DNA of 64,000 nucleotides from NCBI GenBank assembly GCA_018884035.1, contig JAHLFE010000044.1:1-64000 (forward strand), in the 5' to 3' direction. The position numbers and the translations under genes are program-made. The notes beneath the pieces are model-generated. The model worked only from the letters and a program-made list of their open reading frames with translations. It was not told the DNA's origin and searched no databases. Shown here in pieces: positions 1-64,000 of the stretch; position 1 is the first letter of the stretch; each line of letters opens with the position of its first letter. The stretch is from Candidatus Anaerobiospirillum pullicola (GTDB taxonomy: Bacteria > Pseudomonadota > Gammaproteobacteria > Enterobacterales > Succinivibrionaceae).

Positions 1-170
1 TTTTTTTTTTCACGTGAAACCTAAATTATGACGGCATAGCGGCTTGCGTGGACGTAGGGCGTGCAAGGTAATGGGGAGTGGCGTGGGGGAGGCGGTAGAG
101 GTGAGGAGAGGCGCCTCGTGTGGCGGCGCCAAGCTGGTAAGGGAGGGGACAGTGCGGTGCGCGGGCGCGG

Positions 171-277
171 TTAGGAACAGTCAGAAAATAAGATACCTAA
201 CTTGTTAACGCCAAACTGCTATCTTTCTCGATTCTATGCGGTATCAATTAGGGAAGTTATTTACTGACTGTTCCTTA
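171..277 (-). repeat. Dispersed TIR-bounded intergenic repeat, copy 1 (MITE-like)
   Basis: Reverse complement of 171-277 matches 20400-20505 at about 90% by eye. Ends are near-perfect inverted repeats (TAAGGAACAGTCAGTAAATAA / TTATTTTCTGACTGTTCCTAA). Confidence 0.85.
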
Positions 278-1345
278 GTGCGAGCGGTTAACTGCTTTAT
301 GGCACAGGGCAATGAGCTCGTCCTTGGCCGCACTTGGGGGGAAGACCTCTAAGGCGGAAATAGCAGCAGCGCAAGCTTGCTGCGCTTGCCTCTCACACTG
401 CTCAAGAGCATGTGTCTCGGCAATGGCAGCACGGACGGCCTCTAAGTCTGCCGTCTTAATAGCAGCTAAAAGCTGCTCTTGCTTGTGTGCATCTCTCTCG
501 TAGGCCTTTAAGGCCATGAGCACAGGGAGGGTGATACGCTGGTCGTTTAAGTCGGTACCTGCATCCTTGCCTAAGGTGCTGCTGTCAGCTGAGTAGTCAA
601 GCATGTCGTCCTTAATCTGGAAGGAGATGCCCAGTTGACGGCCAAACTCTTTTAAGGGCGCTTGATACTGCTCCATGCCCTCCACAATAAGCGCAGGGGC
701 CGATGCTGCCAGCTCAAAGAGCACACCGGTCTTATGGTAGATAGTCTCATAGTAGACGTCTAAGGAGAGGTTGACATCACCCTCGTGCTCTAACTGATAG
801 AGCTCGCCTACGACCAGCTGACTTAAAGTGCGGTTAAGTTCCTCGATCACGTCGAAGTTACGTGGGCGCTGCAAAAGATTAAAGCAACGGGTAAAGAGAT
901 AATCGCCTGCTAAGACAGCGGCATGGTTGCCAGCTGTCTCGTTTAAGGTGGGTTTACCACGGCGCAGGGGGGCCTTATCAATGACGTCATCGTGCACTAA
1001 GGTGGCGGTATGTAAAAGCTCAATGGCAGCAGCGATGTGACAGATGTTGTCGAGATCTTGCGCCACATCAAAATGCGGTAAGGCTAAGGCACTTAAGAGC
1101 ACGAGACGTGGACGCATGCGCTTGCCACCTGCTTCAATCACGTGCATGCACAGGGCGTTAACCTGCGTCTCTAAAGAGTGTTGGGTGTAGGTCTCCATAA
1201 GCAGCTGCTCGACCTTGCTCATGCTAGAGGTGAGCAGTGTAGCCGTCGTGCTCGCAGCGGCGGAGGTAAGAGGAGCGTTTGGCTCCAGAGCGCTGGGCGA
1301 AATGCTGTGCGACGCCATAAGAGAGTTTCCTACAAAAAAGCGCAA
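275..1345 (-). CDS. ispB: Polyprenyl (octaprenyl) diphosphate synthase
   Basis: GGKRMRPRLVLL, LLHTATLVHDDVID and QIKDDMLDY motifs; divergent from rplU as in other gammaproteobacteria. True start may be internal. Confidence 0.93.
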   Translation of the reverse strand: MRFFVGNSLMASHSISPSALEPNAPLTSAAASTTATLLTSSMSKVEQLLMETYTQHSLETQVNALCMHVIEAGGKRMRPRLVLLSALALPHFDVAQDLDNICHIAAAIELLHTATLVHDDVIDKAPLRRGKPTLNETAGNHAAVLAGDYLFTRCFNLLQRPRNFDVIEELNRTLSQLVVGELYQLEHEGDVNLSLDVYYETIYHKTGVLFELAASAPALIVEGMEQYQAPLKEFGRQLGISFQIKDDMLDYSADSSTLGKDAGTDLNDQRITLPVLMALKAYERDAHKQEQLLAAIKTADLEAVRAAIAETHALEQCERQAQQACAAAISALEVFPPSAAKDELIALCHKAVNRSH

Positions 1346-2353
1346 GAGTGGGGGCGGCCCTAATCGCGTACCGCAGGATTAGCTGTAAGAGCTGCCGACA
1401 GTGGTAGCCTAAATTTGAGCGGGGCTACGTGTCATCGAACACAGAGAGGCGCCGCTTACAGGAGAGATGGCACTGTTCTCCGGAAGTTTAAGGAGGGCAG
1501 TGTCGTCAGTGTTGGAAGTAGCGGTAGTGGCGCTGGTGGCGATAATGTTTTAGGGGCGCTACCTGCTGCGACAGGAGGCGTCGCGGCGGAGTGCTGTGGT
1601 TTCCTTTTTGTGGTAAGGGTAGCCAAAAGCAGAGGCTATTTTATCATCATTGATGGGAGCAAATGGCGGGAGTGCTGGGGGAGGAAGCAGGCGAGGGAGA
1701 AAAATGCGCAGCAAGCAGGCTTGGGGCAAAGGTAAAAAGGCGGCGGCACAGAACAGAGGGAAGCTGCTTAGTGCTGGACATGGGCAGGCTGTGGCTTTAT
1801 GGTGCAAGGGGCCCAGTCCTGACTGACCTTGCCATGTCAAGCCCAGACAAACTAGCCCAGAGCACAACGCACTCTTGAGGAGTAGGTGCCATCAAGGCGC
1901 AGCCACCACCACCACCACCTCCACCTTCAGCGACAACTCTAGGGTTCCTCAAGTTGATAATTTTCTTTACCTAAAGTTGTAACCCTCTCTGTGGTAGGTT
2001 TAGGAGCTTCTCAAGCTTGCCTCAAGATAGAACGTTTTATCGCGCGTTATACCATGTTCCTCACTACACATATGGGGAGGTAAGGCTGCCTGTTATAGAG
2101 GGTGATACTTTGAGTAATCTTTATACAAAAGGCGCGTCCAGACACCCTGTCTGACAAATTTTCTGAAAGCCTGTATGACACCCTGATGAGCTTCTCTGCA
2201 CAGGCACCAATGCTCCTGCTCAAATGCGTCCCAAGGCAGTCCTGACCTCTGATGAGGTAGGCTATAGGTGGCCACATTCCAAGATACCCTAGAGCCACCA
2301 AGAACCATCCATGTTCTATTCCGCGCCCCAGAGCTTCAAAGGGTGTTGACGCT

Positions 2354-2400
2354 CACCAAGAGCACCATAAAGCCATGGTGGGCTTAAGTTCGCGTGTATG
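2354..2400 (+). repeat. Dispersed ~47-bp intergenic repeat, copy 1
   Basis: caccaagagcaccataaagccatggtgggcttaagttcgcgtgtatg resembles 44219-44265 (caccaagagcaccataaagctagggggggcttaagtttgctggtatg). Confidence 0.7.
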
Positions 2401-2504
2401 GGCAGGGTGTGGTGGTGGCTTAGACACCAAACGCTGAGCAGAGCTTATTTATCCCTGCCTCAGCTGACTCTGACAAAAATCAAGTTTGCACTCTGCTTTT
2501 GTGG

Positions 2505-2510
2505 TATAAT
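2505..2510 (+). promoter_or_regulatory. Putative extended -10 promoter for rplU-rpmA(-obgE)
   Basis: TGGTATAAT (TGn + TATAAT), about 430 nt upstream of the rplU start codon. Confidence 0.4.
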
Positions 2511-2900
2511 TTCGCGGTTTTGAAAGTGACGTTTGTTTGCTTTTCAAACACTGAGTGTGTAAGATATGCGCTCACTATTAGCCTAGAAAAGGTGTTGATT
2601 CCCTGCGAGTCAAGCTTGTAGTCGAAAGACTAGAATTGTTGCAGACGGCCGATTGCTGGCCTGTGGTTATCACGTCTCTGCAAGCTCCTTATCCACACAT
2701 TGCCCACAGCGCAGACTGTGGCGGTGCCCCCTAGACATCTCTAGGATGTGTCCCTGTGGACATCAACAACGCGGCGCGGATAAGACGGCTTAATTTGAAC
2801 GATCGGCGTTAAGCCTCGGATGCGAGTGTTTCGCTCAGATCTGTCATCTACTAGCTTTACGTTCGGATGTGCCTTGTAGGCGAGAATGATTTGATTTGAG

Positions 2901-2938
2901 CGGGAGCGCAAACTCCTGCGTTCAAACGGAGTTTGAGC
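2901..2938 (+). promoter_or_regulatory. rplU leader: SD-sequestering hairpin with competing upstream hairpin
   Basis: CAAACTCC (2909-2916) pairs perfectly with GGAGTTTG (2928-2935), which holds the GGAG SD 7 nt before ATG 2939. Alternative stem CGGGAG (2901-2906) / CTCCTG (2913-2918). Confidence 0.55.
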
Positions 2939-3250
2939 ATGTACGCAGTTATTTTTTGCGGTGGCAAGCAGCACAAGGTCTCCGAGGGTGAGAAGCTTCG
3001 CGTTGAGCTCCTCAAGGCCGAAAAAGACAGCACTGTTGAGTTAGATAAGGTTCTCTTAATCTCTGATGGCTCCAACGTTAAGGTTGGTGCTCCTTACATC
3101 GAGGGCGCTAAGGTCAGCGCTAAGGTGTTAGGTGAGGTCGCCGGCGAGAAGATCAAGATCGTGAAGTTCCGTCGTCGTAAGCACCATCAGAAGGTTACTG
3201 GCCACCGTCAGTGGTTCACCGAATTAGAGATCACCGGTATTACCGGTTAG
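2939..3250 (+). CDS. rplU: 50S ribosomal protein L21
   Basis: [20 protein letters not shown]...[28 protein letters not shown] at 2939 preceded by GGAG. Confidence 0.97.
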
Positions 3251-3263
3251 GAGATAAGGATCC

Positions 3264-3530
3264 ATGGCACACAAGAAAGCCGGCGGTTCCGTTCGTAACG
3301 GTCGCGATTCTCAGGCCCAACGTCTTGGTGTAAAGCGTTATGCTGGTGAGTTAGTAACCGCTGGTAGCATTATCGTGCGTCAGCGTGGTACCCACTTCCA
3401 CCCAGGCGCAAATGTCGGTATTGGCAAGGATGACACTCTGTTTGCCAAGAAGACTGGCAAGGTTTCGTTTGTGACTCGTGGTCCTAAGGGCCGCAAGTTC
3501 GTGCAGATCATTGCTGACGACGCTGCATAA
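3264..3530 (+). CDS. rpmA: 50S ribosomal protein L27
   Basis: [29 protein letters not shown]...[13 protein letters not shown]-type sequence. Confidence 0.97.
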
Positions 3531-3629
3531 TAAGTTTGCCGCTATCAGCGGTAACTTAGCAGCGTAGGTAGTACTCTGCCGACGCAAACACCACATTAGG
3601 CCTGCATCACCTATCGCCACAGATGGTAG

Positions 3630-4943
<1,314 letters not shown>

Positions 4944-5001
4944 CTGAAAGTTTCCTTTTACGTTACTGCTATCGCTTCAACCATTACCACCACTACCACA
5001 C

Positions 5002-5026
5002 CACTACTACTACTACTACTACTACC
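5002..5026. repeat. (CTA)n triplet microsatellite, intergenic
   Basis: cactactactactactactactacc downstream of obgE, flanked by further degenerate (CAC/CTA/ACC) triplets. Confidence 0.85.
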
Positions 5027-5328
5027 GCTACCGTTCACGCTACCACTACCACTACTGTACAGTACCGTTAGTGCCTGCTGTGTTGTAAGCAGAAGCGACA
5101 TTAAGTGCAGTAAAGTGCGTAGCTCCGCGTGGTTATAACCATAAGTGCTAACCCGCTTTTACACTTCCCTTGATGATGTCTTGATGCCCCTCTTCAGGCA
5201 CATATATGCGCATCAATGAGCAGGGTAGGGGAAGCTTAAAAAGAGAGGGTGGACACTTTGCGTGTTTTGGGCGCGCTTTTGTCGGTGCGCTGGGGTGACC
5301 AACGGCTTTGTATTTGTGAGGAATTACT

Positions 5329-6210
5329 GTGACGCAGACCACTGAGACTACTGACAATAGCTCCACTGCTAAGCCAACTACAGTGCCGGTGCTGTTGGTG
5401 CCAGGCCACAAGATTGATGTCCAGTTGGTTGTGGCCTGCGGCCTTGATCGTGCCATTGGCGAGCGCGGCACTATGCCGTGGTATGTGCCAGATGACCTCT
5501 CGCACTTTAAGGAGCTGACCCTACGCTCGTGCGTGATTATGGGGCGTAAGACTCTTGAGTCTATTGGTAAGGCGCTGCCACACCGCCGTAACATTGTGGT
5601 GAGCTCGGACTTTACGCTTAAAGATCGCTTTGCCAATATCGAGGTGGTCAGCAGTCTGCCCCTTGCCATTGAGCGGGCTAAGACCGCCCGCCCATGGGCA
5701 GAGGTGCGCTGCGAGGAGCGTTGCCGCGTGCATTACTACCATACGGTGTCGATCATTGGCGGGGCGCAGCTTTTTGCCGAGGCGCTTAACTACGCCAATA
5801 CGCTGCAGGTGACGCAGCTGTGGGCGCGCTTTCCTCATGCTGATACCTTCTTCCCTGAGGTGGAGCGTAAGAACTGGCGCTGGGAGTGTATGCCTCAGCA
5901 GTGCGCGGGACGTGATACCTTTTTCTTCTGCGCTGCGCCGCAGCCTGAGGGGTTTGCCCAAGAGATTCCGCCTTTAGATGAAGCTATTGTGCAGGATCCA
6001 CGTACAGGTGAGGTGCTTGATCGGGAGCACTTACCACAGGGGTTGTGCTATCGCTTCTCGACCTTTAGACGGAAAAAGGAAATGCGCCCAGTAGAGGAGG
6101 CAGGGCAGGAGAGCGGGGCTAATGCCAGCGTCTCTGTGGCTACAGCTGACATAGCGGAGGCTGGCACGAGCAGCGCAGAGGCTCCTGCAGAGGTTCCTGC
6201 AGAGGCTTAA
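5329..6210 (+). CDS. folA: Dihydrofolate reductase with N- and C-terminal extensions
   Basis: QLVVACGLDRAIGERGTMPWYVPDDLSHFKELTLRSCVIMGRKTLESIGKALPHRRNIVVS; extra residues before and after the core. Confidence 0.9.
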   Translation: MTQTTETTDNSSTAKPTTVPVLLVPGHKIDVQLVVACGLDRAIGERGTMPWYVPDDLSHFKELTLRSCVIMGRKTLESIGKALPHRRNIVVSSDFTLKDRFANIEVVSSLPLAIERAKTARPWAEVRCEERCRVHYYHTVSIIGGAQLFAEALNYANTLQVTQLWARFPHADTFFPEVERKNWRWECMPQQCAGRDTFFFCAAPQPEGFAQEIPPLDEAIVQDPRTGEVLDREHLPQGLCYRFSTFRRKKEMRPVEEAGQESGANASVSVATADIAEAGTSSAEAPAEVPAEA

Positions 6211-6277
6211 GCGCTGCACCAGAAGGGGCGGATATAGGATCAACCTGAGATGTCTCAGGAGTCCCTGCGATGTTTTA

Positions 6278-6319
6278 GGCGGTAGCCCTGTACTTTTAGG
6301 TAGTTTTAGGGCTGCCGCC
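6278..6319. terminator. Candidate bidirectional terminator between convergent folA and apaH
   Basis: GGCGGTAGCCCT (6278-6289) and AGGGCTGCCGCC (6308-6319): 12-bp inverted repeat with one mismatch. Confidence 0.6.
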
Positions 6320-6341
6320 TTTAACTCTCAACAGGGCGAGG

Positions 6342-6410
6342 ACACTACCGTAGTGGGTGGACACCACAGTGGTGGGTTAGACACCACAGTGAGGGATACA
6401 CCACAGTGGG
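6342..6410. repeat. Short spaced repeat ACACCACAGTG
   Basis: ACACCACAGTG at 6361, 6381 and 6398, plus a degenerate ACACTACCGTAGTG upstream; contains the palindrome CACCACaGTGGTG. Confidence 0.6.
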
Positions 6411-6431
6411 TGGTGTTGAGCCTTGATGTGC

Positions 6432-7274
6432 TTAGATCTGTGCGTAGCCTAATGACTTCACGGAGAAGAACTTATCGTCCTCCATACGCCAAGCGCTTAA
6501 GCGGTCGCCCCAGACGCAGCCTGTGTCCAGGGCTCTAATGTCTATCTCGTCGCACTTGGCGTTTAACGCAGCCCAGTGACCAAAGACCACCTTATAGTGG
6601 CGCTTCTTGTAAATGGTAGGCTGGGCCAACTTAAACCATGGGGTGAGGCCGTCTTTAGCGACTAAGTCAGGGTTGACAGCACTGTTCTTGTAGTCAAGGG
6701 TGCTGTCGGCATAGACCAAACGCATGCGCGTAAAGGCGTTAAAGGCAAAGCGCCAGCGTGTTAAGCCCTCATCGCTTGGGTTGTAGTGGTCAGGCTGGTC
6801 GTTGTACATATTGCGCAGCAATACCCGACGGCGATAGGGATCACGTAAGGCCTTACACGCTTCTTTGGCTTCCTTTTTGGCCTGCTTAATATCCCAGAGG
6901 GGATAGATGCCCGCGTGCGTGACCACAAGGTTCTTGCTCTCGTGCAGGTAAAGCAGTGGTCGTTGCAGGAAGTACTCGACGATTTGATCGCACAGCTTGC
7001 TTTGCAGGATTACCTCGAGGTTGTCCTTTGGGCGTGGCTTGTTGATGTCGTAGTAGACGGCGAGGAAGTTGAGGTCGTGGTTGCCTAAGACGGAGGTGAC
7101 TGCGGAGCCTAGCTTAAAGATCTCCTGCATCGTTTCCACAGGCATTGGGCCACGGCCGATAAGGTCACCAGTGAGGATGAGCTCGTCGGATTTTTCGTTA
7201 AAGCCGATGAGACTGAGCAGTTTGACGAATTCGTCGTGGCAGGCGTGGATGTCTCCAATGCAGTAGGTAGCCAT
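6432..7274 (-). CDS. apaH: Bis(5'-nucleosyl)-tetraphosphatase, symmetrical
   Basis: MATYCIGDIHACHDEFVKLL, LTGDLIGRGP, LGNHDLNFLAV. Start set at ATG 7274. Confidence 0.95.
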   Translation of the reverse strand: MATYCIGDIHACHDEFVKLLSLIGFNEKSDELILTGDLIGRGPMPVETMQEIFKLGSAVTSVLGNHDLNFLAVYYDINKPRPKDNLEVILQSKLCDQIVEYFLQRPLLYLHESKNLVVTHAGIYPLWDIKQAKKEAKEACKALRDPYRRRVLLRNMYNDQPDHYNPSDEGLTRWRFAFNAFTRMRLVYADSTLDYKNSAVNPDLVAKDGLTPWFKLAQPTIYKKRHYKVVFGHWAALNAKCDEIDIRALDTGCVWGDRLSAWRMEDDKFFSVKSLGYAQI

Positions 7275-7711
7275 GGTTTTCCTCAGAAAAGGACAAAGTG
7301 ATAGTGGCCGCAAGGGACAAGGGATGATTACAACTTGGAGCCAAGTCTATTGTCATGGTTTTGGGCCAATATCTCAAGAGATGGAGATAAAAAGCTGTAA
7401 GGGGAAAAAAAGAGAGGAGTGGCCTCAGCAAAAGCTAAAATAAGGGCAAGCGCCATCAAGGAGTAATGCTCCGCAAAAAGCGTGAGGAAAGCTGTCAGCG
7501 TCAAGATGCAGCCCCTAAAGCGCCCCAACCACGGCCAAAGATCCCTAAGCCCCATAAGAGCCTATTAGGGCACAAAAGGCCCATCTCAGGGGCCAACAGG
7601 GCGCTCTGGCCATGGCTTAAGCTTGTTGTCCCTAGCCTTATTCAAGGCTCAGCTGAAATCACTGGCATCGCATCTGCGGTATGTAGTGATGACCGAGATA
7701 ACGGAGTCCAT

Positions 7712-10700
7712 ATGCCATATATCTCCAAAGATTTTATTCGGCAGCAGCTGATGCCACGCGTGGACATCGTGCAGCTGGTGCGGCAGTATGTGACGCTGAC
7801 CCGCTCGGGGCAAAACTACACTGGCAAATGCCCTTTTCACAACGACAAGTCACCATCGCTGGTGGTAAGCCCAAGCCGCCAGAATTTTCACTGCTTTGGC
7901 TGCAACGCCCATGGTAGTGCCATCGATTTTATTGAGCTATACAAGCACGTTGACTTTGTGGAGGCGGTGGAAGAGCTGGCGCGCTTTGCCGGTCTTGATG
8001 TGGTGTATGGCGCCTTAACGCCTGAGGCGCAGCGCCGTGCGGAGAAGTCGCGCCATTACTACTCCTTTATGGAGCGTGCTACGCGTTTTTTTGTCGAGCA
8101 GCTGCCAAAGAATCAGGCTGCGAGCGACTACTTTAGCAATGTACGTCAACTGTCGCAGACGGCTATTGCAGAAGCCCGCTTAGGCTATGCTCCGGATAGT
8201 AACGACTATTTAAAGGATCTGTGCCCAAACGACTTTGACCGTCAGCTGGCTCTTGACTTAGGTATCATGCGCGTCAAGGAGAACGAGCGTGGCACCTACA
8301 ACTTCCCTTTTTTCCGCAACCGCGTCATATTCCCGATTCGCGACACGCGCGGACGGGTGATTGCCTTTGGTGCCCGTAAGCTCGATGATGCTGTCGAGGG
8401 GCCAAAGTACCTCAACTCGCCAGAGAGCATGATCTTTAAGAAAAGACGTGAGGTCTTTGGCCTGTACGAGTGTCTGCAGGCGACGCGCAATAAGCCTAAG
8501 AGCATCTTGGTGGTCGAGGGCTACATGGACGTGATTTCTTTGCGTGAGGCGGGCTTTCCTGCGGTAGTGGCGACCTTGGGTACGGCGCTAACGGCTGATC
8601 ACATCAACTTGCTCTTTCGTTACACCGATGACGTGGTGTGCTGCTTTGACGGCGATGAGGCCGGAATGAGGGCCTCTTGGCGTGCCTTAAAGACGGTGGC
8701 TCCGGTGTTACAGGATAACAAGAGCGTGCGTTTTATGACCATGCCGCCGAGCCATGACCCTGACACGCTGGTGCGTGATGGGGGCCTAGCGGCTTTAAAT
8801 CGCCTCCTTGAAGAAGAGACCTTCACCTTTGAAGAGAGCTTGATTGCGCACTATGCGTTAAATAGCGATCTGACTATGCCTGACCAAAGAACCCGCTTTG
8901 TGACCAATGTGGTGCGTGCGGCCAAGGCATTAGATCACGTGCCAATGGTGAAGCACAACATTTTTGAGCTCTTGGGACTTTATGGCAACGTCTCCATGGA
9001 TTTGATTGCGGAGAAGCTGGAAAAAGAAACAGCTGATCCTGAGTTTATGGGGCAGGAGTGGGGTAAGCGCGATCGCTATGGCCATAGTCAAAGCAATGGC
9101 AATGGGCGTAACCAGTTCTCGCAGCAGCCGCAACAACAGCAGCAGGCAGGGCAGGCGCCCTTTGACGGTGGGAATGCGCTTTCTCACAGTCAGGGCTTTG
9201 GTTTTAATGGCCGTCCCGTGCAGCAGCAACAGCAATTGCCGCAGCAACTACCACAGCCACAGGGCCAAGGCCAAAGACAGAGCTCAGGCCAAGGACAGCA
9301 GGTGCAGAACTTGAGGCCGCCAGCTATGAGCGAGGATCCGGTCTACGAGGCCGATGAGGTGATTCCTCCGGATCTGGCGCCGCAGATGCCGCGTGGTGGC
9401 TATAAGGGCTCGCGCCTTGACCAGCAGCAAAACGGCTATAACCATGGCAACCATGGCTATGGTGGCTACCGTAATGACAACCGTAACCAAAACTACGGCC
9501 GCAACGCTGGCTATGGCCATAAGCAAAACTACAACCGTGGCCAGAATAATGGCTATGGGCAGAATTATGGCGCTGGCCAAAACTACAATCGTGGCTCGTA
9601 TCAAGGTTATGGGCGGCGTGACGGTTATGGCCATGGCCAAAGTCAGGGCGGCGCCTATGAGCAGCAGGATGCGCAATGGGAGCAGCAATTTAACAGTACG
9701 TTGCAAGAGGGCATGAATGGCTCGGCACTGGGTAAGGGGTACTTTACGACCAATAGTGAGGGCGATATCTCCGTTTTTGCGACGGTGGTAGAGAGAGCGA
9801 CGCATGTGGTTAATGCGCAAGCTCCGACGCCTGCCCAAATTCAGCAACAACAGGTGCTGGCACAAAATGGCCAAGCCGCACCTGAGATGACGCCACTCAT
9901 GGCACCAATCATGGCTGAGCAGCAGATGCATCAGCCACAGCAGCAGTCACAGATAACGCCGCATATGGCGCAGGGAGCACCTTATATGGCGCAAGCACAA
10001 GAGAGCAATCAGGCGCAGATGGCGCGTATGCAGGGACAAGGAGCCATGAATAATGGCATGCAGGGTACGCCACAGCAGTACCAGCAACCATATCAAGGCC
10101 AGCAGTCATACCAAGGCCAGCAAGGTTACTATGGTAGCCAGATGTATGGACAGCAACCACACCAAGGCCAGCAAGGCTACTACGGTGGGCAGCCATATGG
10201 GCAGCAGCCTTATGTGGGACAGCAAGCCTACGGCGGGCAACAGGGCTTCCCACAAAGGGGGGGCAATGGCTATGGCGCGCCACAGGGGTACTACCAGCAA
10301 CAGCAGCCTCAGCCTTACATGGGGCCACAGGGGCAAATGTATCAGCAGGGGGGTATGTCTGCACAAGGTCAGCAGTACATGCAGCAGGGTCAGTCGTACC
10401 GTCAAGGTGGCATGGGCATGAACGCAGGCATGAACCCACAGAGCCAGCCTTTTATGCAGCAGCAACAGATGCCACAGCAGATGCAGCAGCAACAGATGCC
10501 ACAGCAGATGCAGCAGCAAATGCAGCAGCAACAGCGCCAGAGTGCACCCCAGCAGCAGGCTGGGGCCCAGCGCATGGGCAATGGGCCACAACGGGGGAAT
10601 CCCATAGCCAGCACAACAGTGGTAAATGTTCCAGCGGCAGGTGGTGAGATTAGTCTCGAGCAGCTGCAAGAGCGAGCCAACTTTGAGATGCAGGCACGGA

Positions 10701-13700
10701 GGCAGAACACGCCAGGTGCTGACTATATGCAGTTAGGGCCTGACGGCTCACCGATGTCGCGTCACGATAGCTTGGGCGATGGAGATGACAGTGCTGGTGA
10801 GTATTACGTTGGTGGGCGTGGCCCTGGCAGCGCCAGCGGTACTGTGCCTGCGCTCCGTGAGGGCAAGGTCGTACTGCAGACGCCAGATGTGATTGGCTCG
10901 GTGGTGGTAGGCGAAGAGATTGAGGCTATTAAGCTGGCAAGTAGCCCGCTGACGGCTGAAGAGCTCGAGCACTACACGACGGTAGTGGGCTATGAATTTT
11001 TCAAGGAGGATATCCAAAGGGCGGAGTACAGGCTCCTTCAGTTTATCCTGCAACAGCCAGGCATAGTGACGGAGCAGTATGAAGAGCTGCGGCTTGATGA
11101 CTTTTTGTTTTTTGCGCATGACTTTTTTATGCGTGAGTACCCGTGTATAGAGCGGGTTTTGCATTTTATAAAGGCGCGGAGAAGACACGGTGGTACCAAC
11201 TGTGCCGATCTCATTGAGGAGTATCGCGGTACGGTATTTGAGCCGCTGTTTACAGTGCTATCAAGAGAGCCATACTACCGGACGCTGAATATTTTTGAGG
11301 AGCCTGATGTTAGTGTACGGCGTGAGGAGTTAGCGCAGCTTATTAATGCGGCGCTGGATACGCTTGTATCTGAGCATCAGATGATTATGCTACGGCAGCA
11401 AGAGGATCAGGTGGATGGTAATCTGATCTCGCTGTTAACGAAGGTTAAGAACCTGAAGCTGGATGATCTCAAAGATGACCGGTTTATGGATAGTTTTCAC
11501 AAGTTGCAGGTACAGGGTGATGAGAAGTACCAGCACAAGCGGGCACTGTTAACGGCGCCGGTGGTGAGGGGGAAGGCAAAGGAGGAGGCAGTTAGTAAGG
11601 AGCAGGCAACAACTCAGGAGGTAGCAGCGTCTGAGGCAATTGCGGCCGAGGTTGCTACAGCTACTGAAGCTGCTACTGCTGATAAGCAGAGTATGTCACC
11701 AGAGGCAGCTGAGTCTACTGCCGTGTCTTCAGAGGTGGCTGTTACAGAGGCTGTTTCCAACGATGGGCAGAGCATTACCCCAGAGGTTTCTGAGGCTATT
11801 GCAGAGACTGCTCAGCCAGAGTCCGTGGCTGCTGCGGCTCATGTTACTGACATCACCGATCAAGTAGCGTCAGCTACCACAGAGAGTGATTCTGAGTCTG
11901 CTGAATCTAAAGAGGTAACTACCTCTAGCGAGACTGCTACCACTAATGAGCAGACCGCTGCTTCAAATGCGTCTGAGGATATCGCAGAGCCAGTCCAGCA
12001 AGAGTATGTAGCTTCTGAGGCATCGGCTGTTGATGTTGTGGAGCACGCTGCTCCAGATGCTAATGAGAGTACTTCTGAGCCAGCTGGGTCTTTAGAGGCA
12101 GCTATCGCTACTGAGGCTGATACCACTGGTGAGCAGAGCACTACCTCAGAGGTTTCTGAGGCTACTGCAGAGACTGCTCATACAGAGTATGTGGCAGCTG
12201 AGGCACAGACTACAGCGGCTACGGATCAAGCTACTCCAGAGACCTCTGAGAGTACGTCAGAGCCAGCTGTGTCTTCAGAGGCAGCTATCTCTACTGAGGC
12301 AGATACCACTGGTGAGCAGAGTGCTACCCCAGAGGTTTCTGAAGCTATTGCAGTGACTGCCCAGCCAGAGTTTGTGGCTGCTGAGGCGATGGTGGCTGAC
12401 ACTACTGAGGCAGATACCACTGGTGAGCAGAGTGTTACCCCAGAGGTTTCTGAAGCTATTGCAGAGATTACCCAGCCAGAGTCCGTGGATGCAGAAGCAC
12501 CAGCTGCTGATGCTATGGAGCAGGCTAAGCCAGAGTCTGTGGATACAGAGGCTCATGCTACTGATATCACCGATCAAGCATCTTCAGCTACCACAGAGAG
12601 TGATTCTGAGTATGCTGAAGCTCAAGATGTGACTACCTCCAGCGATACAGCTACCACCGATGAGCAGAGCGCTACCCCAGAGGTTTCTGATGCTACTGCT
12701 GAGATTGCTCAGCTAGGGTCTGTAGCTGCTGAAGCTATGGTGGCTGACACTACTGAGAAAGCTGCTGCGGAGTCCTCTGAGATTACGTCTGAGCCAGCTG
12801 TGTCTTCAGAGAAAGCTACCTCTACTGAGGCTGCTATCACCGATAAGCAGACTGCTGCTTTAGATGCTTCTGAGGATATCGCAGAGCCTGTCCAGCCAGA
12901 ATCTATGGATCCTGAGGCTCATGCTACTGACATCACCGATCAAGCATCGTCAGACACCTTAGAGAGTGATTCTGAGTCTGATGAATCTCAAGAGGTGACT
13001 ACCTCTAGCGAGACTGTTACCACCGATAAGCAGATTGTTGTTCCAGAGGAGTCTGATGCTGTCGCAGAGCCTGCTCAGCCAGAGTCTGTGTTTTCTGAGG
13101 CACAGTCTACTGACGCTACGGAACAAGCTGCTCCTGAGACCGCTGAGAGTATGTCTGAGCCAGCTGTGTCTTCAGAGGAAGCTACATCTACTGAGGCAGA
13201 TACCCCTAATGAGCAGAGCACTACCTCTGAGGTTTCGGTAGCTACTGCCGAGACAGCCCAGCCAGAGTACGTGGCTGCTGTGGCTCATGTTACTGACATC
13301 ACCGATCAAGTAGCGCCAGCTACCACAGAGATTGATTCTGAGTCTGCTGAAACTCAAGATGTGATTACCTCCAGCGATACAGCTACCAACGATGAGCAGA
13401 GCGCTACCCCAGAGGTTTCTGATGCTACTGCCGAGATTGCTCAGCCAGAGTCTGTAGCTGCTGAAGCTATGGTGGCTGACACTACTGAGAATGCTGCTGC
13501 GGCTACGGAACAGGCTGCGTCAGATACCGCAGAGATTACGTCTGAGCCAGCTGTGTCTCCAGAGACGGCTACCTCTAGCGTGGTTAATACCACCGAGGTA
13601 CAGCCTGCCGCTTCAGCAACTCTTGATGTGGTCGCAGAGACGGCTAAAGCTGAGAGCGTGTCCGCTGCGGTAAAGGCAGCTGATACCGCCGATCAATCCA

Positions 13701-14275
13701 CGTCAGAGGCCACTGCAAACGCTACTGCACAGGCTGTTTCTCTAGACACTGCTACTGCTACCACCTCTGCTACTGCTGAGCATCATGCTGGGGCGGACGC
13801 TGTTAGCAATGAGACCGCTACCACCACGAAAAAAGGTAGAGGTAAGAAGAAAAAGGCTGAACTCGTGGAAGAAGAGTTTAACGACGATCCAATGTCCTTA
13901 TTGCAGCCAGAGATCGCGCCTAAGATCCGTGATAAGGAAGCAGAGCGTGTAGCTGCCGCTAAAGCCCTCGATTCTATCGTGGTGCCAGAGGCCTTTGCTC
14001 AAGACCATGAGCCAGATATGGCACAGGTCGGCCTCTTTGGTGAGATCGAAAAAACTGAGCCAGAGCCTGAGTCACAGGAGCTAAGCGAGGAAGAAGCCAC
14101 AGCTGAAAAGCCAAAGAAGACCAAGGGTAAAAAGGACGATAAGTCAGACAAGGCCATAAAGAAAGGCGCAAAGGACGCCAAGGGCTCTAATGCCAAAAAG
14201 AAAGAAAAAGACCCTGAGGAAATGACCGAAGCGGAGCTTGTGAACGAGTTTGGCCTGCTCCTCGATATCGACTAA
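7712..14275 (+). CDS. dnaG: DNA primase DnaG with giant low-complexity insert and C-terminal repeat tail
   Basis: MPYISKDFIRQQLMPRVDIVQLV; zinc finger CPFHNDKSPSL..FHCFGC; TOPRIM VVEGYMDV..GTALTADHINLL..FDGDEAGMRA; helicase-binding-like YRLLQFILQQPG. ORF track starts at 7466, but ATG 7712 begins the conserved N-terminus. Confidence 0.95.
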   Translation: MPYISKDFIRQQLMPRVDIVQLVRQYVTLTRSGQNYTGKCPFHNDKSPSLVVSPSRQNFHCFGCNAHGSAIDFIELYKHVDFVEAVEELARFAGLDVVYGALTPEAQRRAEKSRHYYSFMERATRFFVEQLPKNQAASDYFSNVRQLSQTAIAEARLGYAPDSNDYLKDLCPNDFDRQLALDLGIMRVKENERGTYNFPFFRNRVIFPIRDTRGRVIAFGARKLDDAVEGPKYLNSPESMIFKKRREVFGLYECLQATRNKPKSILVVEGYMDVISLREAGFPAVVATLGTALTADHINLLFRYTDDVVCCFDGDEAGMRASWRALKTVAPVLQDNKSVRFMTMPPSHDPDTLVRDGGLAALNRLLEEETFTFEESLIAHYALNSDLTMPDQRTRFVTNVVRAAKALDHVPMVKHNIFELLGLYGNVSMDLIAEKLEKETADPEFMGQEWGKRDRYGHSQSNGNGRNQFSQQPQQQQQAGQAPFDGGNALSHSQGFGFNGRPVQQQQQLPQQLPQPQGQGQRQSSGQGQQVQNLRPPAMSEDPVYEADEVIPPDLAPQMPRGGYKGSRLDQQQNGYNHGNHGYGGYRNDNRNQNYGRNAGYGHKQNYNRGQNNGYGQNYGAGQNYNRGSYQGYGRRDGYGHGQSQGGAYEQQDAQWEQQFNSTLQEGMNGSALGKGYFTTNSEGDISVFATVVERATHVVNAQAPTPAQIQQQQVLAQNGQAAPEMTPLMAPIMAEQQMHQPQQQSQITPHMAQGAPYMAQAQESNQAQMARMQGQGAMNNGMQGTPQQYQQPYQGQQSYQGQQGYYGSQMYGQQPHQGQQGYYGGQPYGQQPYVGQQAYGGQQGFPQRGGNGYGAPQGYYQQQQPQPYMGPQGQMYQQGGMSAQGQQYMQQGQSYRQGGMGMNAGMNPQSQPFMQQQQMPQQMQQQQMPQQMQQQMQQQQRQSAPQQQAGAQRMGNGPQRGNPIASTTVVNVPAAGGEISLEQLQERANFEMQARRQNTPGADYMQLGPDGSPMSRHDSLGDGDDSAGEYYVGGRGPGSASGTVPALREGKVVLQTPDVIGSVVVGEEIEAIKLASSPLTAEELEHYTTVVGYEFFKEDIQRAEYRLLQFILQQPGIVTEQYEELRLDDFLFFAHDFFMREYPCIERVLHFIKARRRHGGTNCADLIEEYRGTVFEPLFTVLSREPYYRTLNIFEEPDVSVRREELAQLINAALDTLVSEHQMIMLRQQEDQVDGNLISLLTKVKNLKLDDLKDDRFMDSFHKLQVQGDEKYQHKRALLTAPVVRGKAKEEAVSKEQATTQEVAASEAIAAEVATATEAATADKQSMSPEAAESTAVSSEVAVTEAVSNDGQSITPEVSEAIAETAQPESVAAAAHVTDITDQVASATTESDSESAESKEVTTSSETATTNEQTAASNASEDIAEPVQQEYVASEASAVDVVEHAAPDANESTSEPAGSLEAAIATEADTTGEQSTTSEVSEATAETAHTEYVAAEAQTTAATDQATPETSESTSEPAVSSEAAISTEADTTGEQSATPEVSEAIAVTAQPEFVAAEAMVADTTEADTTGEQSVTPEVSEAIAEITQPESVDAEAPAADAMEQAKPESVDTEAHATDITDQASSATTESDSEYAEAQDVTTSSDTATTDEQSATPEVSDATAEIAQLGSVAAEAMVADTTEKAAAESSEITSEPAVSSEKATSTEAAITDKQTAALDASEDIAEPVQPESMDPEAHATDITDQASSDTLESDSESDESQEVTTSSETVTTDKQIVVPEESDAVAEPAQPESVFSEAQSTDATEQAAPETAESMSEPAVSSEEATSTEADTPNEQSTTSEVSVATAETAQPEYVAAVAHVTDITDQVAPATTEIDSESAETQDVITSSDTATNDEQSATPEVSDATAEIAQPESVAAEAMVADTTENAAAATEQAASDTAEITSEPAVSPETATSSVVNTTEVQPAASATLDVVAETAKAESVSAAVKAADTADQSTSEATANATAQAVSLDTATATTSATAEHHAGADAVSNETATTTKKGRGKKKKAELVEEEFNDDPMSLLQPEIAPKIRDKEAERVAAAKALDSIVVPEAFAQDHEPDMAQVGLFGEIEKTEPEPESQELSEEEATAEKPKKTKGKKDDKSDKAIKKGAKDAKGSNAKKKEKDPEEMTEAELVNEFGLLLDID
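9094..10620 (+). repeat. Q/N/G/Y-rich prion-like coding segment inside dnaG
   Basis: Encodes NYGRNAGYGHKQNYNRGQNNGYGQNYGAGQNYNRG, then QQPHQGQQGYYGGQPYGQQPY and MQQQQMPQQMQQQQMPQQMQQQ. Confidence 0.9.
11580..13830 (+). repeat. Degenerate ~50-aa T/S/E/A repeat array in the dnaG C-terminal region
   Basis: Many imperfect copies of SEPAVSSEAATSTEADTTGEQSATPEVSEAIAETAQPESVAAEA...; recognisable in DNA as recurring 'gagcagagc.ctacc.cagaggtttctga.gctattgca'. Confidence 0.9.
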
Positions 14276-14423
14276 TGGTAGTAACCTCCCTTCACTCCCT
14301 CCATCCCGCCAGATAGTGACTACAGCCTTAAGTGCAACAAAGTCACTGTCGCTATGAGGAACCTCCTCTAGAGCAGAAGCCGTTTAAAACAAAGGTCTTA
14401 TTTACCACAGTATTGAGAATCGG

Positions 14424-14429
14424 TATAAT
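14424..14429 (+). promoter_or_regulatory. -10 element of tRNA-Ile2
   Basis: TATAAT 13 nt before the tRNA 5' end. Confidence 0.55.
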
Positions 14430-14441
14430 GCACGCACCTAA

Positions 14442-14518
14442 GGCCCATTAGCTCAGTCGGTTAGAGCAGGCGACTCATAATCGCTTGGTCTCCCGTTCAA
14501 GTCGGGAATGGGCCACCA
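14442..14518 (+). tRNA. ileX: tRNA-Ile2 (CAU anticodon, lysidine-modified type), CCA encoded
   Basis: GGCCCATTAGCTCAGTCGGTTAGAGCAGGCGACTCATAATCGCTTGGTC...GGGCCACCA; cloverleaf folds and closely resembles E. coli tRNA-Ile(CAU). Confidence 0.93.
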
Positions 14519-14652
14519 CCACCCGCCCAGCGCTAGAGCGCTGATATCTCCTGCCAGCTTTTCCCTGCTTTTCTTTTGCCACTCTAACGGTAGAACCGTA
14601 GTGTGCTTGTTGTGCCTGCATACTACCTTTGGCTTTACCTGTCACCAGAGAT

Positions 14653-14685
14653 AAAAAGCCTCGCTCTTAAAGGGCGAGGGTGTTG
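14653..14685 (-). terminator. Rho-independent terminator downstream of the glycine-zipper lipoprotein gene
   Basis: Minus strand CCTCGCCC tttaa GAGCGAGG CTTTTTATC. Confidence 0.65.
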
Positions 14686-14731
14686 AGATACATGGCCACT
14701 GGAGCCATAATTGAAGCGCGGTACAGCGCAA

Positions 14732-15256
14732 TTAGAGTGGGCACTCCTTTGGCGAGTTCTTCTCGGCCGTGATATAGCGGCCGTCCACTAAAACCTGCAC
14801 CTGCACCGTGTTGTCGCTCTGGTTTATAAGACGCACATGAGCGCCCTTCTTGTAGTTGCACGAGAAAGGCTGATCCACCAGAATCAGACCCTGATTGGTG
14901 TTAACCGTAATACGGGCACCATCTGTAGTGCGATCCATAAACGTGGACGCAGCACCAGCCAGCAGTGCACCAATACCTGCACCAATTAAGGTGCCCTTGG
15001 TGTCATGACCAATCATCTGGCCAGCCGCCGCACCAACCGCACCGCCAACAATGGCTGTATTGGTGGTGTTATATTTGTCTAAGTCGATCGTGATGTACTC
15101 GATGTCGGTAATCACACCCTCTGTAAAGTAGGAGACCTTACCGGCAGTACTGGTTGGATTGGTGCAACCAGTAGCTACTAAGGCCGTCGCTGCCACCACA
15201 GCTAAGGCTGTGGCTTTAAGAGAGCGTAAGCGTGGCAAATGAGTGTTAGTAGGCAT
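14732..15256 (-). CDS. Glycine-zipper outer-membrane lipoprotein (SlyB-like)
   Basis: Lipobox ALVATGC; AIVGGAVGAAAGQMIGHDTKGTLIGAGIGALLAG glycine zipper. Confidence 0.8.
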   Translation of the reverse strand: MPTNTHLPRLRSLKATALAVVAATALVATGCTNPTSTAGKVSYFTEGVITDIEYITIDLDKYNTTNTAIVGGAVGAAAGQMIGHDTKGTLIGAGIGALLAGAASTFMDRTTDGARITVNTNQGLILVDQPFSCNYKKGAHVRLINQSDNTVQVQVLVDGRYITAEKNSPKECPL

Positions 15257-15525
15257 GGTTATACCTCCACCAAAATAAGTTTATGTAAGTGCGCAAACCC
15301 AGCCTCCATACCTGTACCTACAGGCGGCAGAGGGAAGAGGCACCTTTGATCGCGGCTATCATAACAGGGCAAACTTAGGGAAGCCTTAAAACAGCATCAT
15401 GCTGCCATGGTAATGCAGCTGTCAGGATGCGGGCAAACGCTGCAAGGGCCTTACGAGCTTTATTGTTATGTAAGCATACACCAGACTCTGTGCTTTACCC
15501 CATTGTTTTGTTGAGGAGTTGTCCT

Positions 15526-17139
15526 ATGTCGTTATCCACCCCACAGCGCCTCACAGTTACCGTTAGTGCCTTATCCCCTTATGGTGAAGGCATTGCTGTG
15601 GCTGAGGGTAAGGAAATTTACCTACCACAGACCATGATCGGAGAGGTGCTGGAAGTTGAGGTGGGCGAGCCTTTTACTCCCAACTCTAAGCGCTGTCCTG
15701 GCAAGGTGCTGCGCTTTATTAAGGCCGATCCCCAACATGTCTTGCCAGAGCATTATGAGTGCGCGTTCTATGGCCGCTGTGGTGGCTGCCAGCTACAACA
15801 CGTCAGCTATGAGCAGCAGTTGGTCGTAAAGCAGCAGGCGATCATATCAGCCTTACATGAGGTTGAGCAGCAGGTGGGGCCAGAGTGTAAGCTGCAAGGT
15901 GCTATTGATGATCTGGTCACGTGCACCAGTCGTCCCTGCCGCTTTAAGTCGCTGCGCTACTTTGGCACTGACGTGCAGGGGGCGTTAACGCTGGGCTTTT
16001 ATGCAGGGCGCTCGCATGAGGTGGTACCTGTAGATTCCTGCCCACTAGAGCCCGAGCGCTTTGGGGTGTTGTCACAGAGCCTCCTCAAGCTGTGTCAGGA
16101 CTTGCATTTAGCAGCTTATCAAGAGCCTGCATCGCCCCCAGTGGCGCGTAAGGGTAAAAGCAAAGGCAAAAAGCAGGAGTCACCAGCTGCGAGCGCTGCA
16201 ACAGCCGCGCAAGCAGCAACAGATTCTGAAGCCACCTGTTTAGCACAGACAATGTCACAGCCACATCCACAGCTACGGGCCTTGCTGTGGCGCGAGGGCG
16301 ATGACGGTGCCATCTTAGGCTGCTTAGTGCTAACGCAGCAGCCAGAAGATAGGATCGAGCAAGCGTTGCGCGATTGGGCCCAAACGCACCATGTGCAGAG
16401 CATGGTACTGAGTGTCAATAACAGCAGTGGTAACGCCCTGCACATGACTGTAAGTAAGAGCTTAGTAGGGGCAGAGGGGATTACTAAGACGTTGCTTGGC
16501 CAAAAGTTTCAGGTGCAGGCGCCTACATTTTTGCAGGTCAATTACGAGGTGTGTGAGCGTCTATACCAAGCAGCCATTGCGCACTGTGTGCAGCAGGAGC
16601 AGAAGCTGGAGACGGCGCAGCGTACAGGGGCGGGCGCTGTGACAGCGGCAGATGGTGCTGTAGCGTCAGCAGACGGTATGGTAAGTGGCCTGGCTCTGGA
16701 CTTGTACTGTGGTGTCGGCACCATGACCTTAGGCTTAGCGCCGCACTTTACGCAGGTGTGGGGTGTGGAGGTGGTGTCTCCGTCGATTGCCGCTGCGCAA
16801 GCCAATGCTGTTGCCAATGGACTTAGCAATACTCACTTTGTGGTGGCTGATGTGGCCACTGAGCTGCCACGCTTGCTTACACAGCTTAAGCACGAGGCGC
16901 TGCCACTTAAAGCGATTATTGCCGACCCATCACGAGCGGGCTTAGGTGCGGCCGTTAAGGCGCTGGCCACGGTAAAGGGGCCATGTCAGTTAAGCTTAGT
17001 GTTTTGTGCGCTGACGGCGCTAAAGCGAGATTTGCCGCCACTTCTTCAGGCTGGTTGGCAGCTTAATAAGGTGCAGGGCTTCGATATGTTTCCTCACTCG
17101 CAGCATGTGGAGACTTTGGTGTGCTTAAGCAAAAACTAA
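15526..17139 (+). CDS. rlmD: 23S rRNA (uracil-1939-C5)-methyltransferase RlmD
   Basis: TRAM-like N-terminus; CAFYGRCGGCQLQHVSYEQQL Fe-S motif; LDLYCGVGTMTLGLA; DPSRAGLG. Contains two low-complexity inserts. Confidence 0.9.
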   Translation: MSLSTPQRLTVTVSALSPYGEGIAVAEGKEIYLPQTMIGEVLEVEVGEPFTPNSKRCPGKVLRFIKADPQHVLPEHYECAFYGRCGGCQLQHVSYEQQLVVKQQAIISALHEVEQQVGPECKLQGAIDDLVTCTSRPCRFKSLRYFGTDVQGALTLGFYAGRSHEVVPVDSCPLEPERFGVLSQSLLKLCQDLHLAAYQEPASPPVARKGKSKGKKQESPAASAATAAQAATDSEATCLAQTMSQPHPQLRALLWREGDDGAILGCLVLTQQPEDRIEQALRDWAQTHHVQSMVLSVNNSSGNALHMTVSKSLVGAEGITKTLLGQKFQVQAPTFLQVNYEVCERLYQAAIAHCVQQEQKLETAQRTGAGAVTAADGAVASADGMVSGLALDLYCGVGTMTLGLAPHFTQVWGVEVVSPSIAAAQANAVANGLSNTHFVVADVATELPRLLTQLKHEALPLKAIIADPSRAGLGAAVKALATVKGPCQLSLVFCALTALKRDLPPLLQAGWQLNKVQGFDMFPHSQHVETLVCLSKN

Positions 17140-17397
17140 GGCGCTGAGCTGGCATGCAGGCGGGCATGCAGCTAGGCTTACTGGTAGCACGTACACAAGT
17201 GAGAAAGTCTCTTATTGCCACCTCAAGTCACGGTTAAGAGGGCTTTGAGGAAGTACAATGCCTTAAGCGCTGCTTGCGGGGGAGCTTGAAGGCTCTCCAC
17301 AAGGGTAAGCGCATGGACTTACTATTGTGTTTCCTAAAAAGGCACTTCCCTAACGAGAAGCCAATCCAGAGCAACCAAGCAAGGAAGGAGGGGCGCT

Positions 17398-17913
17398 ATG
17401 ACCTCGGCTGTGTTAGCGAATATGGAAGTGCGCTATTCCTGTCGTGGGTTTAGCGCTCAAGAGGTTAGCGAGGACGATCTCGATGAGATCCTCCATGCGG
17501 GGCAGATTGCGCCATCAGCTTGTAATCTGCAGCCGTACTTCTTTTACGTGGTGCGTGGTGAGAGCTTACAGCAGCTCAATAGCATGCGCTCGTGGTATGA
17601 GGCACCGGTACTGATTGTGGGCTGCTTATGTGAGCAGCAGGGCTGGAAGCGAGGCAGCGACGGCCTGTCCTTTAAGCAATTTGACCTTGCGCTGGCGATG
17701 GGGCAGATGGCGCTGCGGGCTACAGACTTAGGCTTAGGCTCCTGCTTTATTGCCTCGTTTACCCCGTATAAGCTGCAAGAAGCGCTGAAACTGCCAGCCG
17801 AGCACTGTCCTGAGATTGTGCTGGCGGTAGGCCACCCTGAGGCCAACCTTGTAAAGAATACGCAGCACTCTACGCGTAAGAGCAAAAGTGAGCTGGTGGG
17901 CTATCGCTCGTAA
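17398..17913 (+). CDS. Nitroreductase family protein
   Basis: RYSCRGFSAQEVSEDDLDEILHAGQIAPSACNLQPYFFYVV...GLGSCFIASF. Confidence 0.85.
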   Translation: MTSAVLANMEVRYSCRGFSAQEVSEDDLDEILHAGQIAPSACNLQPYFFYVVRGESLQQLNSMRSWYEAPVLIVGCLCEQQGWKRGSDGLSFKQFDLALAMGQMALRATDLGLGSCFIASFTPYKLQEALKLPAEHCPEIVLAVGHPEANLVKNTQHSTRKSKSELVGYRS

Positions 17914-18051
17914 GGGAGCAGGCTGAGGATAACTAACCATTGAGGGGGAGGGCTATCCTGAGGTGCAAGGCAACTCCCAAAGGCGTACTGTGGTTGTCCT
18001 TCCGTGGAGTTATAGTGCAGTAATGTCGTTTATACTGCTGTCATTGCTCCA

Positions 18052-18092
18052 AAAACAACAAAGCCGCAGGCTCTGGTGAGGCTGCGGCTTAG
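18052..18092 (-). terminator. Terminator of pyrBI
   Basis: Minus strand GCCGCAG cctcaccagagc CTGCGGC TTTGTTGTTTTT. Confidence 0.85.
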
Positions 18093-18119
18093 CATCGTAA
18101 CTTTTAAGGTGTGAGCTGA

Positions 18120-18623
18120 TTACTGCTCTTGCTGGTTAACGGTGCCTAAGTTGTTGTGCTTTAACACTAATTTGCGGGCAAAGACGCGCTCGCAGTAGTG
18201 GCAACGCATCATGACGTGCCCATCTTCCATAAAGATCTTAAAGCGTGGCTGCGCACCTTTTTCGACGTGGGTGATGCAGTTGCTGTTAGGGCACTCAAAG
18301 GCACCCTTGATCTCATTTGGCAGACGCAGGTTGTACTTGTCGACAACCTTGTAGTCCTTAATGGAGTTGACGGTAGCATCAGGGGCTAAGATAGCCAGCT
18401 GCTCAGTCTCAGATGGGGAGAAGGTTACATCCTTAATCTTGATGATGTCCTTAGAACCCATGTGACCCGATGGCAGATAGAAGCCCACCGTGATTTGGTT
18501 GTGCTTACCCAAGAAGTTGAATAAGCGCAGGATGTTCATGGCCTGACCAGGGGCAATGTGATCAATCACCGTACCGTTGTCGATAGCCTCAACCAAGAGC
18601 TTGTCGTTGGTGGTCTCGCTCAT
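18120..18623 (-). CDS. pyrI: Aspartate carbamoyltransferase regulatory subunit
   Basis: VEAIDNGTVIDHIAPGQAMNILRLF; zinc cysteines CPNSNC..RCHYC. Confidence 0.97.
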   Translation of the reverse strand: MSETTNDKLLVEAIDNGTVIDHIAPGQAMNILRLFNFLGKHNQITVGFYLPSGHMGSKDIIKIKDVTFSPSETEQLAILAPDATVNSIKDYKVVDKYNLRLPNEIKGAFECPNSNCITHVEKGAQPRFKIFMEDGHVMMRCHYCERVFARKLVLKHNNLGTVNQQEQ

Positions 18624-18624
18624 T

Positions 18625-19551
18625 TTAGATCTCCTTGTTTAAGACTAAAGCTAACAGAGCTTGGCGGGCATAAACACCATTGGCGGCCTGCTGGAAGTAG
18701 TAGGCGTGAGGGGTGTCGTCAACGTCCAAGGTGATCTCATCGATACGTGGCAGTGGGTGCAGGATCTTCATGTTGCTCTTGGCTTCAGAGAGCATATCCT
18801 TGCTTAAGATGAACTTCGCGCGCAGGTTCTGGTACTCAGTTTCATCAAAACGCTCTTTCTGCACACGGGTCATGTAGAGGATATCCACCTTAGGGATGAC
18901 CTCTTCGATGGTCTTGTGCACGGAGAACTTCACGTTGTGCTTGGTTAAGTGCTTTAAGATGTAGTCAGGCATTGCCAGCGACTCAGGTGAGACGAGGTAG
19001 ATGCGGACGTTTTGGTAGAGACTTAAAGCTTCGGCCAGCGAGTGAACGGTACGGCCGTACTTGAGGTCGCCGACGAAAGCGATGCTGATTTCATCGACAT
19101 GGCCTTGGGTCTCGTAGATGGTGAAGAGATCTAAGAGCGTTTGGGAAGGGTGTTGATTGGCACCGTCACCAGCATTGATGACAGGAACAGGGGAGAGGTC
19201 GGCAGCTAAGCGTGCAGCACCTTCCATGTGGTGACGCATGACTAAGGCGTCGGTATATGAGGTGATGATGCGGATGGAATCGGCGAGCGTTTCGCCCTTT
19301 TTGCCTAAGGAGGTGTTGGCGGCATCAGCAAAGCCAATCACCTGACCACCTAAGCGATGGATAGCGGTTTCAAAGGAGAGACGAGTTCGGGTCGAGCCCT
19401 CGAAGAAAGTGACACCGATTAATTTGCCTTGCAGCAGATCGTTGCGTGGGTTGGCTTTAAGGGATCGGGCGGTTTGTAACACCAGCTCTAAATGGTCACG
19501 GCTGAACTCAGAGATAGAGATGATGTCTTTTTGAAAGAGGGGATTTGTCAT
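18625..19551 (-). CDS. pyrB: Aspartate carbamoyltransferase catalytic subunit
   Basis: [51 protein letters not shown]. Start set at ATG 19551. Confidence 0.97.
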
Positions 19552-19573
19552 TGCGTTTCCCTGAACTGTCGGC

Positions 19574-19644
19574 AAAAAACAGCGTGGAAACAGGCGGAAG
19601 GTTCTTCAAGAACATATTGCGCTGTTCCTGAAAAACTCATTATA
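19574..19644 (-). promoter_or_regulatory. Candidate pyrBI leader/attenuator
   Basis: Minus strand: TATAAT (19639-19644); inverted repeat AACAGCG (19620-19626) / CGCTGTT (19578-19584) ending in a U6 tract; leader ORF from ATG 19615 ([21 protein letters not shown]...) overlapping the pyrB start. Confidence 0.45.
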
Positions 19645-19957
19645 CAGACATGCAGTGACCACTGGCAATTATCTTCAGGGTCAGATTTAGGCCTAAAGAT
19701 GGGAGCTAACGATGAGGAGATGTGAGTAAAAACGGCATGAAAATCACGGTGGTAGTTGCTGTGGTGCGGGACAAAACAAGTGTGATTTTGCTTGCAAAAA
19801 GTTGGAGATGGGGTTGTATACAGAGGAGAGGGCACGGGAAGCGGCTCTCTCAGGGGCGGTACAAGGGCGGCGCAGGGGCTTTTGACAAATTTTTTACATT
19901 TTTTTGCCCAAGGGGCTTTACAGCGGGCGCAAAATTGCGCATAATGCGCGCCATTGC

Positions 19958-20033
19958 AGGAGCGTAGTTCTAATGGTAGAGCAGCGGTCTCCAAAACCGA
20001 CGGTTGAGGGTTCGAGTCCTTCCGCTCCTGCCA
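19958..20033 (+). tRNA. trpT: tRNA-Trp (CCA)
   Basis: AGGAGCGTAGTTCTAATGGTAGAGCAGCGGTCTCCAAAACCGACGGTTGAGGGTTCGAGTCCTTCCGCTCCTGCCA; preceded by TTTACA-17-CATAAT promoter. Confidence 0.95.
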
Positions 20034-20043
20034 ACGAGAAACA

Positions 20044-20070
20044 AAGGCCCCTTTTAGGGGTTTTTTTGTT
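20044..20070 (+). terminator. Terminator of tRNA-Trp
   Basis: CCCC tttta GGGG TTTTTTT. Confidence 0.8.
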
Positions 20071-20399
20071 TTTGGGCCTTTTGTGGCTTTCCTTTCGTCA
20101 TTTCCTCTCTTCTTTTCTCCTTTCCTTCTGCCCTTTTTTGTTCTCTTCTCTTCTCTTCTTTTCCTTGCTTGTATCGTCCTTACGGCTGCATGGCTGGTTT
20201 TTGCGTGTCTTTGCTGCAAGCAAGTGTGCTTTCTTTGCCACCAGTCGTAACTGTATGGTCTTTGCACGCCGTGCCATCACAGGTGAGATAGCCTCAAAGA
20301 TGCAGCAGCAAGTGCCTGATGGCTAATTATCTCGAGAGTAGAGCCACAGCCACCACCTGCTTGCAAGAAAACATTTGCGTGGAGGCGGCTAAGCTAAGC

Positions 20400-20505
20400 T
20401 AAGGAACAGTCAGTAAATAACTTCCCTGTTTGATACCGCATAGAATCGCTGAAGATAGCGGTTTGGCGTTAAAAGTTAGGCATCTTATTTTCTGAGTGCT
20501 CCTAA
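20400..20505 (+). repeat. Dispersed TIR-bounded intergenic repeat, copy 2 (MITE-like)
   Basis: Inverted-orientation partner of 171-277; the sequence AAGCTA occurs on both flanks (possible target duplication). Confidence 0.85.
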
Positions 20506-20683
20506 GCTACATTCCGTGGGGGGCTTTTGGGAGAACTAAGCCCAGTTTCACCTTCAAGCTGTGGCGTGGTGTTGCTTTTTGGGCTGCTGCCAACATCATC
20601 ACTTTAGGTGGTGCTGCTGTGGCCTATAATCAGCGGGACAGACGGTTAGCGTCTCGGTAGCAAAACTGAATAGAGGAAAGGCA

Positions 20684-21691
20684 GTGCGGCGTCTTACGTT
20701 TTTGTACCACAGTGGCTTCTTACTTGAGAGTGACAGTGCCTATGTGGTCTGTGATTTCTTTTTGGATGGCTGGCAGCAAAGGCAAGCTTCTTCTCGCAGC
20801 TCGGATGGGCAAGGTATTGTGCCGCTTATTGGCACGGAGCGGGAGGTATTTAATCCCGCCATCCATCAAGACATGCAGGTAAGCAGCCCTGATGAGCAGG
20901 CGGTAGGTGTCTTAGCGCAGCTGTTTACGCACTTAGACAAGCCGTGCTTTTTCTTAGCTAGCCACTTCCATCGGGATCACTTCAATCCCTTTATCATGCG
21001 CATCTACGACTACGTGCAAGCACAAAGAGCACAGGGTAAGGACATCCCAGCGGTGCATCTGGTGCTGTCTTCAGATATCCGCCGAACGCGCAAAAAGATG
21101 TGCTTGCCGTACATGGAGCAGGGCGCAATTAGCTTTTTAGCCAAAGGCGAGAGCGTCAGCTTTCCTGAGGCCAATTTGCAGGTAGAGGCTTTTGGTTCGA
21201 CTGATGTCGGCGGCTCGTTTCTCTTCACTTTAGATGGGGCGCAGTACTTCCATGCCGGTGACCTCAATGAGTGGCACTGGCAAGAAGAAAGCACGGCCTC
21301 GGAGATCAAGGCTGCCCGCTCGCTTTATGCGCGAGAGCTGGATTTCATTGCGGAAAAGGCGAGCTCTAATGCGCCACTGACGGCGGTGATGTTTCCTTGC
21401 GATCCCCGCATGAAAGTCTCGTACTTTACGGGAGCAACTAAGTTTTTACGGCGTCTGCCAGCCTCGCTCTTAGTGCCGATGCATATGTGGGAAGAGCCTC
21501 AGACTGTCGTGGCAGCCTTAAAAGAGGAGCCATGGTTGAGCAAGTGGCAGCTTTTTACGGGAGTGCAGGAGCAGCCACTGCCGCTTGCCATGCAGCCGTG
21601 TGCGGCGCTGGAGGGAAAGGAAGGTAGTGGCACGAAATACACAGGGCTGGTGTGGATCGCTGAGCACGCAGGTGACTATTGTGTGCTGTAG
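20684..21691 (+). CDS. MBL-fold metallo-hydrolase
   Basis: FFLASHFHRDHFNPF (HxHxDH), YFHAGDLNEWHW. Confidence 0.8.
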   Translation: MRRLTFLYHSGFLLESDSAYVVCDFFLDGWQQRQASSRSSDGQGIVPLIGTEREVFNPAIHQDMQVSSPDEQAVGVLAQLFTHLDKPCFFLASHFHRDHFNPFIMRIYDYVQAQRAQGKDIPAVHLVLSSDIRRTRKKMCLPYMEQGAISFLAKGESVSFPEANLQVEAFGSTDVGGSFLFTLDGAQYFHAGDLNEWHWQEESTASEIKAARSLYARELDFIAEKASSNAPLTAVMFPCDPRMKVSYFTGATKFLRRLPASLLVPMHMWEEPQTVVAALKEEPWLSKWQLFTGVQEQPLPLAMQPCAALEGKEGSGTKYTGLVWIAEHAGDYCVL

Positions 21692-22090
21692 TTAACAGCT
21701 ACCAACAGTATGCCCCTCTAGATTTGACCTGGTAGCAGCTGGCTATCCTTTGAGATGTGCCGCTCGGCAAGGGTTATCTCAAAGATGTTAGTGTGGTCAG
21801 CTACCCCATTACCAGAGGGGGCTGACTTTTGGTGATAATTGGTGGGATAGCACGTGACCGCAGAGGGGAGCTCTGTTATGGAGTCTGGGCAAAACCACTG
21901 CTGAGTGGTGTGAGCAGCGGCGGCAATGAGGCTACAAGGTGGCCAAACAGTGGCCGCCAGCAAGTTGCAGGTGACGGCCGTCTCATAGCGGTGGTGCGTC
22001 TTTTCTGACTGCATGCCGCTTTAGGCTAAAATAGTTACACCGGCCCCTTGAGTAGAAGTGGGGGCAATGTTTTTGAGGAGAATACGTCGC

Positions 22091-22471
22091 ATGCAGATTA
22101 CCGCACGCTTTGAACACTTCAATATTAATGTCACGAACTTAGAGCGCTCTATGGCCTTCTATCGTGAAGCTTTAGGTCTGGAAGAAGTACGCCGTAAGGA
22201 AGCTGCTGACGGCTCGTTTACTCTGGTCTACTTGGGCGATAAGCAGTCTAACTTCCTGTTAGAGCTGACTTGGCTTAAGGATCGTACCGAGCCTTACGAG
22301 TTAGGCGATAACGAGAGTCACTTATGCCTGCGGGTGCGTGAGGACTACGACGAGGTGCGTGCTTTCCACAAGCAAATGGGCTGTGTCTGCTACGAAAACG
22401 AGAAGATGGGCCTGTACTTTATTCACGATCCTGATGACTACTGGATTGAGATCCTGCCAGAAAAGAAGTAA
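22091..22471 (+). CDS. gloA: VOC family protein / lactoylglutathione lyase
   Basis: FEHFNINVTNLERSMAFYREALGLEEVRR...GLYFIHDPDDYWIEILP. Start set at ATG 22091. Confidence 0.85.
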   Translation: MQITARFEHFNINVTNLERSMAFYREALGLEEVRRKEAADGSFTLVYLGDKQSNFLLELTWLKDRTEPYELGDNESHLCLRVREDYDEVRAFHKQMGCVCYENEKMGLYFIHDPDDYWIEILPEKK

Positions 22472-22611
22472 GCCTCTGTAACGCTGCACGGCTTTGCTTT
22501 GCTCTGCTCTGTAACAAAGACTAAGCCCCAGAGGAGAGCCGGAGCTGCATTTGTCTACACCACTTATTTGCTTTTGCTTTACGCCAGAGAGCACGCCAGT
22601 TGAGGTGACCC

Positions 22612-24678
22612 ATGTTTAAACCGCGTCTTACTTGGACTTTAAATCCTGGTGTCACCTTAGCGGTGGACTACAATCCTGATTTTGTCTGGCCTGCCGAGGC
22701 AACTGTCTCAGCAGCAGAGGTGCAAGCACCAGAGGTGTCTGTCGCTGAAACCGCTACTCCTGCGGAGATCGCGGCAGTCACAGCTAATGCTAAGGTTACG
22801 GCTACAGTGGAGACGAGCTCAGTAAAGAACACAGTAAACGCGCCAACACCAGCGACCGAGCAAGGCAGTGCTACGGGCGCAACTACAGCTGAGGGGACAG
22901 CGCAAAGTGCCGTTGCTGCGCAAAGTGCCGTTGCTGCGCAAAATGCTGTTGCTGCGCAAAATGCTGTTGCTGCGCAGAGTGCCTGTGCTGCGCAAAGTGC
23001 CATAGCAGCGCCCGCCCCTGATACCAAGCCTACTGAGGCGCCTGTGGCTGAGCAACAGGCTGCACCGGTATTAGTAGGCAGTGAGAAAACTGAGACTGCG
23101 GCTATGGCGCCACAGCCTGACAAAGCAAAGTCTACAGGGGAAGCGCTAACAGCACCCGCCCCTGCTATGGATGCTGTTTGTAAGATAGAGCAAGACAAAG
23201 TGTCAGCAGTTGAAGACGCGTTGCCTGAAAAGGCAGCTGCCGATGATGAACAGCTCAGTCATGAAAAATTATTCGCCAAAGCGAAAGCGGCGCTTTATGA
23301 TGCGCAAAAGGCGGCGGAGCGGGTGATAGCAAATATCGATCGCAATCGCACCTCTAGTCCTGAGGCTGAAGCACTGGCTCAAGCTGTGGAGCAGGAGTTT
23401 ATAAAACAGGGCCTTGCTTCTCCGGATCCTGATCCGGCTCCGGCGCCAAACTATCAAAGGGAAGTAGATCCTGACTTTGTTAAGTATGTGGCAGAGGTAA
23501 GTAAGGCTAATGAGGCTGCTGTTGCCGCTGCCGCAGTAGCTGCTACTGCTACACCTGAAGCAGGACAGGCGGCGATTGCAGAGCCTACTTTTGACAGCAG
23601 CAGCGCAGCAGCACCTGAGGCTACAGTGACGGCGGCTACTGAGCTTGCTACTACTGCTACTACTACTACCGCGTCGGAGATAGCCCCGCAAGCTCCTTTA
23701 GAGTTTGACTTTTCCGCTAACACGGCCGCCCCTGCGCCTAATGAGGAGCAGGGCCTTGATGAGGCCACCAAGAGCATTTTTGCGGCGAGCATAGCGCAAA
23801 TGCGGGCAAGTGGGCTGCGTATGGAAGAAGAGCTCAAGAATCTCAATGCCAAGATGAATCGGGATCAGGAGCAGTACGCAGCGCTCTTCAATGGAGGCAA
23901 TGGTCAGCAGATGATGGGTAATCCTGCTTTTTATGATCAGGGTAATAACGCTTTTCCTCAAAACGACCAGTTCATGCAGGATCCCGCTATGACAGGCTAT
24001 AACGGGTATAACAGCATGGCTCCTCAGGAGGATCCATGGCAGCAGCCAGCGCCGCCACTATATGGGCAGCAAGCACCACAACAGGGCTATGATCCTGCTA
24101 TAGATGATCCTTACTGGGAACAGAGCGCTATGAACAATGACTACGCTGAGCCACAGGGCAACAATCAAGGTTACATGCCATCTCAGGGGACGTCTAACGT
24201 GTGGCAGGGACAAAACGCTGGAGTGCAAGGCCCTCAGGGTGACTACTGGGGCGAGATGAACAATGGTGATTATGGCTATAGTGGGGCAGATATGAACCAA
24301 GCATCCGGTTTTGGCCAAAACTACGGTGGTAACCCTAATTACGGTGGCAACAACTACGGGGGCAATCATAACTACGGTGATAACTCCGGCTCCGGCTTTG
24401 ATCGCTACAAGGTGTCTATGGCAACGCGCTCGCGTCCTGATGCGGATGTCTTTATTGATCTGTCGGTGAAGTTTACCTTTTTACCAAATCTCGTGTTCTA
24501 CCTGCTGGAGCGGGGGTTACGCGTAGCGCACTACACTCCAGAGTGGAGTTACACGCAGACTGATGTGATTTTGCTATCTCACAGCATTGAGGGCTTTTTA
24601 AGCAACAAGTGCTTTGTGATGCGTGAGGACAACAAGCGCGATCTGTGGGCATTCTTGCAACAAGAGTTTCGCATTTAG
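22612..24678 (+). CDS. Low-complexity protein with C-terminal HolD-like (DNA pol III psi) domain
   Basis: Ordered C-terminus DVFIDLSVKFTFLPNLVFYLLERGL...NKRDLWAFLQQEFRI directly upstream of rimI (holD-rimI synteny). The preceding ~590 aa are A/T/E/Q- and NYG-rich. Confidence 0.5.
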   Translation: MFKPRLTWTLNPGVTLAVDYNPDFVWPAEATVSAAEVQAPEVSVAETATPAEIAAVTANAKVTATVETSSVKNTVNAPTPATEQGSATGATTAEGTAQSAVAAQSAVAAQNAVAAQNAVAAQSACAAQSAIAAPAPDTKPTEAPVAEQQAAPVLVGSEKTETAAMAPQPDKAKSTGEALTAPAPAMDAVCKIEQDKVSAVEDALPEKAAADDEQLSHEKLFAKAKAALYDAQKAAERVIANIDRNRTSSPEAEALAQAVEQEFIKQGLASPDPDPAPAPNYQREVDPDFVKYVAEVSKANEAAVAAAAVAATATPEAGQAAIAEPTFDSSSAAAPEATVTAATELATTATTTTASEIAPQAPLEFDFSANTAAPAPNEEQGLDEATKSIFAASIAQMRASGLRMEEELKNLNAKMNRDQEQYAALFNGGNGQQMMGNPAFYDQGNNAFPQNDQFMQDPAMTGYNGYNSMAPQEDPWQQPAPPLYGQQAPQQGYDPAIDDPYWEQSAMNNDYAEPQGNNQGYMPSQGTSNVWQGQNAGVQGPQGDYWGEMNNGDYGYSGADMNQASGFGQNYGGNPNYGGNNYGGNHNYGDNSGSGFDRYKVSMATRSRPDADVFIDLSVKFTFLPNLVFYLLERGLRVAHYTPEWSYTQTDVILLSHSIEGFLSNKCFVMREDNKRDLWAFLQQEFRI
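22900..23007 (+). repeat. 18-bp tandem repeat x6 (AAQSAV-type) inside the holD-like CDS
   Basis: gcgcaaagtgccgttgct repeated six times with few changes (AQSAVAAQSAVAAQNAVAAQNAVAAQSACAAQSAIA). Confidence 0.95.
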
Positions 24679-24702
24679 CGTCCACAGGACAAGGAGGTCG
24701 CG

Positions 24703-25248
24703 ATGGGACTGCGCCAGCATGCCTTACAGGCTAAAGTGACCTTTAAAGAGTTACGTTCTTTTGATGAGGCGTTATTAGAACAGCTGCATGCGGTGGAAGT
24801 AAGTGCCCATGCTGACCCGTGGTCAAAAGAGGACATTGCGCAGAGCATGTCCCCTTTTACGCACTGCATTGGCCTCTTTATCGATGACCTCTTAATTGGG
24901 TTTACGATCACCTCACTGGTAGTAGATGAGGGGGAGCTGTATACCATTGGTGTCAATCCTAAGTATCAGGGCTTAGGCTTTGGGCATCGCTTACTGCATA
25001 TGGCCTTATGGCATTTGCAGCAGCTGGGGGCGCGCACGTGCTTTTTGGAGGTGCGTGTCTCTAATGAGGTGGCTATTCATCTGTACGACTACTATGGCTT
25101 TGAGACGCTGGCGGTGCGGACTCACTACTATCCTGCTACGGAGACGACGCCGTGTGAGGATGCCTTTGTTATGAGCTGTGCTTTAGAAAAGTTACCGGAG
25201 CTGCCAGAGGCGTTAGTGGCGTATGGGGACAAGCTACAGCAGCAATAA
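24703..25248 (+). CDS. rimI: Ribosomal protein S18-alanine N-acetyltransferase
   Basis: DPWSKEDIAQSM; YTIGVNPKYQGLGFGHRLLHMAL; LEVRVSNEVAIHLYDYYGFETLAVRTHYYP. Confidence 0.9.
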   Translation: MGLRQHALQAKVTFKELRSFDEALLEQLHAVEVSAHADPWSKEDIAQSMSPFTHCIGLFIDDLLIGFTITSLVVDEGELYTIGVNPKYQGLGFGHRLLHMALWHLQQLGARTCFLEVRVSNEVAIHLYDYYGFETLAVRTHYYPATETTPCEDAFVMSCALEKLPELPEALVAYGDKLQQQ

Positions 25249-25641
25249 AGTGGGAGTCGAGGCGCCCAAGACGTGCAAAAGGTAGGCACCATAGCACTAA
25301 CCTCAAAGCACGCAGCACAGGGCGGTGAAGACAGCGCAGCTGAGGACAGGTAGGCCCAAGCGCAAAAAGTACATGAGAGCATGTGGTAGCAAGCAAAAGG
25401 GGGGAGTGCTCACATAGACCACGGCCAGCCCTTGAGATCCCTTGAACTAAGGCGCCGTGAGACGCTACGCTGCGTTGTGATGCTGTTAATCACAATAAAG
25501 GCGGTAGCCCTCACCAGCTAAGCCGTGGAGATTAACGCCACAAGCAGGGAGTGGCTGGGCGTGGAGAAGAGATATAGGGAGTGGATGGGAGTGGCTAGGA
25601 GTGGGGGAAAGTGACGGAGGAAGCCGCCTGCGGAGAAGCGA

Positions 25642-26259
25642 CTAGCCGCGACGGTTAATCAACTGTTGCAGGCGCTGGTCAATGTTACGCAGCTTCGCTT
25701 GCTGTTGCTGGTGCAGATGCTTTTGGCGCAGTCGCTCCGCCTCACGCTGCTGGTACTCCTCCCAGAGGTTGCTGTACTTGTAGTAGCGGTTGTGAGGGTT
25801 TTGTGGCAGGTTCTCGCTTAGAGGAACATGCTTGACCATGAAGCCCAGCTCTAAGCTGCGCGAGTCGTCTTTAGGTTCGACCTTAAAGATTTCCTCACGC
25901 TCCACTGGGTTTGGGTACGCCTCTACTTGCAGCTGTTCCAGCAGCTGTGGTGGATTTAAGCGGTGCATGGATTGCCAGTAAGGGTACAGCTCGTGGTTCC
26001 AAAAGAATAAGGCACTGGCAGCCATACCAATGAAGTTGACCCAAAAGCAGGCGTCCATGAAGAGTCCCATAGGGATGCCACGCAGCTTCTTGTTGAGACG
26101 GCCCATGCGGGTGGTAGTTTCATACTCGCGCTGCAGCTCGCGATCGAACGCTTGGAAGTGCACCTCGTTAGGGTAAAAGAGTGGCTCGATCTTGCTGAGG
26201 TCAGGCTGATCCATCAGCTTGTGCAGCACCGTCGAGAGGTTAAAGATAAAGTTAGACAT
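25642..26259 (-). CDS. Hypothetical protein with one predicted transmembrane segment
   Basis: ORF from ATG 26259; hydrophobic MGLFMDACFWVNFIGMAASALFFW; basic Q-rich C-terminus. Confidence 0.55.
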   Translation of the reverse strand: MSNFIFNLSTVLHKLMDQPDLSKIEPLFYPNEVHFQAFDRELQREYETTTRMGRLNKKLRGIPMGLFMDACFWVNFIGMAASALFFWNHELYPYWQSMHRLNPPQLLEQLQVEAYPNPVEREEIFKVEPKDDSRSLELGFMVKHVPLSENLPQNPHNRYYKYSNLWEEYQQREAERLRQKHLHQQQQAKLRNIDQRLQQLINRRG

Positions 26260-27007
26260 AACCCTCCAATAACAGGAGAAGCGGGACAAAGGCAGGCTGG
26301 CAGTAAAGCCTGCTTGTCCACCAGAGGCGCTTTAGTAAAACCTCACTAAAGCTGGGATAGAACAAGCGTGTGGCTTGCACCGTTGGTTTGTCCTACGAAA
26401 AACGAAAGTGACAAGTAAGGGAGTGCGTACACGGGAGTGCGAGAGGTAACCTGTAGGTTGCCTCGGTGGGAGCGTGTACGGTTGGTACAAGACTCTAAGA
26501 GCCACATCTCAGGCAAGAGCGTAACTACCACCTCCAAGGCAGACGGTAAGCAGCGCTAAAACGAGAGCTTACAGGGGAGGGGTTGCCTCTAAGGTGCACT
26601 TTCCCCATTAGTCGCGGTGTTGTAACCACACCGCCAGCGAGCTCACTACTCACAGTTGCAAAGTCAAGACAGCGCTCCTGCAAAAGGCAAGAGAGTCACG
26701 GCCTCAATGCAAGAGGTTATAAAGAAACAGCTTGGGCCATGGCCATGGCAATAGCCATAGCCGTCACTACAGCGCAAAGCTCAGTCATGACAGCCCTAAC
26801 CACAGTAGGTCGAGCCAAGAACGCTCGCAGAGAGGCCACCACAAACAGGTAGTGCCCTCGCACCAGTAAGCGCAACGTTGCGGCAGTCTGTCAGCTGTGC
26901 GTAGCCCCTACAGGGAAGTGCACCGTAAGGGCTATTACCAGCGGCCGCAAGCTGCTCTGCTGCTGGCCTACGTCTGCAAATGCGACCGCACTACCAAGCC
27001 GAGCGCT

Positions 27008-29218
27008 TTAGCGCTTGCTCTTTTTGTTGTGGCGCTTGCTCAGACTGTGGCTCTTGTGCCCCAAGATGTGACCACGACCTAGGTGATGTGGGCGCATCTT
27101 GATTTTCTTCGGCGCGCTGTGACGCTTGGTCGTGACCACCTGGGGTGGCTGTGGTGGCTCAAGCTCATGTTGTGACGGCTCAGGGGTAGAGCTTGGTGCG
27201 CTCTGCTCTTGGGAGGTAGCCTGTTCGCCCTTGTCCAGCTCCGCCGTGGAGCCTGCACCGGCATCAGGTGCAGTGGCAGCATCGTCGTTGAGCTTCTGCA
27301 TCATGAACTCCGCCGTTTGCTGGGCCAGAGCATGAGGCATCCCGCCATTGATGCAGGCCTCATAGTAGGACGACCTAATGATGTCGCTGGCGCACTCAGT
27401 GATCTGCTCATCGCTAAAGTGCAGGTCACTACCAACACCACCGTCATTCGCCATTTGCAGCAGAGTCATGAGCTGCGAGATGTCCCCCACGGAAGAGTCA
27501 GCAGCTGACAGTGCAGGCAGACCTTGCAGTGCAGGCAGACCTTGCAGTGCAGGCAGCCCCTGCAGGGTAGCCTCCTTAGGCAGCTGGCGCGTGCTTAAAG
27601 CCAAGCCAGACACCAGTGGAGAGCCCATTAGTGGGGTAGCCTGCTCCTGCATTGGCATGAAGTGGCGTAACAGCTCCGTGCTGCTGGCCTCTAAGCCCAT
27701 GGCGTTCTCCGCGCGGTCAGTGCCCATGAAGACTGCGAACGGAGTGCTTGGCGCGGCAGGAGTGGCAGGAGTGGCAGGAGTGTCCACAGAGCTCGTGCTG
27801 GTGTCGTTAGGGAAGCTCTGCACGACAGGGGAAGCAGCAGTGGTACTGCTATCAGTGGTGGCTGCGATCTGCTTGCTGTCAGTACTGGCAGTAGCAGCAG
27901 TTGCGGTCTTGTTCTCTGGAACAGCTTGGCGCTGAGAGTTATTGCTCTCTGGGGCTGGCTTGTCCGCAGTGACGGTGGTGCTCACTGGGGCGGGCGCTGG
28001 AGTTGGCGCGTTTTCAGTGACCACGCTCTTCTCTGGCGCTGAGCTGGAGTTCTCGCCGGTGGATATAGTGCTGGTCTCGACCCCAGAGTCAGTGTTGGAC
28101 TCAACACTGTTCGCAGTGTCCGAAGCCACACCGGCGTCAGTAGCCGTTACAGGACGGGACACGTCGCTGGTGCTGTCCTCAGATGCAGGCTCGGACATGA
28201 CATCGGCCGCAGGCTGCACCTCAGTCTCAAACACGGAGTCGGACTTGCTCGCAGCCTTCTTGGCTTGCGCCTGACGGCGTGCCTCCTTCTTGGCCTCGAT
28301 CTCAGCTAAGCGCTGACGGACAAAAGCCGAGCTGTCCTCTGGCACAAAAGGAGCGCAGACCAGACCACCAGCGTAGCTTGGATCGTAGTGCTGGCACTGG
28401 TGTCTAAACTCCACATCAGGATCAAAGAGTGGGTCATGTGGCACCAGATAGACGAGGCCGTCCTTTAACAGTACTCGGCCCACGGCAAGCAGACGCTGTA
28501 GCAGACGCTCTAAGGTCTTCTCAGGGTAGATCTCTAAGAGATCATCCACGCGGCTGCACTTGGAGACTTCCAAGATCATGAGCAGTAAGCACATGTCACG
28601 GCCCATGCTGTGGTTGTACAGCGCCCCCAGTGGTAAGTTGACGCGGTGCGGAGCTTCCTCCTGACGGCGGTTGGCCTCGGCGCAAGCGGCGAAGTCAAAA
28701 GGCTCCACTGCCTCTGGCTTAAAGTCAGGGTCAGCAGGAATAAGGTAGGAGTGCTCCTCGTTGGTGCGGATGCAGCCTAAGTTCTGCAGCATCAGCAGGT
28801 TGTGCGCGAAGCTCTTGTGGGTTAAGTGCAGGATCTTGCGTAAGACCTCATTTCCTAAACCATTGAAGTGCTTCAGGCCCTCTAAGACTGCATTAGTGGC
28901 AGCGGACAGCTTGCCGGAGGCGAAAGCCTCAAGATGCAGGGTGAAGGAGATGTTGCCGAGCTTGATTTGGCGCACCGCCTTGTTGGTGGTGGCAGAGCTG
29001 CTCGCAACGCTCTTCTCTGTGGTAGTAGCCGCTTCAGCAGAGGTTGCTACCTCAGCAGAGGTCGCTACCTCAGACGAGGTGTTCACCTCGCTGTGAGGTA
29101 CCCCCGCAGGGGCTAAAGACGCAGGGGACGCTGTGGTAGCGGGCGCCACGTCGGGTAAGACGCTACCAGCGGCCGCAGGAGCGGTTGTGGTTGCGTCTTT
29201 GGTGAGAGGATCTGACAT
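27008..29218 (-). CDS. Low-complexity protein with two winged-helix-like segments
   Basis: Paired motifs HSYLIPADPDFKP and LVYLVPHDPLFDP, each after a helical segment; long S/T/A-rich region; basic C-terminus KKIKMRPHHLGRGH..KRHNKKSKR. Start set at ATG 29218. Confidence 0.6.
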   Translation of the reverse strand: MSDPLTKDATTTAPAAAGSVLPDVAPATTASPASLAPAGVPHSEVNTSSEVATSAEVATSAEAATTTEKSVASSSATTNKAVRQIKLGNISFTLHLEAFASGKLSAATNAVLEGLKHFNGLGNEVLRKILHLTHKSFAHNLLMLQNLGCIRTNEEHSYLIPADPDFKPEAVEPFDFAACAEANRRQEEAPHRVNLPLGALYNHSMGRDMCLLLMILEVSKCSRVDDLLEIYPEKTLERLLQRLLAVGRVLLKDGLVYLVPHDPLFDPDVEFRHQCQHYDPSYAGGLVCAPFVPEDSSAFVRQRLAEIEAKKEARRQAQAKKAASKSDSVFETEVQPAADVMSEPASEDSTSDVSRPVTATDAGVASDTANSVESNTDSGVETSTISTGENSSSAPEKSVVTENAPTPAPAPVSTTVTADKPAPESNNSQRQAVPENKTATAATASTDSKQIAATTDSSTTAASPVVQSFPNDTSTSSVDTPATPATPAAPSTPFAVFMGTDRAENAMGLEASSTELLRHFMPMQEQATPLMGSPLVSGLALSTRQLPKEATLQGLPALQGLPALQGLPALSAADSSVGDISQLMTLLQMANDGGVGSDLHFSDEQITECASDIIRSSYYEACINGGMPHALAQQTAEFMMQKLNDDAATAPDAGAGSTAELDKGEQATSQEQSAPSSTPEPSQHELEPPQPPQVVTTKRHSAPKKIKMRPHHLGRGHILGHKSHSLSKRHNKKSKR
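27510..27563 (-). repeat. 18-bp tandem repeat x3 (LQGLPA)
   Basis: agtgcaggcagaccttgc x2 plus agtgcaggcagcccctgc. Confidence 0.95.
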
Positions 29219-29679
29219 ATGGCAGATTTCCTTTACAGGGCAGTCAGCGCGTGTTGTCAGGGACAGAAACAAGGTCATGTAGGTGTACCCCTGTTACGCC
29301 GCGTAACTGCGGAGAGGCCATGGCTGTTACCGCCGAGGTGTTGCTATTTTTAGTGGCGGCGGCTAGCGCCTCACAAGCGTAGTGCTTGTTGACGGGGTAG
29401 CCTTTAAAGCTTATGGCAGATGGCTGGTAGGGACTACCAGTCGCTCGTGAACAAAACGGCCGTGCAGTGAGGCCGTAAGGTCTGAGGCCTTAAGACTGAC
29501 GACACGTTATTGGTTAAAGGTGGAAGAAAACGTTCTCCAGCGCTGAGGCCACTAAGCCTCGTGGGCCTCCCTCAGCGGCAGCGATAAATTAAAGGGAGTG
29601 ATCAGAAACTCAGGGGAGCAAGTGGTAACTCTGGGAGTGGCGTGGGCGTGAGAGTGAATTAGTGATTGGTGGTAAAGCC

Positions 29680-32600
29680 CTACGACACCAAGATGTAAGG
29701 TGGCGTCAAGAGCTCGGTGATAAGGCGCGATAACACCTCTGGCAGTTGCTGTGGGTGCTCTAGCTCCTCGAAGTAACTAAACAGCTGCCTGTTATCAGGG
29801 CAGTTAATGCCGAGGGTATAGACCTCAACCTGCTGTTGCTGGCAAGCCTCTAAAGCTTTACGTGTTTGCTTGATGTCATCAGGGGCACCGTCGGTGATCA
29901 GCAAGATGATGTTGCGCGCGCAGTTAAGAGTGAGCGCACAGTGCAGGGCAAACCACAACGCCTGCGCTGTTGGGGTTTCACCATGAGGTGGGTAGTAGAA
30001 GCGTGAAGCCACTTGTGACGCCCGCTCGGTAGGGTTGAGCACGTTTAAGCAGGACAGGTTGTCGTTACCTGGAAAAAAAGTCGCCATGGTCTGTACCTGT
30101 GGTAGGCCCTCAAGAGCCATAGCCATGGCTAAGGCCGCTTGGCTGGCTTGATAGGCCCGCGAGTGCGCAGGCAGAGGCTCAAAGCTGTTAAGCGGGATAA
30201 CGTCCGCGGCAAGTAGGGCGGCGCGCTCTTGTTGCGACATGAGCACCGTGCCTTGGGAGTACGGCTTGCGACTAGGGGTAGAGTGTTGGTGTTGATATTG
30301 GTGGCGGTAGTCATCAAGGCTTTGTACGACCTCGGCGCTGTTTAAGAGCTGAGGCTTATTGCCCCACGAGACGGGGCGATAGCCGTGTGGGCCCTTGATG
30401 TAGTTCTTTTGCACCATCTCATTGAGCTCATAGAGCTCCTTTTGCCAAGACACTTGGTTGAGGGAGCTCATATAGAGCGGGTGGTCAGTAAACTCAGATT
30501 CGCTGTGGGGCTCATTGGCGACGTTGCTGCCATTGAATCTGCTGCCATTAAGGCTGTTGCGTGCAAGGCTGCTGCGTCCCACACTCCCAGTGCCAGTGCC
30601 AGTGCCAGTGCCAGTGCTGGCGGCAGAGCCGACGGTGGCTAAGGGGTTAAAGATGCCTGCCCCCATTCCCTTGTGATTGACGTCAGTGCGCATCGAAGCG
30701 GACATATCAAGCAGCAGGTGTAAGGAGGTGCTGTCGCTACTTTGCATCACCACTGGGGCCATGACATGGCGCTCACCTAAAGGCGAGAGTACCACGCGCG
30801 CGGGAATCACATGCTTGCTCTGTGGAGTGCTATCTTGCTCTAAGCGCTGGCGTAAGCTCTGACGCACAGCCGTAGTCTGCTGCTCTACTGCAAAGACAAA
30901 GGCGTCATGGGGCTCGTCATAAATGTCCCCACTCTCACGCGGGGAGATCAGCATGGGCTTGCTGCAATCCTCAGCATGGTGGAGCGCCATCTTCGTCACG
31001 ACGTCAGCAATGGTTGGCAGCGCAAAGCGTGGCTGCGGGCGCTCTGACAGTGAGTTGTAGCTGCTGCTGGCAGTTCCACCTAAGATGGGCAAGCCCCTAC
31101 CGTCAACATCCAGCAGGTTGACGGGAGTCGACTGATCGAGAGCACGTGTGGCGGCGGAGAAGGATGGCAGTGGCTTTTGGTTGTGCCAGAAGGCCTGTAA
31201 GGCATCACTGAAGGTACACTCAAGGCGTGGGTCACGAGTGTTGGTTTCAAGCAGCGCGTACTGTCTGCGCTTGATGTGGTACTCGTTTAAGATGTCCGTA
31301 AAGCGTGGCTGCTCACGCACGGTTTCATCCTCCGCCTCCGTGCTCTCCCAAGCTGGTTTGTGCGCTTGCAGCTTGAGCATGCGCTCACGCTCCTGAGCCA
31401 ACTTGCCTAAGACCTCTTGCAAGGCGTGTAGTTGCGCAGGGGTAAAGTCCAGCGTGGTGGCAATGGCGCCTACCATTTGGCTCATGCGCGCATAGTCCAC
31501 GTCCCATGGCTTGTAAGTGGGCTCTGGTGGCTCTGCGGGCACGCTAGGCGTAAACAGGAGGTTAGAGTCCGCAGCGTCAGAGTCAGCCGCAGTGCGGCAC
31601 TGCGACGGTGGCAGCGTTAGTCCCTGCTCTTGCTCTAAGGTCAGCAGCTTGGCGCACAGCGACATGACAAAGTAGTCTTTGGCGAAGACTTCGCCTTGCG
31701 CACTACGGCAGTAGAAGTGTGGGTCTAACAGCGGCAGAGCGCTGATAAAGAAGCGTGGCAGCAGCCCTTGCTCTTGCAAGATGCTCTCAGTGCGGACAAA
31801 GGATAGGCGCTGGCGCCACATCTCACGTATGCGACGCTGCTCGCGGAGAATGCTAGTAGTAGGTGGCAGCGGCGCGGTGACGAGGTCGCGATCTAAATGG
31901 AGGATGGTCAGCTCCTCAGGCTCATGCGCTAGCTGGTAGATGGGGAAGTACAAGCCGTTGTCCAGCTCTTTTTTGCTGTAGCGCAGCTGCGCAATATCAA
32001 TGCGCAAAATGAAGCGGGCCAGCTCAGGGGTAAAGTCCTGACCGAGGCGGCGCTTGATGTAGTCCTTGATGTTGGCAAGGTGCGCCTGCTCGTCTGGGCT
32101 GAAAAAGGCAGCACCGTTCTGCGCTCTGACATGGCAGTAGAGGACAAAGCGGGCATACTGTTGGATTTGGCTTAAGCCATCGATGTGGGAGAGGAGCTCC
32201 ATGAGCAGCTGTTGCAGGCTGTGCTGCGTAAGATTGGCCGACAGCTCAAGGGATGTAGGCAGACGCAGTGGTGGCAGGCAGCGGTATTCGTTAAGGGTCG
32301 CAATTTGCGCTTGTTGCGACATCTGGTCTTTGCGGGCGGCCATTTGCAGTGGTGCAGGCAGCTTGTCAACTTCCAGTTGCTGCAGTTGTGGCTGCAGATG
32401 GATAGGGTTGATGAGACGCTCACGGCGGATACGGGTGACCAGCTCCGCAGGGCTGGAGGTGCTCACCAATAACGGCTTGGTGCTTGGCCCTAGGTCAAAG
32501 GCGTGTAGGGCGTGGCCAGTGGCGGCAGCCGTATGCGGCAGGGAGAACTCTGAGGACAGGGGCGCCATGCTTCCCTTGCTGACAGTTACCCCAGAGGTAG

Positions 32601-33741
32601 CGGTTCTTGGTGCCACAGAGCTGGTAATACCGTTAACATTGCTGGAAGCGCTATCAACACTGCTGGCGGCAGCGTCACCACTACTGGTAGCAGAAATTGG
32701 CGTGACCACTGGCGCCGCGTCTGTTGCTGCCTCAGCAGCAGCAGTAGTAGTAGTAGTATTAGTAGTAGTAGTAGTAGTAGTAGTTGGAGGGGAGGCCATA
32801 GCCTTGACGCTAAGCTTGGTGGGCATGCCTTGCGTGGAGCTTAAGGACAGAGCTGGGCACAATGCTGGGCTGGCGGCTGGTGGCACGTGCACCTGTGGGG
32901 TGAGCGTGTAGTAGTCATGCTGCAATTGCGGCAGGGAGAAGGGGCTGTGCAGGGCAGTGACGATGTCCTCGGCGGCCACGACTGGCACGGAAGCCTGAGG
33001 CTGTGGCGGCTCTAAGCTAAAGTCCTGCTTGTAGATAGCCGCCAGTTGCTTGCAGTGCTCGTAGTCGAAGCGGCTTTGGGTGTTGTGGTGCTTTGCAAAG
33101 GCGGTAAAGTTAGGCACAAAGAAGTCTGCCCCCATTAAGGAGCGGATCTCATGCGCTAAGTCCACGGTGTCTTGCGTGTTCTGGCACTTGCTGATCTGAC
33201 CCAGCTTATCTTGCAGCTTAGGCAGCGCCATAGGGTTGATTAAAGCTGCGACCTCATAGCCAAAGATGGTGGCCATATGGGCGCTTAATGGGTACTCGAG
33301 GAGCTGTTGCTGCGTGCAAAAGAGCATGTAGCTTAAGATGATTTGCAGCTTGCTGAAGCGGTAGCAGGTGTCAGCCTCGCCTAAGTGATCCTCGTAGAGG
33401 TACTGGTTTAAGGCGCTGAGGTTATCGTAGGCGCCAGGGTAGTTGTCTACGATTTTGCGCTCGACGCGGCTGTCCTCGAGGGCGTTGACGAGGAAGCGGT
33501 CGAACTCGCTTGGGAGTTTGTTTAAGAGGTCGAAGTCGCTGTAGTGGATGTGACCGGCCTCATGAGCGATGTAACCGGAGATAACGCGGGCCTTTTGGGG
33601 CGTGGTGAGCGCCACCTCAGGGATGACGATGGTGTCGCGGGTTGAGTAGGCTTGTTGGCCGTGGATTTCAATGTCCACCTTAAAGCGGTGGGCGTAGTTA
33701 CGGGCGACGAGTGGCAGGTATTGTTGCCATGAAGCAGGCAT
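29680..33741 (-). CDS. Giant CobT-like protein with N-terminal HExxH and C-terminal VWA domain
   Basis: N-terminus SGYIAHEAGHIHYSDFDLLNKLPSEFDRFLVNALEDSRVERKI; C-terminus LHLLLDMSASMRTD..NIILLITDGAPDDI (MIDAS-like); low-complexity linkers. Confidence 0.75.
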   Translation of the reverse strand: MPASWQQYLPLVARNYAHRFKVDIEIHGQQAYSTRDTIVIPEVALTTPQKARVISGYIAHEAGHIHYSDFDLLNKLPSEFDRFLVNALEDSRVERKIVDNYPGAYDNLSALNQYLYEDHLGEADTCYRFSKLQIILSYMLFCTQQQLLEYPLSAHMATIFGYEVAALINPMALPKLQDKLGQISKCQNTQDTVDLAHEIRSLMGADFFVPNFTAFAKHHNTQSRFDYEHCKQLAAIYKQDFSLEPPQPQASVPVVAAEDIVTALHSPFSLPQLQHDYYTLTPQVHVPPAASPALCPALSLSSTQGMPTKLSVKAMASPPTTTTTTTTNTTTTTAAAEAATDAAPVVTPISATSSGDAAASSVDSASSNVNGITSSVAPRTATSGVTVSKGSMAPLSSEFSLPHTAAATGHALHAFDLGPSTKPLLVSTSSPAELVTRIRRERLINPIHLQPQLQQLEVDKLPAPLQMAARKDQMSQQAQIATLNEYRCLPPLRLPTSLELSANLTQHSLQQLLMELLSHIDGLSQIQQYARFVLYCHVRAQNGAAFFSPDEQAHLANIKDYIKRRLGQDFTPELARFILRIDIAQLRYSKKELDNGLYFPIYQLAHEPEELTILHLDRDLVTAPLPPTTSILREQRRIREMWRQRLSFVRTESILQEQGLLPRFFISALPLLDPHFYCRSAQGEVFAKDYFVMSLCAKLLTLEQEQGLTLPPSQCRTAADSDAADSNLLFTPSVPAEPPEPTYKPWDVDYARMSQMVGAIATTLDFTPAQLHALQEVLGKLAQERERMLKLQAHKPAWESTEAEDETVREQPRFTDILNEYHIKRRQYALLETNTRDPRLECTFSDALQAFWHNQKPLPSFSAATRALDQSTPVNLLDVDGRGLPILGGTASSSYNSLSERPQPRFALPTIADVVTKMALHHAEDCSKPMLISPRESGDIYDEPHDAFVFAVEQQTTAVRQSLRQRLEQDSTPQSKHVIPARVVLSPLGERHVMAPVVMQSSDSTSLHLLLDMSASMRTDVNHKGMGAGIFNPLATVGSAASTGTGTGTGTGSVGRSSLARNSLNGSRFNGSNVANEPHSESEFTDHPLYMSSLNQVSWQKELYELNEMVQKNYIKGPHGYRPVSWGNKPQLLNSAEVVQSLDDYRHQYQHQHSTPSRKPYSQGTVLMSQQERAALLAADVIPLNSFEPLPAHSRAYQASQAALAMAMALEGLPQVQTMATFFPGNDNLSCLNVLNPTERASQVASRFYYPPHGETPTAQALWFALHCALTLNCARNIILLITDGAPDDIKQTRKALEACQQQQVEVYTLGINCPDNRQLFSYFEELEHPQQLPEVLSRLITELLTPPYILVS
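30589..30618 (-). repeat. (AGTGCC)n hexamer repeat in the VWA protein gene
   Basis: agtgccagtgccagtgccagtgccagtgct, encoding (TG)n. Confidence 0.9.
32733..32784 (-). repeat. (CAG)/(TAG) triplet microsatellite in the VWA protein gene
   Basis: cagcagcagcagtagtagtagtagtattagtagtagtagtagtagtagtag, encoding TTTTTTNTTTTTAAAEAA. Confidence 0.95.
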
Positions 33742-33886
33742 AGGTGACTCCTATGATTGTGCAGTTGCGCTTGCGGCACGGGAGGCGGTGCGAGGCCGCG
33801 TAGTGGCCTCTAGGGAGGCGAGCGCCAACACGAGGCGACGCACTGCCTGTTGTCTTGGGGAGCGAGTGTGTGTGTGTGCAAGGAGG

Positions 33887-34168
33887 TTAGTAAGTAAAGT
33901 TGCGGCGTGCTTGCAGCTCGTTCTTTACTGAGGACTGGATCAGACGGTGCGAGCCAGAGCGCTGTAAGTCGCCGTAAGCAGGGCTTAAGCGGCTGGTCGC
34001 AGAGCGTGATGAGTGGTGGTTGCTCGCTTGGGCGGGATTGGCCTGCGTTAAAGACATGAGCGTAAGCGTCAGCAGGAGCAGTAGCAGCGGTGTGCGGGCA
34101 AGGTCGCATGCTGTGGTGGTAGCCACGCTGCTGAGTGCAGCTTGGCGCTGGTTGTTGTTAGTGGTCAT
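33887..34168 (-). CDS. Small putative secreted protein
   Basis: ATG 34168 with upstream AAGGAG; N-terminus ends LLLLLLTLTLMSLTQANPAQA|S, signal-peptide-like. Confidence 0.5.
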   Translation of the reverse strand: MTTNNNQRQAALSSVATTTACDLARTPLLLLLLTLTLMSLTQANPAQASNHHSSRSATSRLSPAYGDLQRSGSHRLIQSSVKNELQARRNFTY

Positions 34169-34200
34169 TGGTGTGATCTCCTTTTGATGGATGGGGCGTT

Positions 34201-34570
34201 GTTTGGGCACGGCCTCTTGTCATGTAGGGGGCTTAGGGAGCGTTGCGGGGGTGAAAGTCGTAAATGAGAGGTACTACCCGCAGCTAGTGCGTATGCGCCC
34301 GCATTTACTGTTTTTGAGTTTCTCACCTCGTCAATGGCGAAAAGGGCCTCAGGAGTGACGTAGCGTTTTTTGTAATGTTGCTAAGCTGAAATTTCCCTTA
34401 TTTATCAGCTTTAATAAGGTAGCTGGCAAAAATATTCGTATCTTTGTTTATAAGACATAAACGATGATGTGCACTACATAGGGGCGCTTGATTTGGCGGC
34501 GTGGTGGTGATTAATGGCTTATTTATCGCGTTTATCATGCTTTTTAGCTCTCATAGACGGTTGATAAATG
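34201..34570. repeat. Duplicated non-coding module, copy A
   Basis: Shares gtttgggcac, cagctagtgcgtatg, tgtttttgagtttctcacc, aagctgaaatttcccttatttatcagcttta, aaaatattcgtat and aatggcttatttatcgcgttt with copy B in the same order. Confidence 0.85.
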
Positions 34571-34932
34571 GCATGTATATTGCTAAACAGGCCGACTTTT
34601 TTTCATGTACGGAGGTGGCTTAGTTCCTGAGAAAGGGCGTATTTACGGTGTTTCTTTGGGGGAGTGATCTCTCCTATATGTAGGTAGTGGTATGCCCTAT
34701 GGTTAGGGCTGGTCAGAGGTGCAGTGGCTTACTGGTGGCTGTAGTGGTCGTTGAATCTGTAGTCGTTGCTCTCCTTTATGAGATGGCGGTATGCCCTGCG
34801 GTTAGGGCTGGTCAGAGGCGCTACCTCGAGGTCATGACTTTGGTCATGGCTAAGCAGCCTCACTCTTGGTGCAGGCCAAAGCCTCACTAGAGGTAGCAGC
34901 GGCGCAATGTTGAAAGCTGCGTTTTGGGCGCA

Positions 34933-35413
34933 GTTTGGGCACTGCATCTTGTCAAGTCAGGGCTAAAGGTGCTTTTGGGGGCTAAAAGTAGTAAATGAGC
35001 GGCACCACCCACAGCTAGTGCGTATGTGCTCTCGCGTCCTGTTTTTGAGTTTCTCACCCTGTCAACGGCAAAAAGGCCTGCTGGAGTGACGTAGCTGTTT
35101 TTGCAGTTGTGGTAATGCGCCCTAAAAAGCTGAAAATTTCCCTTATTTATCAGCTTTATTGAGCACTTGTAAGACAAGTAGTAAAAATATTCGTATATTG
35201 TTGTAAATAAGAATAAAGACGTCAAAAACGAAAATTTGCACTGTTTTGGTAAGAAAATGCTTTAAATTGGTGCAAAAATCCCAGCGGGAATGGGAAAAGA
35301 GGCATGAGGAGTTTTCACCGCCGAGGTGAGCACAGTTGAGCTCTGTTGTGGTCAGTAATGGCTTATTTATCGCGTTTTATAGGGGGTTTAGCTCTAATAG
35401 ATGGTTAGTGCTT
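34933..35413. repeat. Duplicated non-coding module, copy B
   Basis: Collinear with 34201-34570, with about 100 bp of extra sequence around 35215-35330. Confidence 0.85.
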
Positions 35414-36217
35414 GGTACAATTCTTGGCAAAGCTGTCAGATGGCCAGCGTCGAGCGGGTGTTGTGGGCTGCGGAAAAGGGCTCTCCTTGTGGTGCAGACA
35501 GCGGAAATGACTGCCGGAATAGCGTGCTATTATCTGTAGCACGTGAAACATAGAATGCTCACAAAGGGCTGAGATAAGAGCTTTTGTGAGGGAGGAGTGC
35601 AGTAATAGAGGTGCGCCTCTCCTTTTCCTGCACTGTTAGCTGCACGTGGCTGCTTGCCCTGTGGTGTGGTCTAAGCCAATTGCAGCTGTGCGTTGAGGCT
35701 TAGGGATAGGGACAAGCGAGGTGAGCACAAAGAGGAGCGCGGCAGGCACTGGAGCTGGCGTAAGGTAGTGGCTATCCCGCCTCGGGTTGTGGTTGCCATA
35801 AGTAGGCTTAGAGCTGTAAGTAAGAACGGCTACTGGCACTTACAGCGCAGCGCCTCTGACCATCTGGGAACAAAGAGGGTGTCAGACCGGTCTTACCCAT
35901 GTCGTCAGGCAGTAGCGGCACGCTGCCTCCAAGGGGGCTCTGAGACATCTGTGATAAAATTTCTGGCACAATTGCGCAGATGCAGCTTGTATGCGGCCTC
36001 TTTGCAGCCACAGCTCTGCTCTGCAACGCCACCTGTTATCGCTCCTTAAGAGCCGGTAGTGACAGCAAGCTTGTGTACAAGCACCAGTGCTCTGCCTGTC
36101 GCTAATTTGCAGCACTTAGGCGGGCGGATAAGGTAGTGTTCTAACCCCTAGCGACGTGCAGATCCTTTTCTTTGGTCGTCACCTTTCCTTGGCGGAAGGC
36201 TTGTGAGGCAGGCTCCC

Positions 36218-38452
36218 ATGAGCGAGAACTTCAATCCCCTGAAGCGTTTCTCTTACAAAGAGCAAGTGTCGCGTGCCATCACTTGGGGCCACTACTTTAT
36301 CTTTATCAATATCCTGCTCGCCTGCTTGCTCGGCTTTAGCTACGTCTACGCCGCCCCTCCTACCACCAGTTTCTTAAGCTTCTTTTACCTCATCGTCTCG
36401 TGGCTCGGCCATATGAGCTTTTTGACGGTGGTGGTCTACCTCGTTATCTTCTTCCCGCTCGCCTTTATCGGTAACTTTAGGTATTACCGCGTCCTGTGCG
36501 TGTGCATAGCCGTTATCATGCACACCATCTTGCTCTTTGACATCAAAATCTACCTCCTCGTCAAAGTGCACCTCAGTATGACCGCCATCAACCTCATTGT
36601 GCGGGAACTGGACTTCGATACCGGCCTTAATTACAACTTCCTTTTTATTGCCGTCCCGATCTTAATCGCCCTTGAATGCGTCTTTGCCAAAATCACCACG
36701 CACTCGCTTTATCGGGCCCACCATCCTTACTTTGTGCGCACGGTGCTGATCATTGTCTGCTCCTGCTTTGTGACCTCCCATGTGCTGCACATTTGGGCTG
36801 ATGCCACTAAGTACGAGCGTATCACCCTCTTACGCTCGACCTTTCCTGCGCACTATCCAATGACGGCGCGCTCGTTTTTAAGTAGTCATGGTTGGCTTAA
36901 CGAAAAGCAGCTCATGGCTAGCGATGGCTTGGGTGCGGAGTACATCAATTACCCTCTTACCAACTTAGAGATCGACCCGCATTTTGTAAATGAGCGTCCG
37001 GCCAATGTGCTCCTTATTACGCTCAATGGCCTCTCCTATAGCAACTTAAGCAAGGAGACCACGCCGCAGCTTTTAGCGTTTAAGGAGCAGGTGCAGAGCT
37101 TTGATTCGCACTACCTCTTATATAAGGAGGAGCTCAATAACGTCTTTGCTATGACGTATGGCCTGCCACTGCAGTATCGTCAGGGCTTATTTGCAGGGCA
37201 AATGGTGCCAGTGACGCTGGAGGAGATGTTTAAGCAGGACTATGTCAGCCGCGTCATTGTCAGTGCTTTAAAGCGCACGCCGCAATCGGTGCAGCCATCG
37301 CTGCAGGGCATGAGCGTCAGTGATGTGGCTATGCAGGCAGCGGCCTATCAGACGGATACAGCGGTAGCGTCAGCTGTAGACGATGCTAAGGATACTAAGA
37401 CGGATACTAATACGGCCAATGGTACAGCGCCAGAGGCCGTAACGACCTCGACTAATGAGAGCAGCGCAGATGCTGCGGATGCTGCCTTTGCAAGTGAGAG
37501 CAGCTCTCCAGCCTTAGGAGCAAAGGATACTACTGCTACTGTTACTGCTACCATGACCACGGCCTCTACGCCTAAGGAGCAGGCGGTGGTTAATGCCGCC
37601 TGGCTGGAAGCGCAAACGCAGTTTGATCACGCCGATCAGGAAACACTGCGCCGCTACTTTAGCCTGCTGGTGCAAAACTCCGGTCTGCGCAGCATGCAAT
37701 TTGGCCATGTGCACAATGTCCATGAGGTTTTTGCTCAAGCGCTACAACAAATCCGCGAGTACCGCTTACGGGAGCAACGTCCTTACGCCCTCTCGCTGGT
37801 GATTAATGATTTGCGCGACTTTGATAGCAGTGTGCAAGCTCTGCTGCAATCGCCACAGGGACAAAAGCTGCAAGCGGCTATGGATGAGGATTTAACCAGT
37901 ACGGTTAACCCTCTGATGCAGTCACTGCTCTACTATGAGCTCTCTTTAGAGGATGTTGATCAGGCCTTTGGTAAGTTCATGACGCAGTTACGCTCCCAAG
38001 GCTTGTTAGACCATACGCTGGTTATCGTCACCGCCGCCGAGGGCAATAAGCTCTTAGCCCGTGAGCCCCAGATCTTTGATCGTGAGGTGCAGCATGTGCC
38101 TTTAATGGTGCTCTGGCCACAGGAGGTGCACCAAAAGCCAATGGTGGGCTCAGAAGTGCACAACTTAAGCTCACCACAGGATTTGAGCGCCACGATTGCG
38201 CGTGAGATCCTGCACGTCACAACCAGTGTGGGCAACTTTAGTTTAGGCGCCTCCTTAAAGGAGTTACCAGACCGTCCTTATGTGGCTGTAGATGGCGTCG
38301 ATGAGCTGATTCTGGTAGGCACAGAGAACAACATTATCTACTCTATGGATGGCTCGTCCTACATTGAGAATAATGGGGAGCGCTTACCGGTGCGACCTAA
38401 TCTCGAGAACCTCATTGAGGCCACGCGCGACTTAAACCGCTTCCTGCGCTAA
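36218..38452 (+). CDS. lapC: YejM/LapC-like (DUF3413 + sulfatase-like) inner-membrane protein
   Basis: RFSYKEQVSRAITWGHYFIFINILLA; SHVLHIWADATKYERITLLRSTFPAHYPMTARSFL matches the E. coli YejM pattern. Start set at ATG 36218. Confidence 0.85.
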   Translation: MSENFNPLKRFSYKEQVSRAITWGHYFIFINILLACLLGFSYVYAAPPTTSFLSFFYLIVSWLGHMSFLTVVVYLVIFFPLAFIGNFRYYRVLCVCIAVIMHTILLFDIKIYLLVKVHLSMTAINLIVRELDFDTGLNYNFLFIAVPILIALECVFAKITTHSLYRAHHPYFVRTVLIIVCSCFVTSHVLHIWADATKYERITLLRSTFPAHYPMTARSFLSSHGWLNEKQLMASDGLGAEYINYPLTNLEIDPHFVNERPANVLLITLNGLSYSNLSKETTPQLLAFKEQVQSFDSHYLLYKEELNNVFAMTYGLPLQYRQGLFAGQMVPVTLEEMFKQDYVSRVIVSALKRTPQSVQPSLQGMSVSDVAMQAAAYQTDTAVASAVDDAKDTKTDTNTANGTAPEAVTTSTNESSADAADAAFASESSSPALGAKDTTATVTATMTTASTPKEQAVVNAAWLEAQTQFDHADQETLRRYFSLLVQNSGLRSMQFGHVHNVHEVFAQALQQIREYRLREQRPYALSLVINDLRDFDSSVQALLQSPQGQKLQAAMDEDLTSTVNPLMQSLLYYELSLEDVDQAFGKFMTQLRSQGLLDHTLVIVTAAEGNKLLAREPQIFDREVQHVPLMVLWPQEVHQKPMVGSEVHNLSSPQDLSATIAREILHVTTSVGNFSLGASLKELPDRPYVAVDGVDELILVGTENNIIYSMDGSSYIENNGERLPVRPNLENLIEATRDLNRFLR

Positions 38453-38572
38453 GAAAGACTAAGACTTTCACCCAGCCACATGGTTGCACTCTGAGGCGCA
38501 GCCTATCCCTGATTTCATTTGCTTTTGACTTTGCAAGTGGGGTAAGCCCCACGTATTGCTTTTGAGAACAAG

Positions 38573-39403
38573 ATGATCGTTACGCAAGAAAATATCGAGC
38601 AGGTGTTTGCCACCTCGATGAGCAAGCCGCTGTTTTGCCTGTTTTACACTGATGACCCAACTTGCGACACGGCCAAGAACGCTCTGACCACAGCTATCAG
38701 TGACACCAATGAGTATGTGACCTTGGGCCTCTTTAACCTCAAAGAGGAAATTTGCCAAGGCGTGGCCTTGCAGCTTGGCCTCATGAACGCGCCTTCTTTA
38801 GTGGTGGTGGATAAGGGCCAGCCAGTGGCGATTGCTGAGGGCAACGACATCGTGGCCCACCTGCCAGAGCTGCTCAAGCAGTATCTGCCCTCTGAGGCGG
38901 AGACGCTGATGCGTGCTGCGCTGCAAGCTGAGGCGGCAGGTGACCTCAACACCGCTTGCTCTAAGGCAGCCGAGGCTTATGCGCAGGATGACAAAAACTT
39001 ACAGTTTAAGTTCATCTACGCTCGCATGCTCATTGCGCAGAAGAACACGGCTAAGGCGCATGAGCTCTTAGACAATCCTGGCCGCGAAGAGCAATCCATG
39101 CCTGAGTACCAGCAGCTGCTCTCAGCTCTGACCTTAGCTGAGCAGGCGCAGAACAGCCCAGAACTGTTAGAGCTGGCTCAGAAGTATGAGCAGGATCCAT
39201 CCGACGAGAATGCCGTGGCTTATGCGGTGGCGTTAGCGGATGCGGGCAAGAAGGAAGATGCCTTAGTGCTGCTGTTTGCTAAGCTCAAGGCCGACCTCAA
39301 TAAGGAAGAGGTGAAGAAGACATTCCTCGATATTCTGAGCACCATGGATGGTGACAAGTTGCAGAGTACTTATCGGCGCAAGCTTTATACGTTGCTGCAC
39401 TAA
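38573..39403 (+). CDS. cnoX: Thioredoxin-fold + TPR co-chaperone (CnoX/YbbN-like)
   Basis: Trx-like N-terminus LFCLFYTDDPTCDTAKN without CxxC; MNAPSLVVVDKGQPV; TPR-like C-terminus. Confidence 0.75.
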   Translation: MIVTQENIEQVFATSMSKPLFCLFYTDDPTCDTAKNALTTAISDTNEYVTLGLFNLKEEICQGVALQLGLMNAPSLVVVDKGQPVAIAEGNDIVAHLPELLKQYLPSEAETLMRAALQAEAAGDLNTACSKAAEAYAQDDKNLQFKFIYARMLIAQKNTAKAHELLDNPGREEQSMPEYQQLLSALTLAEQAQNSPELLELAQKYEQDPSDENAVAYAVALADAGKKEDALVLLFAKLKADLNKEEVKKTFLDILSTMDGDKLQSTYRRKLYTLLH

Positions 39404-39686
39404 GAGTGTCTGTAGGAGCGGCCTCGAGAGAGCGTATTAAAAGGATAGGCCCCTGCCGCTGCTAATAAGACGTGGCGGCTGGGGGTTGCTGTTACCTGAG
39501 TGGTGCGGTCTTGTGCGCTGCATTGTTAACAGCGCGGCAGCCATTTCCTTGCAAGTACAATGGACGCTGCAGCTCGTGCTCCCTTATTGATAAGGTCACG
39601 AGTAAGGGCACGAGTAAGAGAAAGAGCAAGCGTAAGGGCAAGGGCGGCGCCCCATAAGCCCAAGTTGGGCTTTGCTCTGGTGACTC

Positions 39687-41570
39687 TTAGATGCGCGTAG
39701 ATGGCTCGTGGTGGGACTCGTTGCTGGCGTCAGGAGAGGTGTTAGTAGTAACTGGCGCTTTATTGCGGCCTATTCTGCGGCGCGGTAGCTGCGGTGTGGT
39801 CTCAGAGTTTGGCCAGCGCACAATCAGGGTCTTGATAAACGTGGCTAGCGGAATGGCAAAGAACACACCCCAGAAGCCCCAGAGGTTACCAAAGATCAAG
39901 ATCGCCGCCAGAATGGAAAAGGCGTCCAGATTCATCGCCTTGGAAAAGAGCATTGGCGTCAGCACGTTACTGTCTAAGAGCTGAATAATGGTGTAAATCA
40001 CCAATACCCAGAGCAGGCCTGTACTAAAGCCAAACTGGAAGATAGCAACCAAGACTACAGGTACGGCAATGATCACCGCACCCACATACGGGATCACGAC
40101 TGAGAGACCCACACCCACACCTAAGAGCATGGCGTAGTTGACACCTAAGAGCATAAAGGCAAGGGTGTTGGCAATGGAGATGACAATGATGTGGATGATC
40201 TTGCCGCGAATATAGCCTGCAATCTGGCTATGTAGGCTTGGCCAGAACTCCTTCATCAGCACCTGATTGTTGGGCAAGAGAAAGGTCGCCGCATTGTGCT
40301 GTAAGCTCTTTTTGTTGTAGAGCATCAAAAAGGTAAAGATAGGCACAATGATGAGGTAGACTAGCCACGTAAAGGCGTTTACTACCGATGGCATCAGCTG
40401 CGTGCGCATCAGCGAGGCAATTTGATTGGTGGCGGCAATACGAGCATTGCGCACGTACTGCTCCAGCATCGGCATCGTCACCATGGATGGTATGGGCTCT
40501 GGCAGATTGACGACAAAGTCGTACACCTCTTGGGCGATGCGTAAGTCAAAGTCCGTAACTGTCAGAGTAAAGGTACCATCACCACCGCTAGGGTTTAGCG
40601 TGAGATTGCTAAGACGCAGCGCTGGGGTAACCACAGCGTGGTTGACGTTATGCGGATCGGCCAGTAGCTCTGGTCTTTGCAGCGATTGCTGAGTTAAAAC
40701 CTGCAGATACTCCTCATCCATAAAAGCCTGCTCGTCGCCTGCGGCAACTGCGATGTCCTCACTCTTGAGCGTGGCTACAGGCACATTTTCTTCAGAGGCA
40801 GACGCACTGGCAATGGTAGCAGGAGCTGCGCTTGCAGCGACCATAGGCGCCGCTGCTACAGGGGCAGCACTAAGAGTAGCACGGGTGGACGTTGTGGCTG
40901 TAGCAACATGAGGGGCAGTGGTAGCTGTAGCTGTAGCGGTGGAGATGGCAGCTGTAGTAGCAGGGGAAGCCGTGGTTGCTGTAGGGGGGGTAGCCGTCAG
41001 TGTAGCCCCAGCATTTGAGGTTGGAGCTGGTGTCGTCTCATATGGCGGCAGCATGATGCGCTGATATTGTGCTGTTGGGGCGGCGAGGCTGCGTGGCAGG
41101 GGCTGCAGCGTGGCAGTAGGAGTAGGCGTAGCCGTAGAGCTCGTGGTTGGGGTAGGGTGAGTAGCCTCTGAGGCAGAGCCGTGTGTAGAGGCAGCCGATG
41201 GGGTAGCGGCGGGGGGAGTGGTGGTAGTGTTTTTACCGTTATCGAGGCTAAAAGCGACAATGGAGTTATAGAACTCTGCACCCTGCTTAATCACATTTGG
41301 CACGATCAGCACCATGGTAAAGACGACCAAGGAGCAAAAGAGGATCATAACCACAATGGAGGCTAAGTGCCGTCCCATTTTGCAGGTGCGGCTTAAAGCC
41401 ACAACTGGCCAGTCAAGGCAAAAGGCGAGGCATAAGGCGACAACGAGCGGCCCCACCAACCACATAAAGTAGTAGACGGTAATAAAGGCCCCCAGCAGCA
41501 CCAGCGCAAACTCAATGGTGCCTGGCTGGGAGAAGTGGCGCTGATACCAGCGACGAAGCAGGTTTAGCAT
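39687..41570 (-). CDS. perM: AI-2E family transporter (PerM-like) with T/A/P-rich insertion
   Basis: TM-rich N-terminus; C-terminus FLMLYNKKSLQHNAATFLLPNN..IRGKIIHIIVISIANTLAFMLLGVNYAMLLGVGVGLSVVIPYVG; divergent from bepA. Confidence 0.85.
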   Translation of the reverse strand: MLNLLRRWYQRHFSQPGTIEFALVLLGAFITVYYFMWLVGPLVVALCLAFCLDWPVVALSRTCKMGRHLASIVVMILFCSLVVFTMVLIVPNVIKQGAEFYNSIVAFSLDNGKNTTTTPPAATPSAASTHGSASEATHPTPTTSSTATPTPTATLQPLPRSLAAPTAQYQRIMLPPYETTPAPTSNAGATLTATPPTATTASPATTAAISTATATATTAPHVATATTSTRATLSAAPVAAAPMVAASAAPATIASASASEENVPVATLKSEDIAVAAGDEQAFMDEEYLQVLTQQSLQRPELLADPHNVNHAVVTPALRLSNLTLNPSGGDGTFTLTVTDFDLRIAQEVYDFVVNLPEPIPSMVTMPMLEQYVRNARIAATNQIASLMRTQLMPSVVNAFTWLVYLIIVPIFTFLMLYNKKSLQHNAATFLLPNNQVLMKEFWPSLHSQIAGYIRGKIIHIIVISIANTLAFMLLGVNYAMLLGVGVGLSVVIPYVGAVIIAVPVVLVAIFQFGFSTGLLWVLVIYTIIQLLDSNVLTPMLFSKAMNLDAFSILAAILIFGNLWGFWGVFFAIPLATFIKTLIVRWPNSETTPQLPRRRIGRNKAPVTTNTSPDASNESHHEPSTRI

Positions 41571-42320
41571 GGCAAACTCGAAGCGAGGGACAGGGGAAAA
41601 GTGGCTTTAGATTGCAGACTGCCTCTCGTGAGCGCAGGTAGCAAGCGTCGCTGTGAGCTGACACTTACTGCAAGGGCGATAGCGACATGCTCGGGAAGTG
41701 GTGCTTAAGGAGCTGAGGCTTAAGATGACAGCTTTTGTTTAGGTAAGAATTATAGCAGCTGGCCATTTGCATATGTGAGGTGAGCCTAAGGCAGGCATAA
41801 GGGCATTTTGCTAAACTTAGGGGGCAAAGCCTCTGCTGCCAACGTGGAGTGAGTGCTTGAAGGAGCAACCTACACTGCTGTGGGCGTAGAGACGATGATT
41901 GCTGTGCTTACTGCAACTTATCATTACCAGCAAGCAGAGCCATGACCTTGAGCTCGCTGTTTACCACAGTGGCGTCTGCGTTGAGCGGGCACGTGCTCTT
42001 TATCTCAAGGCGTGGCTGCTAAGGCATAACGTTCTCATTGAGCTTTCTGGTAATAGTCAAGACCACAGCAGCAGTTGCTGCTGTGCAGCTTTACTGCTAG
42101 TAAGCAAGAGCGTAGATAGCTTGAAAGGTTCATATGTGAGCAGAGCTCACCCTAAGCAGGGTATTGCCCTGCCCTGCAGGGCGTGCCATGCCTCGCCCCT
42201 GCATCTACATCTGCATCTGCATTGCATCTGCAAGGGATCTTCAGTGCCTTGCGTTAGAGGCCGCAGGACACAAGCCTTTGAGGTTATTTACGTAGTATCC
42301 ACGCGCCGCTGGCTCCTGCT

Positions 42321-43904
42321 ATGACTCTTACCCTGTCTTCTCTTATGTCATTTTTGCTTGCTGCTAAGCCGCGCACTGTGGCTACCCCTGTAGCAGCATC
42401 TTCTCGTAACTCCTCTAAGCGCTTACGCCGCTTGAGCTTATCTTGTGGTGGGGCCTTGCTTTTCAGCGCCGCCGCTATGCTGGTGACCCCATCAGCTACT
42501 GCCGCTGAATTCTACGATGACAGTAACATTCTCATCCCGCAAATGGGTACGGCTGGAGCCTTAGGCATCAGCGTCCAGCGTGAAAAGGCCATTGGCGATT
42601 TCTTTTTACGTACCGCCCGCGCCAATCTGCCGGTGATCGACGACCCTGTACTTAATGAGTACGTGACCTCCTTAGGCAACAGATTGCTGTCTCATGCGGA
42701 CAATGTGCAATTTCCTTTTGACTTTTTTGTAGTCAAAAACAACGACCTCAATGCCTCGGCCTTTTTAGGCGGTAAGGTCGTGATCAACACCGGACTCTTT
42801 AACTACGCTTCCACTGAGGATGAGTTTGCTTCGGTGCTGGCGCACGAAATTTCGCACGTGACGCAGCGTCACATCGCGCGCTTTGTAGAAAAGATGACCA
42901 TGGCCAACCGTCTCTCGACAGCGGGTGTGGTCGGTTCCATTGTCATGGCGATCTTAAACCCAGCAGTGGGCTTAGCTGCCATGTCGACCACCATGGGCGC
43001 TTCCATGCAAAGCGGTATTAACTTTACGCGTGACAACGAGTACGAAGCCGATCGCATTGGTATCACCCTGCTTTATCGCGCGGGCTTAAACCCTCAAGGT
43101 ATGGTGGACATGTTCCGCTACTTAAACTCGCAGCAGGGCAATATCAACCCTGCCTTTACGCTCCTTATTGACCACCCTTTGTCTGATGTGCGTATGGCCG
43201 AGGCGCAAAATCGCGTCGCCCAATTTGAGCATCGTCCTGATTCGACCAACCCTGACTATCAGTATGCACGGGCGCGCGTGGCGGTACGCTACACCATGCC
43301 TGATGATGAAAAGTCCTTACGAGACTTTAAGCAGGGCTTAAAGCACAATGCCCGTGGCTATACGGAGTACTACCAAAATTATGCGCTGGCTTTGGTGTGC
43401 TACGAGCTTAAGGAATACGATGAGGCGGCGGGCTATTTACGGCGCTTACCACAGTCGCAGCAGAGCAATCTCTTTGTGCTCGATCTTTTTACAGACATCG
43501 ATATCGCCCGTGGCCAACCTCAGCAGGCGGTAGCGCGTTTACAGCCTTTTTATAAGCGCACGCCGCGCAATCAGGTGATTGTGGCTAACTTAGCATCGGC
43601 ATATAACGAGAACATGCAGTACTCGCGCGCCCGTGATCTCTTAGTGGGCTATTTGCGTTATAAGCCAAAGGATGTGCTGGCGCTTAACCTGTTAGCGACA
43701 ACCTACACGAAGCTGAAGAATCAGTGTGATACCTTACAGACGCGTGGTGAGGTGTATGCGCTGTCTGCGGCCTATCCTCAGGCTATGGGCATGTTTAATC
43801 AAGCTCTGCAGACGTGCACCGAGATGCTGACGCGTGAGCGGATTAAGGCTCGTGTCAGTGAGCTGGTGACGCAGCGCTCTTTTGATGAGAGCCTCTTGCG
43901 CTAA
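42321..43904 (+). CDS. bepA: M48 family beta-barrel assembly-enhancing protease + TPR
   Basis: VLAHEISHVTQRHIARFVEK (HExxH), DNEYEADRIGITLLYRAGLNPQGMVDMF, TPR-like C-terminus. Confidence 0.93.
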   Translation: MTLTLSSLMSFLLAAKPRTVATPVAASSRNSSKRLRRLSLSCGGALLFSAAAMLVTPSATAAEFYDDSNILIPQMGTAGALGISVQREKAIGDFFLRTARANLPVIDDPVLNEYVTSLGNRLLSHADNVQFPFDFFVVKNNDLNASAFLGGKVVINTGLFNYASTEDEFASVLAHEISHVTQRHIARFVEKMTMANRLSTAGVVGSIVMAILNPAVGLAAMSTTMGASMQSGINFTRDNEYEADRIGITLLYRAGLNPQGMVDMFRYLNSQQGNINPAFTLLIDHPLSDVRMAEAQNRVAQFEHRPDSTNPDYQYARARVAVRYTMPDDEKSLRDFKQGLKHNARGYTEYYQNYALALVCYELKEYDEAAGYLRRLPQSQQSNLFVLDLFTDIDIARGQPQQAVARLQPFYKRTPRNQVIVANLASAYNENMQYSRARDLLVGYLRYKPKDVLALNLLATTYTKLKNQCDTLQTRGEVYALSAAYPQAMGMFNQALQTCTEMLTRERIKARVSELVTQRSFDESLLR

Positions 43905-43910
43905 GATGAG

Positions 43911-43950
43911 CAAGGATAAGCAAGGATAAGCAAGGATAAGCAAGGATAAG
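43911..43950. repeat. 10-bp tandem repeat CAAGGATAAG x4
   Basis: Four perfect copies plus degenerate caaggcgaag, just downstream of the bepA stop. Confidence 0.98.
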
Positions 43951-44218
43951 CAAGGCGAAGCTCGCTCAGGATAGCGGATAACCCGTGGTAGCCTTCTTAT
44001 CTTAGGTGTGCGGCGCGTTGATTTCAGATGCACTGTCTTAGGCCGAGCTCAGCTGCGTCATCCATATGGCTACAGAACCATACCCGCGAAACTAAGAGCT
44101 GACAGCTCAACTCAGAGCGTCAGCAACTCATCCCTAAGGGTGATTAAGATGCGCCAAACCAGCTTGTAAGCGCTATAGCTGCCACTTACAGCACTCATCC
44201 CTAAAGAGCATGGAAGCA

Positions 44219-44265
44219 CACCAAGAGCACCATAAAGCTAGGGGGGGCTTAAGTTTGCTGGTATG
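44219..44265 (+). repeat. Dispersed ~47-bp intergenic repeat, copy 2
   Basis: Same orientation as 2354-2400, roughly 80-85% identity by eye. Confidence 0.7.
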
Positions 44266-44489
44266 CTACAGAACCCTTATGGTGGTGCTTTCCTTGGGAG
44301 AGGCGAATGTATATCATCCATGTATATCATCATGGGACAAAAGGTGTGCACCGCTCGCGTAAGTTATGATGTGTTAAGGGCTGTTAGATGAACGCTGCCT
44401 GTAAACGCGCTGGTGTCTACTAAGCAGCAGCAGCAGCTGCTGCTGTTGTGTGGGGGTGTTCAGGTTTTGCTTGTGGAGAGAGGAACTGC

Positions 44490-46820
44490 ATGTCTAGCAA
44501 CGAAAGTAATGATATGGCTGTGTCTGGCGCCTCTCTGGCTGCACCAGAAGCAGATGCTGCTACAAAGAAAGCTACAGAGGTTGTTGCGGCTCCAACCGAC
44601 GGCGATGAAGGACAAAACGCTGCCTCTTTGACCAAAGCCCCTAGTGGCGATGCAGGGGCACTGGCAGCAGAAGCTCCTACAACTGCACCTGCTGTTGCTG
44701 CTGTAGAGGTGAATCCGGCAGATGCTTACGCAGAAAAAGAAAGAGTGGTGGTTGGTACCACGGCAGACGGTTATGCCATTACTGAAGATGATATTCCGGT
44801 TACTGTAAAAGCAAGTGGGGGCAGAAGAGTATTTAGCTCCGTGCCTAATAACACCACGGTGACGCTGGGCATGAAGCACGATTTACAAGGCTTCTTTGGT
44901 AGCGTGGCTTTTGCGAGCTTTGATGACAATGCTACCGAGGAAAAAAGCCGTGACGCTGTGCTTGAGGCAACGGTGTCTCAGGGCAGAGAAAGAGAAAAGG
45001 CCGAGGCTAATGCGCCGCAACGAGAGCTTACTGTTAGAGAAATGCTTGCAGCTCAAGCTGCTGTCAAAGCACAAGCTAGAGAGCAAGCGGAGCGTAGCGC
45101 TGCTGCAGCTCGTGCTTGCGAAGAAGCTACTACTGCAGCTTCTACAGCAACTGCGCAAGAGGCAGAGACCAGTGCTCCTGTAGGTGCAAGCGAGCCGTTG
45201 TCTGTAGCTACCAGCGACCACTCGGGTGAGTCTGTGCCAGCACCAGTGGCTGCTGAATACGCCTCCGCTGTGGCAGATGACACTAACGTGCAGGCTAATG
45301 CGGTTGCTGCTGATGCTGCTGATGATGATGCGGACAATAATGAGGAAGAGTATGCGGCTCCGCCTTTAGATGTGTTTGTATCTGCGCCTCAATCCCCAGC
45401 TGTTCCAGCATCAGCCTTAGCTTCAGCGCCTGACGCGCCAATGCCAGAGGTCAGTACCCCTGCCTATAGCAGCGAGGACGCTGTCTACGTGCCTTACCCT
45501 CAAGATGATGCGGAGGCAGTTGCGGCGTATTCGTCATACGATCGTGACTACGATATTTATAATGACGCTGATAGCGCCCCCGCAGAGGAAGATGCGCCAC
45601 CTCTCTATGCTTTTGGTGGTGCTGCTTCGTATGGACAAAGTGGCTCGGTGGTAGAGTCTGGTGCCGCTGCTTTTGCTGAATTCAGCTCTCAAAAAGGAAA
45701 ACCTAAGGTCAAGCCGCCTAAGACCACGCTGAGCTTGGGCTTACGTCGTGACTTACATGGCTTTTTTGGTAATGTGTCTTTAGAGCACAAGGCCGATGCA
45801 AGCTATGACTTTATGGAGAGCACAACCCGCTTTGAAAAGAGCAGGCTAGCCTCACGTGAGGCACGGGCGCAGGCTAAAGCTGAGGCGCAAAAAGTTGCGC
45901 AAGCGGAGGCACGGCAAAAGCTCTTACAGAGCATTCAAAAGGGCCAAGATGCCCGCGAGCAAGATGCGGTACACAACATTGTTGATCACAATCCGGTCAA
46001 CGAGGTAACACGTCCTGATTATAGTGAGGATGAGGTCAATGATCTGACCGACATCTACTCGATTACGCTGCCGGACAACTGGCATGATGCTGAGGAGTGG
46101 TCACCGAAAAATGAAAGGGGGCGTGGACGGCGTCCGCTGTTTCGTCCGATGAGTGACGGCTTTGATAAGCTGCCGATTGAGGTACGCGAGCGCTCGCTGA
46201 AGGCTGCTTTTGAGTATATCTGTACGAGGTATGCTGCCTTAAAAAAAGCTAAAAGCCTCGAACCATTATTAGCGCGTACTCCGCAAAAAAGTGTTCGAGG
46301 CTTAATTCGCATGGCGGCGGTGGACGAACTGCGAATGCGCTACCCAACCAGCTTTGTCATGGTGTTCTTTGACGAGCTCAAGGTGTCTCCTTCGACTTAC
46401 CAGCGGTACAAAGAGGGAACGCTGCGCATTTTTGTGGAGCGGCCTAAGACCAAGCCACGTCCTGTGGATCGCTTTGATCTTCCTTTAAATAACGAGCCCG
46501 TAGCGCCAGTTGCTGCGGTGCTGTTTCGTCTGATCTCCGAGTTTGAGAACAAGCTGTCTCTGCGTCATTTACAGATTAAGCTCAAGCGCGCTGGTTTTTA
46601 CCTGAGCCAGGATAAGATCAAACAACTCATAGCGATCAACCAAGATAGGCTGCAACGCTTTTCGTTTCTTCAAGTTTCACGCACCAAGCGACATGAGGAT
46701 AATGGTGATGACTTGGCGGTTTTGGCGGCGCGTCAGCAGAAGCGTAGCGGCCGTGCCAAGAGCACCAAGAAAGCAGCTGCCGCTACGGATGCGGCTGAGG
46801 CTAAGGACGAAGAGCCTTAG
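44490..46820 (+). CDS. Low-complexity protein with duplicated LGxxxDLxGFFGxV motif and conserved-looking C-terminal domain
   Basis: TTVTLGMKHDLQGFFGSVAF and TTLSLGLRRDLHGFFGNVSL; ordered C-terminus from FRPMSDGFDKLPIEVRERS. Start set at ATG 44490. Confidence 0.6.
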   Translation: MSSNESNDMAVSGASLAAPEADAATKKATEVVAAPTDGDEGQNAASLTKAPSGDAGALAAEAPTTAPAVAAVEVNPADAYAEKERVVVGTTADGYAITEDDIPVTVKASGGRRVFSSVPNNTTVTLGMKHDLQGFFGSVAFASFDDNATEEKSRDAVLEATVSQGREREKAEANAPQRELTVREMLAAQAAVKAQAREQAERSAAAARACEEATTAASTATAQEAETSAPVGASEPLSVATSDHSGESVPAPVAAEYASAVADDTNVQANAVAADAADDDADNNEEEYAAPPLDVFVSAPQSPAVPASALASAPDAPMPEVSTPAYSSEDAVYVPYPQDDAEAVAAYSSYDRDYDIYNDADSAPAEEDAPPLYAFGGAASYGQSGSVVESGAAAFAEFSSQKGKPKVKPPKTTLSLGLRRDLHGFFGNVSLEHKADASYDFMESTTRFEKSRLASREARAQAKAEAQKVAQAEARQKLLQSIQKGQDAREQDAVHNIVDHNPVNEVTRPDYSEDEVNDLTDIYSITLPDNWHDAEEWSPKNERGRGRRPLFRPMSDGFDKLPIEVRERSLKAAFEYICTRYAALKKAKSLEPLLARTPQKSVRGLIRMAAVDELRMRYPTSFVMVFFDELKVSPSTYQRYKEGTLRIFVERPKTKPRPVDRFDLPLNNEPVAPVAAVLFRLISEFENKLSLRHLQIKLKRAGFYLSQDKIKQLIAINQDRLQRFSFLQVSRTKRHEDNGDDLAVLAARQQKRSGRAKSTKKAAAATDAAEAKDEEP

Positions 46821-47104
46821 AGCTACTCTGCTAAGTAGGTTCAAGGACGGGGCATGAACGTATGGTGCGGTGATGTTGTGGCTCCACCGCTGGCGCCTGT
46901 CATTGAGCAGACAATAAGAGTAGACAATAAGAGGAAGAATGGCGGGTAGAGTAGAGGGTGACCCGAAGGGGCGGGAGAGAGAGAGAGGATTGGCTAACGT
47001 GGCGTGAACGAGAGTGGTGGGGAGAGCAAGGTAGCAGTGACCACCTGAAGTGGCAGCCACTGCGTGCTGCGTGCTGTGAGCTGCGTGCTGTGAGCTGCTA
47101 CAGC

Positions 47105-49168
47105 CTAAAGTAAAGTGGCCTGAGGCTTAGCCGCACTGCGCGTTTGTGATAGCTGCGAGTTTGGACGATTAGGGTTGGCAGGGCCAATCTGGCTATTTAC
47201 AGGCGTGCGCATTAAGCCATCACCCCTGAAATTAAACGTCCATGGGGCTAAGTAGGAAAAGTCGCCACTGTGACGCATCGAGCCCTCTAAGTTGGTGGCA
47301 TCAGAGTTAGTGTTGACGTCAATGACAAACTGACCCTGATCGTAACCCACTACTTGCACATCACCGTCAAAACCGTAGGTGACAAAGGCGTTTCTCACCT
47401 TTTTGATGTCTTCTAACGAGCGGACATTACCGATACGTAAGCGGACAAAGCCCTCACCAGGGCCTAAGAGGTCGATATCCGCACTGTTAACACGAATTTG
47501 TGTGGTTTGCGTCTCTTGGGTTAAGGTCTGTTGGAAGGTCATTAAGGCACGGGCAATATCACCTGCACCTAAGGAGGCTACCTCATCCATTAAGCCCGAT
47601 AAGGCTGACGAGGCGATGGCAATGCCGTCCTTGTTATAGAGGTTCCACTTTAAGGTGACGCCACTCTCGTTTGGCACCGAGCTAATGGCCGCAGCGACAA
47701 AGTAGTCGGCACCATAGCGCTTGCTTGCCTGCGTGAGCACTTGGTCTTGGTGGTCTAAGACGGTGTTGACGTTAACCTTTTGCATGTCCTCAAGATCGAG
47801 GATAGGGAACATTAAGCGGTACTTGTAATCAGGAGCAGCTTGCAGAATGGCTTGAGCAAAGGTACTTAAGTTTTGACCACTGACAAGGCTTAAGTCCGAG
47901 TCGCTCTGCGTGCCATCGAGGCCTACCATCCATACGAGGACAGGATTGGATAAGCCATCCCATGAGGTGATACCACCTTGCTTTAAGATATTCTCCGCCA
48001 TTGGCAGGCTAAAGCGCAGGACTAAATTGCCATCAGCATCTGAGCTCAGTGAGCGAATAGACGGGGCAATCTGATCTAAGGTGAAGTCACTGGTAGAAGA
48101 TCCTAAGGTGATGCCGCTCTCTAAGCTCTTAAAGGCCTCTTTAATGGCGTCATCAAAGGAACCTAAAACAGTAACCGAGACCTCTTGGGTATTGGCTAAG
48201 TCAGGATCGTTAGTAGGTGTAAGTGGCTGGCCATCAGGGCCTACAGCAACGGTAGCACCACCTACAGTGGTGGTTTGGTTAGTAAAGGAGAAGCTTGGCT
48301 GGTCAGCAGATGGGGCTGCGCTGTCTGGGGAAAAAGCACCACGGGCGTAGGCGTCATTGCCAGCTGGGTAGAGCTGGTCAGTGACGTATTGCTGATTTTG
48401 GATCTCCTCGGCCGATGGCGTTGGGGTATTGAGCTGATCCTCAATGGTGTTAGTAGCAGTTGGGACAGTGGCTGTAACGGTAGACACAGCAGGCGCTGTC
48501 GTCTGGGCCGGAGCTGCAGTAGTGGTAGCAGGGGCCCAAGCCTGACCTTGGCCTTGGTAAGGAGCAGCCTGACCATAAGTAGTAGGTGTGGCTGTAGTAG
48601 CTGCAGGAGCCGTGGTAGTGGTTGTGGTAGTGGTAGTAGTGGTCTGTGTCGTCACCGCAGCGGTGCTAGCGCTGCTAGAGGCGGGCTCGGCTATAGAGAT
48701 CTCATAGGCTGGGGCCTCTGTTTGTGGCAGAGGCGAGCGCATCATTGGCTGCTGGCGTGGCTGTGGGTAAGCCTGCTGTGCTGGCGCTGCTTGTGGGGCG
48801 GGCGCTGTAGCAGTCGTGTTTACCTGCGCTGGCGCGGCATATTGGGACTGCGCTTGTGCTTGAGCCTGCACCTGCGCCTGTGGCGCGGTCATTTGCGCTA
48901 AAGCCCCCTGTGGTGCTGGCTGGGCAGCAGCTGGCGTAGCAGAAGGTGCGGCTGGTGCAGCGGTCGCTGCAGGCGCTGGGGCGGGCGCTGCTACCGGTTG
49001 GGCAAATTCCACCGTGTAGTTTGGCTGCGCGCCATTAATGGTGATATTGCTGGCGCCCTGCGCAGACTGGGATGCGGGGACAGGTGTCGGAGCAGCCTCA
49101 GCAGCAGCGGTAGATCCAATTACTACCAAAAGCGATGTCGTAAGGAGCGAAAACTTGGTTGTCTGCAT
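47105..49168 (-). CDS. DUF2066-like periplasmic protein with long A/P/Q/T-rich N-terminal region
   Basis: Signal peptide; SVTVLGSFDDAIKEAF, RFSLPMAENILKQGGITSWDGLSNPVLVWM, YRLMFPILDLEDMQKVN; between perM/bepA and purM. Confidence 0.65.
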   Translation of the reverse strand: MQTTKFSLLTTSLLVVIGSTAAAEAAPTPVPASQSAQGASNITINGAQPNYTVEFAQPVAAPAPAPAATAAPAAPSATPAAAQPAPQGALAQMTAPQAQVQAQAQAQSQYAAPAQVNTTATAPAPQAAPAQQAYPQPRQQPMMRSPLPQTEAPAYEISIAEPASSSASTAAVTTQTTTTTTTTTTTAPAATTATPTTYGQAAPYQGQGQAWAPATTTAAPAQTTAPAVSTVTATVPTATNTIEDQLNTPTPSAEEIQNQQYVTDQLYPAGNDAYARGAFSPDSAAPSADQPSFSFTNQTTTVGGATVAVGPDGQPLTPTNDPDLANTQEVSVTVLGSFDDAIKEAFKSLESGITLGSSTSDFTLDQIAPSIRSLSSDADGNLVLRFSLPMAENILKQGGITSWDGLSNPVLVWMVGLDGTQSDSDLSLVSGQNLSTFAQAILQAAPDYKYRLMFPILDLEDMQKVNVNTVLDHQDQVLTQASKRYGADYFVAAAISSVPNESGVTLKWNLYNKDGIAIASSALSGLMDEVASLGAGDIARALMTFQQTLTQETQTTQIRVNSADIDLLGPGEGFVRLRIGNVRSLEDIKKVRNAFVTYGFDGDVQVVGYDQGQFVIDVNTNSDATNLEGSMRHSGDFSYLAPWTFNFRGDGLMRTPVNSQIGPANPNRPNSQLSQTRSAAKPQATLL

Positions 49169-49453
49169 GACACACAGTCCCACGATAAGAAAACACAGGT
49201 GTTTGGTGGGGGACGCTGAAGAAAAATCAGGCGCTTTTTACCACGGACACACTTCGTCAATCATAACACAGCCGCCGTGCTTACGCGGCAGGCACTCATG
49301 GGGCAAGGCGCAGAGCTATTAGTGCAATGCAGAATAAATGGGGATAGGATGAAGTAACTATGCTTGCGGTGAAGGAGATCGATAAATATGCGCTTGCATC
49401 AGTGTCATGTATAATAGGGGCCTGATTTGGCTCATCATTTTGAGAGGCAGTTA

Positions 49454-50506
49454 ATGGCTACCAATTTGACCTACAAAGACGCCGGTGTTGATATCGATGC
49501 AGGCGAGGAATTAGTCGAGAGAATCAAGGCTCCGGTAAAGCGCACCCAACGTTCAGAAGTGATTGGCGGTTTAGGTGGCTTTGGTGCTTTAACTCGCATT
49601 CCACAGGGTTATAAGGAGCCAGTACTGGTTTCTGGTACTGATGGTGTAGGCACTAAGCTGCGTCTTGCTATTGATTTAGCTCGTCACGGCACTGTGGGGC
49701 AGGATCTGGTAGCAATGTGCGTCAATGACCTCATTGTACAGGGTGCCGAGCCACTGTTCTTCTTAGACTACTATGCCACGGGCAAGCTCAATGTGGATGT
49801 GGCCACTGATGTGGTGACGGGCATTGCCCAGGGCTGCGAGATGGCAGGTTGCGCCTTAGTTGGTGGTGAGACCGCCGAAATGCCTGGCATGTATGAGGTT
49901 GGTGACTACGACTTAGCTGGTTTTAGCGTGGGTGTGGTTGAGGCTTCCCAGATTATCGACGGTGGCAAGGTTAAGACTGGTGACACTTTAGTAGCTTTAG
50001 CTTCGAGCGGCCCACACTCCAATGGCTATTCTTTAATCCGTCACATCTTAAAGTTAGCTGACGTCAAGCCAAATGAGGACAAGCTGCCATCGGGCAAGAC
50101 TGTCGCTGATGCGGTGATGGAGCCAACCCGCATTTACGTCAAGCCAATTTTGGCTTTATTAAAGATGGTGGATGTGCACGCCATTGCACACATCACTGGT
50201 GGTGGTTTCTGGGAGAACATTCCCCGCGTCTTACCTGAGGACAATGTGGCGGTGGTTGATGCTGCTACTTGGCAGTGGCCAGAGATATTTACCTTCTTAC
50301 AGCAGAAGGGTGGCGTCTCGACCTACGAGATGTATCGCACCTTTAACTGCGGTGTGGGTATGCTGGTAGTGGTTGATGCCGCTGATGCGCAGAAGACTGT
50401 GGACGTCTTAAATGCGCAGGGTGAGAAGGCATGGATTGCCGGTCACATTGCAGCTAAGAGCAGTGCTGAAGAGAAGCAAGTGCAGATTCTCAACATGCAG
50501 CCATAG
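49454..50506 (+). CDS. purM: Phosphoribosylformylglycinamidine cyclo-ligase
   Basis: [67 protein letters not shown]. Start set at ATG 49454. Confidence 0.97.
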
Positions 50507-50534
50507 TCTGTAGTTTTCTCTACAGACACCAAGC

Positions 50535-50576
50535 AAAGGCGCTCTTATCTTGCGGGGTAAGGGCGCTTTTGTTTTT
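50535..50576 (+). terminator. Terminator of purM
   Basis: AAAGGCGCTCTTA tcttgcgggg TAAGGGCGCTTTTGTTTTT. Confidence 0.85.
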
Positions 50577-50912
50577 GGGGATGCAACAAGGTTGGGAAGA
50601 GACTTTGGGGTGAGGGGGTAGCAGCTTGTGCGTTATCTTCAGGTGCAGACAAGAGGGCTTTGCTCATCCTTAGAGGTGGTAGAGGTGAGAAGAGGGCTTA
50701 CTTTGGAGTGGTGTCAGGAGTGACGTTGGCAGGTGATGTCTGCAGATGATATCTGCAGAAGACATCTGCAGCTGACGTCTGGCTGCGTCTGCTCTCAAGG
50801 TGTAAGAGGGGGCAAAGATACCCTCCTGCGAGGTGGTAAGACTGCTGCTGTGGCGTACTCTAAAGTAACGTCAGCAGAGGCGTCTTAGCAGCAGCCAAAG
50901 CCTGCGCTAAGC

Positions 50913-51935
50913 TTGCGGCGCTATACTCTACCTGCTCGTTATGGTCAGCCCTGCTTTTGGGGCGAGGAGTGTTTTCTGAAGACGATTTTGCAGCAAGCCC
51001 GTTCGGCCCTGACCCGCAGTAAGGACACAGCGGCAGAAAAAGAGGCGCCATCACCGGATAGCGCCAAGTACCAGAGTGCTGCCGCAGCAGCCACGCCAAG
51101 TGCTGGCAGTGCGCAGCAAGCCACTGCGCGCTTAAATGCGCTGTTAGGAGCGGCTGACAGAGCTGCGCTGCAGGCGCAAACACCAGAGCAGACCGAGCTG
51201 GTTGGGTTGCCACCACAAACTACGGTAGAAGTCGTGGCGTCCTCGGAGCTTATTGAGGGCAAAACAGTTACAGAGAGCGTAACAGCTGATTCTCAGGAGC
51301 TCTTGGCTGCTGCTGCTGCGGCGTTGGCTGCTACCACTGCTACTGATACCTCGGAGACAGTCACTACTACTACTACTACTACTGCTACTACTACTACTAC
51401 CGCCACCAACACCATCCAACAGTTCTACCCCGTGGTAGTCAGCACACCTGCTGAGCTGGCCGCTGCACATAAAGCTGGTGCTAAAAAGATCCTCGTGAAA
51501 GGCGAGCTCGCCTCAAAGTTAGAAACGGCCTTTGGTGGCTTACGCTCCTTAAGTAGTGCGTCCTTGAATGCCTTAGCGCTGGTGCTCAGTGGGGCGGCGC
51601 TACTGGCACCGTTTACTGGTGGGGTCTCTTTAGGAGCTGCCGGTACCGTAATGGGAACCTTAGGAGCGGCGCTTACGGCTACAGCGATTGCGGCGATTTC
51701 TGCGATTGGCCTGTCACTGGTGGTAGCTGTCTTTAAAGGCTACGACGAGATTAAGCTGGCCGGTGGTGGTGTGGAGTTACGCCTCAAAAAGCATGTGCCC
51801 AAGGCGGAAAAGCAGGCTACGGAGATGGAGGCAGCTGCTCCTGTTACTGTGGCTGATACTGAGGTGAAAACAGATGCTGCGGCTAAAGCTGAGGATAAGG
51901 CTCACGAGCTTAAACCGTCAGAAGCAAAGCCGTAA
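50913..51935 (+). CDS. Hypothetical membrane protein with poly-Thr region
   Basis: Open frame with poly-T linker, AAAHKAGAKKILVKGELASKL, glycine/alanine-rich hydrophobic segments and KGYDEIKLAGGGVELRLKKH. Start codon uncertain. Confidence 0.5.
   Translation: MRRYTLPARYGQPCFWGEECFLKTILQQARSALTRSKDTAAEKEAPSPDSAKYQSAAAAATPSAGSAQQATARLNALLGAADRAALQAQTPEQTELVGLPPQTTVEVVASSELIEGKTVTESVTADSQELLAAAAAALAATTATDTSETVTTTTTTTATTTTTATNTIQQFYPVVVSTPAELAAAHKAGAKKILVKGELASKLETAFGGLRSLSSASLNALALVLSGAALLAPFTGGVSLGAAGTVMGTLGAALTATAIAAISAIGLSLVVAVFKGYDEIKLAGGGVELRLKKHVPKAEKQATEMEAAAPVTVADTEVKTDAAAKAEDKAHELKPSEAKP
51361..51402 (+). repeat. (ACT)n triplet microsatellite
   Basis: actactactactactactactgctactactactactaccgcc, encoding TTTTTTATTTTTA. 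Confidence 0.95.
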
Positions 51936-52120
51936 GGACACAGCGCACTATGCAATTTAATGCAAGATCTCAGAGCCGAAGCTTAAGCACAGCCATGCGC
52001 TAGGCGCAGCAAGCCACGCAAGACTTCAGGGACAGATCTGCTGCTGTAAGGGTAAAGCTGGAGGAGGAAAGAGGGAAAAAGCAGGTAGGGAAAAGAATAG
52101 GCAGCAGAAGAAGAGGAAGA

Positions 52121-52152
52121 ATAATAATAATAAGAAGAAGAAGAAGAAGAAG
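52121..52152. repeat. (ATA)n(AGA)n triplet microsatellite, intergenic
   Basis: ataataataataagaagaagaagaagaagaag. Confidence 0.95.
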
Positions 52153-52235
52153 CGGGAAAGCGCGCCTGCACCGAGCAAAGCTTGGCGGCGCGCGGGAGCC
52201 ACAGGGCGGTGTGCACCGCCCCGCAAAAGACAAGA

Positions 52236-53507
52236 CTATAAGCCTACTTGCATCTCAGCATTGGTCTGAGTGTCTTTTAAGACTTCGTCGATGTCCTCAC
52301 CTGCTAAGACGCGTTGCAGCGCCTCAGAGACCACGCTCTCAATAGCGTAGGTGTGTGGGCCATAGTTTAAGGCTGGAACCTGCGTGTTCCAACGGGCAAA
52401 GTCAGCGTAGATCTTTTGGTCACCAAAGAACGCATTAGCCACGTTGTAGTTGGAGATCTTGGTAGTGTCCTTTAAGGAGTTAACCAAGGAGATCTTGGTG
52501 ACCAGCTCGTTTAACAGCTGCTCATCGGTAGCAAAAGTCTCATTTAAGAAGTCGACCGCGACGTCAGCATTCTTAGAGTAGTTGTTGACGTACCACTGCG
52601 AGCCACCTAAGTTCGAGTAGTGGGTGCTCTCTTTTACCGTAGAGAGCTTTGGAATAGGGGCAATACGCCAATTGCCGCTGTTCTCAGTGTTCGCTTCAAC
52701 CGATGGGGTAACCCAGCAGCCTTGCACCACAGTTGCGACCAGACCTTGCTGGAAGCTAGCGAGCATCTGCGTCCAGCCATTGTAGTAGGTCACTAAGTCT
52801 TCATCCTGCATCTTCTTTAAGATCAGCATGGCCTCTTTTAAGGCTGGGTTGTCAGCAATGGTCACCTTGGTGGCATCGTTGTTGGTGTACCACATGCCCG
52901 CAGATTGCATCATGACACGGATGATACCTAAGTCGCTTGGGTCATAGCCAAAGAGGTAAACGCCAGTGGTCTCTTTGACCTTTTTACCCATCTCGATGAA
53001 CTGATCCCAAGTGATGTCTTGGAAGTCATCTAAGGTGTAACCAGCCTTTTCAAATAAATCCTTACGCAGGAAGGTGGCAGTAACACCAGAATCAAAAGGT
53101 ACACCGTAGACCTTACCAGAGGTGTCAGAGGAGGCCTTGACCTTGTAATCGACAAAGCGCGAGGTATCGATAGTGGAGCCGATTTCCTTTAAGAAATCAG
53201 GGTAGCCGATGAGGAAGTTTTGGATGCGGTTGTCCTCGATGAGTACCACATCAGGCAGAGAGCGCACATTATTGGCGCCTAAAGCTGCATTTAAGCGTTG
53301 TACGATATCGGCTTGAGCGATGGACTCGACTTTAACGGTCACACCTGGGTGGCGGGCTTGATAGCGCTGCGCAGCCATTTTGGCGGCAGGCACATTGAAG
53401 TGATCATCCCAGCACCAGACTTTAAGTTCGGTTTCAGCGGAGGCAGCGGCGGAGCCGAATAACAGCGCACTGCCAACTAAGGCAGCTAAAGTAGCTTTAA
53501 GCTTCAA
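52236..53507 (-). CDS. ABC transporter extracellular solute-binding protein (family 1, sugar type)
   Basis: Signal peptide; ELKVWCWDDHFNVPAAKMAAQRYQARHPGVTVKVESI; FQQGLVATVVQGCWVTPSVEANTENSGNWRIAPIPK. No permease or ATPase gene nearby. Confidence 0.88.
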   Translation of the reverse strand: MKLKATLAALVGSALLFGSAAASAETELKVWCWDDHFNVPAAKMAAQRYQARHPGVTVKVESIAQADIVQRLNAALGANNVRSLPDVVLIEDNRIQNFLIGYPDFLKEIGSTIDTSRFVDYKVKASSDTSGKVYGVPFDSGVTATFLRKDLFEKAGYTLDDFQDITWDQFIEMGKKVKETTGVYLFGYDPSDLGIIRVMMQSAGMWYTNNDATKVTIADNPALKEAMLILKKMQDEDLVTYYNGWTQMLASFQQGLVATVVQGCWVTPSVEANTENSGNWRIAPIPKLSTVKESTHYSNLGGSQWYVNNYSKNADVAVDFLNETFATDEQLLNELVTKISLVNSLKDTTKISNYNVANAFFGDQKIYADFARWNTQVPALNYGPHTYAIESVVSEALQRVLAGEDIDEVLKDTQTNAEMQVGL

Positions 53508-53905
53508 TTGTCGATCCCTCTATATTGGCCACGATCGCGCCATCAAGGAGTTAGAGCCTCTTTCATAGGGGGCGGCAAGCGCGTTATTGGCCAGAGACAA
53601 GAGCTAAGAAAGCTCCTATTGCCTATACCTACACAGAGTGCGCGGGCAAGTAGGTGCAGCTCTCGTTATTTATGGTAAAAGCAGCGCAGTGCAGTGCAGT
53701 GCAGCAGAGCAAAGCCAGCACAGCTGCGACGATCATGGTGGCAGAAGCAAGGAATATTCTCACTTTGCTTGCTCATCTTAACAAAAGCAAGAGCCTAAGC
53801 CGCACGAAGATAGAGAATTGCGACAATGGTTGCATTTTGCCAATTGCGGCGGCAGAGAATGGTGCAAACGTTTACATTTGTACCACTAAAGAAGGGTGGA
53901 GTCTG

Positions 53906-54562
53906 TTACTTGTCCTCAGGCTTGAGCGGGACTAAACCAAAGTTCTGGAACATGAGGGAGAAGTAGTCACGCTTGAGCTTTTGGCTCTGGCTTGCGTACT
54001 TGCTCTTAGCTTCAGCAGGGGCAATAGAGGCCATCTTAGGTAGCGCTACTTGCTGGAGGTCTGATACAAAGCGAGTGTCCTCGAGCGTTTTGAGGCAAGC
54101 CTCCAGCGCCTCGTAGCTCATACGCGACAGCATTTTATGCAAGCCCTCGAGAGAGGGAGTACGGGCTTTGATGGGGTCAGCTTTGTCGACAGGTAACTTG
54201 GGGAGTGCCGCGTGGATAAAGGTAGCGATGTCCTGCCAGATGGTAATAGCAGAGCGATATGAGCTGGCACCGCACGCGACACAGAGAGTGAAGGCGACAA
54301 AGAGCTCGATGATAGGGTAAGTGGTCTTGCGGTGAAAGCGGATGGTTACCCACTCTACGTCCAGCTCATAGAGTCTTTGGGTAAGAGCGGTGGTCTTGGC
54401 TACAGTGGCTGTAAAGTTCTGCGTTAGCGCTTTTTTGGCCCTGTAGGCAGCATCCTGACGCTCTTTGAGGCGGCTCATGATAATACTCGGTGCTTGCTGC
54501 GCTTGAAATTTGGCTGGGGCAGCATTGTGCGGCGCGGGGCTGTTGTGGCTTGGCGTGGACAT
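53906..54562 (-). CDS. Stand-alone DDE_Tnp_1-associated (ISAs1-type N-terminal) domain protein
   Basis: RFHRKTTYPIIELFVAFTLCVACGASSYRSAITIWQDIATFIHAALPKLP....PSLEGLHKMLSRMSYEALEACLKTL resembles the ISAs1 pattern; no DDE catalytic domain follows. Confidence 0.6.
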   Translation of the reverse strand: MSTPSHNSPAPHNAAPAKFQAQQAPSIIMSRLKERQDAAYRAKKALTQNFTATVAKTTALTQRLYELDVEWVTIRFHRKTTYPIIELFVAFTLCVACGASSYRSAITIWQDIATFIHAALPKLPVDKADPIKARTPSLEGLHKMLSRMSYEALEACLKTLEDTRFVSDLQQVALPKMASIAPAEAKSKYASQSQKLKRDYFSLMFQNFGLVPLKPEDK

Positions 54563-54762
54563 GACAAGGAGCTTAGTGTGGACTCAGCGGAAAAGCTGAG
54601 GGGAGGTCTCATTTGGTGCTGCGCCCTGCTGTAGAGCTGTAGAGATGGTTAGAGCGTAGGTGATAGATGGAAAGGGAGTGTCACCGCATGCAGCTTAGTG
54701 AGGGGGCGGTTCTGAGGTGATTGCTCTCATCAGTGTGGAGCGCGCTTTTATCTCAGCTCAGC

Positions 54763-55365
54763 TTAAGCTTGGGCTTGAGGCACCAGTAAGGCTTCTAAGC
54801 CACGGATAAAGATGTGAATAATGGTGGTGTGCACTTCCTGAATGCGGTCAGCATATCCCATGTGTGGTACCACAATAGGCACATCGCAGAGGTTATCGTG
54901 CTTTAACTTACCGCCATCTTTGCCTAAGAGGCAGATGGTCTTCATGCCCTTGTCTTTACTGGCGCGGCAGGCTTCGATGATATTGCGCGAGTTACCCGAG
55001 GTGGAAATGCCTAAGAAGACATCGCCCTTGGCGCCTACGCCCTCGATAAAGCGCGAGAAGATGTAGTCAAAGCCGTAGTCATTGCCGACGCAGGTGAGGT
55101 GGCTCGGATCGCAGATAGCGATGGCAGCTAAGGCGGGACGGTCATCACGGTAGCGGCCGGAGAGCTCTTCGGCAAAGTGGAGGGCGTCGCACATGCTGCC
55201 ACCGTTACCAGCACTAATGACTTTGCCACCAGCGCGCATGCTGTCTGCCATGATGGCGATGGCTTCTTCGATAAGTTCTTTGGTGCGTGGTGCAGCGATA
55301 AAGGCATCAAAGGTCTGACGGGACTCTTGCAAGTCGGCCATTACATCAAAAGGAAGCAGGGCCAT
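54763..55365 (-). CDS. gmhA: Phosphoheptose isomerase
   Basis: GGKVISAGNGGSMCDALHFAEELSGRYRDDRPALAAIAI; GISTSGNSRNIIEA; MGYADRIQEVHTTIIHIFI. Confidence 0.93.
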   Translation of the reverse strand: MALLPFDVMADLQESRQTFDAFIAAPRTKELIEEAIAIMADSMRAGGKVISAGNGGSMCDALHFAEELSGRYRDDRPALAAIAICDPSHLTCVGNDYGFDYIFSRFIEGVGAKGDVFLGISTSGNSRNIIEACRASKDKGMKTICLLGKDGGKLKHDNLCDVPIVVPHMGYADRIQEVHTTIIHIFIRGLEALLVPQAQA

Positions 55366-55607
55366 GGAGACTCCTTAAGCTGAGTGAGAACAGATAGGGG
55401 AGTGTGTGCGGAGTGGTTACGGTGTGGTTGGGAATGGTGTGGTGGCAGTGGCAGCAAGTGCGGGCTGGGGAAGCTACAGGTTTGGCCAAAGGACAAGGTT
55501 TTGCGATGCGCCATACCACCAAAGAACTGACTTCCTTTGGCCAGTGTCCTTTGCCCTTTGCCTTTTACCATGTACCCTTTACCCTTTTGGGCGCTGAGAG
55601 AGTCCGC

Positions 55608-56543
55608 TTACTCCTGTTTATTGCGGCCTAAGACGCGATCTTCCCACACCTTATGGGCATGCTTGTGCTCATCTAAGGTGAGGTCTAAAGCAGCACACTC
55701 CTCACGGTTTAATAAGCGGTAGCTCTGCTCAAAAAGCTGTGCTTGCAGGCGCTTTTTAAAGTCGCCCTTACTTTCTTCAGGGCCCTTTTGCAGCATCGGG
55801 AAGTAGAAGTTTGCGCCCCACATGCTGCCAGCAAAAGGCTGGTCGTTTTCGCTGCCAATCTGCTGCGTCTGGCCTAAAGACACCATGTTATACACATGCT
55901 CGGCATGGCGCTCCGGCTCTACGCGCATCAGCGGTAGGCACATGCCTGGCTGACGCTGCCAGCGTCTGGTCTCGGTGGTGGTAGTGTCGACCTTAAGATC
56001 AAAGTCACGCTGGCCACCGGTCATAGCCAGATAGACTTCCGCTAGTAAGCGCGCGTCGAGTAAAGCACCGTGTTGCACACGATGTTTATTGTTGATACCA
56101 AAGAGGTTACAGAGGTTATCGAGGTTAACTTGGTGGCCTGGGTGTAACTTTAAGGCCACGCCAATGGTATCCGTGACCTTGGCCATGTCAGCGACATGCT
56201 CATTAAGGCCCATGCGGTCAAATTCCATGTCGAGGAAGGAAACGTCGAATTTGGCGTTGTGGATGAGCAGCTCGCTGCCACGGATAAAGTCAATAAATTC
56301 AGCGGCGATTTGCGGGAAGGTTGGGCAATCACGCAGTTGTGCCCATGTCATACCGTGCACACGGGTCGCTTCTTCGTCGATTTCGCGCTGTGGGTTGAGG
56401 TAGATATGCAGTTCGCGTGAGGTTATTTTGCGGTCGATGATTTCCACGCAGCCGATTTCGATGATACGGTGATCGCCTGGGGTACCATCATCAGTTTTAC
56501 CGGTGGTTTCGGTGTCCAGAGCAATTTGACGCAGACTAGGCAT
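55608..56543 (-). CDS. dnaQ: DNA polymerase III epsilon subunit
   Basis: RQIALDTETTGKT..HRIIEIGCVEI; LLIHNAKFDVSFLDMEF; QHGALLDARLLAEVYLAMTGGQ. Start set at ATG 56543. Confidence 0.95.
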   Translation of the reverse strand: MPSLRQIALDTETTGKTDDGTPGDHRIIEIGCVEIIDRKITSRELHIYLNPQREIDEEATRVHGMTWAQLRDCPTFPQIAAEFIDFIRGSELLIHNAKFDVSFLDMEFDRMGLNEHVADMAKVTDTIGVALKLHPGHQVNLDNLCNLFGINNKHRVQHGALLDARLLAEVYLAMTGGQRDFDLKVDTTTTETRRWQRQPGMCLPLMRVEPERHAEHVYNMVSLGQTQQIGSENDQPFAGSMWGANFYFPMLQKGPEESKGDFKKRLQAQLFEQSYRLLNREECAALDLTLDEHKHAHKVWEDRVLGRNKQE

Positions 56544-57114
56544 GGGGGCCGCCCTCACAAAAGAAAAGTCTGGGGAGAATTTTACCGCATTCTGGTTCTA
56601 CTCAGAGTTTGGTGGCGACTACAACGTAGCCACACAACAAAAGGCTCAACAAAAGGAGTGATAGAGCTGGGCGCACATGTTAATACTCTCGCTGGAGCAT
56701 AGTGTGTGTAAGAGTAGTAACAGCTGCTGCTCCTAAGATTCCTAACTCCGCACATTATTGGGCAGAGGCGCTTAGTGCGATGGTAGCACTGTGTTAGTAC
56801 TCACCTTGTGATTGCAGCCTATAAATAGGCTGTTTTCGCCAGCAACAGCATCGAGCTATGCTCTAGTTGAGGTCACTCTGGAGTGGCCTTTTACTGGCAC
56901 AGAGTGCAGCTCCATGCTCTTTGCCTGGTTTGCCGATAAATAAGCGCTTTTTGCTGGTACCATAGAGTATGTTACGGTATACAACTAATAGGGTAGTGAT
57001 AGATAGTCGCAACAGACAACTATCTTCATGCGTATATAGCTTATATAAGCCGTTTATCGCGGACTTGTATGACAACTACCCTGCTTTTTTCTGTCTTGGT
57101 AATGGCCTTTTTGC

Positions 57115-57400
57115 TATAATAGAGGCTGTCAAAAGGGGGAAATTAGCCCTCTACCGGCCCGCACGGTGAGTACGATTTTTTGTTCAGTGAGACAGCCGCA
57201 CCCAGCGGGGTACAGACTGCGCTTAGCGCGGTGTGACAGGGTGGAGTCATAAGGGGCCAGCGTTAGCTGGTCTGCATGCTGCGGCAGTAATGCTGTGGCT
57301 CTGCGGTCAAAGCCAACCAGCTTTTAGGGTAATACGCGTAAGCGTGATACTCTGAGCCGTTTTCCGCAAGGATAAGCAGACTCGCAAAGGAGGGAAGGCG
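57115..57400 (+). ncRNA. Candidate structured RNA / rnhA 5' leader
   Basis: TATAAT at 57115-57120, then multiple short stem-loops: ACCGgcccgcaCGGT, CCGCacccaGCGG, GCGCttaGCGC, CCAGCgttaGCTGG, ACGCgtaaGCGT. Confidence 0.4.
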
Positions 57401-57865
57401 ATGAAAGAAGTGCAGATCTTTACTGATGGCTCTTGCTTGCGCAATCCAGGTCCTGGCGGTTATGCCGCTATTCTGAAATATCAGGAGCATGAACTGGAGT
57501 TAAGCCAAGGCTATAGCATGACGACCAACAACCGCATGGAACTCATGGCAGTGATTGCGGCCTTAAGTCGTTTGACTGAGCCTTGTGCCGTCACCTTGAC
57601 GAGTGACAGTATGTACGTCAAGAGCGGCATTAACTCGTGGATTCATACGTGGAAAAGCAACGGTTGGTTAACAGCTGCCAAGCAGCCAGTGAAAAATGAA
57701 GACCTGTGGCGCTTACTAGACTTACTCTGTGCGCGTCATCAGATCAACTGGCGCTGGGTCAAGGGCCACTCTGGACATGCAGAGAATGAGCGCTGCGATA
57801 CCTTAGCACGCAACGCGGCCCAAGGCCTAAGTGGTGAGCTGCTTTTGCAAGATAATCGGTGGTAA
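57401..57865 (+). CDS. rnhA: Ribonuclease HI
   Basis: [60 protein letters not shown]. Divergent from dnaQ. Confidence 0.97.
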
Positions 57866-58736
57866 GTGCGTACAAGAAAGAAGGCGACGCACGATGCCCT
57901 GTGTACTGTCCCGTAGGAAGTACAGACAAGTGAACCCTATACTTGTCGCTACGGTGATCCTTCCCCTAATTACTGCCAAAGGTGCAGGCTTACAAAGAAA
58001 AGAGCTGTCCTCTGGCAACCTCTCGCGCATGAGGCGCGTTTTCTTTCCTAATGCCGCGCAGCAAGGATGTGCGCGGGACTGCCGCCAAGCTTTATGGGTA
58101 AACAACAAACCTAAGGCACTAGCGCGGTAGCGGCTGGGCTTTTGTTTTTGCTGTCGCAAGCTTTACGTGTGGCAACGAGGGGCTTAAGACATTCTTTAGA
58201 CAGGGCACGGCCAAAAAAGTTTCGTCGGCATTTGGCTTTGAGCGTTTTTGTGCACCAAGGCCTGACATAAGCTCTTAGTGCTTATGAAGGTTGCAGTCCG
58301 CGAGGACTTAAAAGCGCAAGCGAACGCCAAAGTACATCCTGACGGTGGAGACGCTGCACCAAGACTCCGTAAGACGGTAAGACACGGCAAAAGCTACTCT
58401 CTTTGGTGTCCCAAGGAAGCTCAAGCTAGAAAAGCCGTCAGGGCGCGTAAGCGCTTGCCTTACAGCAGTGGCTGTTGGGGTAGGGGGTTTTTGGTTTTTT
58501 CCTTTGCTGCAAACGATTACGAAAGCACGCAACTCTGACGCTATCTCTTGCTGTAAGAGCGCAGAGACAAGGACTGGCAGCGTAAGCACATCTCCTCTGA
58601 AGTAGGTGCTCCCATACATAGCTTACATCCCCGCCACCAACAACAGTTGGTGGTACAAGCATCTTTCACCTGATGGTGGGTGCAGGGCAGGGCAGGTGCT
58701 GCGATTGATTGCTGGCCGCAGGCCGTTTGTTGTGGA

Positions 58737-59894
58737 ATGATTAAGAGAACATTTGTAGTTTTTCTCAGTACTTTACTGCTGGTGTTAGGTCTGGTTGGTT
58801 GCTCTAGTGAAAACTCGGGGCAGAAGCTGGCGCTGTCATCGACGGTAACAGCGGCTACGGACGCACAGGATAGTACTGAGGACAGCGTGCAGCAGGTTGA
58901 TACTTTAACCTCTGCGCAAGCTGCCGCAACCACAGAGAGCTCAGAGACCACTGCACAGAATACTGCTGCTGTTGACGGCATGAGTGGCGCTGCTGCCCTT
59001 AACCCAGAGGCACAGGCTCGTCCGCAGAAGCTTAAGGAGTATGGCTCCTTATGGCAGAGCGACTTGTTTGCTGACAGTCGTTTCCAGCTCAACATTAAGC
59101 TTACCCCTTCGGAAAAGAAGGAGGCCAAGATCTTAGCGCGTTCCTTTGAGAGTCATATGGAGCGTGCTAAGCCATTTATGCACTACCTGCTCACGGAGCT
59201 TAAGGCCCGCAACCTCCCAGTGGAGTTAGCTGCTATTCCTCTGGTAGAAAGTGGCTTTGACTTACGTGCGCGTTCGCATGCTGGTGCTCATGGCCCATGG
59301 CAGTTTACCCGTCAGACGGGTAAGAGCTTTGGCTTAGAGGTGAGCTCCAACTACGACGAGTTCTATGACTTTGTCGCCTCGACGCAAGCTTCGCTTGACT
59401 ACTTAACCCACCTGCACAAGGAGCTGAAGCGCTGGGACTTTGCCCTGATTGCTTACAACCAAGGTGAGTTTGGGGTAAAGCGTGTGATTCGTCGTGCTAA
59501 GGCCGCTGGTATTACGGACTTAAGTGTCGACAAGTTAAGCTTTTCGCGCATGGGCCGTCTGTACTTAAAGCGCGTGCGTGCTTATGCTGACATTATGCAT
59601 CACCCAGAGAAGTATGGTGTGGAGCACCCTGAGATTGAAGACCGCGAGGTCTTTAAGCAGGTACAGGTTGCCGGTCGCGTGAACTCGATGAAGAAGGTAG
59701 CAGAGCTGTCAGGTGCTGACTTACAGCTGTTAAAGACCTTAAATGCGGGCTACTTAAGCGACAGGCTGGTGAGCAAGAAGCAGCGTAGCATCTTAGTGCC
59801 AGTGGAGAATGTGGCGGCTTTGGAAAAGGCCTTAGGCATTAGAGCAGAGGTGCCATTTAGTGGCGAGGGCGTGGCAGCATTAGCTACGCGCTAA
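58737..59894 (+). CDS. mltD: Membrane-bound lytic murein transglycosylase D-like lipoprotein
   Basis: Lipobox LVLGLVGC; LPVELAAIPLVESGFDLRARSHAGAHGPWQFTRQTGKSFGL; LIAYNQGEFGVKR. Confidence 0.85.
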   Translation: MIKRTFVVFLSTLLLVLGLVGCSSENSGQKLALSSTVTAATDAQDSTEDSVQQVDTLTSAQAAATTESSETTAQNTAAVDGMSGAAALNPEAQARPQKLKEYGSLWQSDLFADSRFQLNIKLTPSEKKEAKILARSFESHMERAKPFMHYLLTELKARNLPVELAAIPLVESGFDLRARSHAGAHGPWQFTRQTGKSFGLEVSSNYDEFYDFVASTQASLDYLTHLHKELKRWDFALIAYNQGEFGVKRVIRRAKAAGITDLSVDKLSFSRMGRLYLKRVRAYADIMHHPEKYGVEHPEIEDREVFKQVQVAGRVNSMKKVAELSGADLQLLKTLNAGYLSDRLVSKKQRSILVPVENVAALEKALGIRAEVPFSGEGVAALATR

Positions 59895-59962
59895 CGCTCA
59901 AACCTCTAGGCACAAGAGTGCTGTCTGCTAAGCTTCCTGCGCTCAAGCTCTGGTAGAGGACA

Positions 59963-60018
59963 AAAGCATTGCTGGGGCGGTGGCAACACCGCTTGAGCAG
60001 TGCTTTTGTTGTTTTTGG
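59963..60018 (+). terminator. Terminator of mltD
   Basis: AAAGCATTGCTggGGCGGTGgcaacaCCGCttgAGCAGTGCTTTTGTTGTTTTT. Confidence 0.75.
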
Positions 60019-60128
60019 GCGGGATAAAGTGCGCGTATGGTGCGGGAAGTGTGGGCGGGTCTGAGCGCTGATGACCAAGGGACTGACTGCCACGGCGCTG
60101 ACTGCGCTTAGAGCAGGTGGGAACGGCT

Positions 60129-60134
60129 TATAAT
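60129..60134 (+). promoter_or_regulatory. -10 element for the gene at 60165
   Basis: TATAAT 31 nt before ATG 60165. Confidence 0.45.
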
Positions 60135-60164
60135 GGCTGTAAAGCTTTTTGCAGAGGAGGCGGT

Positions 60165-60563
60165 ATGTACAAGCGTGAATTTACCCCTGAGCGCATCGAG
60201 TCCTTAAAGCCTCAGGAGATCTTTGTCTTTGGCTCCAATTTAGGCGGTTATCATGGTGGTGGCGCAGCGGCCATTGCTTTGCGTAAGTTTGGGGCTATCT
60301 GGGGGCAGGGCGTCGGTCTGCAAGGCCAGAGCTACGCCATTCCGACCATGCAGGGTGGTGTTGAGACCATTAAGCCTTATGTTGACGAGTTTATCGCCTT
60401 TGCCACAGAGCATCCGGAGCTTAAGTTTTATGTGACACGTATTGGCTGTGGCATTGCGGGCTTTAGGGATGAGGAGATTGCCCCGCTGTTTGCGGCGGCG
60501 CTGGAGAGGCCGCAGGTGATTTTGCCAGAGAGTTTTGTGCAGCTGCTGGAACAGAACAAGTAA
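60165..60563 (+). CDS. Conserved hypothetical protein (phage-associated / macro-like small protein)
   Basis: EIFVFGSNLGGYHGGGAAAIALRKFGAIWGQGVGLQGQSYAIPTM...FYVTRIGCGIAGFRDEEIAPLF. Confidence 0.75.
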   Translation: MYKREFTPERIESLKPQEIFVFGSNLGGYHGGGAAAIALRKFGAIWGQGVGLQGQSYAIPTMQGGVETIKPYVDEFIAFATEHPELKFYVTRIGCGIAGFRDEEIAPLFAAALERPQVILPESFVQLLEQNK

Positions 60564-60827
60564 GGCGGCCAGTAAAGCCCGCAAGAGCAAGCGCAAGAGC
60601 AAGCATTGTCGGGGCTGCAAAATGCGCAAGGAGCAACAACAGCAAAGAGGAGGGCTCTGCTCGCTGTCTGTAGGTGAGAGCGCATATCTCAAAGGATTGG
60701 CACATATGCATGCCATAACGCTCTCAACCGACCAACCAATCAACTACTCTTGATGTCAGCAGCAGAGCAGAGTAGCATCAGAGTGTACTCCCAAGAGCAC
60801 TCTGGATTCCTTGCCCGTAGTCAGCGT

Positions 60828-61895
60828 TTAGTAGATGAGCTTCTGGTGCGTGTAACTGCTGCTCACACTGTCTGTAGGCGGAGGCGTAGGCGTGCTCTTA
60901 AACTTTGCAGACATAGTGCTGTCTGCCTCTTTGGCCGTAAGTGCCGAAAGGAGTTTGCTGTCGAGTTTCAGCTGCTTGGTACCAATGTCCCGTAAGGCGG
61001 CACACAGCTCCTCAAGCGCGATCTTTTGCTCAATGTTTTTGCGCACAAAGAGGCTTAGCGGACGACGCAGTGGCTGACCATTTTTGGTGAGCGTAAAGCG
61101 GTTGAGCTTAGTGTGCGTGGTATTGTCACCACGCATCAGGCTGCGATCAAAGATTAAGGCCGCACCCGTGCTCTGAGCTATTGCACGGCGCCCCTCACTT
61201 AAAGTGCTCACCGCATGTATAGGGCAAGTAAAGCCCAGCAGCTGTGTCAGCTGCCGCCGCTCCTCATTAAACTGGCTGACCTCAGTGATGATGTAGATCT
61301 CAAGCTGCCGCTCCTTGATGGTAGCTACGTCCAGCTTGCGCTTGTTTTTACCCTTGTAAGGGACATCCAGAGCCCGTGGTAGCTCACATTGCAGCTTCGG
61401 GGAAAAGAGCGCAAATTTGCCTAAGGTCTCGCTCTCGCCTAAGCGCGTGCTGTCAGAGATAAAGGCGTTTATGATGCCGTTACTAAAGTTCTCGTAGAGC
61501 TCGTCAGGCGTGCCGTAGGCAAAGCTAACCTCACAGCCTGCCGAGTAGAAAATGATGCGCTTCAGGGCCTCATTCAGGGCCTCGGTCTTGTCCATGGAGG
61601 AGAGCAGACCTAAGCGCAGATTGAAGTTTTGGTTGTGGTGTACCCGCTGCACATGCGCAAAGAGATCATCAATTTGCAGGAGCAGGGGCTTTATACGGTG
61701 GTATAAGAGAGTACCGGCAGGAGTGAGGGTAAAGGAGCGGCCATGGCGGGCAAAGATCTTGATCTCGATGGCTTGCTCAAGATTTTTCATTTGCTGGGAG
61801 AGCGCAGACTGAGAGATAAAGCATTGCTCAGCAGCCGTGGTAAAGCTGTGTTTATCAGCTATGGTCACAAAGTTCTGGAGATGCTTTAATTCCAT
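60828..61895 (-). CDS. LysR family transcriptional regulator
   Basis: MELKHLQNFVTIADKHSFTTAAEQCFISQSALSQQMKNLEQAIEIKIFARHGRSFTLTPAGTLLYHR. Confidence 0.92.
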   Translation of the reverse strand: MELKHLQNFVTIADKHSFTTAAEQCFISQSALSQQMKNLEQAIEIKIFARHGRSFTLTPAGTLLYHRIKPLLLQIDDLFAHVQRVHHNQNFNLRLGLLSSMDKTEALNEALKRIIFYSAGCEVSFAYGTPDELYENFSNGIINAFISDSTRLGESETLGKFALFSPKLQCELPRALDVPYKGKNKRKLDVATIKERQLEIYIITEVSQFNEERRQLTQLLGFTCPIHAVSTLSEGRRAIAQSTGAALIFDRSLMRGDNTTHTKLNRFTLTKNGQPLRRPLSLFVRKNIEQKIALEELCAALRDIGTKQLKLDSKLLSALTAKEADSTMSAKFKSTPTPPPTDSVSSSYTHQKLIY

Positions 61896-62217
61896 AGACA
61901 ATCTGCGCGGTGCAGCCCTGTAGTTGTAGTTGTAGTTGTGGCAGCCGCACAGCCTCTGCTGCTGTGCTCTAAGAGCAAATGGGACGTAGCGCAGCTCACT
62001 GCTCTTAAGGCCAAGACTAAGGTCATAACCTCAAGGCAGGTGTGAGTGGTGAGGGGTAATGGAGTGACCACGACCTGTTGAGCGTGACTAAAGCCCACAT
62101 CTTAAAGAGTGAGGTCTATAACCTGAAGAGCAGCACGCGCCTAAAGCCCCCTGAAAGTGACTTTTTACAGGGGACTCTTGTGGATAGTGGTGATTTAGTG
62201 CTGGCAGCGCTTTGTCC

Positions 62218-64000
<1,783 letters not shown>

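Follow-up and report, generated by a model that had tools for sequence, protein, structure and literature searches.

The locus and its duplicated module

The window analysed here is a 64-kb stretch of DNA, contig C149 of the metagenome-assembled genome G000 (3.87 Mb, 228 contigs, 81% complete). The genome is represented by one draft assembly; open reading frames (ORFs) were identified by simple calling, and motif searches were carried out with an exact core. The locus is a 2.5-kb divergent gap, with a small ORF and a VWA-domain gene on the minus strand at one side and a YejM-like gene on the plus strand at the other. Its features are as follows.

29680-33741 (-): gene for a VWA-domain protein (PF00092), downstream of the small ORF
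33887-34168 (-): small ORF of 93 aa (MTTNNNQRQAALSS...RRNFTY), adjoining the module; candidate target gene
34194-34583 (-): module copy A, given the strand of its boxes and of the adjacent small ORF; defined by repeat families, local alignment and a G007 orthologue
34397-34406 (-): box 2 of copy A, where the four copies of two species agree throughout TAAAGCTGATAAATAAGGGAAATTT
34518-34527 (-): box 1 of copy A; core GATAAATAAG, identical in G007
34569-34584 (+): perfect sigma-54-type promoter TGGCATGTATATTGCT, ~41 nt past copy A's box 1
34682-34821 (no strand): linker separating A from B; a 41-nt repeat occurs twice in it, 99 nt apart, and more often in G007
34926-35415 (-): module copy B, defined by local alignment and a G007 orthologue
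35142-35151 (-): box 2 of copy B, from the four-copy alignment and core count
35362-35371 (-): box 1 of copy B, from the four-copy alignment and core count
36203-38452 (+): YejM-like membrane sulfatase gene (DUF3413 and Sulfatase), divergent, bounding the gap at its far end

An earlier note on this DNA had described two collinear copies of a non-coding module, and both the repeat families and the local alignment place them at roughly the positions claimed, 34194-34570 and 34926-35406. The alignment of A with B scores 361, against a maximum of 79.5 in 100 shuffles, and the two copies share the repeat families D1 (156 nt, 78%), D2 (62 nt, 81%), D3, D5 and D6. The shared sequence AAAATATTCGTAT and the end block AATGGCTTATTTATCGCGTTT are found in the copies, and the extra ~100 bp reported for copy B is indeed there, as ~90-100 nt situated between its boxes 1 and 2. 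The surrounding ~2 kb had also been called AT-rich; only the module cores bear this out (GC ~0.40 at 34250-34700 and 35000-35450), whereas the linker and 35.5-36.2 kb have a GC content of 0.50-0.57. The linker repeat has a 14-nt inverted match at 35849-35862. Similarity between the linker and the small ORF is weak (6-7 of 200 shuffles score equally well), and traces of a second small ORF there are doubtful.

The whole arrangement is present in a second species, represented by genome G007, in which A and B each have their own orthologue in the same order. A and B have diverged from one another far more than either has from its G007 orthologue, and because both copies are orthologous in G007, the duplication came before the two species separated. 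The overall conservation of the copies (0.86-0.90) is only slightly above that of fourfold sites in neighbouring genes (0.78-0.86). The module is absent from all other genomes among 59 relatives, and no exact box was found between the VWA and YejM-like genes in those other genus members where this gap was read (in G009 it is split over two contigs). In G001 (locus G001:C131:800-8200) the counterpart gap is ~4 kb long, and within it lies a disrupted piece of the YejM-like gene's 5' end (G001:C131:6304-6429). Since the module is kept in another species, the absence of conservation outside this strain that would have counted against the earlier note does not hold. A search for further copies, which the earlier note had suggested, found it at a single locus in G000, and the plasmid and phage collections gave no match; with no terminal repeats and with both copies orthologous in G007, the module does not look like the remnant of a mobile element.

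The region from 34.2 to 36.2 kb holds no convincing coding sequence, as had been proposed. The ORF at 34887-35225 (-) is open in G007, yet it carries no coding signal: only 6 of its 35 changed codons are synonymous, and differences at the three codon positions number 13/16/13. Nor did the plus strand yield an ORF that is both conserved and patterned like coding sequence. A hidden coding frame, YVTPEALFAIDEVRNSKT, looks protein-like in both copies and was rejected; its convincing relatives occur at this locus only, its changes are mostly non-synonymous, and it has a stop in G007 copy A. The small ORF beside the module, which would encode an exported protein, has a hydrophobic signal-like stretch and an upstream AAGGAG Shine-Dalgarno sequence. 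It is clearly found only here and in G007, where it is 82% identical, has no indels and carries an identical C-terminal RLIQSSVKNELQARRNFTY. With 12 synonymous and 17 non-synonymous codon changes and position differences of 12/6/16, the comparison gives it a modest coding signature.

A conserved box in the module and across the genus

Each copy contains two boxes on the same (minus) strand, of ~20 bp and approximately AAARCYGATAAATAAGCCATTT. The core GATAAATAAG occurs six times in the window against an expectation of 0.04; besides those in the module, exact cores lie at 2444-2453 (-) and at 56935-56944 (+), the latter where an exonuclease (RNase_T) gene and an RNase H gene diverge. The longest invariant runs of the four-copy alignment read, on the minus strand, TAAAGCTGATAAATAAGGGAAATTT (25 nt) and CGATAAATAAGCCATTA (17 nt). 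The four boxes, whose cores are exact owing to the way they were searched for, differ between the species at 1 position over ~96 nt, while their surroundings are 70-90% identical; given 82% identity, the chance of so few differences is ~1e-7. The hairpin that had been noticed here overlaps this footprint. Its two arms are present, but they make a weak case for a structure: the left arm is part of the invariant box TAAAGCTGATAAATAAGGGAAATTT, and the right arm is variable. We rejected a conserved RNA hairpin, as the stem does not survive in G007 copy A and no dyad or hairpin complementarity was found within sites over 121 boxes.

The box is not peculiar to this locus. YGATAAATAAG is enriched in 10 of 10 genomes of the genus, with 117 occurrences in G000, 83 in G007 and 6-43 in each of the other eight, and the reversed pattern occurs 0-7 times (once in G000). 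The 14-mer CYGATAAATAAGSC is found 2-35 times per genus genome versus 0-2 times in 47 other Succinivibrionaceae, in which the box motif stands at chance level. Aligning 156 distinct box contexts gives AAARCYGATAAATAAGCCAWTT, with scant signal beyond ~25 bp. Exact matches to a 19-mer in viral contigs are scattered (10, one each), and a literature search on the box core returned nothing relevant among the matches listed.

Placement was assessed on 121 sites left after removal of near-identical contexts. Of these, 102 (84%) lie outside ORFs of at least 150 aa, which cover 50% of the stretches. Where both neighbours are known, only 2 sites lie between convergent genes, against 21 between divergent ones. 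The genes that the boxes face are co-oriented and anti-oriented with the box in a ratio of 55:54. Together with the intergenic, upstream placement, this balance makes a terminator, an RNA leader or a core promoter unlikely as what the box is in general, and it favours a protein-binding site on DNA. Neighbouring boxes are on the same strand in 35 cases and on opposite strands in 11, arrays included, and the distance from box to start codon is large, often 150-450 nt, a point against a regulatory role. Sites so spread over the genome upstream of genes, rather than gathered in one place, do not suit the recombination or replication site that had been among the candidates.

The functions of the facing genes are broad. 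They encode flagellins, the FlgE hook protein, an FlgJ-like glucosaminidase, DnaK, a chaperonin, S-adenosylmethionine synthetase, alanyl-tRNA synthetase, triosephosphate isomerase, a sigma factor, transporters and others, and flagellar genes recur in several species. A box lies upstream of FlgJ-like and AlaS genes in both G002 and G008 and of NadB-like genes in G001 and G002, and the flanks in these pairs are no more alike than expected by chance; it also lies upstream of FlgE-like genes in two species, with flanks only partly diverged. Three targets common to G008 and G002 would have a probability of ~6e-5 under random placement, with gene numbers assumed. Enrichment, placement and conservation upstream of orthologues (four gene pairs) are the properties to be expected of a genome-wide cis-regulatory site, and the boxes are probably the landing site of a putative regulator.

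Predicted sigma-54 promoters, a possible non-coding RNA and known DNA-binding proteins

The promoter in copy A is the only perfect sigma-54 match in the 64-kb window. With GG-N10-GC and TGGCAYRN4TTGCW as the pattern, copy A has a predicted sigma-54 promoter in both species, that of G007 reading TGGCATATGTTTTGCT at the same place. Copy B has a degenerate version (TTGGTACAATTCTTGGC) of wrong spacing; the site is degenerate in the B copies of both species. Seven perfect sigma-54 matches lie no more than 600 nt from one of the 121 boxes, every one on the opposite strand and the same side, i.e. in one of four strand/side classes. Five of the seven are 30-52 nt from the box, at FlgJ-like and FlgE-like genes (two species each) and in the module of G007; the window's own copy A shows this arrangement too. 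An estimated ~0.1 near-box matches would be expected by chance. With orthologues counted once, the close-range loci are three and independent, and proximity was tested after two flagellar cases had been noticed; the evidence for this geometry is therefore good but not final. Most boxes have no sigma-54 promoter nearby, and the link covers a minority of them.

The copy A promoter faces non-coding DNA, which bears on the earlier idea of duplicated sRNA genes. If the module consisted of duplicated non-coding RNAs, the promoter (34569-34584, plus strand) would drive a non-coding transcript, starting some 12 nt downstream and dependent on RpoN and an activator, for which the conserved, perfect promoter match and the lack of coding signal in the longest module ORF and of coding pattern in any conserved plus-strand ORF would be suitable; the Salmonella sRNAs glmY and glmZ are likewise listed with sigma-54 sites (PMC3844500). 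However, the module has no match in Rfam, its hairpin is lost from G007 copy A, neither B copy has more than a degenerate promoter, the length of the linker varies, and box flanks genome-wide are without within-site complementarity. We consider this explanation unlikely; what stands of the sRNA proposal is the conserved sigma-54-type promoter into non-coding DNA.

Known sigma-54 promoters preceded by a site for IHF or an activator resemble the arrangement seen here, sharing TGGCAYRN4TTGCW and an element tens of bases upstream; examples are Vibrio fluvialis tssD2 (PMC5963220) and the Salmonella sigma-54 regulon (PMC3844500). Here, the upstream element is the genus-specific box instead of an IHF site, and the module promoter faces non-coding DNA. 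The boxes could nonetheless be sites of an IHF/HU-type architectural protein of altered specificity that bends DNA at sigma-54 or other promoters, a reading that would accommodate the fixed geometry, the broad distribution of the box and its occurrence near one end of a repeat resembling a miniature inverted-repeat transposable element (MITE), described below. Architectural proteins are known to bind there in other elements. Yet none of the 121 boxes matches the IHF consensus WATCAANNNNTTR and 1 matches its relaxed form, and the motif is limited to one genus, whereas IHF is conserved far more widely. We judge it improbable that the boxes belong to a protein of this type.

Other known sites were tried and rejected. 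The H-NS core CGATAAATT is absent, the boxes do not qualify as the nucleation site TCGATAAATT, and the H-NS family (PF00816) was not found in G000 or G007. An FlhDC box is at odds with FlhC being encoded in 0 of 10 genus genomes. As a sigma-28 -10 element (GCCGATAA), the box shows no -35 signal in the alignment, 0 of 121 sites match, and its orientation is free. In behaviour, the box is comparable to sites of global regulators and nucleoid-associated proteins of the CRP, IHF, Fis and H-NS type, which are also short, orientation-free, sometimes clustered and placed upstream of many unrelated genes; its sequence differs from the H-NS-type and IHF sites tested.

Repeats that carry the box and a proposed regulatory role

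Approximately half of the YGATAAATAAG sites in G000 are inside a MITE-like, non-coding repeat of ~223 bp with imperfect terminal repeats (CTGACRTCG) and the box near one end. It has at least 45 matching stretches in G000 (for example L198:1452-1680, and in L151, L154, L171, L187 and others) and at least 40 in G007; one end is found in G001 and none in the other seven genus genomes. A reading of ~54 sites as the 3' terminus of a gene present in many copies was rejected: the frames upstream of them are short and vary, and the sites belong to this repeat. A longer relative (CTGACGTCGGGGAGTTGG...) occurs at contig ends and may be an insertion sequence. That the boxes are remnants of the repeat and the module a decayed insertion is very improbable despite the repeat's share of the G000 sites, and is largely refuted by seven box-containing species that lack it and whose boxes cannot derive from it, by box enrichment in 10 of 10 genomes, by flanks of other boxes unlike the repeat and by the module's want of terminal repeats. 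The repeat is comparable to MITEs that carry regulatory sites, and in the two sister species it carries the same box; the module is not such an element.

A second non-coding array consists of ~1-kb tandem units with two boxes each, at L134:7600-12100 (G000:C1) and L252 (G007:C68). Paired boxes in duplicated non-coding DNA are thus not unique to the module. The array has no Rfam match. Its units contain a long inverted repeat, CGCCGTTTTGG...CCAAAACGGCG, with a compensating change in one unit (CGTCGTTTTGG...CTAAAACGACG).

The candidates offered earlier for the module (sRNA genes, a recombination or replication site, a mobile element) left out an upstream control region, and it is this reading that we favour, with some reserve: the module would be a cis-regulatory region duplicated in tandem long ago, its boxes bound by a putative genus-specific DNA-binding protein. 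A broadly acting, sequence-specific protein, either a global regulator or an architectural one, would occupy the boxes and modulate nearby promoters. At this locus, with four boxes bound, the module may control the small ORF and VWA genes, a sigma-54 transcript, or both; in copy A one box is ~41 nt upstream of the conserved, predicted sigma-54 promoter, a geometry like that at two flagellar genes.

More tentatively, one Succinivibrionaceae genus may run a global network on a previously undescribed ~20-bp box and a putative protein that binds it, its targets being flagellar sigma-54 promoters and housekeeping genes; in two species, a box-carrying MITE and large duplicated stretches of non-coding DNA like the present module would have spread the box. 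The box offers a concrete regulatory motif and candidate targets for an abundant, little-studied family of gut and rumen bacteria, and it allows an odd non-coding duplication to be read as part of a box network, not as a stray repeat. If the MITE truly spreads the site of a regulator in the sister species, it would provide a clear example, in bacteria, of rewiring driven by a transposon.
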